Assembly (NCBI RefSeq): GCF_000380185.1
Contig: NZ_KB904747.1
Location: 186,001-250,000, forward strand
Direction: 5' to 3'
From: Thiofilum flexile DSM 14609
Lineage (GTDB): Bacteria; Pseudomonadota; Gammaproteobacteria; Thiotrichales; Thiotrichaceae
Length of the DNA: 64,000 nt
Shown: piece after piece, positions 1 through 64,000 of the stretch
Layout: every line of letters begins with the position of its first letter
Position numbering within the stretch: position 1 is the first letter of the stretch
The notes under the pieces: generated by a model
Database searches by the model: none
Seen by the model: only the letters and a program-made list of their open reading frames with translations
What the model was told of the DNA's origin: nothing
Made by a program: the position numbers and the translations under genes

Positions 1-393
1 CGGGTTATTCGGGTGGGGAGTCAGCAAGAAGGTAAACGTTATCGTTGGGGGGGAGAAAGTCCGCTCAACGGGTTTGATTGCAGTGGTCTGGTGCAGTTTT
101 CGATGAAAAAGGGCGCTGGGGTTGCACTGCCACGTACCGCAGCAGACCAGTATGCAATATCGACCAAAGTGCCTATAAGTAAGGCAATGCGGGGGGATTT
201 GGTCTTTTTTAATACCTCCAAGCGTAAGCGGATCAGCCATGTAGGGATTTATCTAGGTAATAATACCTTTTTACATGCACCACGAGCCGGCAAGCGTATT
301 CAACGTGCTGAGATTAACGGCTACTGGCGTAATCGTTTAATTGGTTTTGGACGTATCCCCGGTGCTTGTAAGATTCCTGCCTTCTACGGTTAG
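1..393 (+). CDS. NlpC/P60 family cell-wall peptidase, C-terminal part (cut at left edge)
   Basis: The frame is open from the first base to a TAG at 391-393, so the 5' end lies outside the window. What remains is one NlpC/P60 domain, a cysteine peptidase fold that cleaves peptide cross-bridges or stem peptides of peptidoglycan, normally in the periplasm. Visible family motifs are YRWGG followed by FDCSGL with the catalytic Cys (codon 23 counting from the GTG at 13), then SHVGIYLG with the catalytic His (76) and FLHA with the third polar residue (88). The product ends shortly after the domain, so no C-terminal extra domain exists. Whether it carried a signal peptide, lipobox or SH3/LysM domain upstream cannot be seen. 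A hairpin terminator follows at 428-456. Confidence 0.9.
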   Translation, partial: RVIRVGSQQEGKRYRWGGESPLNGFDCSGLVQFSMKKGAGVALPRTAADQYAISTKVPISKAMRGDLVFFNTSKRKRISHVGIYLGNNTFLHAPRAGKRIQRAEINGYWRNRLIGFGRIPGACKIPAFYG

Positions 394-427
394 GTATTAT
401 TTTACAAGCGTATTTTATTTAATAGTT

Positions 428-461
428 AAGCCTAAGTCAGGTCAATACTTAGGCTTTATTT
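428..461 (+). terminator. Rho-independent-like terminator after NlpC/P60 gene
   Basis: Perfect 10-bp arms AAGCCTAAGT (428-437) and ACTTAGGCTT (447-456), 9-base loop, then a short T-rich run (TTATTT). It lies 35 bp after the stop codon. Confidence 0.75.
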
Positions 462-595
462 GCACATCTCATTGGCAAGTGGAGAAAATAATCACTCCAT
501 TCATCCTATCTTTTTTGCTTCAAATTTAACCTTTACGTCAGAATAGTTAGTGATTTTACTCAAAAATTATAATAGTAAAAAAGAGTACTACACCT

Positions 596-2107
596 ATGAG
601 TCTTGCTATTACCTACAGTCGAACCAATGACGGCCTAAATGCACCTTTAGTCAGCGTTGAAGTCCATTTGGCGAATGGTTTACCCGGATTTTCGATCGTA
701 GGTTTACCCGAAACAGCGGTGAAAGAAAGTCGTGATCGAGTACGAGCGGCGATTACTAATTCGGGCTATGAGTTTCCTTTACGACGTATTACCGTGAATT
801 TAGCACCCGCCGATATTCCCAAAGATGGAGGGCGCTTTGATTTACCCATTGCTTTAGGGATTTTAGCGGCGAGTCATCAATTACCGAGTGAAGGGTTAGA
901 GCAGTACGAATTTTTAGGTGAACTATCTCTAGGGGGACAATTGCGTGGAGTGCGAGGCGTGCTACCCACCTCATTCGCATCGCGTGAATCAGGACGGCAG
1001 TTAATCGTTCCCACTCAAAATGCAGATGAGGCAGCTTTAATTCGCACCTTAGCAGTATATCCAGCCAGCGATTTAAAGGCGGTAGTCGACCATTTGCAAA
1101 ATACTCACACCATTGCCCGCTATCAACTAGAAATAGCCTTTAAAGAAACAACCTATCCCTTTGATATGGCGGATGTGAAGGGGCAGTTTGTCGCACGTCG
1201 AGCGTTAGAGGTTGCCGCAGCCGGTGGGCATAATCTCATGATGATAGGCCCCCCCGGAACGGGTAAAACCATGTTAGCGAATCGCTTAGTAACGATTCTG
1301 CCAGCTTTAACAGAAACCGAAGCACTAGAATCAGCTACCGTTGCTTCGATTAGCCAGCAAGGCTTTAGTGCCGAACGTTGGGGCTTACGTCCGGTACGCG
1401 AACCTCATCATACTTCGTCAGGAATTGCTCTAGTGGGTGGTGGCTCGAATGTGCAGCCCGGAGAGATTTCGTTAGCGCATCATGGGGTATTATTTTTAGA
1501 CGAATTGACCGAGTTTGATCGTAAAGTATTGGATGTTCTGCGTGAACCACTAGAGACGGGGCAAATAACTTTATCACGTGCAGCCAGACAAGCGACCTAT
1601 CCCGCTAATTTTCAACTGATTACCGCCATGAACCCTTGCCCGCGTGGGCGAGCGTGTGATTTACGCGAGAATTGCGAGTGTTCACATGAACAACAAAAAC
1701 GCCATCGTAGCCGTATCTCAGCCCCCTTTTTGGATCGGATTGATATTCAAATTGAAGTCCCCCGTGTGAAACAAGAGGATTTGCAAACCGTACAAACGGG
1801 CGAATCTAGTACAGTGATTCGGCAGCGAGTAGAGGCTGCAAGACAGCGTCAATATGCGCGTCAAGGAGTATTAAATCATCAATTAGCAGGTAAAGCTTTG
1901 GATACGTATTGTGCTTTAGGCGATAAGGATAAGCAGCTTTTGAGTGGGGCGATGGAGCGCTTTAAATTATCTGCTCGTGCTTATCATCGGATTTTAAAGG
2001 TCGCACGTACTATTGCTGATTTAGCCCAAAGTGAAAGCATTAAAACTGCGCATCTATCCGAGGCATTATCTTATAGGGTGATGGATCGCTTAATGTCAGG
2101 AGGTTAG
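596..2107 (+). CDS. comM: YifB/ComM-family AAA+ ATPase (Mg-chelatase-like)
   Basis: 503 aa, the usual length of YifB/ComM. The N-terminal about 170 residues form the Lon-protease-like/ChlI domain (GLPGFSIVGLPE, ALGILAAS). The AAA+ domain follows with Walker A GPPGTGKT near residues 217-224, Walker B GVLFLDELTEF and the MNPCPRG motif of the family. The C-terminal Mg-chelatase domain ends in YRVMDRL. In Vibrio and Acinetobacter ComM is a hexameric helicase that drives branch migration during natural transformation; the same role is inferred here. It is a single-gene unit convergent with bioF. A possible -10 TATAAT lies at 568-573 without a clear -35. The gene is common in bacteria that are not known to be competent, so presence alone does not prove transformability. 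Confidence 0.93.
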   Translation: MSLAITYSRTNDGLNAPLVSVEVHLANGLPGFSIVGLPETAVKESRDRVRAAITNSGYEFPLRRITVNLAPADIPKDGGRFDLPIALGILAASHQLPSEGLEQYEFLGELSLGGQLRGVRGVLPTSFASRESGRQLIVPTQNADEAALIRTLAVYPASDLKAVVDHLQNTHTIARYQLEIAFKETTYPFDMADVKGQFVARRALEVAAAGGHNLMMIGPPGTGKTMLANRLVTILPALTETEALESATVASISQQGFSAERWGLRPVREPHHTSSGIALVGGGSNVQPGEISLAHHGVLFLDELTEFDRKVLDVLREPLETGQITLSRAARQATYPANFQLITAMNPCPRGRACDLRENCECSHEQQKRHRSRISAPFLDRIDIQIEVPRVKQEDLQTVQTGESSTVIRQRVEAARQRQYARQGVLNHQLAGKALDTYCALGDKDKQLLSGAMERFKLSARAYHRILKVARTIADLAQSESIKTAHLSEALSYRVMDRLMSGG

Positions 2108-2116
2108 GCAAGCAGC

Positions 2117-2143
2117 TATTCACCGCAAAATTTGCGGTGAATA
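2117..2143. terminator. Perfect 27-bp palindrome between convergent comM and bioF
   Basis: Arms TATTCACCGCAAA and TTTGCGGTGAATA of 13 bp each with a single central base. It serves as a likely bidirectional terminator for the two converging genes, although there is no long T tract. A third copy of the half-site (TATTCACCGCAA, 2151-2162) forms the last codons and stop of bioF. Confidence 0.6.
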
Positions 2144-2149
2144 AAGGTA

Positions 2150-3304
2150 TTATTCACCGCAAGCTAGGCTTAGACCACTTAATAATTGATCGACTTGTTC
2201 CCGTGTATGCGCTGCTGAAAAGGTAACCCTTAAGCGTGCGGTATTGTTTGGGACGGTCGGTGGACGAATAGCAACGACTAGCAATCCTAACGCTTGTAAG
2301 CGCCGACTGATCTGTAGGGCTTTAGCGCTTTCACCCACTACTATGGGTTGAATGGGGGTATTAGAGTCCATTAACTGCAGGCCTAATTGGGTCGCACCTT
2401 GTCTAAAGTAGTGAATGAGCTGTTGTAAATGCTCCCGTCGCCAGTGCTCACTTTGTACTAATTCAAGGCTAGCCAAGGTAGCGCCCGCAATAGCAGGGGG
2501 TTGAGCGGTGGTATAGATAAATGGGCGAGCCACTTGAATCAGATATTCAATTAAATCGTGCGAACCTGCTACAAAAGCCCCGGCTGTGCCAAACGCTTTG
2601 CCTAAAGTACCCATTAAAATGGGGACATCAGTGGGAGTAAGCTGTAAGGCTTCAACTAAACCGCCCCCCGTTTTGCCTAAAACCCCTAAGCCATGTGCAT
2701 CATCGACCATTAGCCACGCTTGATGTTGTTGGGCGATTTGTGCCAGTGTGGCTAAAGGGGCCACATCGCCATCCATACTGAATACCCCATCGGTCATAAT
2801 CATAGCATCGGGGCTAGAGTTGCTTTGCATGCGTTGACGGAGGTGCTCACTATCATTATGGGCATAGCGCATGAGCTTAGCGTTAGACATCAGTGCTCCG
2901 TCAATCAGCGATGCATGATTGAGTCGATCTTGGAAGATAATATCGTCCTTGTCCATTAAGGCATTAGCTACAGCAAGATTTGCCATATAGCCAGTGGAAA
3001 AGAGTAAGGCTCGCTCTCGTCCGGTAAAGGAGGCTAATGCTTCTTCTAGTTGCTGATGTAGACGCGAATGCCCATTAATTAAATGCGCTGCCCCACTGCC
3101 CACACCATACTGATTAGCGGCTTGTTGGAAGGCATGAATCACTTGAGGGTGATTGGCTAAGCCTAAGTAATCATTGCTACAAAAATTGAGGATAGTTTTG
3201 CCATCAATAGTCATCACGGGCTGCTGAGGGCTGTCGCTAATACGGGGTTGGCGGTAGAGATGTTGTGCTTGACTGACTTGGATGCGGGCGCGAAGGTCTT
3301 TCAT
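2150..3304 (-). CDS. bioF: 8-amino-7-oxononanoate synthase
   Basis: PLP-dependent alpha-oxoamine synthase that condenses pimeloyl-thioester with L-alanine, the first dedicated step of biotin ring assembly in the cytosol. Family marks are NFCSNDYLGL near the N terminus, the cofactor-binding DDAHGLG block and the Schiff-base lysine in GTLGKAFG. The frame is open to an ATG at 3400, but starting at the ATG at 3302-3304 gives 384 aa, the E. coli length, and puts the lysine at residue 236 as in E. coli. An intermediate ATG at 3331 is also possible. A perfect 13-bp-arm hairpin (3310-3346) sits just upstream of the chosen start. It is downstream of a tusA-like gene and is not next to other bio genes. 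Confidence 0.92.
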   Translation of the reverse strand: MKDLRARIQVSQAQHLYRQPRISDSPQQPVMTIDGKTILNFCSNDYLGLANHPQVIHAFQQAANQYGVGSGAAHLINGHSRLHQQLEEALASFTGRERALLFSTGYMANLAVANALMDKDDIIFQDRLNHASLIDGALMSNAKLMRYAHNDSEHLRQRMQSNSSPDAMIMTDGVFSMDGDVAPLATLAQIAQQHQAWLMVDDAHGLGVLGKTGGGLVEALQLTPTDVPILMGTLGKAFGTAGAFVAGSHDLIEYLIQVARPFIYTTAQPPAIAGATLASLELVQSEHWRREHLQQLIHYFRQGATQLGLQLMDSNTPIQPIVVGESAKALQISRRLQALGLLVVAIRPPTVPNNTARLRVTFSAAHTREQVDQLLSGLSLACGE

Positions 3305-3309
3305 AACAG

Positions 3310-3346
3310 GGTGGTCAAAAAGAATGAGCATACCTTTTTGACCACC
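3310..3346 (-). promoter_or_regulatory. Stable hairpin in the tusA-bioF spacer, next to the bioF start
   Basis: On the minus strand the arms are GGTGGTCAAAAAG and CTTTTTGACCACC, 13 bp and perfect, with an 11-base loop containing an alternative bioF ATG. The 3' arm ends 5 bases before the preferred ATG. There is no T tail, so it may act on translation or mRNA stability rather than as a plain terminator. Regulation is an inference. Confidence 0.5.
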
Positions 3347-3365
3347 TAAGCGTAAGGGGACGCGA

Positions 3366-3596
3366 TTAGCCTTTCTTAATGAAGAAAGTATATTCGCCAC
3401 TACTCTCGCCGCTACCTACAATTTCATTGCCTGTTTGCTTGGCAAATGATTCCATATCCTTCACTGAACCGGGGTCGGTAGCAATCACTTTTAAGATTTC
3501 GCCAGAGGCGAGGGTGTTCATGGCTTTTTTGGTACGCAAAATAGGGAGTGGGCAATTTAAGCCACGGGCGTCTAGTTCTTGATTAAATTCACTCAT
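3366..3596 (-). CDS. TusA-family sulfur carrier protein
   Basis: 76 aa, a complete SirA/TusA-like fold. The conserved N-terminal motif LNCPLPIL carries the active Cys15 (CPxP signature) used to carry a persulfide in sulfur relay (tRNA thiolation, molybdenum cofactor or dissimilatory sulfur metabolism, depending on the paralogue). The product ends in FFIKKG, like E. coli TusA (IRKG). AGAGGATAACA just before the ATG provides a ribosome-binding site. It lies 61 bases before the preferred bioF start, so the two may be cotranscribed. The neighbours do not show which sulfur pathway it serves, hence no gene symbol. A dyad at 3624-3641 precedes it. Confidence 0.85.
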   Translation of the reverse strand: MSEFNQELDARGLNCPLPILRTKKAMNTLASGEILKVIATDPGSVKDMESFAKQTGNEIVGSGESSGEYTFFIKKG

Positions 3597-3623
3597 TGTT
3601 ATCCTCTCTTAATCGTGGACTAA

Positions 3624-3641
3624 TTTAGATTGCGGTCTAAA
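3624..3641. promoter_or_regulatory. Dyad in the divergent tusA-like/dapF intergenic region
   Basis: TTTAGA-N6-TCTAAA, a perfect 18-bp inverted repeat about 28 bp upstream of the tusA-like start. It could be an operator. No known regulator is matched. Confidence 0.3.
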
Positions 3642-3721
3642 ACCTTCGGGCGTTACCATAACATCAATCGTTAGGTGCCGCTATTATTTTATTAGACTAT
3701 TCTAATATTAGAGGATTCTTT

Positions 3722-4561
3722 ATGACTCGACCACTATTACCCTTTGTTAAAATGCACGGTTTAGGCAATGATTTTGTGGTGCTAGATGGTGTTAGGCAGA
3801 CCATTCAGCTCTCTAGCGAGCAAATTAAGCAGTTAGGAGATCGGCATTTCGGGGTGGGATTTGACCAATTATTATTGGTAGAGCCTTATGACGGCGAGGA
3901 AGCCGAATTTCGTTATCGTATTTTTAATGCGGATGGTTCAGAGGTAGAGCAATGTGGCAATGGGGCACGTTGTTTTGCCCGCTTTGTGTATGATCAGGGT
4001 TTAACTAGCAGCACGACAATTCCCGTGATGACAGCTAAGGGGCGTATAGTATTAATACTTCAGCCTGATGGTATGGTAACTGTAGATATGGGTAAACCCA
4101 TCTTGACCCCCGCGCAGATACCGTTCATATTTGATTCGTATCAGGCTGTCTATAATCTGTCTTTTAATGAGCATACCGTAGCTATTTCTGCTATTTCAAT
4201 GGGTAATCCACATGCGGTTCTAGTGGTAGATAATGTGGATACTGCTCCCGTGCAGGAGTGGGGTGAGGTTATTGAACGCCATCCGCAGTTCCCTCGACGA
4301 GTCAATGTAGGGTTTATGCAGGTCTTAAATCCAGAGCAGATTCGCTTACGAGTGTTTGAACGAGGTGTAGGGGAAACCCTTGCTTGTGGAACGGGAGCTT
4401 GTGCTGCGGTAGTAGCAGGACAACTACGGGGTTTGCTTGCCGAGCGCGTTGGGGTGGAACTACCCGGCGGACGTTTACAAATTGAATGGTTAGGTGAGGG
4501 GCATAGCGTTAAAATGACGGGGCCTGCCACAACCGTTTTTTCGGGTGTAATAACATTATGA
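3722..4561 (+). CDS. dapF: Diaminopimelate epimerase
   Basis: 279 aa. Interconverts LL- and meso-diaminopimelate for lysine and peptidoglycan synthesis. The cofactor-free two-base mechanism needs two cysteines, both present: Cys78 in EQCGNGARC and Cys222 in [10 protein letters not shown]. The N-terminal [11 protein letters not shown] block is typical. AGAGGA lies 7 bases before the ATG. The stop overlaps the next gene's start (ATGA), so dapF, DUF484 and xerC form a translationally coupled operon, the same order as in E. coli and Pseudomonas. The upstream 30 bp holds an AT-rich repeat of ATTAG/CTAAT at 3691-3711, whose role is unknown. Confidence 0.96.
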
Positions 4562-5289
4562 ATGGAACAAGAACGCCATCTGCGAGCTTGTCTGTGGAAC
4601 CACAGCAAGTGGTCGAATTTTTGCAGCAACATCCCGACTTTTTCACTGAACATGAAATGCTTTTGGAGCAATTGGTGATACCTCAACCGAGTACGGGTAA
4701 TGTGGTATCACTGCTAGAGCGTTTAGTGCAGCGTCAACGTGAGCGGCAACAGCAGCTAGAGCAGCAATTAGAAACGCTCATGAATGCTGCACGGGGCAGT
4801 GAGCGTATGGTCGGGGGGCTACATGTTTTAGCTACCGAGCTATTAGGTTGTCATGATTTAGAGCAAGTGGTTCAAGTCTGCAATCGCATTATCAAGCAAG
4901 AGTTTAAAGCCCATAGCGTGGTATTTCGTCTCATTGGCGAAGGAACGGCTAAGGCGGAAGGCTTAAACTTTATTAGCCCTGAAGATCGAGCCTTAAAACA
5001 ACTGTCACACCTGTTTACTAAGCGTCAACCCGTGTGTGGACGTTTGCGCCCTAAGCAGCAAGAGTTTTTATTTGGTGCTCAAGGCTCAGTGATTAAATCC
5101 GCTGTATTAATACCCTTATATTCTCAATATGAATTAGGTGTATTAGCACTAGGGAGTGATGACGAAGGGCGCTACTATCCGGGGATGGGGACGTTGTTCA
5201 TTAATCAGTTAGGGGCTTTGGTGTCGAGTGCGTTAACGCGCTATATTACACCTTTATCAAAAGGCTCGGTTGAGTCAACAGGCCATTAA
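4558..5289 (+). CDS. DUF484 family protein (GAF-like)
   Basis: 243 aa, equivalent to the yigA position between dapF and xerC in enterobacteria. The N-terminal segment [22 protein letters not shown] is the usual DUF484 opening. A glutamine-rich coiled coil follows (about residues 45-75, [16 protein letters not shown]), then a GAF-like domain to the C terminus ([17 protein letters not shown]). The biochemical function of DUF484 is not known. Its position between dapF and the recombinase gene is strongly conserved, and the overlap with dapF plus the 2-base gap to xerC indicate cotranscription. Confidence 0.9.
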
Positions 5290-5291
5290 GT

Positions 5292-6206
5292 GTGTCAACA
5301 ATCCCTGATGAGTACCTACGTTACCTCAAGACTGAAAAGCATTATGCGGTTTTAACCGTTAATGCCTATTGTATTGATCTCAATGAGTTTATGACTTGGC
5401 TGGCAGAGCGACGTATTGAGTACATTCAGGTACTGCCAGATCAGGTCAGACAATGGTCGGCTCATTTGCATCGGGGTGGCTTAGATGGACGTAGTATTCA
5501 ACGCAAACTCTCTTCCTTACGGCGCTTTTATCACTTCTTATTACGCGAGCATAAGGTTAAATTTAACCCAGCACTCGATGTGCGAGCGCCGCGCTTTACT
5601 CTCAAATTACCCGCTACCCTAACCGTTGATACCATCAATAACTTTTTAGATGTACCCTCACAGTCGTGGTTAGAGACACGGGATCTCGCCATGATGGAGT
5701 TATTTTATTCTTCCGGCTTGCGCCTATCAGAGTTAGTGAATGCCAATATCTATGATATTGATTGGGAAACTCATCAGATCAAGGTCTTAGGTAAAGGCAG
5801 TAAAGAGCGTTTAGTACCGATCGGCAGTAAGGCGATGATAGCCCTAGAGAAATGGCTACCCTTGCGCCTAGGGTTGGTGGATGAAACCGAAGAGGCTTTA
5901 TTTTTAAGCCAAAGAGCCAAGCGGATTAACCCACGAACCGTACAGGTACGGCTAAAAGTATGGCAGAAAAAATATATTCTGACCCAAGGTTTACACCCCC
6001 ACAAACTACGTCACTCGTTTGCTAGTCATATTTTGGAGTCGTCGGGGGATTTGAGAGCGGTACAAGAATTATTGGGGCACTCCAATATTAGTACCACGCA
6101 AATTTATACCCATTTAGATTATCAATATTTGGCTCAGGCGTATGACAATGCTCACCCTAGAGCACGCAAACGCCGTGAACCAAATGATTCTGATACTTCA
6201 GATTAG
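5292..6206 (+). CDS. xerC: Tyrosine recombinase XerC
   Basis: 304 aa, close to E. coli XerC (298). With XerD it resolves chromosome dimers at dif. All catalytic residues are visible: Arg144 (SSGLRLSEL), Lys168 (LGKGSKER), His237 and Arg240 (HPHKLRHSF), His263 (LGHSNI) and nucleophile Tyr272 (TQIYTHLD). The N-terminal SAM-like core-binding domain spans about residues 4-90. The start is GTG at 5292, 2 bp after the DUF484 stop. The operon context identifies it as the housekeeping XerC and not a phage or integron integrase. Its stop overlaps by 4 bp the 3' end of the convergent ankyrin gene. Confidence 0.95.
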   Translation: MSTIPDEYLRYLKTEKHYAVLTVNAYCIDLNEFMTWLAERRIEYIQVLPDQVRQWSAHLHRGGLDGRSIQRKLSSLRRFYHFLLREHKVKFNPALDVRAPRFTLKLPATLTVDTINNFLDVPSQSWLETRDLAMMELFYSSGLRLSELVNANIYDIDWETHQIKVLGKGSKERLVPIGSKAMIALEKWLPLRLGLVDETEEALFLSQRAKRINPRTVQVRLKVWQKKYILTQGLHPHKLRHSFASHILESSGDLRAVQELLGHSNISTTQIYTHLDYQYLAQAYDNAHPRARKRREPNDSDTSD

Positions 6207-6733
6207 CGCTGATTAGGACGGGGGCGATAACCTAATAACATGGCTATATCGATATGATTGCCATCAACAGCCATTTGCATCGGTGTTTTATTACCGCGAT
6301 CACTGGTGCGTACATGAGGAATAGCGCCCATTCTTAATAAATAGCGTACGGCCTCAGTATGCCCAAAGCGAGCAGCATGATGGAGTGGTGTCCAGCCTTT
6401 AGAGGTGCGGGCATTCACATTTCCACCATGGTTAGCCAAATAAATCAAAGCTTCTAAGCGTCCGCGCGAGGCGGCGGCATGCATAGCGCTTTCACCAAAA
6501 CGGGTACTAAAACTAGGGTCAGCACCGCGCTCAACTAAAGCTCGAATGCGCCCAGTGTTGCCACCTAATGCAGCCAGCCATAGTTCTTCATTTTGATCAC
6601 GCTCATTTTGAATAGGATTACTGGGGGTATCCGTAGCAAATAGCTCCATTGAATCATTACCGCCGGGGGCTGCTTGTGTAGGTAGAGCAGCAGCCAACAG
6701 GACTAATCCAATAGCCAAAGTTGTATATTTCAT
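6203..6733 (-). CDS. Exported ankyrin-repeat protein
   Basis: About 176 aa from the ATG at 6733 (an ATG three codons upstream at 6742 is also possible). An N-terminal signal peptide (KYTTLAIGLVLLAAALPTQA, cleavage after TQA) sends it to the periplasm. The mature part carries about three to four ankyrin repeats: GNTGRIRALVERGADP, then GRLEALIYLANHGGNV with ESAMHAAASR, then GWTPLHHAARFGHTEAVRYLL, then a last degenerate unit ending MLLGYRP. Such repeats bind proteins; some periplasmic ankyrin proteins act in oxidative stress or as immunity partners, but nothing nearby fixes a partner. The next upstream gene on this strand encodes a small lipoprotein. Confidence 0.85.
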   Translation of the reverse strand: MKYTTLAIGLVLLAAALPTQAAPGGNDSMELFATDTPSNPIQNERDQNEELWLAALGGNTGRIRALVERGADPSFSTRFGESAMHAAASRGRLEALIYLANHGGNVNARTSKGWTPLHHAARFGHTEAVRYLLRMGAIPHVRTSDRGNKTPMQMAVDGNHIDIAMLLGYRPRPNQR

Positions 6734-6788
6734 AGCTTCCATTCACTCTGTTGGGGGTTGTGGTTGGAGATTTACGCGTTAACAGGGT

Positions 6789-7133
6789 TTAATTGGGGTT
6801 TTCATAAAAAACATAGGACGTTGAGTAATCACTGATTTCAAAGTAAACCCGTTTTTCATTAGAATCAGCAACCCCATTGAGGTTGGCATCTAAGACACCA
6901 TAGCCAAAACGGAAAGGGCGGTCAGAGTTACTAGTAGTTCCACTTGCAGTGGTGAGTTTATCTACTTTGAGAAAACGCTTAGCGAGCTTATCACCGGCAT
7001 AAACCTCTAATACGCCATTTGTTCCAGTCCAGTTTTGAATGGAGCGTCCGATTTGGTTTTGAGTTTCTTGAGTACAGGCCGATAGTAGACCTAGGGTAAC
7101 TAATAGTGCTGCTACTAATTTGGTTTTTTGCAT
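6789..7133 (-). CDS. Small putative lipoprotein, family not recognised
   Basis: 114 aa. The N terminus has a lipoprotein signal: Lys3/Lys5, a hydrophobic stretch AALLVTLGLL and the lipobox LSAC with the lipidated Cys20. The residue after Cys is Thr, compatible with outer-membrane sorting. The remainder is polar, with no recognised domain; the segment DANLNGVADSNEKR resembles a short Asp-rich calcium-type loop (DxNxNGxxD) but is isolated. AAGGAG precedes the ATG by 7 bases, which supports translation. It lies between an ankyrin protein and a DUF815 ATPase on the same strand, with 47 and 91 bp gaps. Function unknown. Confidence 0.75.
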   Translation of the reverse strand: MQKTKLVAALLVTLGLLSACTQETQNQIGRSIQNWTGTNGVLEVYAGDKLAKRFLKVDKLTTASGTTSNSDRPFRFGYGVLDANLNGVADSNEKRVYFEISDYSTSYVFYENPN

Positions 7134-7224
7134 GAAATGCTCCTTAATTTTTAAGTCAAAGGTGAGTCTGGGTTTGACTAATACCCGCTGTGTCTGGGGC
7201 GCAGCGCATTAGAAATACCTGAAA

Positions 7225-7980
7225 TTAAATCATACTGTGATTGTAGAATTGACGGGCGGTTCGTCCACTCTTACCCCCGCGCTCTGCGGCAAAGCGTAAC
7301 GCTTCTTCATGTAGAGTATTTGGCTCAATTCCCCGCCCTTTGAATAAGCGCTCCACGATTTGCAGATAGACTTCCTTATCCATAGAGGGGAAGGCTAATG
7401 TTAATCCAAACCGATCTGCTAATGCTAAACGCTCATCTTCTGCTTCGTCGCATTTACCTGCAGGATCAGTCTTAACCTCCGGAGTAGAGATTAAATAACG
7501 GCGATTAGAGGTAGCATAAATGAGAATATTAGCCGGTGGTTTTTCTAAATTGCCCTCCATCAATCCTTTTAATTGGCGATGATCACAGTGCCCATCCCCA
7601 AAACTAAGATCATCACAAAATACAATAAATTTATGTTGGTTGTCATGTAGATCGTCGGTGATATCTTGGAGCAAGTGGAGGTCATCGCGAGGAATTTGAA
7701 TCATACGCAAGCCGTAAACGTGATAGCGCGTGAGTACTGCTTTAATGAGTGAAGACTTACCTACACCCCGCGAACCCCACAGCAATACATGATTGCAAGC
7801 CTTACCGCGTAAAAAATTCTCTGTATTCTTATAAATAGCGACCTTTTGCTCTTCAATACCCAATAGACTTTCAGGATCTACCAAATCGACATTGACTATC
7901 GGTTTTAAATAATGACGATTAGAACGCCATACGGCGGCTACTGTTGAGCGCCAATCAATGCCAGTTTTGCCAAATGCCAT
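7225..7980 (-). CDS. DUF815-family AAA ATPase
   Basis: 251 aa. P-loop ATPase: Walker A GSRGVGKS (residues 69-76), Walker B FIVFCDDLSF, and a sensor-1 type stretch NILIYATSNRRYL, then DRFGLTLAFP and a C-terminal lid with GKSGRTARQF. This is the DUF815 pattern, proteins related to DnaA/IstB-like ATPases whose cellular job has not been defined. It is somewhat shorter than many family members, having only a short N-terminal segment before the ATPase core. GCGGAAA precedes the ATG. An 11-bp-arm dyad (8004-8051) lies 24 bp upstream of the start. Confidence 0.85.
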   Translation of the reverse strand: MAFGKTGIDWRSTVAAVWRSNRHYLKPIVNVDLVDPESLLGIEEQKVAIYKNTENFLRGKACNHVLLWGSRGVGKSSLIKAVLTRYHVYGLRMIQIPRDDLHLLQDITDDLHDNQHKFIVFCDDLSFGDGHCDHRQLKGLMEGNLEKPPANILIYATSNRRYLISTPEVKTDPAGKCDEAEDERLALADRFGLTLAFPSMDKEVYLQIVERLFKGRGIEPNTLHEEALRFAAERGGKSGRTARQFYNHSMI

Positions 7981-8003
7981 GCTAGTTTCCGCTACAAATT
8001 AAG

Positions 8004-8051
8004 GTTTAAGTCAGTACTATGTTAAATAGGTAGTCAATACCTGACTTAAAC
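8004..8051. promoter_or_regulatory. Inverted repeat upstream of the DUF815 gene
   Basis: GTTTAAGTCAG (8004-8014) and CTGACTTAAAC (8041-8051) are perfect 11-bp arms 26 bp apart, between the elyC-like stop and the DUF815 start. It may be an operator or a 5'-leader hairpin. Nothing else is seen in the 169-bp spacer. Confidence 0.35.
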
Positions 8052-8149
8052 AGGTGGGTGAGAAGTATTGTTTTCGGTTCGGGTACAGTTTAAAACGAAC
8101 TTGAATTTTTTTCATGCGTGAATTGTGTGAAATATACGGATCAAGGCGC

Positions 8150-8929
8150 TTAATTTGATTCCTTACGCTTCAGTGCATACCATGCCAACCCCACATACTC
8201 ATGTAAGGCATGAGTGCTACGTTCTAATGCACTGGCCTGTGGTATCCAGCGCGTCCAACCATAATGCCAAGGAATACTTCCCCCAAACGAGCAGGAGGCG
8301 GGAATATATTGTACTTGCCGATTTGCAAAGGCCTGAAGCGAACGGGGCATATGCCAGTCTTGTGTGACTAACCAAGCCGATTTAATGCCTGCTTGTGCCA
8401 AAATTTGATCCGTGAACTCAGCATTTTGCAAAGTAGTATGACTTTGTGTCTCCACCCAATGGACTGGGGTTTTAAATTCGTTTTCTAAAATAGAACGCAT
8501 TAGTTCGGCTTCGCTAAGCTTACCCGGCTGTGGAGAGCCACCACTAATTAAAATAGGTAATTGAGTTTCGCGGTGTAGTAGCGCGGCATAACGTAAGCGC
8601 TCTAGGCCGGTAGTACTACTAGTTTCGCCACCATATTCCGGCGCTCGCTCATTACGTCCCGCGCCTAACACGACAATAGCATCGGGCAGAGGAGTGCTTT
8701 TCCATAGTTCAGCCTGAACAGGGTACTGGTCTTGTAGGTCACGCAATAACCAAGCAGAGGTGGCAGGAGTCGCTAATAATATGATTTGAATCAAGCCTAA
8801 TACCATTAGAATACGAGCGGCACGCGTGCGTTTCAGTAACCAAAATAGTAAAGCCACCAAGGCAATCAGCAATAAATTGCCCGGTGGCAGTAGCAAAAAC
8901 TCAATAGTACGAACCCAGAATACTGACAT
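8150..8929 (-). CDS. DUF218/YdcF-family inner-membrane protein, ElyC-like
   Basis: 259 aa, the same length as E. coli ElyC. Two N-terminal membrane segments (about residues 15-33 and 38-58) are followed by a DUF218 domain: AIVVLGAGRNERAPEYGG, LRYAALLHRE, PILISGGSP, then LVTQDWHMPRSLQAF. ElyC/SanA-type proteins affect envelope integrity, lipid-carrier supply or enterobacterial common antigen; the catalytic activity is not defined. The ATG overlaps the lipA stop (TAATG), so it is cotranscribed and translationally coupled with lipA. ElyC orthology is inferred from length and topology; another YdcF-family paralogue is possible. Confidence 0.85.
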   Translation of the reverse strand: MSVFWVRTIEFLLLPPGNLLLIALVALLFWLLKRTRAARILMVLGLIQIILLATPATSAWLLRDLQDQYPVQAELWKSTPLPDAIVVLGAGRNERAPEYGGETSSTTGLERLRYAALLHRETQLPILISGGSPQPGKLSEAELMRSILENEFKTPVHWVETQSHTTLQNAEFTDQILAQAGIKSAWLVTQDWHMPRSLQAFANRQVQYIPASCSFGGSIPWHYGWTRWIPQASALERSTHALHEYVGLAWYALKRKESN

Positions 8930-9873
8930 TAGCTAATAACGTGAGCCGCTTGTTGATCGGCATGATAGGACGAGCGCACCATAGGGCCACTAGCGACATG
9001 TGAAAAGCCCATTTCCATCCCTAAGCGAGCCAGCTCAGCAAATTCATCTGGATGCACAAAGCGGTCTACGGGTAAATGATCACGGCTAGGTTGTAGGTAT
9101 TGTCCTAGCGTCAACATATCACAATGATGAGCGCGTAAATCTTGCATCACAGCCAATACTTCATCCATTTCCTCACCCAAACCTAGCATTAAACCGGATT
9201 TGGTCGGCACATGGGGGAATAAGGCTTTGAATTCCTTAATCAGGGTCAGGGAGTATTGGTAATCTGAACCCGGACGTGCCTTTTTGTATAAACGCGGTAC
9301 GGTTTCCAAATTATGATTAAACACATCCGGTGGCGCTTTTTTCATAATCTCTAAGGCTATATCCATCCGTCCTCTAAAGTCAGGGGTGAGGATTTCGATC
9401 TGGATATTCGGTGATAAGGCGCGGGTTTGTTCAATGCATTTTACAAAGTGCTCAGCCCCGCCATCGCGTAAATCATCTCGATCCACCGAGGTAATAACCA
9501 CATAGCGTAACCCCATCGCTTTAATGGTTTCAGCCATATTCTTTGGCTCATTTTCATCAAGGGGCTGAGGGCGGCCATGGGCTACATCGCAGAAGGGGCA
9601 GCGACGAGTACAAATATCGCCCATAATCATAAAGGTCGCTGTTCCCTTGGTGAAGCATTCGCCTAAATTCGGGCAGGCCGCTTCTTCACAGACGGTATGC
9701 AGCTTTTGCTCGCGTAAAATTTGCTTGAGGTGCTTAACTTCTGGAGTCACAGGTGCCAGCGCCCTGATCCAAGAGGGTTTACGTTTAAATTCGGTGGTAG
9801 GCTCGACTTTAATGGGGATCCGCGAAACTTTATCAGCGCCGCGTTGTTTGACACCTATTTCTTTGCTTGACAT
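8929..9873 (-). CDS. lipA: Lipoyl synthase
   Basis: 314 aa, radical-SAM enzyme that inserts two sulfurs into the protein-bound octanoyl chain to form lipoate. Both iron-sulfur clusters are visible: the auxiliary sacrificial cluster ligands Cys62, Cys67 and Cys73 ([12 protein letters not shown]) and the radical-SAM CxxxCxxC at Cys88, Cys92 and Cys95 (CTRRCPFC). The C-terminal RSSYHADQ carries the conserved RSSY serine that ligates the auxiliary cluster. AGGA lies close before the ATG. lipB is not adjacent. The next gene overlaps its stop codon. Confidence 0.97.
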
Positions 9874-9951
9874 ATCCTGCTATCTCACTCTAGTGAAGGA
9901 GCCATTATAGGCTAAATTAAACAACGCTTGCACGATCTGCCCAAACAAAGA

Positions 9952-9976
9952 GGGGTATGAGCATAACTCATACCCC
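9952..9976 (-). terminator. Terminator after the MBL-fold gene
   Basis: Perfect 10-bp arms GGGGTATGAG and CTCATACCCC with a 5-base loop. On the minus strand it is followed by TCTTTGTTT. It separates the MBL-fold gene from lipA. Confidence 0.75.
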
Positions 9977-10006
9977 AGACATAAACTTAATCAACCCAAC
10001 AGGGGC

Positions 10007-10870
10007 TTACCACTCCATTTCACCCTTAACCACTTTAGCGCCTAATTCTAACGAGCCTACCTCACCTTTATCAGGATAGGCTTTGCTCATCGCAGCAATC
10101 AGAGCAGCACTATCAGGGGCTTTTGCGGCCTCTTCCTCAAAACGTTTTAGATATTCGCTACTATATTCAACCGTAGAGAGGTCTAAAGGGGTATTAGCTG
10201 TCATATGAGCAGGAATGACCACTTTAGGTTTTAACGCTGCAATTTCAGTCAGTTGCTCTTGCCATGCTTGGCGCTCGGGAGCCGTTTTAGCATCTGCCAT
10301 CCATAGATGAATATTACCGTAGACATTTAAAGCCCCCGCAACGGTGCTAATAGAGGGAATCCAGACATAGGGACGATGAGCAATAGTGCCCGTTGTTCCA
10401 CGCACTTCTATATCTTGCCCATCCACTTTAAGCGTCAATTGTTTAAGATCAGCAGGAACAATGGGATTTTTAGGCGCATTGATTCCCATTTTGGGACCCC
10501 AGAAGGCCACTTTAGCCGCTAATTTAGCTTTGATGTGTTCATTAACACTCGGTGCTGCGACGACTTGGGCATCAGGGAAAATCGTTTTTAAGGTTTCCGC
10601 CCCAAAGTAGAAATCAGGATCAGCATTACTAATTAAAATCGTTTTTAAAGTTTTGCCGCTATCTAAAACATTAGCTGCAATACGGTAAGCATCCGCACGG
10701 GTAAAACCGCTATCAATCACCAGTGCTTCTGTCTCGCCCGTGACTAAGACTGAGGTGACATTGAAACTATTGCTATCAGCATTATAAACCTTCACTTGTA
10801 AGGGATCTGCGGCTTGGGTAGTGCTTGATACCAGGGCAATCGTCGTGGCTAGAATAAGTTGTCGTAACAT
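10007..10870 (-). CDS. Exported MBL-fold protein lacking the usual metal-binding motif
   Basis: 287 aa from the ATG at 10870, which has GGAG 9 bases upstream; an ATG 15 bases earlier is less likely. A signal peptide (LRQLILATTIALVSSTTQA) directs export. The order of elements is that of the metallo-beta-lactamase fold: EALVIDSGF, then ISNADPDFYFGAE, HRPYVWIPS and VVIPAHMT. The place of the HxHxDH zinc motif reads NADPDF, so most metal ligands are gone, while the Asp and a late IPAH histidine remain. It may bind one metal in an altered site, or act without one. The divergent LysR gene (11001) is the likely regulator. It is followed by a terminator at 9952-9976. Substrate unknown. Confidence 0.8.
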   Translation of the reverse strand: MLRQLILATTIALVSSTTQAADPLQVKVYNADSNSFNVTSVLVTGETEALVIDSGFTRADAYRIAANVLDSGKTLKTILISNADPDFYFGAETLKTIFPDAQVVAAPSVNEHIKAKLAAKVAFWGPKMGINAPKNPIVPADLKQLTLKVDGQDIEVRGTTGTIAHRPYVWIPSISTVAGALNVYGNIHLWMADAKTAPERQAWQEQLTEIAALKPKVVIPAHMTANTPLDLSTVEYSSEYLKRFEEEAAKAPDSAALIAAMSKAYPDKGEVGSLELGAKVVKGEMEW

Positions 10871-10934
10871 GATTAAAAACTCCATAACTGTAGGTCGTAT
10901 TCGGTGCTGTGAATCAGCATGGGAGATACTATAG

Positions 10935-10951
10935 TTGCTTTATCTGAGCAA
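10935..10951. promoter_or_regulatory. Candidate LysR-type operator in divergent MBL/lysR region
   Basis: TTGCTTTATCTGAGCAA contains inverted ends TTGC-N9-GCAA and a T-N11-A pattern usual for LysR-family sites. The half-site GAGCAAAT (10946-10953) recurs at 10990-10997, just before the lysR start, which would suit autoregulation. Confidence 0.4.
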
Positions 10952-11000
10952 ATATATACAGTAAAATGTGCATCATTGTTTTATAATTCGAGCAAATCTT

Positions 11001-11915
11001 ATGGATCGTTTAATAGCTATGCAGGTCTTTATTGAGGTAGCACAAACGGGGAGTTTTACCGAAGCGGCACAGCATTTGGATATGTCGCGTACTATGGTGA
11101 CACGTTATGTGGCTGAGCTAGAGCAGTGGTTAGGGGCGGCCTTATTACAACGTACTACACGCTCGGTTACCTTGACGCATGCGGGCGAGCAAGCCTTACA
11201 TTATTGCTCGCAGTTAGTGGATATTAGTCAAGATTTGACGCAAGCCGTGATGCCCTCGCAAGGGACTCTGCGCGGGCAACTACGTATCACCTGTAGCATG
11301 TCATTAGCCTATGCGTATGTGGTGGTTGTCTTACATGAGTTTTTAGCGCTACATCCGGCCTTAAGCATTGATCTGGTCGCAAGTGATACGGCAGAAAAGT
11401 TAGTTGAGCAGCGGATTGATTTAGCGATTCGGATTAGTAGTGAGCCTGATTTAGGTTTAATCGCTCGGCCCTTAGGAATATGCGACTCGGTGTTAGTGGC
11501 TGCCCCTGCCTATCTAGCACAGTATGGAGTGCCTCAAACCCCTCATGATCTTAAGCAACATAAGTGTTTAGGCTATATGAATTTTGGGCGGAGTATCTGG
11601 TATTTGACTAAGCAGGGGCAAACTGAGGCCATTAATATAGTGACACCCTTAGCAGCGAATGAGGCCACTATCTTATTACAGGCAACGCTAGCCGGAGCAG
11701 GTATAGCTTTACAACCGCTTTATTTAGTCCATGAGGCTTTAAAAGAAGGCACCTTACAAGTGGTATTACCCGATTGGTCACCTGAGCCTATGCAAATCCA
11801 AGCTCTGTATACTTCAAGACGTCATCTAGCGCCCGCTATTCGAGCGCTATTAGATTATTTAGTGGAGCGTTTTAAACAAGCACCTTGGCTAGCTGTTAAC
11901 ACTCAATCACATTAA
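11001..11915 (+). CDS. LysR-family transcriptional regulator
   Basis: 304 aa from the ATG at 11001; the frame is open for 11 more codons upstream but the family motif [20 protein letters not shown] begins at this Met. The N-terminal winged helix-turn-helix (residues 1-60, [22 protein letters not shown]) resembles the AaeR/YafC/DsdC-like group. The C-terminal periplasmic-binding-like sensor spans about residues 90-300 ([23 protein letters not shown]). It is divergent from the MBL-fold gene and probably controls it. The 3' end overlaps the convergent sdaA by 20 bp. Confidence 0.9.
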
Positions 11916-13269
11916 CCGCTAAACCACCCCGCGCGGTTTCTTTATATTTGGTTTTCATATCTGCGCCGGTATCACGCATGGTTTTGATCACCTTATCTAG
12001 GGATACGAAATGGCTACCATCACCGCGTAAGGCCATACGTGCGGCATTAATCGCTTTGACCGCACCCATCGCATTGCGCTCAATACAGGGGACTTGCACC
12101 AAGCCACCAATCGGGTCACAGGTTAGACCGAGATTATGCTCCATACCGATTTCTGCGGCATTTTCGACTTGTGCCGGTGTACCGCCTAATATTTCGGTTA
12201 AAGCACCGGCTGCCATCGAGCAGGCAGAACCGACCTCACCCTGACAACCTACCTCCGCACCCGAAATAGAGGCATTTTCTTTATATAAAATAGCGATGGC
12301 ACCCGCTGTGAGTAGGAAGCGAATCACGCCTTCCTCATTCGCCCCTTGAATAAACTTGGTGTAGTAATGCAATACCGCAGGAATGACACCAGCGGCTCCA
12401 TTGGTGGGGGCTGTTACAACCCGTCCACCCGCCGCATTTTCTTCATTAACAGCAAGGGCAAATAAATTGACCCAATCCATGGTGCCTAAGGGAGCCTGAT
12501 GTAGATTCGTATCGAGTTGGAGCTGGCGATAAAGCAAAGGAGCGCGACGTTTAACCTTTAAACCGCCGGGGAGAATGCCTTCGGTATGACAACCCGTGTG
12601 GACACAATCTTGCATCACCGCCCAAATAGCCAATAACTCCGCTCTCAACGTGGCTTCATCCCGCCAACTTTTTTCATTTTCCAGCATGAGCGAGCTAATA
12701 CATAAGCCCGTGTCGTGGCACAGTTTGAGCAGTTCCCGTCCGGTTTTAAACGGGTAGGGCAACACGGTATTATCCTCCACAAGCCGCTCTGTACCTTGTG
12801 CATCGGGATTGACTACAAAACCACCGCCTACCGAGTAGTAGGTCTGCGTTTTGAGTAGGGTGTCACCTGCATAAGCGTAAAAAATCATCCCATTGGCGTG
12901 ATAGGGTAGGGCTTGACGCCTAAATAAAATCAGGTCGGTCTCTGGATTAAAGGTAATCGTGTGCTGTTGGAGGAGTTTAAGCGTTTGAGTGCTTTGAATA
13001 GTGGCTACTCGTTGGGTGAGGGTTTTGGTGTTAATCGTGGCTGGATCATCCCCCTCTAAGCCCATTAAGACCGCTTTGTCTGAGCCATGCCCTTTACCCG
13101 TGGCACCTAAAGAACCATAGAGTTCAGCTTTAATGCGTGTAGTTTGGGACAGTAATCCCTCGCGTTCTAAGCCTTGAGCAAACCATAAAGCCGCTCGCAT
13201 AGGGCCTACCGTATGAGAGCTAGAAGGCCCCACCCCAATTTTAAAAATATCCAGTACACTGATTGCCAT
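11896..13269 (-). CDS. sdaA: L-serine ammonia-lyase (iron-sulfur type)
   Basis: 457 aa, single-chain SdaA type. Deaminates L-serine to pyruvate and ammonia with an oxygen-labile [4Fe-4S] cluster. The N-terminal [13 protein letters not shown] motif marks the beta domain; cluster cysteines lie in [11 protein letters not shown] and [12 protein letters not shown] in the C-terminal alpha domain. Two adjacent ATG codons occur at 13272 and 13269; AGGAG is 6 bases before the second, which is chosen. The gene is monocistronic and convergent with the LysR gene, sharing 20 bp of 3' sequence. Confidence 0.95.
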
Positions 13270-13432
13270 CATTTGCTCCTAAGCGTTTTGCTCAAGCATA
13301 CTGCTTTAGGGGGCTTAGTACGAATATATATGAAAATTGCTAGGCATTTTCAAATCTCTTATCTATTTTTTGAGAGTCATAGGTTAAGATTATCACTATC
13401 TCTGTTATTAGATGATTTTGAGTGAAGTTGTA

Positions 13433-13783
13433 TTATTTGAGTGTTTTAGCTATTAGTTGAAGTAGGAATCCTATAAAAACAAGTAAAAAACATAAAACTA
13501 CTCCATAATTCATAGACCAAAAGGCAAAGCGTTTTCCAATTGACCAATCACTTTTATCGTAACTCTCACTATCATTAAGTTTTTCTACCTTATCATTTTT
13601 TTCTTTGTTTTTTTTATTTTTTAGCCAACATGATCTTATTTGTACTGTATGAGCTAGATATGTCTTGCTTAGGTCTAGAAAAATACTTGTTTCAACAATA
13701 AAAGAATAAATAAACAAGAAATATGTTGCACCAACACCTGATGATAAAAAACCTAAGTTGTCTAGAGTATTTGAAATATTCAT
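13433..13783 (-). CDS. Orphan two-TM membrane protein
   Basis: 116 aa, family not recognised. There is a hydrophobic segment at about residues 15-33 (GVGATYFLFIYSFIV), a charged Lys/Asn/Asp-rich central loop (KNKKNKEKNDKVEKL) and a second segment at about 91-113 (YGVVLCFLLVFIGFLLQLI). A good ribosome-binding site (AGAGGAATTGT) precedes the ATG. The gene and its flanks are much richer in A+T than the neighbours, which suggests recent transfer or relaxed selection. It stands alone between sdaA and the convergent-side trhP. Confidence 0.6.
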   Translation of the reverse strand: MNISNTLDNLGFLSSGVGATYFLFIYSFIVETSIFLDLSKTYLAHTVQIRSCWLKNKKNKEKNDKVEKLNDSESYDKSDWSIGKRFAFWSMNYGVVLCFLLVFIGFLLQLIAKTLK

Positions 13784-13931
13784 ACAATTCCTCTTTAAAG
13801 AAGTTTAATTTTAAATTCAATATATACAAGCTTGAAACTATAATTATCTAGGCACATCTTACCATCCCTAGTACAATCCACCCTCACGATTTTTAACACC
13901 TCTCGATCTGCAATCGGGAGCAGGAGCCACC

Positions 13932-15287
13932 ATGAAAAAGCCAGAATTACTCGCCCCTGCGGGTAGCCTTAAAATGATGCGTTATGCCTTTGCCTATGGC
14001 GCGGATGCGGTCTATGCCGGACAGCCCCGCTATAGCCTGCGAGTACGCAATAATGATTTCCAAAACGATGTACTCGCTCAAGGTATTAATGAAGCACATG
14101 CCCTTGGCAAGCAGTTTTTCGTCGCGGCGAATACCATGCCACATAATAGTAAAGTGAAAACCTTTATTCGTGATCTCGAACCCGTGGTGCAAATGAAACC
14201 GGATGCCTTTATTATGGCAGACCCCGGATTAATTATGATGGCACGCGAAACATGGCCCGATTTAGTGATTCATTTATCGGTACAAATGAATACTGTCAAT
14301 TATGCCAGTGTGAAGTTTTGGCAAAAAATGGGTGTGAAACGTATTATTTTATCGCGTGAATTATCACTCGATGAGGTTGCCGAAATTCGCCAAGAATGCC
14401 CTGATATGGAATTAGAAGTATTTGTCCACGGGGCATTATGTATTGCTTATTCAGGCCGTTGTTTATTATCCGGCTATTTTAATCATCGTGATCCGAATCA
14501 AGGTACTTGCACTAATTCGTGTCGTTGGGATTATAAAACCTCGGCTGCAACCGAAACACCGGATGGTACTTATGTACCTACCGAAGCTATTTTATCCATG
14601 GATGCATTTAATCAAGTCGCTAGTACGGCTGATTGTGGTAATCAACAGCGTCATCCTTTGGCAGATCGCGTATATTTCTTGGAAGAGAGCAATCGTCCGG
14701 GGGAATTATTACCTGTGATGGAGGATGAGCACGGCACTTATATCATGAATTCCAAGGACTTACGTGCGGTAGAGCATGTGCAGCGTTTATGTGAGATTGG
14801 TGTCGATAGCCTCAAAATCGAAGGACGCACTAAGTCACATTACTACGCCGCACGCACGGCACAGGCTTATCGTCAAGCGATTGATGATGCCGCAGCAGGT
14901 CGTCCTTTTGATCCTAAGTTATTGGGTATTCTAGAGAATTTGGCAAATCGTGGTTATACCGATGGCTTCTATGAACGCCACCATACCCACGAATATCAAA
15001 ATTATATTCATGGCTCTTCACAAAGCCATCAGCAGCAATTTGTGGGTGAAATGATTGCGTATGATGCCGAGAGCGGTTGGATGGATGTTGAGGTAAAAAA
15101 CCGTTTTGGTATTGGTGATCGTTTAGAATTAATTGTACCAAGTGGCAAAAATCAAGAGATTAAATTGGAGGCCATGCGCAATAAACGTAATGAACCGATT
15201 GAAGTCGCTCCAGGCAGTGGTCATCAAGTGCGTATTCCTGTGCCCCATTTGAATACCGATAAAGTATTATTGAGTCGGTTTTTATAA
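13932..15287 (+). CDS. trhP: tRNA uridine-34 5-hydroxylation protein (peptidase U32 family)
   Basis: 451 aa against 453 for E. coli TrhP (YegQ). It shares nearly unbroken blocks such as PELLAPAGSLKMMRYAFAYG, GADAVYAGQPRYSLRVRN, FVHGALCIAYSGRCLLSGY and DPNQGTCTNSCRW. The cysteines in these blocks are those thought to bind an iron-sulfur cluster. The family makes 5-hydroxyuridine at position 34 of tRNA, the precursor of cmo5U, using prephenate-linked chemistry; the old protease name is a family label. GGAGCAGGAG precedes the ATG. A hairpin terminator follows at 15312-15343. Confidence 0.95.
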   Translation: MKKPELLAPAGSLKMMRYAFAYGADAVYAGQPRYSLRVRNNDFQNDVLAQGINEAHALGKQFFVAANTMPHNSKVKTFIRDLEPVVQMKPDAFIMADPGLIMMARETWPDLVIHLSVQMNTVNYASVKFWQKMGVKRIILSRELSLDEVAEIRQECPDMELEVFVHGALCIAYSGRCLLSGYFNHRDPNQGTCTNSCRWDYKTSAATETPDGTYVPTEAILSMDAFNQVASTADCGNQQRHPLADRVYFLEESNRPGELLPVMEDEHGTYIMNSKDLRAVEHVQRLCEIGVDSLKIEGRTKSHYYAARTAQAYRQAIDDAAAGRPFDPKLLGILENLANRGYTDGFYERHHTHEYQNYIHGSSQSHQQQFVGEMIAYDAESGWMDVEVKNRFGIGDRLELIVPSGKNQEIKLEAMRNKRNEPIEVAPGSGHQVRIPVPHLNTDKVLLSRFL

Positions 15288-15311
15288 TCCCCTTTATTGA
15301 AAATAGTATTA

Positions 15312-15350
15312 GATCACTAAGTGTTTTATGGCATTTAGTGATCTGTCTCC
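15312..15350 (+). terminator. Terminator after trhP
   Basis: 12-bp stem GATCACTAAGTG / CATTTAGTGATC with one G-U pair and an 8-base loop, followed by a pyrimidine-rich run (TGTCTCCTTTTC). Confidence 0.7.
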
Positions 15351-15374
15351 TTTTCTATTTAAGAGTAACTATGA

Positions 15375-15956
15375 ATGAATAATCGTATTAAAGTCCACAG
15401 TATCGAAGTGCTCTCAGATAATTGGTATATATTACGCAAAGCGACCTTTGATTATTTACGTAATAATGGCGAATGGCAAAAGCAAATTCGTGAAGTTTAT
15501 GATCGTGGAAATGGGGCGACTATTTTATTATATAACCTTAGCCAGCAAACAGTCATTTTGACACGGCAATTTAGATTTCCTACTTATGTCAATGGATTAG
15601 TTGATGGTTTATTAATTGAAACTGCGGCAGGTTTATTAGATCAAGCGAGTCCTGAAGAGCGTATTCGTATGGAGGCCGAGGAGGAAACGGGGTATCAGGT
15701 AGGCACTATTCAAAAAGTATTTGAGGCCTATATGAGTCCGGGGTCAGTCACTGAAAAGCTCTATTTTTATATTGCCGAATACCAGCCCCATGATAAGTTA
15801 ACAACAGGTGGCGGTATTGAAAGCGAAGGGGAGGATATTGAAGTATTAGAATTACCCTTTCAACAGGCTATGCAGATGATTAGGACGGGTGAAATTCAAG
15901 ATGGTAAAACCATTATGTTATTACAGCATGCTGCTTTGACGGTATTTAAGTCGTGA
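15375..15956 (+). CDS. nudK: Nudix hydrolase, GDP-mannose pyrophosphatase type
   Basis: 193 aa, close to E. coli NudK (191) in length and sequence: [39 protein letters not shown], and [13 protein letters not shown] near the end. The Nudix box is GLLD...MEAEEETGY with the REUxEE glutamates present. NudK hydrolyses GDP-mannose and related NDP-sugars to the nucleoside monophosphate and sugar phosphate. A three-codon reading frame (ATG AAT GAA TAA, 15371-15382) overlaps the start in another frame. The next gene is convergent argH, with a branched repeat between them. Confidence 0.9.
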
Positions 15957-15965
15957 ATGATATAG

Positions 15966-16077
15966 AGCAAACATAATCGGATCTTGCTTTTGCAGTCGCT
16001 GTAAATATGTCCTTGTACGCTACAAGGCGGCATCCCTGCCGCTAAGACTGCTCCAACAAGACCCGATTACCTTTGCT
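15966..16077. repeat. Branched inverted-repeat element between nudK and argH
   Basis: 112 bp that fold as a cruciform with two inner hairpins. Outer stem: AGCAAA (15966-15971) with TTTGCT (16072-16077); TAATCGG (15974-15980) with CCGATTA (16063-16069); TCTTG (15982-15986) with CAAGA (16057-16061); GCAGTC (15992-15997) with GACTGC (16046-16051). Inner hairpins: CCTTGTA-CGC-TACAAGG (16011-16027) and GCGGCA-TCCC-TGCCGC (16027-16042). There is no reading frame. The form resembles dispersed intergenic repeats of gammaproteobacteria (REP/ERIC-like) and could also end both converging transcripts. No second copy is seen in this window. Confidence 0.7.
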
Positions 16078-16094
16078 TAAGGATTACATTTAAT

Positions 16095-17498
16095 TTATTC
16101 AGCAATCAATGCTTTAGCAATAGCTACCTGTTTACGGACTTGTTCGGGTGCAGTTCCGCCTAAATGATTACGTGCTGCTACTGAGCCTTCGAGCGTTAAC
16201 ACGGTAAATACATCATCAGTAATGACATCTGAGAAACTTTGGAGTTCTGCTAAGCTCATTTCACTCAAATCACGTCCCGTTTGTACGCCAAGCCCCACAG
16301 CTTTACCCACCACTTCATGCGCATCGCGGAAGGGCAAGCCTTTACGTACTAAGTAATCAGCTAAATCGGTGGCGGTTGAAAAGCCTTGCATCGCCGCTTT
16401 ACGCATTTTTTCTGGTTTAGTTTGCACATGCGGCATCATATCGCCAAAGGCACGTAAACAGCCCAATACGGTATCAACGGTATCAAATAGCGGTTCTTTA
16501 TCCTCTTGATTATCTTTGTTATAGGCCAGCGGTTGACCTTTCATCAGGGTTAGTAATGCCATTAAATGCCCAAATACCCGTCCACTTTTGCCCCGTACTA
16601 ATTCGGGTACATCGGGATTTTTTTTCTGCGGCATAATGGAGGAGCCGGTACAAAAACGATCAGGCAGACGAATAAAATCAAATTGTGCCGAAGTCCACAG
16701 AATCAACTCTTCAGAAAAGCGTGATAAGTGCATCAGCAATAGCGAGGCAAAGCTGGTAAATTCAATAGCAAAATCTCGATCACTCACGGCATCGAGAGAG
16801 TTACGCGTAGGACGCTCAAAGCCTAATAGCTCAGCGGTGTAGTCGCGATCAATTGGGTAGGTCGTTCCAGCGAGGGCAGCAGCACCTAAGGGCATAATGT
16901 TCACCCGTTTGCGGCAATCCATGAGACGCTCATAATCCCGCTGCAGCATCTCAAACCATGCCAGCATGTGATGACCGAAGGTAATTGGTTGGGCGACTTG
17001 TAGGTGGGTAAAGCCCGGAAGAATAGTATCGGCTTCCTGTTCCGCTACTTGGATTAGTCCGGTTTGTAGGCGGCGAATGGCATAGCCAATATGATCAATT
17101 TGATCGCGTAGCCATAGGCGAATATCGGTTGCAACCTGATCATTACGCGAGCGTCCGGTGTGCAAACGCTTGCCCGCAAGGCCGATCCGGTCGGTTAAGC
17201 GTGCCTCAACGTTCATATGTATATCTTCTAACGACACTTTCCAATCAAAGCTGCCGGCTTCAATCTCAGCTTCGATTTGGTTAAGACCGTTTAGAATAGC
17301 TTCTACATCGGTTGAGTTTAGAAGACCCACTTTACCCAACATGCGGGCGTGGGCGCGTGAACCAGCAATATCATGTTTGTACAGGCGCTGATCAAAGGTA
17401 ATGGAGGCAGTAAATTGCTCCACGAAAGCGTCGGTGGATTCGGTAAAGCGACCACCCCAAGATTGATTTTTGCTCTCATGAGATTGTGAAGTACTCAA
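16095..17498 (-). CDS. argH: Argininosuccinate lyase
   Basis: 467 aa. Splits argininosuccinate to arginine and fumarate, the last step of arginine synthesis. The signature [16 protein letters not shown] of the fumarase/aspartase superfamily, with the catalytic serine, is intact; WGGRFTEST opens the protein as in other ArgH. No ATG lies before WGGRF in frame; the start is TTG at 17498, with GAGGG 8 bases upstream. It diverges from algZ across a 258-bp AT-rich spacer, the same arrangement as in Pseudomonas and relatives. Confidence 0.95.
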
Positions 17499-17756
17499 CG
17501 GTTAACCCTCTATCTATTAAATTGGGAGTATTTTAAACAAACTATGCCAGAAATACTAAAAAAGTTGCGTTATATAATGGCATCGTGTAAGAATCAATTA
17601 AATGCTTTAATAATTGAGCAGTAATTAAAATAATAAATAATTAAGCAGCTCGGTTGTGTAGTTCACACCATAAAAAAAAACAATAACACTTAACTGAACT
17701 AAACTATCATTCAAACACTCTAAATTTTTGGGTTTGATAGGTAATGAGCTAAAATA

Positions 17757-18797
17757 ATGTCACAATCCCGTACTAATACTTTAGGCTATTTGCCTAATAT
17801 CTGTTCACCCCAGGCACTCTTGCGTGTAGTGATAGCTGCTTTGATATTAGGTGCAGTATTGGCTATATCCGTAGCCTCCGAATTAAAACAATTACCTTGG
17901 TTATTAGGTTCGCACACCTTATTTACCGTTTGGGTAGTACTAATAGGTGTTTTTGTAATCTGTTTACTGAGCCGCACTATGGGTGACGTATCTAGTAAAA
18001 AAACAACCGCTATAGTAATGGGAGTTAGTATTGTTTTAACTATTATTGCCTCATTCATTGGTATGGCAGTAATTAAAGCTCCCGGAGAAGAAGGTTTTAG
18101 TTTTGATGGTTTATTTTTATTTAAAAATATTTTAATTAGTGTGGTAGCTAGTGCCGTTTTGCTGCGTTATTTCTTTATTCATAGACGTTGGCAGGACACG
18201 GTAGAGGCAGATACCTCGGCTAAATATGATGCACTACAATCACGGATGCGTCCCCATTTTTTATTCAATAGCTTAAATACGGTTGCTCATTTAGTACATA
18301 AAGACCCCAATCGAGCCGAAGAAGCGATTCTTGATCTTGCAGATATTATGCGCACTACATTAGATAAACGTACCCGCATTACCCTACAAGAAGAGGTGGA
18401 TTTAACACTACGCTATTTAAGAATGGAAAGCCTACGCTTAGGTAAGCGCAGATTAACGGTTTTGTGGGATATGGATAAAAACACGCTACCCTTTAATATG
18501 AATATTTTACCTTTAATTTTACAGCCTGTTGTTGAAAACGCTATTTATCATGGAATACAACCTCGAAAAGACGGCGGAACCTTAAGTATTGGGTTATATG
18601 ATGCGGGTGATCATTTAAAAGTTTCGGTAACCAACCCCTTACCGCCTGCCGATGCTAACCCCCATCAAAAGGGTAATCATATTGCCCAAGAAAATATGAA
18701 AAATCGTTTGAAACTAGCCTATGGAGAACGTGCTAATCTGCAAATATTAAAAACAGATCAGCAATATTGTGTCAGTTTCTCCATACCAAAAGAGTAA
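17757..18797 (+). CDS. algZ: LytS/AlgZ-type sensor histidine kinase
   Basis: 346 aa. Four membrane segments (about residues 22-40, 52-72, 85-105, 122-140) precede a His_kinase domain of the LytS/YehU type with the phospho-acceptor His167 in MRPHFLFNSLNT. The ATP-binding part has the N box VVENAIYHGIQP. The gene pairs with the LytTR regulator downstream and diverges from argH, which is the conserved argH/algZ(fimS)-algR locus of Pseudomonas. There AlgZ/AlgR controls type IV pili, alginate and virulence; the targets here are not known. The ribosome-binding site is weak. Confidence 0.9.
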   Translation: MSQSRTNTLGYLPNICSPQALLRVVIAALILGAVLAISVASELKQLPWLLGSHTLFTVWVVLIGVFVICLLSRTMGDVSSKKTTAIVMGVSIVLTIIASFIGMAVIKAPGEEGFSFDGLFLFKNILISVVASAVLLRYFFIHRRWQDTVEADTSAKYDALQSRMRPHFLFNSLNTVAHLVHKDPNRAEEAILDLADIMRTTLDKRTRITLQEEVDLTLRYLRMESLRLGKRRLTVLWDMDKNTLPFNMNILPLILQPVVENAIYHGIQPRKDGGTLSIGLYDAGDHLKVSVTNPLPPADANPHQKGNHIAQENMKNRLKLAYGERANLQILKTDQQYCVSFSIPKE

Positions 18798-18813
18798 AGA
18801 AGAGAGAGTATCA

Positions 18814-19557
18814 ATGGCTATCAAAGTTTTAGTTGTCGATGATGAAGAATATGCCCGCGAAAGAATTTTGGGGCTATTGAGTAAAACCTCGGATTATGAA
18901 GTTTGTGCTGAAGCCGAAAACGGGGCAGAGGCTATTTCCTTGGTCGAGAGACTTCAACCGGAGATTGTGTTAATGGACATTTCGATGCCCGGCATGGACG
19001 GGCTTGAAGCGGCTCGTTACCTGTCTACGTTGGAGAATCCGCCTGCCGTCATATTTACCACAGCGTATGGTGAATATGCTTTAGAAGCATTTTCAACAAA
19101 AGCAACAGGTTATCTCATGAAACCAATAAGACAAGAACAATTATTACAAAGTCTGGAACAAGCCCGTTCGCTGAATCGTGTACAACGTTTAGAAATGTTA
19201 GAGCAACGTGAGGGGGTTAAATCTAATCGTCGTCACATTTGTGCGCGTATGCGGGGTAATTTAGAGTTAATTCCTATTGAGGATGTTGTGTATTTCCAAG
19301 CGGATCAAAAATATGTAACGGTACGTCATAATAAGGGTGTCGTGATTATTGAAGAATCGCTTAAATCATTGGAAACCGATCTAGCAGACCGCTTTATTCG
19401 TATCCATCGTAATGCGCTCGTGGCTAAAAGCTGCATTACTGGGCTAACTAAATCAGATTTAGGGCGTACTCAAGTGACATTGGATCGCATTACTGACCAG
19501 CTAGAGGTCAGCCGCCGTCATTTAGCAGAAGTACGTCGCTTTGTACGCGGACGTTAG
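18814..19557 (+). CDS. algR: LytTR-family response regulator
   Basis: 247 aa from the ATG at 18814; the frame extends 15 codons further into algZ, but AAGAGAGAG before this ATG, the start MAIKVLVVDDEE and the AlgR length (248) favour it. The receiver domain carries the phosphorylation Asp55 (VLMDISMPGMDG), and the C-terminal LytTR DNA-binding domain spans about residues 140-247 (RHICARMRGNLELIPIEDV, FIRIHRNALVAK). It is the cognate regulator of the kinase encoded just upstream. In Pseudomonas the next gene is hemC; here a terminator and the ATP synthase operon follow. Confidence 0.92.
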   Translation: MAIKVLVVDDEEYARERILGLLSKTSDYEVCAEAENGAEAISLVERLQPEIVLMDISMPGMDGLEAARYLSTLENPPAVIFTTAYGEYALEAFSTKATGYLMKPIRQEQLLQSLEQARSLNRVQRLEMLEQREGVKSNRRHICARMRGNLELIPIEDVVYFQADQKYVTVRHNKGVVIIEESLKSLETDLADRFIRIHRNALVAKSCITGLTKSDLGRTQVTLDRITDQLEVSRRHLAEVRRFVRGR

Positions 19558-19593
19558 TTGATTTCTTACCCTAGCTTATAGTGGGGTATTTGT

Positions 19594-19625
19594 AAGGCTC
19601 AAAGGTTGCTACTTTTGAGCCTTTT
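19594..19625 (+). terminator. Terminator after algR
   Basis: 10-bp stem AAGGCTCAAA (19594-19603) and TTTGAGCCTT (19614-19623), then a TTTTT run overlapping the stem end. It separates the two-component genes from the atp operon. Confidence 0.85.
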
Positions 19626-19695
19626 TGCATTTTGGCGTTCCCTATTAGGATCATCACCCTTACAGAGAATATTCACTTAGCTCTATGGTTTGTGG

Positions 19696-19724
19696 TTGAC
19701 CGTATATTCGACTGTCTCTATACT
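19696..19724 (+). promoter_or_regulatory. Sigma-70 promoter of the atp operon
   Basis: -35 TTGACC (19696-19701), 17-bp spacer, -10 TATACT (19719-19724). Both hexamers are one base from consensus, and the spacing is ideal. The leader to the atpI start is about 40 bases. Confidence 0.75.
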
Positions 19725-19771
19725 CCAAGGTCAGTTTTGGAAGGCACATCCCCATGTAGCGCGGTGGGTTC

Positions 19772-20137
19772 ATGAATAGATTATTTTCTATCCAAGTAGT
19801 ACTAGTGCTCTTGGGTATTGTTATTGTTTGGGTTACGTTAGGTGAGGCAAGTATCACTGCGACGTTATATGGAGGAGCTGTAGCATTAGCCAATTCGGCA
19901 TTGCTTTCTCTACGGATGAATAAAAAGAGTGAAGTAGCATCATCCGATCCCCACACCACAGTCATATTACTTTATGTTAGTGCCGTCGGTCGATTTTTAT
20001 TGGTGCTGGTAGCTTTATCTATTGGCTTAGGTTTTTTAAAGCTAGCACCTCAACCGTTGTTAGGCATGTTTATTGTTGCCCAACTCGGTTATTACATCGC
20101 GGCCTTAAGTGCTCGTAAGCAAGTCGAGTCAACATGA
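19772..20137 (+). CDS. atpI: ATP synthase protein I
   Basis: 121 aa, four predicted membrane helices (NRLFSIQVVLVLLGIVIVWV, then about residues 24-45, 63-84 and 90-112). AtpI heads many bacterial atp operons; it is not part of the finished enzyme and helps c-ring assembly or ion supply. Sequence is weakly conserved, so the call rests on size, topology and position directly before atpB. GGTGGG precedes the ATG. Confidence 0.88.
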   Translation: MNRLFSIQVVLVLLGIVIVWVTLGEASITATLYGGAVALANSALLSLRMNKKSEVASSDPHTTVILLYVSAVGRFLLVLVALSIGLGFLKLAPQPLLGMFIVAQLGYYIAALSARKQVEST

Positions 20138-20173
20138 AGCGTACAATTTTTATTAACTTTATTTACGGGGTGA

Positions 20174-21052
<879 letters not shown>

Positions 21053-21110
21053 AACTGGATTTTGATTTAATTTTTACTTTTTAACTTTTAATTTCTCTGG
21101 AGACTCCACA

Positions 21111-21398
21111 ATGGATGCACAAAGTATTGCAATGATCTATTCCTACACTGCGGTCGGTGTGGGTATTATTTTAGCGGCTGCGGGTTTAGGTTCTGCATTA
21201 GGTTGGGGTTTAATTTGCTCTAAATTCTTAGAAGGTATTGCGCGTCAACCCGAAATGCGTGCGCAATTAACAGGTCAAATGTTATTCACCGGCGGTTTGA
21301 TGGAAGCCTTCCCGATGATCGTTCTTGGTATTTCTATGTGGTTCATCTTTGCTAACCCATTCGTTGGTGCAGCAAAAGCAGCCCTAGGTGCTGGTTAA
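21111..21398 (+). CDS. atpE: F1Fo ATP synthase subunit c
   Basis: 95 aa hairpin of two membrane helices. The loop is the conserved ARQPE, and the ion-binding carboxylate is Glu65 in GGLMEAFPMI. The residue after Glu65 is Ala, without the Ser/Thr that completes a sodium site, so proton coupling is inferred. The N-terminal helix has a glycine-rich run (AAAGLGSALGWG). CTGGAG precedes the ATG. It has a 58-bp gap after atpB, usual for this highly expressed subunit. Confidence 0.97.
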   Translation: MDAQSIAMIYSYTAVGVGIILAAAGLGSALGWGLICSKFLEGIARQPEMRAQLTGQMLFTGGLMEAFPMIVLGISMWFIFANPFVGAAKAALGAG

Positions 21399-21450
21399 TA
21401 CTCACGATTGTTAAACGTTGTTACTAACACACTAACACTCGGAGGTTAAC

Positions 21451-21921
21451 ATGAATGTAACACTAACGCTGATCGGTCAGATGATCGTTTTCTCGATCCT
21501 GATTTGGTTCGTCAAAGGTGTACTCTGGGAACCGATGCTTAAAGTGCTCAATGACCGCAAACAGCGTATTGCTGATGGTCTAGCTGCTGCAGAAAAGGGC
21601 AAGCACGAAGAAGAATTGGCTCGCCAAAAAGCTCTAGATGAACTGAAGAAAGCCAAAGTTGAGGCGGCTGAAATTATTGCTCAGGCACAACGCCGTGCAG
21701 GTGAGATTGTAGATGAAGCTAAAAACGCCGCTTTAGACGAAGCCGGTCGTGTGAAGCTTGCAGCGCAATCAGACCTTGAGCAAGAAGTTTCACGGGCGCG
21801 TGAAGGTTTACGTGCTCAAGTAGCGCAATTAGCGGTCGCTGGAGCTGAAAAGATTCTTGGCAAAGAAATCGACGCAGCTACGCACGCAAAAGCACTGGAT
21901 GATTTAGCTGCACAAATTTAG
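21451..21921 (+). CDS. atpF: F1Fo ATP synthase subunit b
   Basis: 156 aa, exactly the length of E. coli subunit b. One N-terminal membrane helix (LIGQMIVFSILIWFVKGVLW) is followed by a long charged coiled coil (about residues 30-120) that forms the peripheral stalk and ends at the delta-binding tail ILGKEID. CGGAGG lies 5 bases before the ATG. It is followed after 10 bp by atpH. Confidence 0.97.
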   Translation: MNVTLTLIGQMIVFSILIWFVKGVLWEPMLKVLNDRKQRIADGLAAAEKGKHEEELARQKALDELKKAKVEAAEIIAQAQRRAGEIVDEAKNAALDEAGRVKLAAQSDLEQEVSRAREGLRAQVAQLAVAGAEKILGKEIDAATHAKALDDLAAQI

Positions 21922-21931
21922 GTGGTGAACC

Positions 21932-22468
21932 ATGTCTGAATTGACAACCGCTGCTCGTCCTTACGCCAAAGCTGTGTTTGAAATGGCACAAGGTGCTGGC
22001 AACCTAGCAGGTTGGTCTCAGCAGCTTGAGGCTATGGCACAAGTCATTAGCTCAGAGGATTCAGCGGCGCTGCTGAATAATCCGCGCCTATCACAAGATC
22101 AAAAGGTTGATGTTTTGACCGATGCTCTCGGTAAACATGTCAACCCTGATGGCAAAAATTTGCTACGGGTCTTGGGAGAAAACAATCGCTTTATTCTAGT
22201 GCCAGAAATTACTCGTTTATATGAGGAATTCAAAGCACAAGCTGAAGGCGCGATTGAGGCTGAGGTTACTGCTGCTATGGAATTATCAGCAGCTCAGCAA
22301 AACGCCATTGCTGTAGCACTCCAGAAGCGTTTGGGACGTGAAGTCAAACTGGTCACTAAATTAGACCCCTCACTCATGGCAGGCGCTGTGGTAAGAGCGG
22401 GTGATCTGGTGATTGATGGTTCGATTCAAAGTCGTCTGAAAGAAATGAAGGCGGCATTGAGCCGATAA
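21932..22468 (+). CDS. atpH: F1Fo ATP synthase subunit delta
   Basis: 178 aa (E. coli 177). It links the stalk to the top of F1. The N-terminal helical bundle starts TTAARPYAKAVFEMA, and the C-terminal signature is GAVVRAGDLVIDGSIQSRL. It has tight spacing with atpF (10 bp) and atpA (16 bp), each with its own GGTGG or GAGGA ribosome-binding site. Confidence 0.97.
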   Translation: MSELTTAARPYAKAVFEMAQGAGNLAGWSQQLEAMAQVISSEDSAALLNNPRLSQDQKVDVLTDALGKHVNPDGKNLLRVLGENNRFILVPEITRLYEEFKAQAEGAIEAEVTAAMELSAAQQNAIAVALQKRLGREVKLVTKLDPSLMAGAVVRAGDLVIDGSIQSRLKEMKAALSR

Positions 22469-22484
22469 CTGAGGAATTAGCATT

Positions 22485-24026
22485 ATGCAACTAAACCCAA
22501 CTGAAATCAGCGATCTGATCAAGAAGCGTATTGCAAGCTTCGACGCCAGCGCTGAAGCACGTACAGAGGGTACTGTTGTTTCCGTTATGGACGGTATTGT
22601 TCGCATCCACGGCCTTGGCGATGTCATGTCTGGTGAGATGATTGAATTCTCTAACGGAACCTTCGGTCTAGCGCTCAACCTTGAGCGTGATTCTGTCGGT
22701 GCGGTTGTTCTAGGTGATTACAAAGGTATCACCGAGGGCGACACTGTTAAATGTACTGGTCGTATTTTAGAAGTACCGGTCGGACGTGGCTTACTAGGCC
22801 GTGTTGTGAACGCATTAGGTACTCCTATTGATGGCAAAGGTGCGATTGAAAACGACGGTTTTGCGCCCGTTGAGCGTATTGCCCCCGGCGTTATTGATCG
22901 TAAATCGGTTGATCAGCCACTAGAAACGGGTATCAAAGCATTGGATGCGATGGTGCCAGTCGGTCGTGGTCAACGGGAATTGATTATCGGTGACCGCCAA
23001 ACGGGTAAAACAGCGGTAGCGATTGATGCTATCCTGAACCAAAAAGGCAAAGATGTTAAATGTATCTACGTTGCCGTAGGTCAAAAAGCGTCTTCTGTTG
23101 CTGGTGTGGTACGTAAGTTAGAAGAGCATGGCGCGATGGAGTATACCATTGTGGTCGCTGCGAATGCGGCTGATCCTGCCTCTATGCAATTCTTAGCTCC
23201 CTACGCCGGTTGCGCGATGGGTGAGTACTTCCGTGATCGTGGTGAAGATGCTTTGATCGTTTATGATGATCTCACCAAACAAGCATGGGCTTATCGTCAA
23301 GTATCTCTACTATTACGCCGTCCTCCTGGACGTGAGGCGTATCCTGGGGACGTATTCTATTTACACTCACGTTTGCTAGAACGTTCTTCACGTGTTAGCG
23401 CCGAGTATGTAGAGCGTTTCACTAAGGGTGCAGTAGTAGGTAAAACAGGTTCTCTAACCGCATTACCGATTATTGAAACTCAAGAGGGTGACGTATCTGC
23501 CTTCGTTCCTACCAACGTGATCTCAATCACCGACGGTCAGATCTTCTTAGAAACCGATCTATTTAATGCGGGTATTCGTCCTGCTATTAATGCCGGTCTA
23601 TCCGTATCACGGGTAGGGGGTGCAGCCCAAACTAAGGTCATTAAAAAGCTCGGTGGTGGTGTACGTCTTGACTTGGCTCAATACCGTGAATTAGCGGCGT
23701 TCTCGCAATTTGCTTCGGATCTAGACGAATCTACCCGTAAACAATTGCAACGTGGTCAACGTGTTACCGAGTTAATGAAGCAGCCTCAATACTCACCTAT
23801 GTCTACGGCTGAAATTGGTTTTGCTTTATATGCAGCCAATAATGGTTTCTTAGACGATGTTGATGTAAACAAAGTGGTTGATTTCCAAGCGGCCTTATTA
23901 AGCTACCTCCGCTCAGAGCAATCTGAATTATTGGGTAAGATTAATAATGGTGGTAAGTACGATGACGAAATTGCTGCGGCAATGAGTCAGGCGTTAACAA
24001 CGTTTAAATCCAAAAACACCTGGTAA
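22485..24026 (+). CDS. atpA: F1Fo ATP synthase subunit alpha
   Basis: 513 aa, same as E. coli. Non-catalytic nucleotide-binding subunit of F1 that supplies the arginine finger. Walker A is GDRQTGKTA; the signature [17 protein letters not shown] and the arginine-finger segment lie in the second half. The N terminus [16 protein letters not shown] is the canonical delta-contact helix. No unusual features. Confidence 0.98.
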
Positions 24027-24041
24027 TGGGAGGTAAGTCCC

Positions 24042-24896
24042 ATGGCAGGCGCTAAGGAAATTAAGACCCAGATCAAAAGTATCAAAAATACTAAGAAGAT
24101 CACCAAGGCAATGGAGATGGTTGCCGCCTCTAAAATGCGTCGGGCGCAAGAGCGTATGATCGCTACTCGCCCCTATGCAGAAAAGATGCAGCAGGTCATA
24201 AGCCACATTGCTAACGGTCAATTAGAGTATCGTCATCCTTTTACCCAAGAGCGTGACGTTAAGCGCGTAGGCTACATTATTATTTCTACCGATCGTGGTT
24301 TGTGTGGTGGTTTGAATGTGAATCTATTCAAAACCGCCCTACAAAGCATCATAAAGTGGAAAGAGCAAAACGTTGAAGTCGATATTGCTGTATTTGGCAG
24401 TAAGGGTGCTAATACGTTTCGCCGCTACGGTATTGTTGCAGAAAAAGCCCACTTGGGTGATGCGCCTCAATTAGCCGACTTGGTAGGTACTATCAAGGTA
24501 ATGCTGGATGCTTATGAGTCCGGTCGTATTGACCGCCTCTATCTGGTTGAGAACGAATTTATCAACAGCATGACCCAAAAACCTCAGGTCACTCAACTGA
24601 TTCCTTTGGTAGCGGCTGATGACAAAGATATTAAGTATCACTGGGATTATCTCTACGAGCCTGATGCTAAAGAGGTGATTGACTTAGTGATGCAGCGTTA
24701 TATTGAGTCATTAGTCTATCAAGCGGTAGTTGAAAATGTGGCCTCTGAGATGGCTTCACGTATGGTCGCGATGAAAAGTGCTTCGGATAATGCGGGCAAC
24801 CTCATTCATGAGTTACAGCTCGTCTATAACAAAGCGCGTCAAGCAGCGATCACGCAAGAAATTTCAGAAATTGTCGCCGGTGCGGCAGCGGTTTAA
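24042..24896 (+). CDS. atpG: F1Fo ATP synthase subunit gamma
   Basis: 284 aa (E. coli 287). Central rotor shaft. The N-terminal helix starts [20 protein letters not shown] and is followed by [15 protein letters not shown]; the C-terminal helix is [20 protein letters not shown] with the usual [10 protein letters not shown] end. The middle Rossmann-like domain begins [15 protein letters not shown]. The ATG has GGGAGG 8 bases upstream. Confidence 0.98.
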
Positions 24897-24913
24897 AGCT
24901 GTTTGGAAATTAA

Positions 24914-26314
<1,401 letters not shown>

Positions 26315-26331
26315 TCTGAGGAGGTATTCTT

Positions 26332-26757
26332 ATGGCAATGACTATACGTCTTGATGTAGTAAGTGCAGAAAAGAAGCTATTTTCCGGTATGGTATATGAG
26401 GTGAGTGTACCAGGGGTGATGGGTGAATTAGGTATTTATCCACGTCACGCTCAGCTCATTTCACCACTGCGCCCCGGAGAGTTACGCTATAAACCTGAAA
26501 ATGGTGATGCAGCTTCTTTATTTGTGTCAGGTGGTATTGTTGAGGTTCAACCCTATGTAGTAACGGTATTAGCCGATACTGCTATTCGGGCAGATGACCT
26601 TGATGAGAAAGCCGCTATTGAGGCTAAAAAACGTGCAGAGGATGCGTTAGCAGGTAAAGATCCTGAGGATCTGAACTACGAAACGCTACAAGCCGAACTC
26701 GAAGCCGCTAAAGCGCAAATCGAAATGCTGCAACGGATTAGTAAAAACCGTCGCTAA
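26332..26757 (+). CDS. atpC: F1Fo ATP synthase subunit epsilon
   Basis: 141 aa (E. coli 139). The N-terminal beta barrel (IRLDVVSAEKKLFSGMVYEV, GELGIYPRHAQLI) and the C-terminal two-helix region (AIEAKKRAEDALAG ... EMLQRISK) that inhibits ATP hydrolysis are both present. GAGGAGG precedes the ATG. It is the last gene of the operon, with a strong terminator at 26784-26813. Confidence 0.97.
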   Translation: MAMTIRLDVVSAEKKLFSGMVYEVSVPGVMGELGIYPRHAQLISPLRPGELRYKPENGDAASLFVSGGIVEVQPYVVTVLADTAIRADDLDEKAAIEAKKRAEDALAGKDPEDLNYETLQAELEAAKAQIEMLQRISKNRR

Positions 26758-26783
26758 GCAGAGTAGTCTCTGACACCATAATC

Positions 26784-26813
26784 ACAAAAAGCGCCTCTTA
26801 AGGCGCTTTTTGT
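26784..26813. terminator. Terminator after atpC (bidirectional)
   Basis: Perfect 13-bp arms ACAAAAAGCGCCT and AGGCGCTTTTTGT with a 4-base loop. The A and T tracts on both sides allow function on either strand, so it may also end the converging zinc-ribbon gene at 26854. Confidence 0.9.
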
Positions 26814-26853
26814 TTAGATGATATAAAAATTAAAGTCCAGCCGTAGTAGAGGA

Positions 26854-27078
26854 TCAAGAGCGTTTGGATTGGCTTTCTGCCCAGAAAGTCCTATCACACT
26901 CCTGACACAAAAAATATTTACGATTAGGGGAAAAGAAACGTTGCCACCAGTTTCGATGTAGGCGCGACACATAACCATCTACTTTTTGACAATGCGGACA
27001 GATGATTTGGTTTTGCTTTACAGCTTCGGCATGATCAGCCATTGCAGTGTTGCCATAGAGTAACTGAGAATTAGACAT
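26854..27078 (-). CDS. Small zinc-ribbon protein, unknown function
   Basis: 74 aa. Two CxxC knuckles, Cys27/Cys30 (CPHC) and Cys58/Cys61 (CQEC), 27 residues apart form a likely single zinc ribbon. Between them is an aromatic and basic segment (RNWWQRFFSPNRKYF). The first 20 residues are polar and unstructured. GGGAGGCAATT precedes the ATG, which supports expression. It is convergent with the atp operon and divergent from glmU. It may bind nucleic acid or protein; nothing more can be said. Confidence 0.65.
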   Translation of the reverse strand: MSNSQLLYGNTAMADHAEAVKQNQIICPHCQKVDGYVSRLHRNWWQRFFSPNRKYFLCQECDRTFWAESQSKRS

Positions 27079-27328
27079 AATTGCCTCCCTTATACTTATA
27101 TACTTAGCACACTCAGAACTTATACGAAAAACTATTTCAGAAAAGGTTCAAATGAAAATTACTTTTCCGACAAACGGTAGTTTTTTGTGACTTAATGTCA
27201 TTAATGACAGGAAAATCAAAACTATTTCTATCTTAACCCTACTAAACTTAATAAAAGCTATTGTTAGAATGATTTTAGTAGCGTTATCTTTAGCTCATTT
27301 ATTCGTTAGCCAGTATTAACTATTATTT

Positions 27329-28693
27329 ATGATATCATTATTTCCAATTATTCTAGCAGCGGGTCAAGGTACTCGTATGCGCTCTGCTCTGCCTAAAGTA
27401 CTACACACGATTGCAGGCAAGCCTATGTTACAGCATGTAATCGATGCGTTTGAACCACTGTCCGTCGCCCGCATAGCCATTGTTTACGGCCATGGTGCGG
27501 AGCAAGTACGACAACAGATCACGGGTAAGCAGTTACTCTGGGCATTACAAGCCGAGCAAAAAGGTACAGGACATGCCGTGCAACAAGCTATTGGCTTAGC
27601 ACAAGATAATGACCTAGTACTGATTGCTTATGGTGATGTTCCTTTAATCCGCTCGGAAACCTTAACTGAACTTGCTCAAGGTTTAGGGCAGGCTACCCTG
27701 TGTATTTTAACGACCAAAGTCGCTAATCCTAAAGGGTATGGGCGTCTGCTGCGTGATACATCAGGCAAGGTGGTTGCCATTGTTGAGGAAAAAGATGCCA
27801 ATGTAGAGCAGCGCCTGATCAATGAGATCAATACCGGCTTTATGGTGGCACGTGCGAGTGATTGGAAGCGTTGGCTTAAACAACTCACCCCACAGAATGC
27901 TCAAGGTGAGTATTATTTAACCGATTGTGTGGGTTTAGCAGTCGCTGAAGGCTGGCTCGTGAACACGGTGCTCTGTGAAGACTCGCAAGAGGTGGAGGGC
28001 ATTAATAACCGTGTGCAACTCGCCCAATTAGAGCGGGTAGCCCAAAGACGTCAAGTAGAGCAATTAATGCTAAATGGTGTCACCGTGGTTGACCCGATGC
28101 GTCTTGATATTCGTGGCAAAGTCACCGCACAAATGGATACCTATATTGATGTGAATGTAGTGCTGCAAGGTGATGTTGTTCTGGGGAAAAATGTTGTTAT
28201 TGAACCTAACTGCGTGATTAAAGACTCTACTATTGGTGATTTTTGCCATATCAAGGCTAATAGCGTGATTGAGTCTGCCATTATTGCGGATGATTGTGAT
28301 ATTGGGCCTTTTGCCCGCATCAGAGCCGGAACAGTGTTAGAGGCTGAGGCGAAAGTGGGTAATTTTGTTGAAACCAAAAAAGCCCATATCGGTTTTGGCA
28401 GTAAAGTAAGCCACTTAAGCTATATTGGTGATGCAACTATCGGTGCCAATGTTAATGTCGGTGCTGGTACGATTACTTGTAATTATGACGGTGTGAATAA
28501 ACACCAAACGGTGATTGAGGACGGGGCTTTCATTGGATCGTGTTCACAATTAGTGGCACCCGTGACCGTTGGAGCCGGTGCGACCATTGGCGCTGGTTCT
28601 ACTATCACTAAAAATGCTCCACCTGATAAGTTAACCCTAACCCGTGCCCCACAAAAAACGATTGATAACTGGAAACGTCCAGTTAAGGAGTAA
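27329..28693 (+). CDS. glmU: Bifunctional GlmU: N-acetylglucosamine-1-P uridyltransferase / glucosamine-1-P acetyltransferase
   Basis: 454 aa (E. coli 456). Makes UDP-N-acetylglucosamine for peptidoglycan and lipopolysaccharide. The N-terminal nucleotidyltransferase domain has ILAAGQGTRMRSALPKVLH; the C-terminal left-handed beta helix shows hexapeptide repeats from about residue 250 (IGDFCHIKANSVI, VGAGATIGAGSTI) and the acetyltransferase stretch NVGAGTITCNYDG. It sits 5 bp before glmS, as in most gammaproteobacteria once the atp operon has ended. The 250-bp upstream spacer is AT-rich without a clear promoter. Confidence 0.97.
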   Translation: MISLFPIILAAGQGTRMRSALPKVLHTIAGKPMLQHVIDAFEPLSVARIAIVYGHGAEQVRQQITGKQLLWALQAEQKGTGHAVQQAIGLAQDNDLVLIAYGDVPLIRSETLTELAQGLGQATLCILTTKVANPKGYGRLLRDTSGKVVAIVEEKDANVEQRLINEINTGFMVARASDWKRWLKQLTPQNAQGEYYLTDCVGLAVAEGWLVNTVLCEDSQEVEGINNRVQLAQLERVAQRRQVEQLMLNGVTVVDPMRLDIRGKVTAQMDTYIDVNVVLQGDVVLGKNVVIEPNCVIKDSTIGDFCHIKANSVIESAIIADDCDIGPFARIRAGTVLEAEAKVGNFVETKKAHIGFGSKVSHLSYIGDATIGANVNVGAGTITCNYDGVNKHQTVIEDGAFIGSCSQLVAPVTVGAGATIGAGSTITKNAPPDKLTLTRAPQKTIDNWKRPVKE

Positions 28694-28698
28694 TAGTA

Positions 28699-30537
28699 AT
28701 GTGTGGAATTGTTGGCGCTGTTGCACAGCGTCCGGTGACAGAAATTCTCCTCGAAGGTTTACGGCGGCTAGAATACCGTGGCTATGACTCAGCGGGTCTT
28801 GCAGTAATTGATGAGCAAGGCCAGTTAGTCCGTAGTCGTGCCTTAGGTCGAGTAGCGAGCTTACAAGAGCGCTTACACAAGGAGCCTATTGAGGGACATA
28901 TTGGTATTGCTCATACCCGTTGGGCCACGCATGGCGTACCCGCAGAGCATAATGCTCACCCGCACTTTAGTAATGATCGGGTAGGGTTGGTACATAATGG
29001 TATTGTGGAAAATCATGCTGAATTACGTGCTGAGCTGAAAACACAAGGGTATGTATTCACCTCTGAAACCGATACCGAAGTGGTCGCACATTTACTGAGT
29101 CGTGCTCTAGAAAATGGTGATGACCTCATGCAAGCGATGCTTAATGTACGCTCGCAACTCATTGGAGCTTATAGTTTTGCTGTGATAGCTCATGATGATC
29201 CCGAAACCTTAATTGTCGCTCGCCAGGGAAGTCCTTTGGTGATTGGCTTAGGTTTGGGGGAAAACTTCGTAGGCTCCGATATTCAAGCGCTATTACCCGT
29301 TACTTCACGCTTTATTTATTTAGAAAATGGCGATGTAGCACGGGTGAAGCGTTATGGTATTGAAATCTTTGATGTTAATAATCGACCCATAGAGCGTCCC
29401 GTTAAGCAATCCAATGTGAATTCGTTTGCCTCGGATTTGGGTGAGTATCGTCACTTTATGCTCAAAGAAATTTTTGAGCAGCCTAGTGCTATTGCAGCTA
29501 CTTTAGAGGGACGCATTGCTGCTAATGGGATTAATTGGGGAACCATTAAAGGGCAACAAGTGCAGGAGCGCCTAGCTCAAGTCGAGTCTATTCAGATTAT
29601 TGCGTGTGGTACTAGCTTTCACTCAGGACTAGTCGGGCGTTATTGGATTGAGGCTTTAACCGATATTCCGTGCCAGATTGAAGTCGCTAGCGAGTACCGT
29701 TATCGTCGTCAACCACCGCGTAAAAACCAATTAGTTATTACTATTTCACAATCCGGTGAAACGGCAGATACTTTAGCGGCTTTAGAGAAAATCAAACAAG
29801 AAGGTAGTTGTTTAGCCTCACTCACGATTTGCAATGTGCCCGAAAGTTCATTGACCCGTGAATCGGATTGGTCGTTAATGACGGTTGCAGGCCCTGAAAT
29901 TGGTGTAGCCTCTACTAAAGCATTTACCACCCAATTAGTAGCATTGCAGCTATTAGTTGGCTTGTTAATTCAAGCCAAGGGTGGAGATATTAGTAAGGTC
30001 GAGCAACTGAGTAATGGATTGCGTCAGTTACCTTTATTGATTGAGCAAGCACTGAATCTAAATGATGCGATTGAAACGTTAGCCGAGCGCTTTTTAGAAA
30101 AGCAACATGCTTTATTTTTAGGGCGCGGTGAAATGTATCCGATTGCCTTAGAAGGCGCTTTAAAACTCAAGGAAATCTCTTATATTCATGCTGAAGCTTA
30201 TCCAGCGGGCGAGTTAAAACATGGCCCACTGGCTTTAGTCGATAGTGAAATGCCGATTATTACGGTAGCACCTAATACCGCTTTATTAGAGAAACTCAAA
30301 TCTAATTTAGAAGAAGTGCGCTCACGCGGTGGGGAGTTATATGTGTTTGCCGATAAAGAGGCACATATTCAACCTTTTAGCAATTTACATGTGCTGGAAA
30401 TGCCGCATGTGCCTGAGTTATTGACTCCGATTGTGTATACCATTCCACTGCAATTATTGTCATATCATGTGGCGGTATTGAAAGGCACAGATGTAGATAA
30501 ACCGCGTAATCTAGCTAAATCTGTAACAGTAGAGTAA
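28699..30537 (+). CDS. glmS: Glutamine-fructose-6-phosphate aminotransferase (isomerizing)
   Basis: 612 aa. Class II glutamine amidotransferase domain with the N-terminal nucleophile Cys2 (MCGIVGAV; Cys1 after Met removal), followed by two SIS sugar-isomerase domains (ISQSGETADT, FLGRGEMYPIALEG) and the C-terminal DKPRNLAKSVTVE. Produces glucosamine-6-phosphate, the first step towards UDP-GlcNAc. It forms an operon with glmU. The 5-bp gap leaves no room for a glmS ribozyme. Followed by a terminator at 30557-30597. Confidence 0.97.
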   Translation: MCGIVGAVAQRPVTEILLEGLRRLEYRGYDSAGLAVIDEQGQLVRSRALGRVASLQERLHKEPIEGHIGIAHTRWATHGVPAEHNAHPHFSNDRVGLVHNGIVENHAELRAELKTQGYVFTSETDTEVVAHLLSRALENGDDLMQAMLNVRSQLIGAYSFAVIAHDDPETLIVARQGSPLVIGLGLGENFVGSDIQALLPVTSRFIYLENGDVARVKRYGIEIFDVNNRPIERPVKQSNVNSFASDLGEYRHFMLKEIFEQPSAIAATLEGRIAANGINWGTIKGQQVQERLAQVESIQIIACGTSFHSGLVGRYWIEALTDIPCQIEVASEYRYRRQPPRKNQLVITISQSGETADTLAALEKIKQEGSCLASLTICNVPESSLTRESDWSLMTVAGPEIGVASTKAFTTQLVALQLLVGLLIQAKGGDISKVEQLSNGLRQLPLLIEQALNLNDAIETLAERFLEKQHALFLGRGEMYPIALEGALKLKEISYIHAEAYPAGELKHGPLALVDSEMPIITVAPNTALLEKLKSNLEEVRSRGGELYVFADKEAHIQPFSNLHVLEMPHVPELLTPIVYTIPLQLLSYHVAVLKGTDVDKPRNLAKSVTVE

Positions 30538-30556
30538 GTCTTAACGCTCTACACTT

Positions 30557-30597
30557 AATAAGCCCAGCTATTTTTATTAAAATAGACTGGGTTTATT
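30557..30597 (+). terminator. Terminator after glmS
   Basis: Two-part stem: AATAAGCCCAG with CTGGGTTTATT (one G-U pair) and, inside an internal loop, TATTTT with AAAATA around a 4-base loop. Confidence 0.6.
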
Positions 30598-30611
30598 CCT
30601 ACCATACGGTT

Positions 30612-31004
30612 CTATTTACCCTGCTCGATATTTTTTAGAATAGTACAATCTGCCTGACTATCTCCTGCACAATGATCAGCAGATTCTTGTAGCCAATTCA
30701 CCATATCTTGTAGTTGAGCAATTTTCTCATTTAAGGTATCAATATGTTGCAAGGTTAATTGCTTAACCTCTGCACTTTGCCGTCCGGTATTTTTCCATAA
30801 TGACAGTAGCTCTTTCATTTGATCAGAGTAAAAGCCTAGATCTCGCGCATGTCTTAAAAAGACCAAGGTTTTGATATCTTGTTCAGTATAAATCCGATAA
30901 CCCGCCAAAGAGCGTTTAGCCGTATCCAATAAACCAATTTGCTCATAATAGCGAATCATTTTGGCGGATATGCCGGATTGTTTAGAGGCTTGACCAATAT
31001 TCAT
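30612..31004 (-). CDS. cueR: Cu(I)-responsive MerR-family regulator CueR
   Basis: 130 aa. N-terminal MerR helix-turn-helix (MNIGQASKQSGISAKMIRYY), a dimerisation coiled coil, and the metal loop with Cys112 and Cys120 (CAGDSQADC), the same two positions as in E. coli CueR. Ser77 is also kept, which in the family marks +1 metal-ion sensors. It should bind Cu(I)/Ag(I) and activate the copA and copZ promoters by untwisting their 19-bp spacers. It lies 72 bp downstream of copA on the same strand, so it may be autoregulated as part of a copA-cueR transcript. Confidence 0.95.
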   Translation of the reverse strand: MNIGQASKQSGISAKMIRYYEQIGLLDTAKRSLAGYRIYTEQDIKTLVFLRHARDLGFYSDQMKELLSLWKNTGRQSAEVKQLTLQHIDTLNEKIAQLQDMVNWLQESADHCAGDSQADCTILKNIEQGK

Positions 31005-31076
31005 GTGTGATCTCTTGATCCTGAAATAAGGGTTAAGCTGTTAATTTTGCCTAACCCCTGATGGAACGGCTCCTAG

Positions 31077-33551
31077 TTATGCGGTAAGTGTTGGAGCACG
31101 AAAATATTTTAACCGTAAGGCATTACCAAGTACGAAGATAGAGGATAGTGCCATAGCACCGGCTGCAAACATGGGCGACAGTAAAATCCCAAAGGCAGGA
31201 TAAAGCACACCGGCTGCAATCGGTATCAAGGCAATATTATAGATAAAGGCCCAGAATAGGTTTTGTCGAATATTACGGATAGTTGCCTTACTTAATGCAA
31301 TAGCATTAGGCACGCTTTGCAAATTACCCGACATTAATACTATATCTGCGGCCTCAATCGCCACATCAGTCCCCGTACCAATCGCTAACCCTACGTCGGC
31401 TTGTGCTAATGCAGGGGCATCATTAATACCATCGCCTACAAAAGCTACTCGTCCATATTGATGCTGTAATTGACGCACTACTTCGACTTTTCCATCTGGT
31501 AAAACCTCGGCTACCACTTGATCAATCTGCAGACGGTTGGCAATCGCTTGAGCGGTATGACGGTTATCACCTGTAAGCATAGCAACTTTTAAGCCCATGT
31601 GGTGTAAAGCAGCAATAGCAGCATAGGTAGTGCTTTTAATAGGGTCTGCGACGGCAATAATGGCGGCGAGCTTTTGATCAATCGCCACATAGATAGGGGT
31701 TTTGCCTTCCTGACCTAAGCGGATGGCTTCTTGTTCAAAAGCCGTGATGTCTAACCCCAATTGCTGCATATAGCGATCCGCACCGATTTGCACGACTTGC
31801 CCTGCTACCTCAGCTTTAATGCCCGACCCTGTGATAGAATCAAAGGCTGTGACAGGTAATAAATCAATGTTTTCCTGTTTGGCGGCTTGTACAATCGCCA
31901 CGGCAATCGGGTGCTCAGATTTAGCCTCAACCGATGCTACCAATCGCAAGACTTGTTCCCGTGCAAAGCCTGGTTGTATCTGAAAATCGGTTAGAGTGGG
32001 TTTGCCCTCGGTCAGGGTTCCGGTTTTATCAACAGCGACCACTTTTACATCTTGCAGGAGCTGCAAGGCTTCACCTTTACGGAATAATATCCCCATTTCT
32101 GCCCCACGCCCTGTACCGACCATAATCGAGGTAGGGGTAGCCAGCCCCATAGCACAAGGACAAGCAATAATTAGTACGGCAACGGCATTCACTAAACTAA
32201 AGGTTAGCGCGGGTTCAGGGCCGAAAATAAACCAGACGATAAAGGTTAGTAATGCCAAGAGCATCACCATCGGTACAAACCACATGGTCACCTTATCAAC
32301 TAAGGCTTGAATCGGTAATTTAGAGCCTTGGGCTTGTTCAACCATACGAATAATTTGGGCTAAAACCGAAGCTTCACCAATAGCAGTAGCTCGAATAGTC
32401 AAGGTGCCATTCTGGTTAATGGTTCCGCCTACCACTTGAGCACCTGAGTGCTTTTCAACCGGAATAGGCTCACCTGTGATCATGGATTCATCAATATAAC
32501 TTTGCCCGTCTACCACCTCTCCATCCACAGGTACACGTTCACCCGGACGAATTTCAACTATCATTCCCGCCGTTACTTCGGCAATAGGGACTTCGAGTAT
32601 TTGTCCATCACGTTGAATGCGTGCAGTTTTAGCCTGCATACCAATCAAATGTTGAATGGCTTGAGAGGTACGTCCTTTCGCTTTCGCTTCAAAATAGCGC
32701 CCTAATAAAATTAAGCTCACAATTACGGCGGCGGCTTCGTAATACACATTTACTGTACCCTCAGGCAAAACCTGTGGAGCAAAAGTCGCCACTACGGAAA
32801 AGCTATAAGCAGATAAGGTGCCGACCGCCACTAATGAATTCATATCCGGTGCAAAACGGAGTAGGGCAGGAATACCTTTTTGATAGAAACGTCTGCCGGG
32901 GAAGATCAGCACTAATGTAGTCAACACAAATTGAATCAGCCAGCTTTGCTGATGCCCGATATTTTCCATGACCCACATATGAAAGGCGGGAATCATATGG
33001 GATCCCATTTCCAGAATGAAAACAGGTAAGGTCAAAATAAGTGCGAGGATTAAATCGTTTTTGAGTTGCTGCTGTTCAGTGGCTTTCTTATCACGTTGTT
33101 CATTGTGGTCCTGTTCAATAAGTTTGGCCTCATAGCCTGCTTTTTTGATGGCCTGAATCAGAGCCTCACTTTGCACCTGAGTATTACCCTGAATCCATGC
33201 GCGTTCAGTGGCAAGATTGACGGTGGCTTCTTGTACACCCTCTACTTTTTTTAGGGCTTTTTCTACTCGTGCCACACAAGAAGCACAGGTCATGCCTTCA
33301 ATGGCAAGCTCAATAGGTTGGGTAGTCAGCACCTCATACCCGGCCCGTTTAACGGCTTGAGTGAGAGCTGAACGGTCTACGGGTTGAGAGGAGGCAATCA
33401 CGGCTTTGCCAGTAACAAGATTCACGTCTGCCTGCTGCACACCTTCAACCTTTTTCAAGGCCTTTTCTACGCGTCCTACACAAGAGGCACAGGTCATGCC
33501 TTCGATCGATAATGTGTCACGGTAGAGGGGGTTTGTAGTATTTGAGTCCAT
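31077..33551 (-). CDS. copA: Copper-exporting P1B-type ATPase
   Basis: 824 aa from the ATG at 33551; AGAGG 6 bases upstream favours it over an ATG 21 bases earlier. Pumps Cu(I) from the cytosol. Two N-terminal HMA domains (each with GMTCASC) are followed by eight membrane helices, the transport-site CPC in [11 protein letters not shown], the phosphorylation motif DKTGTLTEG, the N-domain HP dipeptide (SEHPIAVAI) and [10 protein letters not shown]. The two HMA domains are unusually alike ([13 protein letters not shown] in both), pointing to a fairly recent internal duplication. The promoter is a MerR-type element at 33585-33615. Confidence 0.96.
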
Positions 33552-33584
33552 AACAACCTCTGTCCTTTTCAATGTTTTGTGACC

Positions 33585-33615
33585 AGCATACAGATTGACA
33601 TGATGGTAAGGTCAA
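33585..33615 (-). promoter_or_regulatory. CueR-type promoter of copA
   Basis: On the minus strand: -35 TTGACC (33615-33610), a 19-bp spacer TTACCATCATGTCAATCTG, then -10 TATGCT (33590-33585). The overlong spacer is the hallmark of MerR-family activated promoters. The dyad within it is weaker than that of copZ. Confidence 0.8.
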
Positions 33616-33638
33616 GCATGTTTCTTTAAAAAATAGAC

Positions 33639-33669
33639 TTGACCTTGCCATCATGACAAGGTTTAAGCT
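33639..33669 (+). promoter_or_regulatory. CueR-type promoter and operator of copZ
   Basis: -35 TTGACC (33639-33644), a 19-bp spacer, -10 TAAGCT (33664-33669). The operator is a perfect dyad ACCTTG-N9-CAAGGT (33642-33662) centred between the hexamers. It shares TTGACCTT-N-CCATCATG with the divergent copA promoter. Confidence 0.85.
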
Positions 33670-33702
33670 TGTTGTTAATAGATGTTCTATTGGGAGACGA
33701 CA

Positions 33703-33897
33703 ATGAAACTATTAATTGAAAATATGACTTGTGGTGGTTGTGCTCGTAGTGTGACGGCTACCATTCAGGATCTTGATCCTACGGCCAAAGTGAATGTTGA
33801 TTTACCCACTAAAGTGGTTAATGTGGAAACAACGGCTAATGTAGATAAGATCGTTGCTGCTTTAACAGAAGACGGTTTTCCTGCCAAAGTGCAATAA
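33703..33897 (+). CDS. copZ: Copper chaperone CopZ (HMA domain)
   Basis: 64 aa from the ATG at 33703, which has GGGAGA just upstream; an ATG at 33682 would fall in the leader. A single heavy-metal-associated domain with the Cu(I) motif MTCGGC and the usual ferredoxin-like pattern ending DGFPAKVQ. It delivers Cu(I) to the CopA HMA domains. It is divergent from copA with its own CueR-type promoter, and followed by a terminator at 33918-33942. Confidence 0.93.
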   Translation: MKLLIENMTCGGCARSVTATIQDLDPTAKVNVDLPTKVVNVETTANVDKIVAALTEDGFPAKVQ

Positions 33898-33917
33898 CCC
33901 ATAAACTGTCTTACATG

Positions 33918-33948
33918 AAATAGCCTCTGAATGAGGCTATTTTTATTT
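33918..33948. terminator. Terminator between copZ and convergent moaC
   Basis: Perfect 10-bp arms AAATAGCCTC and GAGGCTATTT with a 5-base loop, followed by TTATTTTA. It serves copZ, and its A-rich left side may also serve moaC. Confidence 0.85.
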
Positions 33949-34427
33949 TAGCTTGCTTGCCAATGACCGGAACGTCCGCCTTGTTTTTCTAACAGGCGAA
34001 TATTCGTCAATGTCATACCTTTATCCACCGCTTTACACATATCATAAATGGTTAATAAGGCTACATTAACCGCTGTCAGCGCTTCCATTTCAACACCCGT
34101 TTGCCCTTGAGTTTCTACCTGTACAGTACACTGTACTAAGGCTTGAGGGGTAGTTTCGGTAGTAAAATCAATGTGGATATGGGTGAGTGCTAGTGGGTGA
34201 CACAGTGGAATGAGGTCAGCGGTGCGCTTAGCTGCCATAATACCGGCAATCCGCGCAATGCCTAACACATCCCCTTTTTTATGCTCGCCCGCCAAGATTT
34301 TGGCAAGCGTGGCGGGCTGCATCTGGATGGTACCACTGGCAATGGCAATACGGTGAGTCGATGCTTTAGCACCGACATCGACCATATGGGCTTCGCCTTG
34401 AGCATTAAAGTGAGTTAAATCACTCAT
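33948..34427 (-). CDS. moaC: Cyclic pyranopterin monophosphate synthase
   Basis: 159 aa. Converts the MoaA product to cPMP in molybdenum cofactor synthesis. Family motifs [34 protein letters not shown] and [26 protein letters not shown] are intact, including the catalytic lysines. It starts 3 bp after the ctpA stop, so the two are cotranscribed; no other moa genes are nearby. Confidence 0.96.
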
Positions 34428-34430
34428 GCG

Positions 34431-35888
34431 TTATAAGGCTTTGTCAGGGGCACGTTTAATCGCTAAATCCATACCCTTTAGAATATTGAGTGCTTCAAAC
34501 AACTGATAATCCGTTTCAGCTAAAGGCTTATCTTTACCATCCTTGCTAGCAGCAGGAAGTGGCTTAGATTCTTTAGTCGTACTTGGACTCGTTTCCTTAT
34601 TGGGCTCTGCGGGTTTAGCTTTGTCGTCTGCTGCAGGCTTATTTTTTTCATCCTCTACTTTTAAAGCTTCGTCAGCCTCATTGGCAGCTTTTAAAGTCGG
34701 ATTACTTAAGTGTTTGCTTAAATCAGCTTCACTGAGTAAATCAAGATCATCATCAGTATTGGTATCGGCACTGACTTTGAGTACTCTGAGTTCAATATCA
34801 GGTTTAATGCCTTCGGCTTGAATGGAGCGCCCTAGAGGAGTGAAATACCGTGCGGTAGTAATCTTAATCGCGGTTTTCTCATCCAAAGGTAATACGGTCT
34901 GTACTGAGCCTTTACCAAAGGTTTTTTGTCCGACAATGAGAGCGCGTTTATGATCCTGTAAGGCTCCGGCGACGATTTCAGAGGCTGAAGCAGACCCACG
35001 ATTGACCAATACCACTATGGGGGAACTATTTAAAAGATCGCCTTTTTGAGCGCTATATTCGGTCTTAGCGTCTTCAACCCGTCCTTCGGTATAGACGATT
35101 TTGCCAGAGTCTAAGAAGGTATCCGATACGCCTACCGCTGCATTTAAAACCCCGCCCGGATTATTACGTAGGTCTAGCACTAAGCCACGTAGCTTACCTT
35201 TATTCTCTTTTTGTAGGGTATTAATTGCCTCAGCTAATGAATCTGTAGTTTTAGATTGGAAGCTACTAATCCGCACATAGCCATAACCCGGCTCTAAGAG
35301 ACGTTGTTTAACGCTATTTACTTTAATCACCGCACGCGTGATGGTGACCTTAAAGGGCTTAGGCTTACCTTCACGTACCACTAATAAATTAATATCAGTA
35401 TTCGGTTTACCCCGCATGACTTTAACCGCATCGTTTAAACTCATGCCTTTTACCGGCTTATCATCAAGGCGAATAATTAGGTCGCCCGCTTCAAGCCCCG
35501 CTTTTTGGGCAGGCGTATCATCAATAGGGGAGATGACTTTCACAAAGCCATCTTCCATACCCACTTCAATACCTAAACCACCGAACTCCCCTGTGGTTCC
35601 AACTTGTAGCTCTTTATATTCTTCTTCATTGAGATAGTCGGAGTGTGGATCTAGTCCCGTTAACATGCCGCGAATCGCATTACCGATCATTTCTTTATCT
35701 TTGACCGGTTCTACATAGTCTTCTTTTACCCGACTATAAACTTCAGTAAATTTGCGTAAGTCTTCCAGTGGGAGTGCTGCCGCATCATCTGCACTTTGTT
35801 TAAAGGCAAATACATTGATGCTTATAGTAGCGGTTGCACCTAATAAGACGCCTATTAAAGTGCCGAGAATGAGACGTTGTGATTGCAT
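34431..35888 (-). CDS. ctpA: Carboxyl-terminal processing peptidase (S41A, CtpA type)
   Basis: 485 aa. One N-terminal membrane anchor or signal (about residues 6-28), a PDZ domain at about 100-185 (GGLGIEVGMEDG, PAQKAGLEAGDLIIRLDD), and the S41 peptidase with the Ser-Lys dyad Ser301 (GSASASEIV) and Lys326 (TFGKGSVQ), 25 residues apart as usual. It is periplasmic and trims proteins, including peptidoglycan hydrolases in Pseudomonas. The last about 80 residues form a Lys/Asp/Glu/Pro-rich, low-complexity tail that then ends in a short helix. It follows envC, as in many gammaproteobacteria. Confidence 0.94.
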   Translation of the reverse strand: MQSQRLILGTLIGVLLGATATISINVFAFKQSADDAAALPLEDLRKFTEVYSRVKEDYVEPVKDKEMIGNAIRGMLTGLDPHSDYLNEEEYKELQVGTTGEFGGLGIEVGMEDGFVKVISPIDDTPAQKAGLEAGDLIIRLDDKPVKGMSLNDAVKVMRGKPNTDINLLVVREGKPKPFKVTITRAVIKVNSVKQRLLEPGYGYVRISSFQSKTTDSLAEAINTLQKENKGKLRGLVLDLRNNPGGVLNAAVGVSDTFLDSGKIVYTEGRVEDAKTEYSAQKGDLLNSSPIVVLVNRGSASASEIVAGALQDHKRALIVGQKTFGKGSVQTVLPLDEKTAIKITTARYFTPLGRSIQAEGIKPDIELRVLKVSADTNTDDDLDLLSEADLSKHLSNPTLKAANEADEALKVEDEKNKPAADDKAKPAEPNKETSPSTTKESKPLPAASKDGKDKPLAETDYQLFEALNILKGMDLAIKRAPDKAL

Positions 35889-36042
35889 AAATTTAATTCT
35901 CTCTAAGGGGCACGAGCCGCAAGCAAGCCCTTGTCTGTTATTAATAGTAGCAGCTCTACTATTCAGTCATCGATATAAAGTACAGAATAGTTTACTAGAT
36001 CTAAAGCTGCTTGAATAAGTTCAATTATCATACTAGGGTGTC

Positions 36043-37320
36043 TTAACGACACCAAATAGCCGGATTCATTGGGGTAGTACCTTTACGGATTTCAAAGTAC
36101 AAACCATTTTGCTGTTGTCCTCCTGAGTTACCTACCACAGCAATGACTTCATTGGCTTTAATGACATGGCCTTTTTTCTTATATAGAGCGCGATTATAAC
36201 CATAAATGCTCATATAATTGCGATCATGTTCCACCATAATTAAATGACCATAACCATCAACCCAATCGGCAAAAATAATTTTACCTGCCGCCACACTCCG
36301 TACCGGAGCACCTCCCTGCGCTTTAATGACTACCCCATTCCAATGGAGCTTTTCATTACGCCGCGAGCGATAGGCATGTAGAATACTCCCACTAGTAGGC
36401 CAAGCAAGTTTACCTTTGAGTTGGGTAAAAGGGCGATTACCGGTATAGCTAACTAGCTCCGCATCGGCTTTAGTGCGTTTGTTTGAGGTAGTAGGAGCGC
36501 TGGTCTCCGTTGAAACGTCCGGCGCTTTCTTAGCTGTCTGTTTGGTAACAGGTGGAGGGGGAGTCGCTGCAGCGATTTTAGTTTGGGCGAGAGCAGCTTG
36601 TTCACGTTGTTGTGTAATACGTTCTATCGTGCGTTGTAACTGCGCCTCTTCCGCTTGCAGGGTAGCCAGTTGGCGGCTTTGAGTACGCATGTCCCCTTTA
36701 AGTGCGCTTAATTTACCCTCACGCTCATCCAGAGTAGATTGTAATTGAGATTGTTGAGTTTTGAGGGTGACGGATAATTCTGCTAAGGTTTGCTGTTCGT
36801 TATGGGTGGTTTCACGCAAAGTGGCAATATCGCTGCGCGTTTTATGTAAGCGTTTAATACGCGCCATACGATAATCGTTGAGATAGGCAAAATAGCGTAA
36901 GGTACGACTAATATCGGATGGGTCATCTTCCCGCAGTAAAAGGCGTAAATGCGATTGCCCGCCTGCTGTATACATGGCTTGTAATTGTTCAGCTAGCGCG
37001 GACTTTTGTACATCTAAATCTCGATCTAGGCTCTCGCCTTTCGTATTGGCCTCTTGTAGGCGTTTTTGTGAGGCTTCAATTTTTAGCTCGGTTTTACGAT
37101 AGTTTGTTGCTATATCACCTAGTTTCTTTTCTAGTTGAGTGACTTCACTTCTCAGGTTTTGATAGCGATCCTTGGTACTGTCTAAGGTATCTTTGAGTTG
37201 TTTGATGTCACGTCGAATAGACTGCGTATCGGTAGGAACAGTTGCTGCACCTAGTGGATAAGCGGCTAAACTCAATAAGATAATGTTAAGTGATATAAAA
37301 TGTTGTAAGTGAGTATTCAC
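36043..37320 (-). CDS. envC: Murein hydrolase activator EnvC
   Basis: 425 aa. Signal peptide (IILLSLAAYPLGAA), long coiled coil over about residues 30-250 (RRDIKQLKDTLDS, EEAQLQRTIERITQQREQ), a Pro/Thr/Lys-rich linker, and a C-terminal LytM (M23) domain. The zinc motifs are degenerate: WNGVVIKA replaces the usual HxGxD element and YFEIRKG replaces HFE, as expected for an activator that switches on AmiA/AmiB amidases at the septum and does not cut murein itself. A 154-bp gap separates it from ctpA. Confidence 0.93.
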   Translation of the reverse strand: MNTHLQHFISLNIILLSLAAYPLGAATVPTDTQSIRRDIKQLKDTLDSTKDRYQNLRSEVTQLEKKLGDIATNYRKTELKIEASQKRLQEANTKGESLDRDLDVQKSALAEQLQAMYTAGGQSHLRLLLREDDPSDISRTLRYFAYLNDYRMARIKRLHKTRSDIATLRETTHNEQQTLAELSVTLKTQQSQLQSTLDEREGKLSALKGDMRTQSRQLATLQAEEAQLQRTIERITQQREQAALAQTKIAAATPPPPVTKQTAKKAPDVSTETSAPTTSNKRTKADAELVSYTGNRPFTQLKGKLAWPTSGSILHAYRSRRNEKLHWNGVVIKAQGGAPVRSVAAGKIIFADWVDGYGHLIMVEHDRNYMSIYGYNRALYKKKGHVIKANEVIAVVGNSGGQQQNGLYFEIRKGTTPMNPAIWCR

Positions 37321-37517
37321 GGCTGGTCACAGGTAATAATTGGTGTGATGTTATACGATCAGCAGTCGCACTTTGCATAATAAGTAGCTTGCCGTCCTTT
37401 GTCTAGCATTAGCTAGGCGCGAACTAACAACACTGCTAAGGTCTTGTCTTATTCCTTTATACCTTATCTTTATCCTATAGGCTCCCTTTTATTCCGCTTA
37501 ACGAGGTTGAAGAACAC

Positions 37518-37542
37518 CGCTCTCCCCCGCAAAATGAGAGCG
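37518..37542 (+). promoter_or_regulatory. Hairpin in the mmsA leader
   Basis: CGCTCTC (37518-37524) and GAGAGCG (37536-37542) form a 7-bp stem ending 26 bp before the mmsA start, flanked by AGAA and TTCT that can extend it. Role unknown. The rest of the 247-bp envC-mmsA spacer shows nothing clear. Confidence 0.3.
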
Positions 37543-37567
37543 TTCTACCTATGAGTGAGTCAATATC

Positions 37568-39067
37568 ATGCAGATTCTAGGCCATTTTATTCATGGAGCA
37601 CGTCTTGCTAGTCAAAGTAGTCGTATAGCTCCGGTATTTAATCCTGCAACAGGCGAGCAGACTAAACAAGTCTCTTTAGCGACAGCGGATGAAACGCGGG
37701 CGGCGATTCATGCGGCTCAAGAGGCTTTTGCAGATTGGGGTAAAACCCCACCGCTACGCCGAGCGCGGGTGATGTTTAAGTTTAAAGAGCTACTAGAGCA
37801 GCATAAAGATGAGTTAGCAGCGCTGATTACCTCTGAACATGGGAAGGTACTCTCAGATGCACACGGCGAACTCACACGTGGGTTAGAAGTGGTGGAGTTT
37901 GCCTGTGGTATTCCACATTTATTAAAAGGCGAGCACTCACTGAATGTGGGTACTGATGTAGATAGTTACACCTTAATGCAGCCCTTAGGCGTGTGTGCGG
38001 GTATTTCGCCTTTTAACTTTCCCGTGATGGTGCCGATGTGGATGTTTCCCATCGCACTAGCCTGTGGTAATACCTTTGTCATGAAGCCTTCTGAGAAAGA
38101 CCCTTCTCCTGCTTTACGTATAGCAGAGTTACTCAAAGAAGCGGGTTTGCCTGATGGTGTATTTAATGTCATCAATGGCGATAAGGAAGCCGTGGATGTC
38201 TTGCTGACCGATCCACGTGTGCAAGCCATTAGCTTTGTAGGCTCCACCACGATTGCCGAATATATCTATGCAACTGGCTCCAAACATGGCAAGCGCGTAC
38301 AGGCTTTAGGTGGGGCTAAAAACCATATGGTGATTATGCCGGATGCGGATCAGGAGCAAGTGATTAGCGCCCTGATGGGAGCCGCTTATGGTTCAGCAGG
38401 TGAGCGTTGTATGGCTATTTCGGTGGCAGTGTGTGTCGGTGATGCAGTGGCAGATAAATTAGTGCAACGCCTAGCGCAAGAAATTGATGCGATGAAAGTG
38501 GGTAATGGTTTGGACGCAAATGAGCCGCATATGGGGCCTTTAGTGACTAAAGAGCACGCTGCCAAAGTCAAAAGTTATATTGATCAAGGAGTAGCGGAGG
38601 GCGCGACCTTAGTACGAGATGGGCGTTCATTTGTGGTCAAAGGCTACGAAACCGGCTATTTCGTAGGCCCTACCTTGTTTGATCATGTAAAGCAGGGAAT
38701 GCGTATTCATAGTGAAGAAATTTTCGGCCCGGTTTTGAGTGTGATGCGTGTTAATACCTATGCTGAAGCGCTCGCCCTGATTAATCACCATGAATATGGT
38801 AATGGCACAGCCATATTTACTCGTGATGGTGATACAGCTCGGCAGTTTTGTGAAGAGGTGCAAGTCGGCATGGTCGGAGTCAATGTGCCTATTCCTGTGC
38901 CAATGGCCTTTCATAGTTTTGGCGGATGGAAGCGCTCGATTTTTGGATCACTGAATGTGCATGGCTCAGATGGGGTGCGTTTTTATACGCGGATGAAGAC
39001 CATTACTAGTCGCTGGCCTACTGGAATTCGTGCGGGGAATGAGTTTTCTATGCCAACTATGAAATAA
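37568..39067 (+). CDS. mmsA: CoA-acylating methylmalonate-semialdehyde dehydrogenase
   Basis: 499 aa, aldehyde-dehydrogenase superfamily. The MmsA signature GSAGERCMAISVAV contains the catalytic Cys (residue 281). The cofactor motif ISFVGST and the conserved ending FYTRMKTITSRWP are typical of MmsA, not of generic aldehyde dehydrogenases. Converts methylmalonate semialdehyde to propionyl-CoA in valine and thymine breakdown, and may also act in inositol catabolism. No valine-pathway gene (mmsB, bkd) is adjacent, so the pathway context here is unknown. Tandem hairpins follow at 39087-39149. Confidence 0.93.
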   Translation: MQILGHFIHGARLASQSSRIAPVFNPATGEQTKQVSLATADETRAAIHAAQEAFADWGKTPPLRRARVMFKFKELLEQHKDELAALITSEHGKVLSDAHGELTRGLEVVEFACGIPHLLKGEHSLNVGTDVDSYTLMQPLGVCAGISPFNFPVMVPMWMFPIALACGNTFVMKPSEKDPSPALRIAELLKEAGLPDGVFNVINGDKEAVDVLLTDPRVQAISFVGSTTIAEYIYATGSKHGKRVQALGGAKNHMVIMPDADQEQVISALMGAAYGSAGERCMAISVAVCVGDAVADKLVQRLAQEIDAMKVGNGLDANEPHMGPLVTKEHAAKVKSYIDQGVAEGATLVRDGRSFVVKGYETGYFVGPTLFDHVKQGMRIHSEEIFGPVLSVMRVNTYAEALALINHHEYGNGTAIFTRDGDTARQFCEEVQVGMVGVNVPIPVPMAFHSFGGWKRSIFGSLNVHGSDGVRFYTRMKTITSRWPTGIRAGNEFSMPTMK

Positions 39068-39086
39068 AGCATAAAGAGACAAAAGC

Positions 39087-39149
39087 AAACGGGCAGACTT
39101 ACATGTCTACCCGTTTACTGAGAGTAGGCAGATACCTAGATCTGTCTAC
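39087..39149. terminator. Two tandem hairpins between mmsA and the convergent TM-helix gene
   Basis: Hairpin 1: AAACGGGCAGAC / GTCTACCCGTTT with one mismatch (39087-39116). Hairpin 2: GTAGGCAGAT / ATCTGTCTAC with one G-U pair (39124-39149). Probably a bidirectional terminator; the two stems share a GGCAGA core. Confidence 0.6.
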
Positions 39150-39168
39150 CTATCGACTGGTTTGAGAA

Positions 39169-40329
39169 TTAGCGATTTCTCAGTACACGTTGTGCCCAAT
39201 AATTAGCAATGGCACGAGCCGCTTCACGTCCACCTAAGCCGAATGCTATTGCGGCTGCGACTGCGACAGTACCTAGGGTGAAACCAAAGGCCATGTTGAC
39301 AATATTATCAGCAAGTCCCATAGCTCTTAGTCCCATCGCTAGCACTAAGCCTAAGATACCAAAGCGTGCAATATTTGCTGTGGCTACACCAGTGGTGGCT
39401 GATAATTTATTGTAGGCTAAGGTACTTAACACATAACCAATCACTAAAATCAGAGCGCCTACTAAAATGCTACCGCCAAAGTCTAAGATACGGGCAAAGA
39501 TATTCGAGACAATATCGATACCTAAAGTACTCACAGCCGCTGTAGTGGCAGTCAACATTGCAAAGAACATAATGGCGTAATTAATGAGTTTTGTGACAGT
39601 AAATTGAGGAGTGAATCCACCATAGATACCTAAGCGTTGTGGTAAGGAGTCCACACCTAAGCCTGATAGAAGCCCACTGAGAATATAGGTCACAAATTTA
39701 GCTGCAAAATAAGACACAATTAAAATAACAGCCGCACCAATAATATTAGGGATAGCAGCCATTAATTTATTAATCATTGCAGAGGCAGGAACTGTAATAG
39801 CTGGAATATTTAACACCCCTAATGCTGCTACTACGATGGGTAGGAGTAAGGCGGCAAAGATAAAGGTGCTACCAAATTTAGCTAATTTAATATCCTCATG
39901 CCCAGTGCGTGACATAATATGTTGATCAACGCGTCTTAAACCAACACCAGCAAGGCTGGAAACAATTTTCGCAATAATCCAGCCAGCATAGCCAATTACA
40001 CCTGCGCCAATAATATTAGGTATGACAGCAACAAATTTATTGAGCATAGCCTTTAAGGGTTCCATTACTCCGGTTAAGCCAAAGTGTTGTAGAACCGCTA
40101 ATAATACGAATAAAGTCAGAACCGCTTTGATTAAAGTGGCAATAGGGCCTGCTAGGTTAATGCGCTCTAAAAAGTCTACGCGTGTTAATAAGCGTCTAAA
40201 GAAGCGAGCAATAATACTGACAATGAATAAGCCTACGATTAATATTAATAGGCCGATTAAAGCATGACCTAATTTACTAGTCGCCCAAGGGCCTAGCATA
40301 TTAGTAATAGGGGCTAATAAGTTTTCCAT
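39169..40329 (-). CDS. Conserved-TM-helix (MscS-like) multi-pass membrane protein
   Basis: 386 aa, about nine to ten hydrophobic helices. It has two copies of a motif 90 residues apart: AVIPNIIGAG (101-110) and AAIPNIIGAA (191-200), and a third related one ILDFGGSILVGALIL (281-295). This is the conserved TM-helix repeat found in MscS-related proteins. The end, TVAVAAAIAFGLGGREAAR, resembles the pore-lining helix of MscS but the cytoplasmic beta domain is missing. It is therefore a possible mechanosensitive or small-solute channel. AAGGAA precedes the ATG. It lies 40 bp after an OmpA-domain gene on the same strand, a probable operon. Confidence 0.85.
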   Translation of the reverse strand: MENLLAPITNMLGPWATSKLGHALIGLLILIVGLFIVSIIARFFRRLLTRVDFLERINLAGPIATLIKAVLTLFVLLAVLQHFGLTGVMEPLKAMLNKFVAVIPNIIGAGVIGYAGWIIAKIVSSLAGVGLRRVDQHIMSRTGHEDIKLAKFGSTFIFAALLLPIVVAALGVLNIPAITVPASAMINKLMAAIPNIIGAAVILIVSYFAAKFVTYILSGLLSGLGVDSLPQRLGIYGGFTPQFTVTKLINYAIMFFAMLTATTAAVSTLGIDIVSNIFARILDFGGSILVGALILVIGYVLSTLAYNKLSATTGVATANIARFGILGLVLAMGLRAMGLADNIVNMAFGFTLGTVAVAAAIAFGLGGREAARAIANYWAQRVLRNR

Positions 40330-40369
40330 TGTTAAGTTCCTTATCTTGTAATAGTCGTTAGTAGTGGTG

Positions 40370-41377
40370 TTATTCTATGACAATCATTTCAGTGCGACGG
40401 TTTTTACGTCGACCTTCTTCAGTATCATTACTAGCAATAGGATTTAAAGGGCCGACTCCTTCAATCTGTAGGCGGTTATTATTTAACCCTAATTTAACTA
40501 ATTGATCTCGAATGCTTTTGCTACGCATTAGAGATAACAGCGAGTTATCATTAAAATCACCTACATTATCGGTATGGCTGCGAATTAAAACTCTAGTATT
40601 AGGGTATTGAGTTAATGTTTGAGCCGCTATTTTAATCTGCTCTAGTGCTTTTGGATTCAGAGCAGTAGAGTTAGAGTCAAATGTGACTTGGTCTAAGATT
40701 AGAGATTGACCCACAACAGGCTTTTTCAATTGATTTACTAATTGCTGTTCAAACGCGAGTGCTGGGGTGGCAGGAGGTGTTTCTACAACCGTTGCAGGCT
40801 GTGGAGTCACGCTTAATTCGACAGGTTGTGTGCTAGGTGCTGGTGCAGGCGTAACCACTGGGCTTGCTGCTTTGGCAGCTGTTGCGGCGGCTAATTGATC
40901 ACGTAATTGATCAATTTGCTCTTGTTGTTGCTCAGTTTCAGTACGCACCTTATTTAAAGCTTGTTCATGAGCGGTGTTGAGTTCATCACGCACTTTGGTT
41001 AGTTCAGCTTGTTGCTGTTTGACGAGATCGGCTTTTAACTGCCCTAAGTCAACAGTGCTAGGAGCCGCTGCTACACTAGAGCGCACTGTTGCAACAGCCG
41101 GTGTCGTGGTTGCCTCTGTGACAACCGCCTCTGTATTCGCTTTGGGTGGTGTGACGGTTAAATCACTGGTATCTAGTGCTAATGATAAAGGAGCAATGGT
41201 CGGCGCTGCGACGGAGACAGTGCGAGTAGTGGGTAGGGCAGTTACATCAACACCAGGCGGATTGAGCCAATAATATAACCAACCAAAAAATAATACGGCT
41301 GCCCCCGCAACACCATACTCAAAGAGTTGGGGTTCTGCGGTGACAGGCATAAGGGTGGAGTCATCTTGATTAGACAT
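40370..41377 (-). CDS. Membrane-anchored OmpA-domain protein with coiled coil
   Basis: 335 aa. Short cytosolic N terminus, one membrane helix (about residues 21-38, GVAGAAVLFFGWLYYWL), a Thr/Ala/Pro-rich linker, a coiled coil (about 110-165, LKADLVKQQQAELTKVRDEL), another Pro-rich linker and a C-terminal OmpA/MotB peptidoglycan-binding domain (about 225-335). The diaminopimelate-contacting Asp270 (HTDN) and Arg285 are present. The shape suggests an inner-membrane anchor reaching the cell wall, like MotB or TolR-linked proteins. It is upstream of, and likely cotranscribed with, the TM-helix channel-like gene. Confidence 0.85.
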   Translation of the reverse strand: MSNQDDSTLMPVTAEPQLFEYGVAGAAVLFFGWLYYWLNPPGVDVTALPTTRTVSVAAPTIAPLSLALDTSDLTVTPPKANTEAVVTEATTTPAVATVRSSVAAAPSTVDLGQLKADLVKQQQAELTKVRDELNTAHEQALNKVRTETEQQQEQIDQLRDQLAAATAAKAASPVVTPAPAPSTQPVELSVTPQPATVVETPPATPALAFEQQLVNQLKKPVVGQSLILDQVTFDSNSTALNPKALEQIKIAAQTLTQYPNTRVLIRSHTDNVGDFNDNSLLSLMRSKSIRDQLVKLGLNNNRLQIEGVGPLNPIASNDTEEGRRKNRRTEMIVIE

Positions 41378-41646
41378 GAGCCTTTTCCTGAGTCGTAGTA
41401 TTCAGTAAAACCTAAGCAATAACAATTCCTTGCACAGTGGGTCTGACAAGGGTGACTAGTACTTATGGAAAAAAGAGGGGCTTATCCTCAAATACCTATC
41501 CGGCAATCTAACAAGTGAGGTTCTAGTACGTATAGTTATTATGGATGCACGTATAAATCACAGAGATAGACGTGCTAATAAACTTAGGTTCAAGGAGTTT
41601 TCTCCCTGAAAGGCTCAATAACTGTTCTCAGGTAACAGCTCTAATT

Positions 41647-43551
41647 TTAATCTTCGGCTTGTGCAGTTTCATACTCCTCTAGTGCTTCCATCCATTCTAG
41701 TTCGGCTGCTTCTAGAGCGGTATCATTACTAGCTTTGGTGAGTAATAGCTGCTTTAGTGTTTCTTTTTTAGCATCGAAATATAAATCACTATCACCTAAC
41801 TTATTCTCTAACTCTACTTTCTTTTGTTGCAGCAATGTCATTTGCTTTTCTAGCTTATCCACTTTATTTTTGAGTGGCTGTAAGCGTTTACGTTTTTCGG
41901 CGGATTCACGACGCTGATCTTTACGTGCAGTAGTCGATTGAGTATTAGTAGTTACAGTATTAGGTATAGGATTATTTTCTAGTTCTTCTTGTTTAAAGCG
42001 ATTTTGTAACCATAGGGCATAATCTTCTAAATCACCCTCAAACTCGGTTGATTTACCGCTATCGATTAAGATTAATTTATCCGTAACCGTTTTTAGCATA
42101 TGGCGATCATGTGAAACGATCACCATAGCACCACTAAATTCTTGTAATGCCATACTCAGTGCGAGACGCATTTCTAAATCAAGATGGTTAGTAGGCTCAT
42201 CGAGTAATAATAAATTAGGGCGTTGATAAATGAGTAAAGCTAAGGCTAAACGCGCTTTTTCCCCTCCTGAAAAGGGTGCGACAGCCTCCTCGACTCGTGC
42301 CCCATGAAAGGCAAACCCACCTAAATAATTACGTAAATCTTGCTCGCGTGCTTGTTTATCTAGGTTGCGTAAATGCTGTAGGGGGGAGTCATTAGGATTT
42401 AATTGCTCCAATTGATGCTGAGCAAAGTAGCCTATTTTTAAATCTTGGGCTTGCCAATAAATCCCTTTTTGCTCTTTTAGTTTTCCAGCCAGAAATTTAA
42501 TAAGCGTTGACTTACCTGCACCATTAGGGCCAATTAAACCAATCCGATCGCTGGGTAAAATTTGGAGTTCAACATTATTAATAATGCGTTTCCCACCATA
42601 GCCTAAGTCCACTTCCTTAATATGTAACAAGCGATCAGGCAGTTTTTCAGGTGGGCGAAAACTAAAGTTAAAAGGCGAGTCTATATGTGCCGGGGCAATC
42701 GCCTCCATACGCTCTAGAGCTTTGAGGCGGCTTTGAGCTTGACGGGCTTTGGTGGCCTGCGCTCGGAAACGATCGACATAGCTTTGAATATGCTCCCGCT
42801 CGCGTTTTTGTTTTTCATAGGCGGATTGTTGTTGGGCTAAACGCTCGGAACGGGTGATTTCAAAGGTTGAATAGTTGCCGGTATAGAGTGTTAAGCGCCC
42901 TTGTTCGATATGGGCGATTTGAGTACAAATGGCATCCAAAAATTCACGGTCATGAGAAATAAGAATCAGAGTGCCACGATAGCTTTTTAGCCATTCTTGT
43001 AGCCAAATCACGGCATCTAAGTCGAGATGGTTGGTCGGTTCGTCTAGTAGTAATAAATCCGAGCGACACATTAAGGCTTGCGCTAAATTCAAACGCATGC
43101 GCCAACCACCGGAAAAGCTACTCACTGGATTGCGAATTTCAGCAGGCTTAAAACCTAAACCATGTAATAGGGTCGCTGCACGACTTTCAATGGTATAGCC
43201 ATCAATCGCATCGAGCTTAGCGTGTAGTTCACCTAACCTTACCCCTTCGGCATGTTCGAGTTCTTTGCGTAGAGTGACATATTCACTATCACCTTCTAGT
43301 GCATAGTCGAGTGCGGATTGTGAACTAGAGGGGGTTTCTTGTTTAACATGCGCTAGTACCCAATTCGGTGGGCGGCTAAAGTTGCCACTATCGGCACCGA
43401 TTTCACCACGAATCAAGGAGATTAAGGTCGATTTGCCGGTTCCATTGGCACCCGTAAGCCCGACCCGTTGTCCGGGGTGAATGCTAAAAGTGGCTTGAGT
43501 GAGTAATTCTTTACTACCGCGACGCAGACTTAAATCGGAAAATACTAACAT
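41647..43551 (-). CDS. yheS: ABC-F ATPase, YheS type
   Basis: 634 aa from the ATG at 43551; 14 extra in-frame codons upstream do not match the family. Two ABC domains, each with Walker A (GANGTGKST; GPNGAGKST) and signature (SFSGGWRMRLNLA; FSGGEKARLALA), joined by the P-site tRNA-interaction linker (YEKQKREREHIQSYVDRFRA) and followed by a C-terminal coiled coil. It aligns along its length with E. coli YheS. ABC-F proteins act on the ribosome to relieve stalled translation. It is downstream of the DUF3501 gene after a hairpin. Confidence 0.92.
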   Translation of the reverse strand: MLVFSDLSLRRGSKELLTQATFSIHPGQRVGLTGANGTGKSTLISLIRGEIGADSGNFSRPPNWVLAHVKQETPSSSQSALDYALEGDSEYVTLRKELEHAEGVRLGELHAKLDAIDGYTIESRAATLLHGLGFKPAEIRNPVSSFSGGWRMRLNLAQALMCRSDLLLLDEPTNHLDLDAVIWLQEWLKSYRGTLILISHDREFLDAICTQIAHIEQGRLTLYTGNYSTFEITRSERLAQQQSAYEKQKREREHIQSYVDRFRAQATKARQAQSRLKALERMEAIAPAHIDSPFNFSFRPPEKLPDRLLHIKEVDLGYGGKRIINNVELQILPSDRIGLIGPNGAGKSTLIKFLAGKLKEQKGIYWQAQDLKIGYFAQHQLEQLNPNDSPLQHLRNLDKQAREQDLRNYLGGFAFHGARVEEAVAPFSGGEKARLALALLIYQRPNLLLLDEPTNHLDLEMRLALSMALQEFSGAMVIVSHDRHMLKTVTDKLILIDSGKSTEFEGDLEDYALWLQNRFKQEELENNPIPNTVTTNTQSTTARKDQRRESAEKRKRLQPLKNKVDKLEKQMTLLQQKKVELENKLGDSDLYFDAKKETLKQLLLTKASNDTALEAAELEWMEALEEYETAQAED

Positions 43552-43593
43552 AGAGCATACTAAGTAAAAGCTAGAAGGCCGGGAGTATAGCAT

Positions 43594-43627
43594 AAGGAAG
43601 TACTGCCTTATGAATCAGTACTTCCTT
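43594..43627 (-). terminator. Hairpin after the DUF3501 gene, with an alternative fold
   Basis: Perfect 12-bp arms AAGGAAGTACTG (43594-43605) and CAGTACTTCCTT (43616-43627), loop of 10. A second, mutually exclusive stem CATAAGG (43591-43597) / CCTTATG (43606-43612) overlaps it. It probably ends the rubrerythrin operon before yheS. Confidence 0.65.
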
Positions 43628-43635
43628 GTTAAGTG

Positions 43636-44217
43636 TTAAATCAAATCGGCGCTTAATGACTGCTGTGTAGCCTGATTGACTGTGATGGCATGGTGATAAT
43701 TAGGATGGTCGACACCCATAGAAATAGTGGTTCCATTCAATGCAGCTTGACGCATACCTGAACTGAGTTCAAAACGTAGAAAATGTACGGCTGCGGTTTT
43801 TTCTGCGGTTTCACGGGGCATATCTTCATTAGCAATGGCAAAAACCTTCTCAAACCCGGCAATTTGTACCCATATTTGACGCTCAATACCGATTAAACAG
43901 GCTAGCTGTCGTTTACGCTCTTCAGGATCGGGAAATTCTAGCATAAAGGTAGCTTTCCAATTCGAGCCATCAGGAATCAACGGGTTATAAGCATCCAATT
44001 CATCCTTAATACCCCCAGCCTCAAAAACGCGCTCAATCCGTAGCATTTCTTGAATCTGATACTGAATAGTGAGCCGATTTTCAAAATAGAGGGTAGCATT
44101 AGAGCCTAAAGCGACTTTGCGAGCAGCTTTGTGCTCAATCACTTGTTTTCTAAACGTTGGGCGTTCAATAGAGTATTGTTCTAAGCTCATTAAATCCGCA
44201 CGAGATAAAGGGTTCAT
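43636..44217 (-). CDS. DUF3501 family protein
   Basis: 193 aa. Recognised as DUF3501 by the pattern SLEQYSIERPTFRKQVIEHK, FENRLTIQYQIQEMLRIER and the late VDHPNYHHAITV. No catalytic function is known for this family. It contains a single cysteine and no cluster motif. It commonly travels with rubrerythrin and heterodisulfide-reductase-like iron-sulfur genes, and here it is the third gene of exactly that set, 12 bp after the iron-sulfur gene. GAGAG precedes the ATG. A role in oxidative or peroxide defence with its neighbours is an inference. Confidence 0.85.
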   Translation of the reverse strand: MNPLSRADLMSLEQYSIERPTFRKQVIEHKAARKVALGSNATLYFENRLTIQYQIQEMLRIERVFEAGGIKDELDAYNPLIPDGSNWKATFMLEFPDPEERKRQLACLIGIERQIWVQIAGFEKVFAIANEDMPRETAEKTAAVHFLRFELSSGMRQAALNGTTISMGVDHPNYHHAITVNQATQQSLSADLI

Positions 44218-44229
44218 GACTGACTCTCT

Positions 44230-45585
44230 TTATAAACCATACGCCATGCGTAATAGGGCTAGGGGGTGGGTAGGGGCTTTAACCGCAGTATCCGGTTCTT
44301 TTTGCTGTAGACCATTTTCAATATGATGACCCGCCATGGGGCAATCGCTGGCGTAATAATCGGCTTTAGCTTGTTCGACCTTATTCACGACCGGACGACA
44401 GATTTTCATCGCGGTATCGTGAAATTCGACTTTAACCGCATAGGTGCCATCATGTCCCGAACAGCGTTCAATCAAGTCAAATTTAGTATTAGGCACTAGT
44501 TCTAGTAGCTCACGAGTTTTATAACCTAAATTCTGTACGCGCAAATGACAAGACGCGTGATAGCTAACCTTACCCAATGACTGTTGAAAATCAGTATTTA
44601 ATTGCCCCTCTTTATGGCGCAGCATTAAGTACTCAAAAGGATCAAAGATACGCCCTTTGACCGTTTGGACATCAGCGTCATCGGGGAACATCAAAGGCAG
44701 TTCTTGCTTAAACATCAGCACACATGAAGGTACAGGCGCAACAATATCCCAGCCCGCATTAATCAGTTGCAGCATCGCGGGGATATTGACCTCTTTGGCT
44801 TTAGCCACGGCCTCTAAATCCCCTAACTCAAGCTTAGGCATACCACAACATTGTTCTTTATTGAGTAAAGTAACAGGTATTTGATTATGCTGAAAAACTT
44901 TGGCGAGATCTTCCACAATATGGGGTTCATTATAATTACCATAGCAGGTGGTAAAGATCGCTACTTTGCCCGTAGTACGTCCCACCGATTTAGCCGTAAG
45001 GGCGTTACTACTCAAAGCCTTAACATAATTACGGCCTTTTTTAGCATGGTAACTGGGAATTTTAGCATTGTGGTGTACACCAAGTACTTTTTCTAAACCT
45101 TTGCGGAAGGTCGGATTCTTATTAGTGGCATTGACGATGGGAGCAATGATAGGAATTCCGGCAAAACTTCCTACGATATCAGTCGCACTTAACACCTTAT
45201 CACGCGTGCTGGTCTTACCCTGCTGAAACTTGACTGCTTTAGCACGGAGCATTAAATGCGGGAAGTCTAGATTCCATTCATGTGGTGGGACATAAGGACA
45301 CTTGGTCATATAGCACAGATCACATAGATAACAGTGATCCACCACCTTCATATAATCTGCTTTAGCAACCCCATCAACTTCCATGGTAGAGGAGTTATCG
45401 ACTAGGTCAAACAGGGTGGGAAAAGCATTGCATAAACTGACACAGCGCCGACATCCATGGCAAATATCGAATACTCGTTCTAATTCTTTATTCAGAGAGT
45501 CTTCGTTATAAAAATCGGGATTTTTCCAATCCAAGGGGTGACGGGTAGGGGCTTCCAGACTACCTTCACGTTTACTAATAGCCAT
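44230..45585 (-). CDS. Heterodisulfide-reductase-like iron-sulfur oxidoreductase
   Basis: 451 aa. Two N-terminal [4Fe-4S] ferredoxin-type sites: Cys42/45/48 with Cys52 and Cys85/88/91 with Cys96 (CHGCRRC, CYLCDLC). The C-terminal half has CCG-like elements (ECCGMPKLE; later HASCHLRVQNLGYKTRELL and CSGHDGTY). This is the GlpC/HdrD-related organisation; such proteins pass electrons between quinones or thiols and soluble partners. It sits between a rubrerythrin and a DUF3501 gene, so it may reduce the rubrerythrin, which lacks its own rubredoxin domain. GGAG lies 11 bases before the ATG. Confidence 0.88.
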   Translation of the reverse strand: MAISKREGSLEAPTRHPLDWKNPDFYNEDSLNKELERVFDICHGCRRCVSLCNAFPTLFDLVDNSSTMEVDGVAKADYMKVVDHCYLCDLCYMTKCPYVPPHEWNLDFPHLMLRAKAVKFQQGKTSTRDKVLSATDIVGSFAGIPIIAPIVNATNKNPTFRKGLEKVLGVHHNAKIPSYHAKKGRNYVKALSSNALTAKSVGRTTGKVAIFTTCYGNYNEPHIVEDLAKVFQHNQIPVTLLNKEQCCGMPKLELGDLEAVAKAKEVNIPAMLQLINAGWDIVAPVPSCVLMFKQELPLMFPDDADVQTVKGRIFDPFEYLMLRHKEGQLNTDFQQSLGKVSYHASCHLRVQNLGYKTRELLELVPNTKFDLIERCSGHDGTYAVKVEFHDTAMKICRPVVNKVEQAKADYYASDCPMAGHHIENGLQQKEPDTAVKAPTHPLALLRMAYGL

Positions 45586-45620
45586 AAGAAAAGATACTCC
45601 TGCTACGCATGAGGATGTGA

Positions 45621-45661
45621 GCTAGGGACTCACTAGCGGGTTACAGGGGAGGCTGTAACCC
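45621..45661 (-). promoter_or_regulatory. Two hairpins between rubrerythrin and the Fe-S gene
   Basis: GCTAG-N7-CTAGC (45621-45637) and GGGTTACAG-N6-CTGTAACCC (45638-45661), back to back in the 93-bp gap. There is no T tract. They may set unequal expression within the operon by mRNA processing or partial termination. Confidence 0.45.
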
Positions 45662-45678
45662 TTGAAGCAATAAGCGAT

Positions 45679-46098
45679 TTAGGCGTCTAAGCTATCTAAT
45701 GCTTTTTGGAAGCGATTCGCATGAGAGCGTTCTGCTTTGGCGAGGGTTTCAAACCAGTCAGCAATTTCATCGAAACCTTCTTCACGAGCATCTTTAGCCA
45801 TGCCGGGGTACATGTCGCTATATTCGTGGGTTTCGCCGGCAATGGCAGAGCGCAGATTATCAGCGGTCGCACCAATCGGGAGACCTGTAGCGGGATCACC
45901 AACAGTCTCTAAGTATTCGAGATGACCATGGGCATGACCTGTTTCGCCTTCCGCTGTGGAGCGAAATACGGCTGAAACATCGTTATAGCCTTCAACATCG
46001 GCTTTATTAGCAAAGTAGAGATAACGGCGATTAGCTTGGGACTCGCCTGCGAATGCATCTTTTAAATGCTGCTCAGTACGGCTACCTTTCAGTTCCAT
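45679..46098 (-). CDS. Rubrerythrin, short form without rubredoxin domain
   Basis: 139 aa four-helix ferritin-like protein. Di-iron ligands are recognisable: Glu19 ([10 protein letters not shown]), Glu52 and His55 ([10 protein letters not shown]), Glu89 and Glu92 (AGETHEY), Glu123 and His126 ([10 protein letters not shown]). The usual C-terminal rubredoxin domain (two CxxC) is absent and there is no cysteine in the protein, so electrons must come from another protein, plausibly the iron-sulfur protein encoded next. Expected activity is peroxide reduction in the cytosol. A GAGGAG site precedes the ATG. Upstream 304 bp hold two dyads. Confidence 0.93.
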
Positions 46099-46402
46099 AA
46101 TGAATCTCCTCGTGTTGTGTGCGGTTATGCAAAGATGGCGCTAATGTCTCTGAAAGTCTTCGGGTGAGTTAAAACAAGAACTTTCATTCACTAAAGCAGA
46201 CCGCTTTAGGTAAAAACACACTAGCTGTATAAGACTGTAAACAATTTATTTAGTTAAATCCAATAGAATATATTGGATGCATCGATCTATTTTCTGAAAA
46301 TAAGTCAAATGATATGCAGAATTTTTAGCAGGGTGATTTAGAGGTATAGATAATTAAGGCAAAGGAGGTACTATTGGAAAGTACCTCCCTAAGGGTAGGA
46401 GC
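46099..46402. other. 304-bp intergenic region between glgP and rubrerythrin gene
   Basis: No gene is seen. It contains two perfect dyads, CTAAAGC-N5-GCTTTAG (46191-46209) and ATCCAATA-N5-TATTGGAT (46258-46278), which could be operators for the rubrerythrin operon, and the glgP terminator at 46364-46388. Confidence 0.5.
46364..46388 (-). terminator. Terminator after glgP
   Basis: Perfect 9-bp arms GGAGGTACT and AGTACCTCC with a 7-base loop, followed on the minus strand by TTTGCCTTAATT. It ends the glycogen operon. Confidence 0.7.
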
Positions 46403-48898
46403 TTAAATCTCCGCACCCGCTTTTAGTTTCCAAATATCGCGGTTATATTCTAACATAGTGCGATCGGTAGAAAAGAAGCCACTATGTGCGGTATTGAGAA
46501 TACTCATCCGTGTCCAGTGTTCTTGATCTTGCCATGCGGTCGCTACTTTGTCTTGGGCATCAACATAGCTTCTAAAGTCTGCCAAGGTCATCCAAGGGTC
46601 ATTAGCACTTAAAACGGAATTTAAAATAGGCTCAAACTCACCGGGCGCACAATCATTAAAATGACCGGAGCGAATTAAGTCTAATACTGCTTTTAAGTCA
46701 GCATCTTGTGCGGCAATATCCCATGGACGATAGTCATGGCGTAGGGCTTGGACTTCATCGGCTTTTAAGCCAAATAAGAAGAAGTTTTCCGCTCCCACCG
46801 CATCCATAATCTCAATATTAGCACCATCATAAGTACCAATAGTGAGTGCCCCATTCATCATGAATTTCATATTACCCGTGCCCGACGCTTCTTTTCCGGC
46901 GGTAGAAATCTGCTCGGATAAATCTGCTGCGGGGGCGATAATTTCCATACTCGATACGCGATAGTTGGGAATAAAGGCAACTTTTAAACGCTCGCCAATT
47001 TCTTCGTCATTATTGACAATATCCGCCACACGATTAATCAATTTGATAATTCGTTTCGCCATCACATAACCTGGTGCGGCTTTACCACCGATGAGGACAC
47101 AGCGATTAACCCAATTATCTGTTTTACCGTTTTTGAGGCGAATATATAAATGAATAACATGGAGAATATTTAATAACTGACGCTTGTATTCGTGAATACG
47201 TTTGACTTGTATGTCGAATAATGAGTCAGGATTAAAATCTACATTACAGTCTTGTTTCACTAAGGTGGCTAGACGTTGCTTATTAGCATGTTTTACTTCG
47301 CGCCATGCTTTGTGAAAGGCTGTGTGTTTTTTAGTGGCATAGGGAACGAGTTTTTCTAGTTCCTGTAAATTGGCAATCCAACTATCCCCAATTTTGCTAG
47401 AGACTAATTGAGTAAGAGCCGGATTCGCAAAGGCTACCCAACGCCGAGGAGTAACGCCATTGGTTTTATTGTTAAACTTGTGAGGCCATAACTCATAAAA
47501 GTCATGGAACAAGCCATCAACTAATAATTGTGAGTGTAAAGCGGCGACCCCATTAATGGAGAAACTCCCCACAATAGCCAGCCATGCCATGCGTACTTGT
47601 TGGACCGGGCCTTCTTCAATAATCGACATACGGCGCAAACGATCCGTATCCCCCGGCCAACGCCGTGAGACTAGGCGTAAGAAGCGGGCATTAATTTCGT
47701 AAATAATATCAAGCAGACGCGGTAAGAGGCGACGGAATAGATATACAGGCCAGCGCTCTAGTGCTTCAGGCAAGAGAGTATGGTTAGTATAGGCCATACA
47801 CTGCGTGGTAATATTCCATGCCTCATCCCAGTTCAAATGATACTCATCGATTAATAAACGCATGAGTTCTGCCACCGCAATCGTGGGGTGGGTATCATTC
47901 ATTTGGAATACATTATCAGCCGCAAAGGTTTTGAAATCCCCGCCGCCACCTTTTTTCCATAACCGAATCGCATCTTTTAAGCTGGCTGAAGCTAAAAAGT
48001 ATTGCTGACGTAGGCGTAATTCTTTACCGTTTTCGCTGCTGTCATTGGGGTAGAGCACCATAGAAATATGCTCAGCCTCGTTTTTAGCTTGTACCGCTTC
48101 GGTATAACTACCTTGGTTAAATTCTTGTAGATTAAACTCATCGGTAGCAGATGCTTTCCACAGGCGTAGCGTATTGACGGTATTATTTTTATAGCCTGCA
48201 ATCGGGACATCGAAGGGGATGGCTAATACATCTTGTGTACCGACCCAACGCACCCGCTCTTCACCGTGGGCATCTTTATAAAACTCGCTATAGCCGCCGA
48301 ATTGAATACGTTGATGGTATTCCGCGCGCTCGATTTCCCAAGGATTACCTTCACGTAACCAGTGATCTGGCTCTTCCACTTGCTCATCATTTTCAATGCG
48401 TTGGCGGAACATGCCGTATTCATAACGAATACCATAGCCAATGACAGGTAGCGCTAAAGTAGCACAGCTATCCATAAAGCAAGCTGCTAAACGACCTAAG
48501 CCCCCATTACCTAAACCCGCATCAGGCTCTCGCTCTTCGACTTGCTCTAAATCCGCTGAAAATCTCTTTAATGCCTCTTGTGTAGGGTTTTCGATAGCTA
48601 AATTGAGCAGATTATTACCCAACGCGCGTCCAATCAAAAACTCTAAAGAGAGATAGTAAGCCCGGCGTTTTTGGGGCTGAAGGTGATTCAACCAAGTGCT
48701 TTGCCAATGAGGCATTAAGCGATCCCGTACCGTATGAGAAAGTGCTTGATAAATATAAGCCGGAGTACAGCCCTTAAAACGTCCCAAGTGATACGTTAAA
48801 TAACGTTGAAAATCATCACTAATAGCCGCTGCATCATTATCTAAGGGCTGTAGGGTTGGGATGGGAAGTAATATTTCGCAATTTTCCTGAGATGACAT
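46403..48898 (-). CDS. glgP: Glycogen/alpha-glucan phosphorylase
   Basis: 831 aa, PLP-dependent GT35 enzyme that releases glucose-1-phosphate from glycogen. The PLP lysine lies in EASGTGNMKFMMNGAL; the N-terminal YYLSLEFLIGRALGNNL and NGGLGRLAACFMDS blocks are typical. No obvious regulatory extension. AGGTTT is 9 bases before the ATG. Last gene of the five-gene operon, 19 bp after glgA. Confidence 0.96.
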   Translation of the reverse strand: MSSQENCEILLPIPTLQPLDNDAAAISDDFQRYLTYHLGRFKGCTPAYIYQALSHTVRDRLMPHWQSTWLNHLQPQKRRAYYLSLEFLIGRALGNNLLNLAIENPTQEALKRFSADLEQVEEREPDAGLGNGGLGRLAACFMDSCATLALPVIGYGIRYEYGMFRQRIENDEQVEEPDHWLREGNPWEIERAEYHQRIQFGGYSEFYKDAHGEERVRWVGTQDVLAIPFDVPIAGYKNNTVNTLRLWKASATDEFNLQEFNQGSYTEAVQAKNEAEHISMVLYPNDSSENGKELRLRQQYFLASASLKDAIRLWKKGGGGDFKTFAADNVFQMNDTHPTIAVAELMRLLIDEYHLNWDEAWNITTQCMAYTNHTLLPEALERWPVYLFRRLLPRLLDIIYEINARFLRLVSRRWPGDTDRLRRMSIIEEGPVQQVRMAWLAIVGSFSINGVAALHSQLLVDGLFHDFYELWPHKFNNKTNGVTPRRWVAFANPALTQLVSSKIGDSWIANLQELEKLVPYATKKHTAFHKAWREVKHANKQRLATLVKQDCNVDFNPDSLFDIQVKRIHEYKRQLLNILHVIHLYIRLKNGKTDNWVNRCVLIGGKAAPGYVMAKRIIKLINRVADIVNNDEEIGERLKVAFIPNYRVSSMEIIAPAADLSEQISTAGKEASGTGNMKFMMNGALTIGTYDGANIEIMDAVGAENFFLFGLKADEVQALRHDYRPWDIAAQDADLKAVLDLIRSGHFNDCAPGEFEPILNSVLSANDPWMTLADFRSYVDAQDKVATAWQDQEHWTRMSILNTAHSGFFSTDRTMLEYNRDIWKLKAGAEI

Positions 48899-48917
48899 GC
48901 AATAAAACCTATAAAAA

Positions 48918-50369
48918 TTAATACAATGCTAAATAACGCGCCGCACTTTTGGCCCATGAAAAGTCTTGGCGCATACCCGCTTGCTGAATTCCTAACCATA
49001 CTTTAGGATGGTGATAGAGATCGCAGGCATGTAGCATAGTATTTAATAACGCTGACCAACTAATATCATAAAACACAAAGCCAGTGGCTTGTTGTTCGAG
49101 TAATGTTGTTGGAGTTGAGTTGACGACGGTATCCGCAAGTCCACCTGTGAAATAGACAATAGGCGGTGTACCGTAGTTGAGGCTATACATTTGATTTAAG
49201 CCACAGGGTTCAAAGCGCGAGGGCATTAGGAACATATCCACACCCGCTTCTAATTGATGCGCTAGTTCTTCGTTATAGCCAATATAAACCATCACCCGTT
49301 CGGGATGTTGCGCGGCTAATTCACGTAGACGGCCTTCATAATAACCCTGTCCACTACCAATCAAACAAAAACGGGCATCGGTATCACGCAGCATGACTTG
49401 AATAGCTTGAATCACTAAATCAATGCCTTTTTGCTCGACCAAACGGCTCACTAAGCCAAATAATGGTTGCTTGAGAGCCACTTTATCGGTAACACCAAAA
49501 TACTTAAGCAAAGCTTGTTTGCTAGCTTGTTTACCTTTAGTAACCGTGTCTGCGGTGTAGTTTTTGGTTAGATAGGGATCTGTTTGTGGATTCCAGACGT
49601 GATTATCAATGCCATTTAAAATGCCATGCAATTTATAATGGCGTGAGCGGAGTAGGCCATCTAAGCCATAACCAAATTCAGGGGTACAGATTTCCCGTGC
49701 ATAGGTCGGGCTGACCGTTGTTACAGTATCAGCATAGACAATGCCGGCCTTGAGCATGGAGAAGCCTTGATGAAACTCCATGCCCTCCGCTGACCACCAA
49801 TGCCATGATAGGCCTAAATGGTCAAAGGTTTCACGGGGAAAATAGCCGATATAGGCCAAGTTATGAATGGTAAATAAGGTGCGTGGCTTATGCGGATACT
49901 GCTCTAAAAGTGCAGGCACTAGACCGGTTTGCCAGTCATTGAGATGAATAGCATCCGCTTTCCAGCCAATTTGTAAACTATCATTCGCTAATTCACAAAT
50001 AGCCCGCGCAAATACGGTGAAGCGTTCGGCATTATCCGGCCAATCATAACCATCAGGGTGATTATAGGGGCCGCCCGCACGATCAAAGAGTGCGGGGCAA
50101 TCCACTAAGTGCACGGTGCAATTAAAGCCTTCTGGCTCACAGCTCAAAATACGCACAGTATGGTAATAACCGTGCGAACCTTGTATATACAACCAGCCCA
50201 CCACCCGTGTACTGCCGACTTTCTGCAGTACCGAACGATAGGCAGGTAAGACTAAATGCACATCAGCGCCCTGAGTCTGTAAGGCTTGCGGCAAACTATA
50301 AGCAACATCCCCCAAACCGCCCGTTTTAATCAGGGGGAATACTTCACTACTGGCAAATAAAACGTTCAT
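48918..50369 (-). CDS. glgA: Glycogen synthase
   Basis: 483 aa, GT5 family. Elongates alpha-1,4-glucan from ADP-glucose. The N-terminal ADP-glucose loop KTGGLGDV (Lys15, as in E. coli) and the C-terminal nucleotide-sugar site SRFEPCGLNQMYSLNYGT are present. The start overlaps the glgB stop (ATGA), so translation is coupled. glgC, which supplies ADP-glucose, is not in this window. Confidence 0.96.
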   Translation of the reverse strand: MNVLFASSEVFPLIKTGGLGDVAYSLPQALQTQGADVHLVLPAYRSVLQKVGSTRVVGWLYIQGSHGYYHTVRILSCEPEGFNCTVHLVDCPALFDRAGGPYNHPDGYDWPDNAERFTVFARAICELANDSLQIGWKADAIHLNDWQTGLVPALLEQYPHKPRTLFTIHNLAYIGYFPRETFDHLGLSWHWWSAEGMEFHQGFSMLKAGIVYADTVTTVSPTYAREICTPEFGYGLDGLLRSRHYKLHGILNGIDNHVWNPQTDPYLTKNYTADTVTKGKQASKQALLKYFGVTDKVALKQPLFGLVSRLVEQKGIDLVIQAIQVMLRDTDARFCLIGSGQGYYEGRLRELAAQHPERVMVYIGYNEELAHQLEAGVDMFLMPSRFEPCGLNQMYSLNYGTPPIVYFTGGLADTVVNSTPTTLLEQQATGFVFYDISWSALLNTMLHACDLYHHPKVWLGIQQAGMRQDFSWAKSAARYLALY

Positions 50370-52525
50370 ACTGCTTTTAACACCACACCACCTAACGGTG
50401 GAACTGTTAATACCACGGAGTTATCTAAACCCATGCAAGAACTATGCTCACTGGGTAATACTCCCCCATTGCCACAGTTACTACCGGCATAATACCCCGA
50501 ATCACTATTGATGATTTCTTTATAGTCAGCCGCTACAGGTACACCAACCCGATACCCATAACGTGGTACTGGAGTGAAATTCAGAATCACAATGACACTG
50601 TCTTTAGGATCATCTGCCTTACGAATAAAGGTCAGCATGGAGTGCTCAGAGTCATTGCAATCTAGCCAACTAAAACCTTTAGAATCAAAATCATACTGAT
50701 GTAGTGCAGGTTCTGTTTTATACAGACGATTCAGATCGGCAATGAGTGCTTGAATACCATCGTGATTAGGATAGGCACATAAGTTCCAATCTAATTCATA
50801 TTTTTCTGACCATTCTTTCCATTGCCCAAACTCACCACCCATAAAGAGTAGTTTTTTGCCCGGATTGGTGTATTGCCATAAATAGAATAAGCGTAAGTTA
50901 GCGAATTTTTGCCATACGTCCCCTGGCATTTTATCGAGCAAACTACGTTTTAAGTGCACCACTTCATCATGGGACAGTGGCAGAACAAAGTTTTCACTAA
51001 AGGCATACATTTGCCCAAAGGTGAGGTAATTATGATGGTATTTACGATAGACAGGGTCGAGTTTGATATAGGATAGATTGTCATTCATCCAGCCCATATT
51101 CCATTTCATAGAAAAGCCTAAGCCACCAATATAGACCGGACGTGAAACCGCAGGCCATGAAGTAGACTCCTCAGCAATGGTAACAGTGCCGGGGAATTTT
51201 TCATGCACCAGCATATTCAGCTCGCGTATAAAGGCAATGGCCTCTAAATGCTCGCGTCCACCATATTGATTAGGTGCCCACTCACCGTGATTGCGGGAGT
51301 AGTCGAGATAGAGCATAGACGCGACAGCATCCACCCGTAGGCCGTCAATATGAAACTCTTCAATCCAAAATAGTGCATTGGCAATAAGGAAGTTTTTAAC
51401 TTCATTGCGGCCATAATCAAAAATTAAAGTGCCCCAATCCTGATGCTCACCTTTACGGGGGTCAGCATATTCATACAAAGGTTCACCCGTGAAACGAGCC
51501 AAAGCAAACTCATCTTTAGGGAAATGCGCAGGAACCCAATCGAGTAGCACGCCTAAACCTTGTTGATGGCATTGGTCAACGAAATAACGGAAATCATCGG
51601 GTGAACCAAAGCGAGCAGAGGGGGCGTAGTAACCTGATACTTGATAACCCCATGATTCATCCAGAGGATGCTCAGAGATAGGCAGCAGTTCGATATGGGT
51701 ATAGCCTAAACCTTTAGCATGTGGGATTAAGGTATCGGCTAATTCACGCCATGAATAAAAACTTTGATCAGGATGACGTTTCCAAGAACCTGCATGCACC
51801 TCGTAAATACTCATAGGTTGGTGTTGCCAATCCCATTGTTCGCGAGCGCTAATCCAATCCTTATCTTGCCACTCATAGATGTCAGGTGTGGGAACCCGTG
51901 AGGTCGTTTCAGGGCGCAAGAACATTTGCTGAGCGTAGGGGTCGGTTTTACGTAATAAAGCATCATTACGGGTTAAAATTTCGTACTTATACGAAGCTCC
52001 AGCCGCTAAGAGTGGAATAAATAATTCCCATACGCCAGATTCGCCCCGTGAGCGCATCGGGTGGCGTCGACCGTCCCATTCATTAAAGTCCCCAACGATA
52101 CTCACGCGTTTGACTGCAGGTGCCCATACCGCAAATTGGGTTCCCAGAATCCCATCACGCTCGATGACTCTAGAACCTAGTACTTTCCAAAGCTGATGGT
52201 GGCTGCCTTCATTAAATAAGTGCAGATCCAACTCACCTAAGTGAGGAATAAAGGTATAGGGGCAATAGGCGGTATGCCATGCCTGTTGAGCTTTATCCTG
52301 CCACTCAAGCGGAGGGTGGGCATGTTCTGGAGCGTAAGCTAAGGTTGTTAGCTCAAAACAATCGGTATCGGGCACACGGGTCATGAGTTGACCGGCGGCT
52401 TTGACATTCTCTGCCGCAGGCATAAAAGTACGTAATACCCAGCCAGTAGCGGTTTCATGCCAACCCAATACACTAAAAGGGTCATGTAATACACCTAATT
52501 GCAGGCGTTTTAAATCCTCGTTCAT
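50366..52525 (-). CDS. glgB: 1,4-alpha-glucan branching enzyme
   Basis: 719 aa from the ATG at 52525, which has a perfect AGGAGG five bases upstream; a GTG two codons earlier is less likely. Domains: N-terminal carbohydrate-binding N1 region, CBM48 (about 110-210, FAVWAPAVKRVSIVGDFN), and the GH13 barrel with nucleophile Asp in DGLRVDAVASMLYLDYSR, acid/base Glu in IAEESTSWP and the His-Asp pair in LPLSHDEVVHLK. Introduces alpha-1,6 branches into glycogen. Followed by glgA with overlap. Confidence 0.96.
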   Translation of the reverse strand: MNEDLKRLQLGVLHDPFSVLGWHETATGWVLRTFMPAAENVKAAGQLMTRVPDTDCFELTTLAYAPEHAHPPLEWQDKAQQAWHTAYCPYTFIPHLGELDLHLFNEGSHHQLWKVLGSRVIERDGILGTQFAVWAPAVKRVSIVGDFNEWDGRRHPMRSRGESGVWELFIPLLAAGASYKYEILTRNDALLRKTDPYAQQMFLRPETTSRVPTPDIYEWQDKDWISAREQWDWQHQPMSIYEVHAGSWKRHPDQSFYSWRELADTLIPHAKGLGYTHIELLPISEHPLDESWGYQVSGYYAPSARFGSPDDFRYFVDQCHQQGLGVLLDWVPAHFPKDEFALARFTGEPLYEYADPRKGEHQDWGTLIFDYGRNEVKNFLIANALFWIEEFHIDGLRVDAVASMLYLDYSRNHGEWAPNQYGGREHLEAIAFIRELNMLVHEKFPGTVTIAEESTSWPAVSRPVYIGGLGFSMKWNMGWMNDNLSYIKLDPVYRKYHHNYLTFGQMYAFSENFVLPLSHDEVVHLKRSLLDKMPGDVWQKFANLRLFYLWQYTNPGKKLLFMGGEFGQWKEWSEKYELDWNLCAYPNHDGIQALIADLNRLYKTEPALHQYDFDSKGFSWLDCNDSEHSMLTFIRKADDPKDSVIVILNFTPVPRYGYRVGVPVAADYKEIINSDSGYYAGSNCGNGGVLPSEHSSCMGLDNSVVLTVPPLGGVVLKAV

Positions 52526-52549
52526 TCCCACCTCCTCCCAGAGCTGTCT

Positions 52550-53893
52550 TTAACGTTTGTGCTGTTGCAATTTGGCTTTCCAATAGGCTGCCAAATCATG
52601 CGGGACATCGCTCCAAGAAAACTGCCATGCCCAATTACCGACATTGGTTCCGGGGGTATTCATCCGAGCGGTGCTATCAAGCTTTAATAAATCTTGCCAA
52701 GGCAATATGACTAACTGTGCGCGACTAGCTAACAGGGTGGCTACTAAAGCATCCATCAGTTGAGCTTCATTATCAATCCAAAGCGCTTGCATTACAACTT
52801 CTCGTTGTTCTGGCTCTAGACTTTGATACCAGCCGACTAAAGTATCGTTATCGTGTGTACCACTGTAATACACCACATTCTCATGTACATTTTCTGGCTT
52901 ATGGGGATTATCCTTCTCATGGTCAAAGGCAAATTGCAGTATGGCCATGCCGGGTAAATTAAAGCCATCGCGCAGTGCCACTACCTCAGGGGTAATCACA
53001 CCTAAATCTTCTGCCACTAAGGGCAATACACCCATTGTAGTCTGTAAGGTACTGAGCAATTGTTCACCAGGCACCTTGCCCCATACGCCATTAATAGCGG
53101 TAGGTTCACTCGCTGGAATTTCCCAAGCCGCCTCTAAACCACGAAAGTGATCAATACGCACCAAGTCAAAACATTCAAAATGATAGCTCAGACGATCGCG
53201 CCACCATTGAAAGTCCTCTTGCTGCATATACTCCCAATTATAATGCGGATTGCCCCAACGTTGTCCGGTTTCTGAGAAATAATCTGGCGGAACTCCAGCG
53301 ACAACTTCTGCTTGTCCCTTTTCATCTAAACGAAAACGCTCAGGATGAGACCAAACATCGGCACTGTCATAAGCCACAAAAATCGGCATATCACCAAATA
53401 AACGAATATGACGCTCTTTCGCATAAGCCCGCAGCGCTTGCCATTGCGCCCAGCCATTGTATTGCTCTTGAATCAGTGCATTAATAGCGGCGAGATGCTC
53501 TTGTTTAAAGGTAGCTAAAGCGTGAGCATCACGTTTGGCATAAGGTTCAGGCCAGTGTGACCAGTCTCTATCAGGGTAAGCAGCCTTTAAACACATAAAG
53601 AGTGCATAGTCATCAATCCAATGCTTTTGCCGCTCATACCAAGCTGCAAACTGGGCTTGATCCACCGCTTGCTTAGGAAAGAGATGCGGACTCAAGGCAA
53701 AAGCAGAGGCGCATAAATAAGGTGAATCACCTGCTAAGGGCACACCTAAAGGCAGCACCTGCCAGACTTTAAACTGAGCAGACGCTAGCCAATCTAACCA
53801 CCGATAAGCATCGGCATCAATACAACCGGAGGGTAAGGAAGTCGGGTGCAACAGCACACCCGCTTCACGCTGTGGTAAAGTTACTAAATTCAT
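52550..53893 (-). CDS. malQ: 4-alpha-glucanotransferase (GH77, amylomaltase)
   Basis: 447 aa, a little shorter than the usual 480-520, mostly at loops and the N terminus. Opening REAGVLLHPTSLPS is characteristic. Catalytic residues: Asp nucleophile in VRIDHFRGLEAAWEIP, Glu in VAEDLGVITPEV, and Asp in SGTHDNDT. Transfers maltodextrin segments between glucans and so recycles short chains left by GlgP. It starts 7 bp after the GH57 stop, indicating translational coupling, and 24 bp before glgB. Confidence 0.93.
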   Translation of the reverse strand: MNLVTLPQREAGVLLHPTSLPSGCIDADAYRWLDWLASAQFKVWQVLPLGVPLAGDSPYLCASAFALSPHLFPKQAVDQAQFAAWYERQKHWIDDYALFMCLKAAYPDRDWSHWPEPYAKRDAHALATFKQEHLAAINALIQEQYNGWAQWQALRAYAKERHIRLFGDMPIFVAYDSADVWSHPERFRLDEKGQAEVVAGVPPDYFSETGQRWGNPHYNWEYMQQEDFQWWRDRLSYHFECFDLVRIDHFRGLEAAWEIPASEPTAINGVWGKVPGEQLLSTLQTTMGVLPLVAEDLGVITPEVVALRDGFNLPGMAILQFAFDHEKDNPHKPENVHENVVYYSGTHDNDTLVGWYQSLEPEQREVVMQALWIDNEAQLMDALVATLLASRAQLVILPWQDLLKLDSTARMNTPGTNVGNWAWQFSWSDVPHDLAAYWKAKLQQHKR

Positions 53894-53900
53894 TATTTAC

Positions 53901-55616
53901 TTAATCAACATTCCTGCGCATAGTCCCAGCATTTTCCGCATTTCCGCCCCCTTGGGATAATGGCAGGTCTAAATAGGCAGGAGGCGTTTGATCCAATAAG
54001 TGATAGAGCGCTTTGAGTTGACGACGGAATAAGGTTTCAAAGTCACTGACACTATTGGATGGATTATAGTCACCAAACCACCAAAACCAATCCGATCCTT
54101 CACAAACCGCTAATTGTTGCGAGGCTTGGGCAAAACGTTCACTACTTAGGGCACCTTTCAATAGGGCTTGGTCATAGGCTTGTTTAGCAGCAACTAAGTA
54201 ATCCCAAGCCCGATTTTTATCGGTGGAACCAATCCAAGTTGAGAAAGACCCATACACCCAACTTCCTGCACTTAAACGTGCTAAGGGGCGAGCCGGTAAT
54301 GAGCTAACCGCATTAAATGTAGTAACTTTGATTTCAGGGGTAGTCGTTAACGTTTGATAGAGCGAATCAAGGAAAAAGTGACCATTGTCTGGATAAAACT
54401 CCCATGCATTTTCGCCATCTAAAATAATAGAAACCACTTGTTTCGAGGCAGACGAGCCTAAAAAGGCAGCAATATTTTTCAAATGCCCAACAAACTCTTG
54501 GGTGGCTTCGTGGGCATCCATATTGCTGTATTTGAAACCAATCAGGTCGGAGAGGCCGTCATCACGGAAGAATAGTTTTACCCTATGGTCGACTTGTTGA
54601 TAGCTTTGGAATAAGGCTCGTTTCGAGGACACATCCTCGCCGGTAATACCAGATACTTCACAGCTCTTACCCCATACTCCCTCGCCTGATGCTGTCCAAC
54701 GAATATTTAATTCATCTAATAGAGCTAGGGCATCCTCGCTGACCCCACCTTCAGATAACCAAACACCGGCTGGTTTACGCCCAAAGTAATGCTTAAATAC
54801 CGCGATCCCTTGCTCTAAATGCCAACGTGAACGCTCAACACCCTGAGGATAATGATCCGCATCTGGTGCTGGTGCATCGGGTAGGGCATCGCGCATATTT
54901 TTGAAGTCATTCAACAGCGGCACGATGGGGTGCATATAGGGCGTCATGGAGAGTTCAATCTGTTTACTATCCGCCAAAGCCTTATAACGTGGAATTAAAC
55001 CCTGAATACAGGTCTGCATTAATTTCAATAATTCACGGCGCTGTACTAGCGTGAATTGATTTTTTTGCGCCATTAATTCTTGCACGAGGGCATGGTGGCG
55101 CTCGGAATAGCCAAACCATACCAAGTGATACCAGACTAAGATATCAATGAAATATTGTTCGCCTAAGTAGTGTAGTGGTACTGAGCAGACGTTCGCCTCT
55201 GATTCGGCTTGGGCGCGAGTCCATTTTAACAGCGAGGCAAAAGCAGGATAAGGGTCAATCATGCGCGGTGCATAGCAGCGTTGGCACTCGGCTAAGAGTG
55301 TGGCGCGTCCCTCTTCATCGGTAGGAATAGGCTCAATACCAGCTAATAGGTTTAAGAAGCGATCTTGTAAGGGTGTACCATGCTTGAGAAATTGCTGTAA
55401 TTGCTCGGCGTAATCATCAAGCTGCTCTAATAGCACGGGGGCGAAATTGACCACCGCATGCATAGCAGGATAGCGCTCTAAATGAGCCGCCATATCACTG
55501 TAATCTTTTATGGCATGTAGATAGACCCAAGGTAAACGATAGGGACCCTGCAGTCCGTCCCGATACCAAGGTTGGTGCATATGCCAACACAAGACGACAT
55601 TTAATTGGCTACTCAT
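53901..55616 (-). CDS. GH57-family alpha-glucan-acting enzyme
   Basis: 571 aa. The GH57 (beta/alpha)7 barrel opens with VVLCWHMHQPWYRDG; the nucleophile Glu lies in WLSEGGVSEDAL and the acid/base Asp in ILDGENAWEFYPDNGH. GH57 includes alpha-amylases, amylopullulanases, 4-alpha-glucanotransferases and branching enzymes; sequence alone does not decide. It starts the operon GH57-malQ-glgB-glgA-glgP. With GlgB already present, a debranching or amylase role is more likely than branching; no glgX is seen. A 14-bp palindrome lies 75 bp upstream (55691-55704). Confidence 0.88.
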   Translation of the reverse strand: MSSQLNVVLCWHMHQPWYRDGLQGPYRLPWVYLHAIKDYSDMAAHLERYPAMHAVVNFAPVLLEQLDDYAEQLQQFLKHGTPLQDRFLNLLAGIEPIPTDEEGRATLLAECQRCYAPRMIDPYPAFASLLKWTRAQAESEANVCSVPLHYLGEQYFIDILVWYHLVWFGYSERHHALVQELMAQKNQFTLVQRRELLKLMQTCIQGLIPRYKALADSKQIELSMTPYMHPIVPLLNDFKNMRDALPDAPAPDADHYPQGVERSRWHLEQGIAVFKHYFGRKPAGVWLSEGGVSEDALALLDELNIRWTASGEGVWGKSCEVSGITGEDVSSKRALFQSYQQVDHRVKLFFRDDGLSDLIGFKYSNMDAHEATQEFVGHLKNIAAFLGSSASKQVVSIILDGENAWEFYPDNGHFFLDSLYQTLTTTPEIKVTTFNAVSSLPARPLARLSAGSWVYGSFSTWIGSTDKNRAWDYLVAAKQAYDQALLKGALSSERFAQASQQLAVCEGSDWFWWFGDYNPSNSVSDFETLFRRQLKALYHLLDQTPPAYLDLPLSQGGGNAENAGTMRRNVD

Positions 55617-55690
55617 CCTCTAATTTCCTCTTAACTACACAGGGGATATATGCCTACCAGCATAACCCAGTTAGTCAGAGAAAACTATGT

Positions 55691-55704
55691 TTGACTTATG
55701 TCAA
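55691..55704. promoter_or_regulatory. Palindrome upstream of the glycogen operon
   Basis: TTGACTTATGTCAA, arms TTGAC/GTCAA around 4 bases, 75 bp before the GH57 start. On the minus strand it includes TTGACA, a -35-like hexamer, without a matching -10. A candidate operator only. Confidence 0.3.
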
Positions 55705-55758
55705 TTCGATGGATTACTCGGCACAGCACAGGATTTCTAATGACCCTTTCCTATAATA

Positions 55759-58700
55759 CTACGCTATATTTTCCCAGACGTTATCAAGCCTTTTTGCAGA
55801 CACTGGTTTAGCCGTACCTAATTCCTGCGCAAACAGTGATACCCTAAACTCCTCCAGCATCCAGCGAAACTCAATAGCCCCAGCACTCAATACTCGATTA
55901 GCTTTTAGATAAGCTAAGTATTTTTGCCAATAGGGATGTATTTGCTGGCGTAAACTTAAGTCCTTATTAGGATCGGTTTTTAGCTTTTCCAAACGTCTTT
56001 GCATAGCTTTTAAATAACGCGGATAATGGCGTAATTGTTCAGGCTCTACTGTTTCTAAGAAACCCACATAAACTAAATGATCTAATTGCTCATTCATATC
56101 GTTGACTGCCTCCATCATAGAGACGATAAACTTACTCTTTAATTGTTTACGAATATCATGATAGGCCTCAAAGGCGGGCACCATTAAGCGCGATAATTCT
56201 TGTACCTGCGGAAAGATATTTTTACGTGCGGCGGTAAGTGCTTGTTGAAAATCAGCTTGTTTACGAATATCTAAGTAGTCTTTAAAAGCTTGGCGAAAGG
56301 CATAACGTGCGACACTAGCGCGTAACTCTTCACATTTTCCAGTGGCGGCATATTGCATACAGAGTTTAGGTAAAGCCGGAATATGTTTAGCTAAATCACG
56401 CATTTCAGTTGGCAGTGCTAACTGAAATAAACGCAATACCCCGCCCCTGTGGGCCTGATGTGCTTCCCATTCGGAGTCAAACAATTCAATTGCCACATGA
56501 TCGCCCTTATCAACCAGTGCAGGCCAAGCACGTAGTTTCATATGGCTGGTTTCAATCCAATGCACTTCAGGCAAATCACCGAAATCCCATGTTTTAATTT
56601 GATCACGTTCAATATTAATCATAGGCTGAGTGCTTAATTGCGCACGGGTTTGTTGACGTACTTTATTTTGTAAGGCATTTAAATCACGCCCTTGTTGTAC
56701 CACGACCCCCGCATTATCCACCACTTCAAAGCGCATTAATAAATGCGGTGCTAGCTCCACTTGTTCCCATGCTTCTTTAGGAATAGTGGTGCCACTCATC
56801 CGCAAGAGTTGCTTACCCATGGCCTCTGTTAAACTAATAGACTCACTAGGATGTACCGCCTCTAAGCAGGCACGTGCATAATCAGGGGCAGGGACAAATT
56901 GCTTACGAATATGCTTTGGTAAGCCACGAATCAGTGCAGTCATCTTTTCTTCGAGTAAGCCCGGCACTAGGTATTCAAAGCGTTCGAGGGTTAATTGATT
57001 GAGGGCTAGTAAGGGTATCTGTGCTGTGACACCGTCGTCTTCGGCAGTGGGGTCAAAATGGTATTTGAGCGCTAATACCATACCCTGCACATGTAAAGTA
57101 TCAGGATATAGATTGCTACGCTCATGCTCGGCCTCGCGCTGCATGAGGTAATCGAGGGTTAAATACAGAATTTTAGGATCTTGAGCTTCGGCCTGTTTAC
57201 GCCAACGCTCAAAGGCATGACCACTATAAACATGCTCTGGAATACGCTGCTCAAAGAAATCAAACAATAATTGTTCATCAGCCAAAATATCCCGCCGCCG
57301 CCCTTTAGCTTCTAGCTCTTCGACTTTAGCAATCAGCTCAGCATTATGCTGAGCATAGGCACCTTTAGCGGCATATTCACCATAGACTAGCGCATGACGG
57401 ATAAATAATTGTCGACTAATAATCGGATCAATTGTGCCAAAGCTAATTTTACGTTTCGGGGTAATGGTAATGCCATATAGCGAGGTACGCTCTGAGGCCG
57501 CAACATTAGCAGGCTTTTGTTCCCAGTGTGGCTCGGTGTAATGATGTTTAATCAGGTGATGCCCAAATTCCTCCACCCATTCGGGTTGAATTTTGGCAAC
57601 AGTACGACCATAGAGCTTAGTCGTTTCGACTAATTCCGCCGCCATAATCCATTGTGGATTTTTCTTTTTTAAATAAGAGCCGGGGAAAATCATAAATTTA
57701 CGCCCATTTGCCCCCTGATACTGAAAATCTTCGTCTTTTAGACCAATATTACTGAGCAGTCCCGATAATAGGGCGCGGTGCATAGCATTGTATTCAGCGT
57801 CTTTGTCATTTTCTTTTAGGTCGCTATCGAGCAGGGTGCTTTTAATTTGATAATGAATATCTTCCCATTCTTGAATCCGCACCCATGATAAAAATTCTTT
57901 TTTAGCTTGTTTGCGGAATTGGCTTTTCGACAGTTGCTGTTTTTGTTCTTTGATGTAATTCCACAGCAATAAATAGCTTAAGAAATCGGAGTCTTCATTT
58001 TTAAAACGGGCATGTTTTTCATCAGCCGCTTGTTGGCGCTCAAGGGGGCGCTCGCGTGGATCTTGTACCGCTAGCGCTGCGACAATCACGAGGACTTCTT
58101 TTAAGGCTCCTTCTTTATGAGCGCTAAGCAGCATACGCCCATAACGCGGGTCGAGCGGTAGGCGGGATAGGGTTTGTCCTAGTGGGGTAACATTGTAATC
58201 ATCATCGACCGCACCGATTTCAAATAATAATTTATAACCATCACGAATCAGACGCACATCGGGCTTTTCCACAAAAGGAAACTGCTCCATATCACCAAGG
58301 CGCATGGTTTCCATTTGCAAAATAACCGAGGCTAGGTTGGTACGCAGAATTTCTGGCTCAGTGAATAAAGGACGATCTTTATAATCATCCTCACTATATA
58401 ACCGTATAGCGATACCATCTGACACGCGCCCACAACGCCCTGAGCGTTGATTGGCGGAGGCTTGAGAAATTTTTTCAATCGGTAAGCGCTGTACACCGGC
58501 TCGCCATGAATAGCGTGAAATACGCGCTAATCCCGTATCGACGACGTATTTAATTCCCGGCACCGTGAGCGAGGTTTCCGCCACATTGGTGGCGAGTATG
58601 ACCCGTGGTCGTCCGTGTGGCTCAAAAATACGATGCTGCTCTTCAGCACTCAGGCGTGCAAAGAGCGGGAGTACTTCATAGGCGGGGGGGAGATGCTTAG

Positions 58701-59631
58701 TCAATGCTTCGGCTGTTTCGCGAATTTCGCGCTCACCTGACATAAATACTAAAATATCACCGGAGCCTTCGCGGCGTAATTCATCCACCGCATCAATAAT
58801 CGCATCGGTAATATCGCGCTCATCCTCGTCATCACTTTCAATATCAATCAGGGGGCGATAACGAATTTCCACCGGATAAGTGCGCCCTGATACCATGAGA
58901 ATGGGGGCATTATCAAAATGATTGGCAAAGCGCTCTGGGTCAATGGTGGCTGAGGTAATAATAACTTTGAGATCACGGCGTTTCGGCAAGAGCCATTTTA
59001 AATAGCCAAGGAGAAAATCAATATTGAGACTACGCTCGTGTGCTTCATCAATAATAAGGGTGTCATAGTCATTTAGATAGCGATCTTGTTGAATTTCCGC
59101 CAGTAAAATCCCATCAGTCATGAGTTTGACATAGCTAGTTGGCTGAATCTTATCTTGGAAACGAACCTTATAGCCCACATGCTGCCCTAATGGGGTTTCT
59201 AATTCTTCTGCAATACGCTCAGCGACACTTCTTGCAGCAATACGCCGTGGCTGGGTATGCCCGATAAAACCATCAATCCCGCGTCCTGCCTCTAAACACA
59301 TTTTGGGTAATTGTGTTGTTTTACCCGATCCTGTTTCACCGCAAATAATAACAACTTGATGTTGTTTAATCGCCGCAATAATTTCATCACGGCGTTGAGC
59401 GACGGGAAGATCCGCTGGATATTGCGGGGCCGGTACGTTTTGAATCCGTTGATTGCGCTTAGTAACAGACTCAGTAATACGCTTTTCGACGCGCTCTAAC
59501 CGTTTTTCATCTAAAGTGGTTTGCCGCTCTAGCGACTGTAAATCACGGCGTAAAGCAAAGCGCTCTGCCCCTAGTGTTTTAGGTAATTGAGCGAACAATG
59601 GCTTAAGGGATTGTTTTTGTTGGGGTTTCAC
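55759..59631 (-). CDS. hrpA: ATP-dependent RNA helicase HrpA (DEAH box)
   Basis: 1290 aa (E. coli 1300). Helicase core with Walker A GETGSGKT (98-105), DEAH (195-198), SAT (227-229) and QRSGRCGR motif VI, followed by the HA2 winged-helix region, OB fold and the long HrpA-specific C-terminal domain. HrpA unwinds RNA and is tied to mRNA processing and to rescue of collided ribosomes. The start is GTG at 59631. The diguanylate cyclase gene ends 51 bp upstream on the same strand, so the two may be cotranscribed. Confidence 0.95.
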   Translation of the reverse strand: MKPQQKQSLKPLFAQLPKTLGAERFALRRDLQSLERQTTLDEKRLERVEKRITESVTKRNQRIQNVPAPQYPADLPVAQRRDEIIAAIKQHQVVIICGETGSGKTTQLPKMCLEAGRGIDGFIGHTQPRRIAARSVAERIAEELETPLGQHVGYKVRFQDKIQPTSYVKLMTDGILLAEIQQDRYLNDYDTLIIDEAHERSLNIDFLLGYLKWLLPKRRDLKVIITSATIDPERFANHFDNAPILMVSGRTYPVEIRYRPLIDIESDDEDERDITDAIIDAVDELRREGSGDILVFMSGEREIRETAEALTKHLPPAYEVLPLFARLSAEEQHRIFEPHGRPRVILATNVAETSLTVPGIKYVVDTGLARISRYSWRAGVQRLPIEKISQASANQRSGRCGRVSDGIAIRLYSEDDYKDRPLFTEPEILRTNLASVILQMETMRLGDMEQFPFVEKPDVRLIRDGYKLLFEIGAVDDDYNVTPLGQTLSRLPLDPRYGRMLLSAHKEGALKEVLVIVAALAVQDPRERPLERQQAADEKHARFKNEDSDFLSYLLLWNYIKEQKQQLSKSQFRKQAKKEFLSWVRIQEWEDIHYQIKSTLLDSDLKENDKDAEYNAMHRALLSGLLSNIGLKDEDFQYQGANGRKFMIFPGSYLKKKNPQWIMAAELVETTKLYGRTVAKIQPEWVEEFGHHLIKHHYTEPHWEQKPANVAASERTSLYGITITPKRKISFGTIDPIISRQLFIRHALVYGEYAAKGAYAQHNAELIAKVEELEAKGRRRDILADEQLLFDFFEQRIPEHVYSGHAFERWRKQAEAQDPKILYLTLDYLMQREAEHERSNLYPDTLHVQGMVLALKYHFDPTAEDDGVTAQIPLLALNQLTLERFEYLVPGLLEEKMTALIRGLPKHIRKQFVPAPDYARACLEAVHPSESISLTEAMGKQLLRMSGTTIPKEAWEQVELAPHLLMRFEVVDNAGVVVQQGRDLNALQNKVRQQTRAQLSTQPMINIERDQIKTWDFGDLPEVHWIETSHMKLRAWPALVDKGDHVAIELFDSEWEAHQAHRGGVLRLFQLALPTEMRDLAKHIPALPKLCMQYAATGKCEELRASVARYAFRQAFKDYLDIRKQADFQQALTAARKNIFPQVQELSRLMVPAFEAYHDIRKQLKSKFIVSMMEAVNDMNEQLDHLVYVGFLETVEPEQLRHYPRYLKAMQRRLEKLKTDPNKDLSLRQQIHPYWQKYLAYLKANRVLSAGAIEFRWMLEEFRVSLFAQELGTAKPVSAKRLDNVWENIA

Positions 59632-59681
59632 GCTAATGCGCCCTATGAGAATCTAATTGCATGGGGCGCATTGTAACGCGA

Positions 59682-60962
59682 TTAGGCTGTTTTAGCAGCT
59701 TGTAGTTGGTCGACATGCATCGCAGCACGCGAAATCGCTTCATCACCACAAAATTCTTTCACGACAACATTGCGTGTTCCACGTTTGGCTTTATACAAAG
59801 CACGCTCTACTGCATTAATTAATACTGCTGGATAAAGCATATCGGTGGAGTTTTGCTGCTCATTCGAGCGGGTAGGGGTGGGATAGCAAAACGACACGCC
59901 AATACTAACAGTGATATAGCGCTCAAATTGATCAGCCGCATGGCTAATTTGTAAGTCCTCTATCGCTGTACGCATACGCTCAGCCAGTAAGGTAGCATCG
60001 TCAATATGGGTACTAGGCAATAAAACAGCGAACTCATCTCCACCATAACGCACGACTACATCTGAGGTACGTTTAGCTACTTTACGCAATTCTTGGGCAA
60101 TGGTTTTTAAACAGTGATCGCCAGACTCCTGACCTTGCATATCATTAAATAAGCGAAAGTGATCAATATCGAGCATGAGTAGAGCAATGGCATCACCTGA
60201 ACGCGCGGCACGTTGCCATTCCACTTTAAGGGCTTGTTCAAAATAGCGTCTATTAGGAATGGAGGTAGTCGGGTCTTTATTGGTTTGTTCAAGGAGATTT
60301 TGTTGTAAATCGCCCATTTGAGTGAGTAGTTTTTCCATTACCTGTGCTAAGGCTAGGGTAGCAATGCCTAACATCACTACTACTACAGCTAAAGCACTTT
60401 GTTCTGGCACCCCTACCACAGATAAATTTAATACAATGGGGAGTAATAAAATCGCTACTTGAATATAACGATAGGTTCGGGTCACCATAAAAAGTGGCAA
60501 ACTCACCAACGTGACCAAAGCCAAAATCACTACATGCACCGCCTGCACACTAATCAAATTGGAAAATAAGACTAGCCCCGTGACGCCCCATAGGGTACTA
60601 ATCAGGGTGGTGTACATAATGTGGCGATTGAGTAAGGTATCCATTTGATAGCTGGCATAGTTATAGGAGGGCTTAAATTCCAAATCTAGCATCCAGCGCA
60701 TGGTATTGGCGGCTACAATGGCGACAAACCAAATACCAATCAGTAATACATACTCACTATGGGCTATCAACGACACTGTGGCAAAGAAGATAGCGGCTAA
60801 TAAATGACTCCATAAATAAACAGACCCATACTGATTTAAAAATCGGATCTGCTCATGGACTTGATGCACCGTTACGGGGTGCGGCTCAGGCGAGGCTAAT
60901 CGTTTCATATTATTCTTATTAAGTTTGGGGTTATGACGCACCGAAAAGGATTGAACTGACAC
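59682..60962 (-). CDS. Membrane diguanylate cyclase (GGDEF)
   Basis: 426 aa from a GTG at 60962; an ATG at 60908 is equally possible because neither has a strong ribosome-binding site. Six predicted membrane helices (about residues 45-200) are followed by a coiled segment and a C-terminal GGDEF domain. Catalytic RYGGDEFAVLLPS is intact, and RTSD five residues before it is a complete RxxD inhibitory site for c-di-GMP. It therefore should make c-di-GMP under product feedback. No EAL domain. The N-terminal membrane part is not a named sensor family that I recognise. Confidence 0.9.
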   Translation of the reverse strand: MSVQSFSVRHNPKLNKNNMKRLASPEPHPVTVHQVHEQIRFLNQYGSVYLWSHLLAAIFFATVSLIAHSEYVLLIGIWFVAIVAANTMRWMLDLEFKPSYNYASYQMDTLLNRHIMYTTLISTLWGVTGLVLFSNLISVQAVHVVILALVTLVSLPLFMVTRTYRYIQVAILLLPIVLNLSVVGVPEQSALAVVVVMLGIATLALAQVMEKLLTQMGDLQQNLLEQTNKDPTTSIPNRRYFEQALKVEWQRAARSGDAIALLMLDIDHFRLFNDMQGQESGDHCLKTIAQELRKVAKRTSDVVVRYGGDEFAVLLPSTHIDDATLLAERMRTAIEDLQISHAADQFERYITVSIGVSFCYPTPTRSNEQQNSTDMLYPAVLINAVERALYKAKRGTRNVVVKEFCGDEAISRAAMHVDQLQAAKTA

Positions 60963-61526
60963 AGGTTAACTCTTAACGTCAAATAATTGGGGTTTTATGA
61001 GTATAGTGCATACCTCAGAGCCTGCTCGGTGTAGGGTTATTGTTATGATTAGTGTTCAAACTATTGCATTAGCTAAGCGCTCAAGTCTAGCGAAAACCGA
61101 TATAACGCCTTAGATAACGCCCCATTCAGCTTAAGTTAAACCCCGCTTCAGCTCTTGCTTGTATAGGGCTGGTCTGATGGCGTGGAATAGGTAGTAAATA
61201 GCTTAAAAAAGCCCAGTTTTGTAAGCTGCTGGAGTAAGGAAATCGCTAAGACTATACTGAAATAAAAACCGTATTAACAGTAGGTCATATGCGTTGCAGG
61301 GTTGGGTGAATACCATGACCTGCCAACATATGAGCGATGAACGAATTAAACAAGTTACGGTCGATATTGATGCTCAAGTTATTCAGTTTGGGCTACCCTC
61401 CGCGTGGTAGCGTACAAGGCCTTGAGTCGTTCAAAAAAGCACGTTCAGTGGCAAAGAGTGCAGGTATGGAGAGTACCAAAACTTAGCCTCTGGCGTGGGT
61501 ATAATATCAAATGAGGAACTCGTTAT
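60963..61526. other. 564-bp spacer with possible gene remnant
   Basis: No intact gene longer than about 30 codons is seen. It contains a possible frameshifted small gene (61315-61486, listed separately), a short dyad AGCTTA/TAAGCT near 61200-61231, and the leader of the secreted-protein gene with a -10-like TATAAT at 61500-61505. No RNA-gene structure is evident. Confidence 0.5.
61315..61486 (+). pseudogene. Possible frameshifted small gene
   Basis: ATG at 61315 with GGTGA upstream opens 31 codons (MTCQHMSDERIKQVTVDIDA...) to a TAG at 61408. A +1 shift near 61385-61403 would continue as PPRGSVQGLESFKKARSVAK to a TAG at 61484-61486, giving about 56 residues of plausible protein-like composition. 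It is not recognised as any family. It may be a decayed gene or chance; confidence is low. Confidence 0.25.
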
Positions 61527-61889
61527 ATGAAATACGCATTCGCATTAGCACTTAGTTTAGGAGTGAGTTTTGGTTCATTGAGCTGGGCTGTTGATGTGGC
61601 AGCAACAGCAGACAGTGCTGAGGTTGATAGTGAGGATCCCGCGCAAGCCTTACAAGATTTATGTAAAAGTTATATTAAAGACGGCACTATTACAGCAAAT
61701 GAGTATAATAGCTGTCTGTCTAATATGACCGATTTATCAGAGTCTACCTCCGCACCATTGTCTGTTACAGAGGAAGTAGACTCAGCACCCTCTGAAGCAG
61801 CGAATACGCCCGCCGATGCGGAAGCGCTGGTCAGCGACGAGATTGTGGAAAAACCCGATCCGCAAGCTGAGCAACTGAGTATTAATTAA
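61527..61889 (+). CDS. Small acidic secreted protein, unknown
   Basis: 120 aa. A signal peptide (KYAFALALSLGVSFGSLSWA, cleavage after residue 21) precedes a very acidic mature chain of about 99 residues rich in Asp, Glu, Ala, Ser and Pro. Two cysteines lie in QDLCKSYIKDG and EYNSCLSNM, 18 residues apart, and could form a disulfide. The C-terminal half is probably disordered. GAGGAACTC precedes the ATG. It lies 22 bp before uup. No family is recognised; the Asp/Glu richness might suit metal binding. Confidence 0.7.
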   Translation: MKYAFALALSLGVSFGSLSWAVDVAATADSAEVDSEDPAQALQDLCKSYIKDGTITANEYNSCLSNMTDLSESTSAPLSVTEEVDSAPSEAANTPADAEALVSDEIVEKPDPQAEQLSIN

Positions 61890-61911
61890 CCTCTACTGAT
61901 AACCTAAACAC

Positions 61912-63822
61912 ATGGCTCTACTTAACCTCCGTAATATCCTGTTAGAAAACGGTGATAATCGTCTCTTTGACCATATTGATCTCCAGATTGAGGCAGGCGA
62001 ACGTCTGTGTTTAGTAGGGCGCAATGGTACTGGCAAATCGACCCTTATGAAGCTCTTATGTCGGGAGGTATTACCCGATGATGGCGAGTTTATTGTGGCG
62101 GGTAATGTGCGCATTGCCCGCTTACAGCAAGATGTACCGGAAGGGAGCGAGATTAGTGTCTTTGATTTAGTGGCAGAGGGCTTAGGTGAGGTAGCGGTTT
62201 TGCTCCAGCGTTATCATGCGCTGAGTCACCGCATTGCTAGTCACGCCTCGGATGAATTACTCAATAAGCTGCATCAGGTACAACAACAAATTGATGATCT
62301 CAATGGTTGGCAGCTTAATCAACGAGTAGAAACGGTTATTTCTCGCCTAGATCTCAATGCAGATACGGCCTTTAATGATCTATCAGGGGGCTGGAAGCGC
62401 CGTGCCTTACTTGCTAAAGCACTCGTGGCTGAGCCAGATTTACTGCTTCTAGATGAGCCTACCAATCACTTAGATATTCCTGCGATTGAATGGCTAGAAA
62501 GCTATTTATTAAACTTCAAGGGTACGCTGTTGTTTGTCAGCCATGATAGAGCGTTCGTGCAAAAATTGGCGACCCGTATTATTGAGCTAGATCGGGGTAA
62601 ACTAACCAGTTGGCCTGGCGACTTCCAAAAATACCAAGTAGCCAAGCAAGCGGCTTTAGAGGCCGAAGCGACCCAAAATGCCTTGTTTGATAAGAAACTA
62701 GCGCAAGAAGAAGTGTGGATTCGCCAAGGAATTAAAGCTCGCCGTACTCGTAATGAAGGGCGCGTCAGACGTCTAGAAGCGTTACGGCTGGAGTATTCCG
62801 CTCGCCGTCATGTACAAGGCAAAACCAAAGCGCAAATTGAACAAGCCTCGCAGTCAGGTAAGTTAGTCGCTGAAATTCAACACCTTACTTATACGCTCGA
62901 TAGTGGTGAGTCTTTAATTAAAGATTTTAGTACCACTATTTTACGTAACGATAAGATTGGGATTATTGGCCCGAATGGGGTGGGAAAAACTACCCTGATA
63001 AAACTCATTTTAGGGCAATTACAACCTACCGCAGGCAAAGTAACTTTAGGGACTAAAATTGAGCTAGCCTATTTTGATCAATACCGCGATCAGTTTGATG
63101 AAGAAGCTAATCTACGCGATAACCTAATAAAAGATGCCGATTTTGTTGAAGTGAATGGGCAAAAAAAGCATGTTATTAGTTATCTACAAGATTTTCTCTT
63201 TACTCCGTTACAAATTCAAAAGCCTGTCAAAGTACTTTCTGGGGGCGAGCGCAATCGCTTATTACTCGCACGCTTATTTGCTAAACCGTCTAATTTATTA
63301 GTCATGGACGAGCCTACTAATGATCTTGATGCGGAAACCTTGGAGCTATTAGAAGAGTTATTGATTGACTATCAAGGTACGATTTTACTGATTAGCCATG
63401 ATCGTAGTTTTCTTAATCAAGTCGTGACCCGCTCATTAGTGTTTGAGGGTAAGGGGCAAATTGGTGAATATGCCGGTGGCTATGACGATTGGTTAATGCA
63501 ACGCCCAGCGCCTAGTTCTGAAGTACCTCCTGAGAAAAAAGCGGCTACAAAAGAGGTGGCTTCACCTTCAACATCTACTACAGCACAGCCTGCGTCAAAA
63601 GCCAAAAAGCTGAGTTATAAAGATCAGCGTGAGCTGGATTTATTGCCACAAAAGATTGAGCAACTCGAAACGGCAATGGCTGAATTACAGGCTAAAATGA
63701 GTGCGGCTGATTTTTATCAGCAGGGGGCAGAACGTATGGCGCAAACGCAAACCGAATATGAACGTTTAGAAGCCGAGCTGGAAATAGCCTTTGCACGTTG
63801 GGAAGAGCTAGAGAATGCTTAG
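61912..63822 (+). CDS. uup: ABC-F ATPase Uup
   Basis: 636 aa (E. coli 635). Two ABC domains with Walker A GRNGTGKST and GPNGVGKTT, signatures LSGGWKRRALLAKAL and LSGGERNRLLLARLF, the Uup-type linker (AQEEVWIRQGIKARRTRNEG), and the C-terminal coiled-coil DNA-binding domain (LSYKDQRELDLLPQKIEQLE). Uup affects ribosome function, replication-fork restart and suppresses precise transposon excision in E. coli. The window thus holds two different ABC-F proteins, the other being YheS. Confidence 0.95.
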   Translation: MALLNLRNILLENGDNRLFDHIDLQIEAGERLCLVGRNGTGKSTLMKLLCREVLPDDGEFIVAGNVRIARLQQDVPEGSEISVFDLVAEGLGEVAVLLQRYHALSHRIASHASDELLNKLHQVQQQIDDLNGWQLNQRVETVISRLDLNADTAFNDLSGGWKRRALLAKALVAEPDLLLLDEPTNHLDIPAIEWLESYLLNFKGTLLFVSHDRAFVQKLATRIIELDRGKLTSWPGDFQKYQVAKQAALEAEATQNALFDKKLAQEEVWIRQGIKARRTRNEGRVRRLEALRLEYSARRHVQGKTKAQIEQASQSGKLVAEIQHLTYTLDSGESLIKDFSTTILRNDKIGIIGPNGVGKTTLIKLILGQLQPTAGKVTLGTKIELAYFDQYRDQFDEEANLRDNLIKDADFVEVNGQKKHVISYLQDFLFTPLQIQKPVKVLSGGERNRLLLARLFAKPSNLLVMDEPTNDLDAETLELLEELLIDYQGTILLISHDRSFLNQVVTRSLVFEGKGQIGEYAGGYDDWLMQRPAPSSEVPPEKKAATKEVASPSTSTTAQPASKAKKLSYKDQRELDLLPQKIEQLETAMAELQAKMSAADFYQQGAERMAQTQTEYERLEAELEIAFARWEELENA

Positions 63823-63947
63823 TATATTTGACTCTATACCAAAAGGGAGAGGGGCTTGTTACTGGGGGAAAATGCGTAGATTAGTACATTCTAATGCTTT
63901 AACATCAGCCCGCATTCAAGAACTAAAGTTCTAATAGGACTCTTTGT

Positions 63948-64000
63948 ATGCAGACATCTCAAAATGAAAGCCACCCTTTTTTGCATTTTTTCCTTCCCTT
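63948..64000 (+). CDS. Start of an unidentified gene (cut at right edge)
   Basis: ATG at 63948 after TAGGAC opens MQTSQNESHPFLHFFLP and continues past the window end. Only 17 codons are seen, with an aromatic hydrophobic run that could begin a membrane segment. The 125-bp spacer from uup holds a weak hairpin AGAACTAAAGTTCT near 63919-63932. Confidence 0.35.
   Translation, partial: MQTSQNESHPFLHFFLP

Follow-up and report, generated by a model that had tools for sequence, protein, structure and literature searches.

We read the intergenic element at 15966-16077 as one copy of a dispersed, REP/MITE-like repeat whose core is a two-site RNA module of the CsrA/RsmA type, with putative CsrA binding, and we hold this reading with slightly better than even confidence. 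The element lies in a 64,000-nucleotide stretch of Thiofilum flexile DNA, the whole of which is referred to here as the window. Judged by their letters, the loops conserved in it carry ANGGA motifs of the CsrA type on the minus strand, a point that the earlier note on this DNA had overlooked. The features of the window copy and of the two neighbouring genes are as follows.

15966..16077, minus strand (the GGATG strand): whole element, window copy (folds and covariance-model matches).
16055..16077, minus strand: 5' outer arm of the stem, blocks 16072-16077 and 16055-16070 (fold; pairing kept by paired changes in 82 copies).
15966..15988, minus strand: 3' outer arm of the stem, blocks 15973-15988 and 15966-15971 (fold and arm pair counts).
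16046..16051, minus strand: inner stem GCAGTC, pairing with GACTGC at 15992-15997 (fold and consensus structure).
16027..16042, minus strand: hairpin 1, GCGGCA-GGGA-TGCCGC (fold; covaries across species).
16031..16038, minus strand: candidate CsrA-type motif 1, CAGGGATG, intact, with GGA in the loop (sequence; column variation in 91 copies; printed consensus).
16012..16026, minus strand: competing hairpin, part of CCTTGTA/TACAAGG (fold; conserved in the own genome, hairpin 2 alternative B).
16008..16015, minus strand: candidate CsrA-type motif 2, CAAGGACA, which differs by one base from the family CANGGAYG (sequence against the 91-copy consensus).
15998..16007, minus strand: conserved tail TATTTACAGC after motif 2, common to carriers across the class (half-motif and alignments).
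15375..15956, plus strand: nudK, ending just before the element (NF011585, 244.9 bits, above cut-off).
16095..17498, minus strand: argH, convergent with nudK (TIGR00838, 646.5 bits).

The earlier note had described a branched inverted repeat, with an outer stem in four blocks around two hairpins, and this fold is present at 15966-16077 with an energy beyond chance on both strands. The minus strand reaches -57.3 kcal/mol (z -7.13) and the plus strand -47.1 kcal/mol (z -5.07), and for either strand 0 of 200 shuffles folded as well. The minus strand is thus the better folder, and it is also the informative one: a long outer stem, in which 16072-16077 pairs with 15966-15971 and 16055-16070 with 15973-15988, encloses two hairpins whose loops read CANGGAYG. 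It is at the same time the downstream sense strand of argH. Both gene names given in the earlier note were correct, NudK and ArgH lying above their NCBIfam cut-offs. As for the second hairpin drawn there, CCUUGUA/UACAAGG, the window copy still prefers it, whereas the family consensus draws GUAC-ANGGAY-GUAU instead.

The window copy is among the weaker ones of its family. Covariance model R2 matches it at 15994-16067 with 59.2 bits, and model R1 (at G000:C2:201971-202075) with 98.5 bits, compared to 125.7 bits for the best copy. It carries one intact and one damaged CsrA-type motif; motif 2 reads CAAGGACA and not CANGGAYG, and therefore the closing pair is lost. From its letters, this copy is probably in decay. 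Rfam gave no match in the window at the gathering threshold, and membership of a known Rfam family was rejected on this and on the nine element loci described below. Elsewhere in the window, a lone match to CCTTGTACGCTACAAGG with two mismatches is found at 61403-61419 on the minus strand, around which the models place no element.

The own assembly of the window comprises 3.79 Mb in 71 contigs. A DNA search with BLAST returned at least 40 matches (the best 40 of 109 candidates were scored), and R1, which was built from 30 copies, returned at least 130 rows (150 of 1683 candidates scored), 27 of which are opposite-strand doubles as counted from the list, leaving at least about 103 places. The core pattern GGCANGGATGCCGCCTTGTAGCGTACANGGA with up to three mismatches occurs at 86 places in the genome and its reversed control at 0. 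The proposal that this is a dispersed intergenic repeat of Gammaproteobacteria was thereby borne out, as it was by the named carriers in other genera described below. For alignment 80 stretches were fetched and 91 copies were used, one of them added from locus L027. All except one lie outside open reading frames of at least 90 amino acids (90/91), and the remaining copy lies inside a frame of 91 amino acids.

Genes were called in the own genome by simple open reading frame picks. On this basis convergent gene pairs flank 31 copies and divergent pairs 13 (p 0.0096), while between tandem genes 21 are sense and 24 antisense, with one more inside an open reading frame. There is no orientation bias to genes, and therefore about a quarter of the copies would be read only as the opposite strand; sense copies make up 52 of the 90 with a called upstream gene. 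A sense bias confined to copies with diverged arms was considered and rejected, the two lower identity classes holding 10 tandem sense and 7 antisense copies. Similarly, a replication-strand preference was rejected on the GC skew along the GGATG strand, a crude proxy with mean -0.003 and standard error 0.008.

Two weak, consensus-only tests were made on the flanks. Promoter-like scores show no excess upstream of the copies (7.95, compared to 7.73 on the mirror side), and T-runs lie beside 15 and 14 of the 91 copies on the two sides, which is no terminator excess on either. A small-RNA gene with its own promoter and terminator was rejected on these tests, as neither is in excess beside the copies. 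A special role of the element in ending nudK and argH, which the earlier note had considered, was not supported, as copies lie beside many genes and the T-runs show no excess on either side.

Two variants were observed among the copies. In eight of them (L121, two in L124, L139, L147, L150, L174, L179), motif 2 is followed by an insert of some 59 bases, which consists of a GGCGC-RTCCNT-GCGCC-like hairpin followed in most by AAAAATCG-TTCCTGA-CGATTTTTT. On the opposite strand the loops of this insert again show CANGGA-like letters, and it is perhaps a nested second repeat family. Four copies of 82 bases (L112, L117, L122, L181) resemble deletions between the two CANGGATG motifs, with one hybrid motif left.

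Selection on folding, suggested earlier from the window copy, is seen as covariation both in the outer arms and across species. The outer arms were compared in 82 of the 91 copies, the other nine having a shifted right arm, mostly with inserts. With 18 pairs per copy, 1432 of 1476 cells pair, compared to a mean of 1203 and a maximum of 1233 when the right arms were re-dealt. Both sides are changed and still paired in 182 cells, both changed and unpaired in 3, and one side changed and unpaired in 41. As in the terminal inverted repeats of MITEs, the arms pair over 18-26 positions in 81 of the 82 aligned copies. Hairpin 1 was compared in 32 copies aligned across species, where five of its seven pairs show changes on both sides. 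Cells changed on both sides number 54, compared to 15.5 after shuffling, and the covariation is 0.378, compared to 0.094 for shuffled and at most 0.148 for slid alignments. Thus, the stems change and the loops stay.

A transition in one arm of a stem leaves a G-U pair on one strand and an A-C mismatch on the other, and this difference tells on which strand the fold is kept. In the 81 own-genome copies without shift, the outer arm on the GGATG strand shows 65 G-U and 9 A-C cells; without the one pair that holds 24 of the G-U cells, which may be inherited, the counts are 41 and 9. Three positions beyond the stem give 29 G-U and 41 A-C, i.e. no excess outside it. The same direction is found in other species, where the 71 copies scoring at least 12 in their arms show 44 G-U and 12 A-C; 27 of them lean to G-U and 8 to A-C (p 0.002). 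G-U thus lies far above A-C in two data sets, so folding of the GGATG strand has been selected. The test favours RNA; single-stranded DNA, where G-T pairs are also tolerated, is compatible as well.

These counts also bear on the idea that the arms are complementary through palindrome correction at the DNA level, or through inversion through the arms, with no selection on a folded strand. Double changes exceed single unpaired ones, 182 to 41, as such correction would produce, the core lies in either order with respect to the outer-arm types (23 clear cases to 7), and its orientation differs at one orthologous site. Correction would treat both strands alike and predicts equal numbers of G-U and A-C, whereas 65 to 9 and 44 to 12 were counted. 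We regard this explanation as very unlikely on its own, although the process may act in addition to selection on the fold.

On the GGATG strand the core consensus is TGGAGCAGTCTTGGCGGCANGGATGCCGCCTTGTAGCGTACANGGAYGTATTCACAGCGRCTGCGG. Among its 64 columns in the 91 copies, entropy is highest, at 1.42, at the N of CANGGATG within hairpin 1; next come two columns of motif 2, the letter that follows GGA (1.40) and the N (1.29). These top three columns are N positions of CANGGANG; by chance, they would land among the two motifs' four N columns with a probability of 1e-4. The pattern by which copies were collected left both N free, which could favour variation at N; the same columns vary in the 30 copies from plain BLAST. 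GGA is kept in 93-100% of the 91 own-genome copies, though it is unpaired in the consensus fold. In passages of PMC6849547 and PMC6692469, the consensus for CsrA/RsmA is printed as RUACARGGAUGU from E. coli SELEX and as A/UCANGGANGU/A when derived from RsmE; the loops of the element, with GGA fixed and N free, match this printed consensus. One canonical csrA was found in the own genome; its match to a solved homologue of CsrA scores 98.6 bits.

In the own genome a competing fold of hairpin 2 is conserved, and it buries the GG of that hairpin. With few exceptions the second N of these copies is A or G, as pairing with T in the competing fold would require, and this pairing may explain the preference here. 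In other species the second N varies freely (G 52, T 22, C 11, A 8).

A structural element of gene 3' ends, i.e. an mRNA stabiliser, attenuator or REP-like DNA-bending site kept for its long stem only, would account for copies that abut gene 3' ends and prefer convergent pairs, as well as for an outer stem kept by paired changes (182 both-changed cells paired, 3 unpaired). It leaves unexplained the invariant GGA in two unpaired loops, the free N, the fixed spacing between the two GGA and the tail TATTYACAGC, which is conserved across the class. This alternative seems unlikely to us.

Across the class, the half-motif GTAGCGTACANGGAYGTATTYACAGCG with up to three mismatches was found in 27 of 369 genomes of the class (own genome included) and in 25 of 271 genera; its reversed control gave 0 in the same 369 genomes. 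Carriers among the matches listed are Marinobacter, Microbulbifer, Halomonas, Sedimenticola, Pectobacterium, Catenovulum and Saccharospirillum. Many carrier copies have outer arms that form long, nearly perfect palindromes, unrelated in sequence, and their hairpin 1 stems are unrelated too. The best upstream hairpin in other species has GGA in its loop in 68 of 93 copies. By a looser test 81 of the 93 have a GGA hairpin, and 74 of these 81 are spaced 21-24 nt from the second GGA.

Within the family of the window, R2 matches 11 of 60 genomes but 7 of 8 genera, i.e. a patchy distribution. At the sensitivity used, the core had no match in plasmids and phages and none in E. coli genomes; viral contigs gave one stretch with a core match. 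Phage or plasmid cargo was rejected at this sensitivity, the plasmids and phages giving no match. Between tandem genes in other species, 28 copies are sense and 18 antisense (p 0.18, with crude gene calls); this orientation count left out 23 edge copies and 3 that lacked flanking genes, and among the 77 copies that were counted, 19 lie inside a picked open reading frame.

One Marinobacter site was followed in 20 genomes. It lies upstream of a gene starting with MRSHY, which we take to be aspS, and it holds the core as GGATG in 6 genomes, reversed in 6 and not at all in 8. These states need 9 changes on the gene tree. Considering this together with the two orders of the core relative to the two outer-arm types in the own genome (23 clear cases to 7), copies appear, disappear and change orientation. 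Inversion in place at this site was considered and is indistinguishable from re-insertion, since arm types related to one another are found repeatedly in these genomes. In one Marinobacter genome (locus L346, genome G393), an enlarged copy upstream of the MRSHY gene has extra hairpins between the usual ones, with the letters CCAAGGATGG and GCAGGAGC, and resembles a multi-site decoy RNA. Two Marinobacter species (L231 and L244) have the element between flanks about 74% identical on both sides, with arms almost without shared sequence, which suggests very fast turnover or replacement of the arms.

The earlier note had advised a search for a REP-associated tyrosine transposase, and this gave no support. 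RAYT (NF047646) has no match in the own genome; in the class it is above cut-off in 13 of 27 carriers and in 37 of 53 chosen non-carriers (p 0.087). A REP driven by RAYT was rejected on the absence of RAYT from the own genome and its lack of association with carriers in the class. Y1 transposase fragments were observed at the ends of contigs C2, C11, C23, C24, C33, C36 and C47 of the own assembly. Two of the Y1_Tnp matches in this genome were tested and are halves of IS200 tnpA; an IS200-type element seems to be present in multiple copies and to break the assembly. By eye, no constant target-site duplication was seen in the 91 copies, and one Marinobacter site has a possible GCCAGA repeat.

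The element might instead be a non-autonomous transposable repeat, with a trans-acting transposase that recognises its hairpins as DNA single strands, GGA loops serving as recognition letters and a merely coincidental likeness to CsrA sites. About 100 copies, the patchy distribution (11/60 family genomes, 7/8 genera), empty and occupied versions of one site and the missing orientation bias to genes are all expected of such a repeat. Strand-specific folding would also fit a single-strand DNA transposition step, and several IS200 tnpA fragments at contig ends could point the same way. On the other side, RAYT is absent from the own genome and not associated with the element in the class, and no cognate transposase was found among RAYT and Y1_Tnp, the two families sought. 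Furthermore, the mean GC skew is zero along the GGATG strand, by this crude measure no replication-strand preference, and CsrA, according to the printed passages, reads loops of the pattern CANGGANG in which both N are free. We therefore consider this explanation doubtful, though it deserves to be taken seriously.

The reading as a two-site CsrA module proposes transcription, CsrA binding and a decoy effect. Once the GGATG strand is transcribed, the outer stem would hold two hairpins displaying ANGGA loops 21-24 nt apart, and two loops about 23 nt apart would suit the geometry of a single CsrA dimer, which has two RNA faces. Every transcript with a copy would bind CsrA at its tail (or leader), and copies on many mRNAs would add up to a distributed pool of CsrA decoys. 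The main difficulties for this mechanism are the absent gene-strand bias and the competing hairpin 2 fold, which buries the GG in the own genome. Against it also stand the Marinobacter site occupied either way or empty, the damaged motif in the window copy and the lack of promoter or terminator excess beside copies. A further step, which we offer tentatively and do not expect to hold in full, is that across Gammaproteobacteria a mobile, orientation-switching repeat spreads two-site CsrA modules through the chromosome, with CsrA activity set by the summed transcription of dozens of copy-bearing genes as well as by dedicated sRNAs, and with each local site switched on or off when the core flips between its arms.

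CsrA is a global regulator whose titration is attributed mainly to a small number of dedicated RNAs. If it binds the element, many genes come with a sponge for this master regulator built in. A class-wide repeat with CsrA-type loops would tie repeat load to regulation as a new kind of decoy, and REP-type repeats would gain a testable RNA function. A site that is empty in some genomes and has the core in one or the other orientation elsewhere offers a clean natural comparison.

In the titles, abstract starts and passages of the open-licence literature, no recognised description was found of the repeat or of CsrA sites in a dispersed repeat. REP/REPIN, as treated in PMC3733652, are likewise intergenic, high-copy and palindromic, and enriched downstream of genes and between convergent genes; the element agrees in its many extragenic palindromic copies (86 core copies; 90/91 outside open reading frames). 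It differs in its 105-135 bases, its two inner hairpins and conserved loop letters, the missing RAYT link and the lack of a constant GTAG/CGTC tag across the class. TTGTAGC before hairpin 2 is constant here, but its letters GTAG are replaced by CGAG, GAAG, GGAG or AGAG in other carriers. With MITEs the element shares short, non-coding sequence, long inverted ends and both empty and occupied sites, and neither a clear target duplication nor, among RAYT and Y1_Tnp, a cognate transposase was identified for it.

The decoys CsrB, CsrC, RsmX, RsmY and RsmZ carry ANGGA motifs in hairpin loops of one strand. The element resembles them in having two ANGGA loops per copy, with the loops conserved and the stems covarying. 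It differs in having two motifs and not many, in its dozens of chromosomal copies and in that no promoter or terminator signal of its own was found. When nine element loci were compared with the Rfam models for CsrB, CsrC and RsmX/Y/Z, no match appeared up to E 10, and the window had none at the gathering threshold.

The element is also similar in layout to TwoAYGGAY (RF01731), which has two hairpins with AYGGAY-type loops inside a poorly conserved external stem and has gammaproteobacterial members. The passages on this RNA in PMC4333381 and PMC2864571, where it appears as a table row in the latter, describe no repeat, whereas the element is a dispersed repeat in high copy number, in which a specific tail is conserved and the palindromic arms are very long. 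The RF01731 model had no match in the nine element loci up to E 10, nor in the window at gathering, and by this model the element is not a member. In its passage on TwoAYGGAY and Bacillaceae-1, PMC4333381 proposes both as CsrA-binding RNAs on the same kind of motif evidence, and by analogy the element would work in the way proposed there for TwoAYGGAY.
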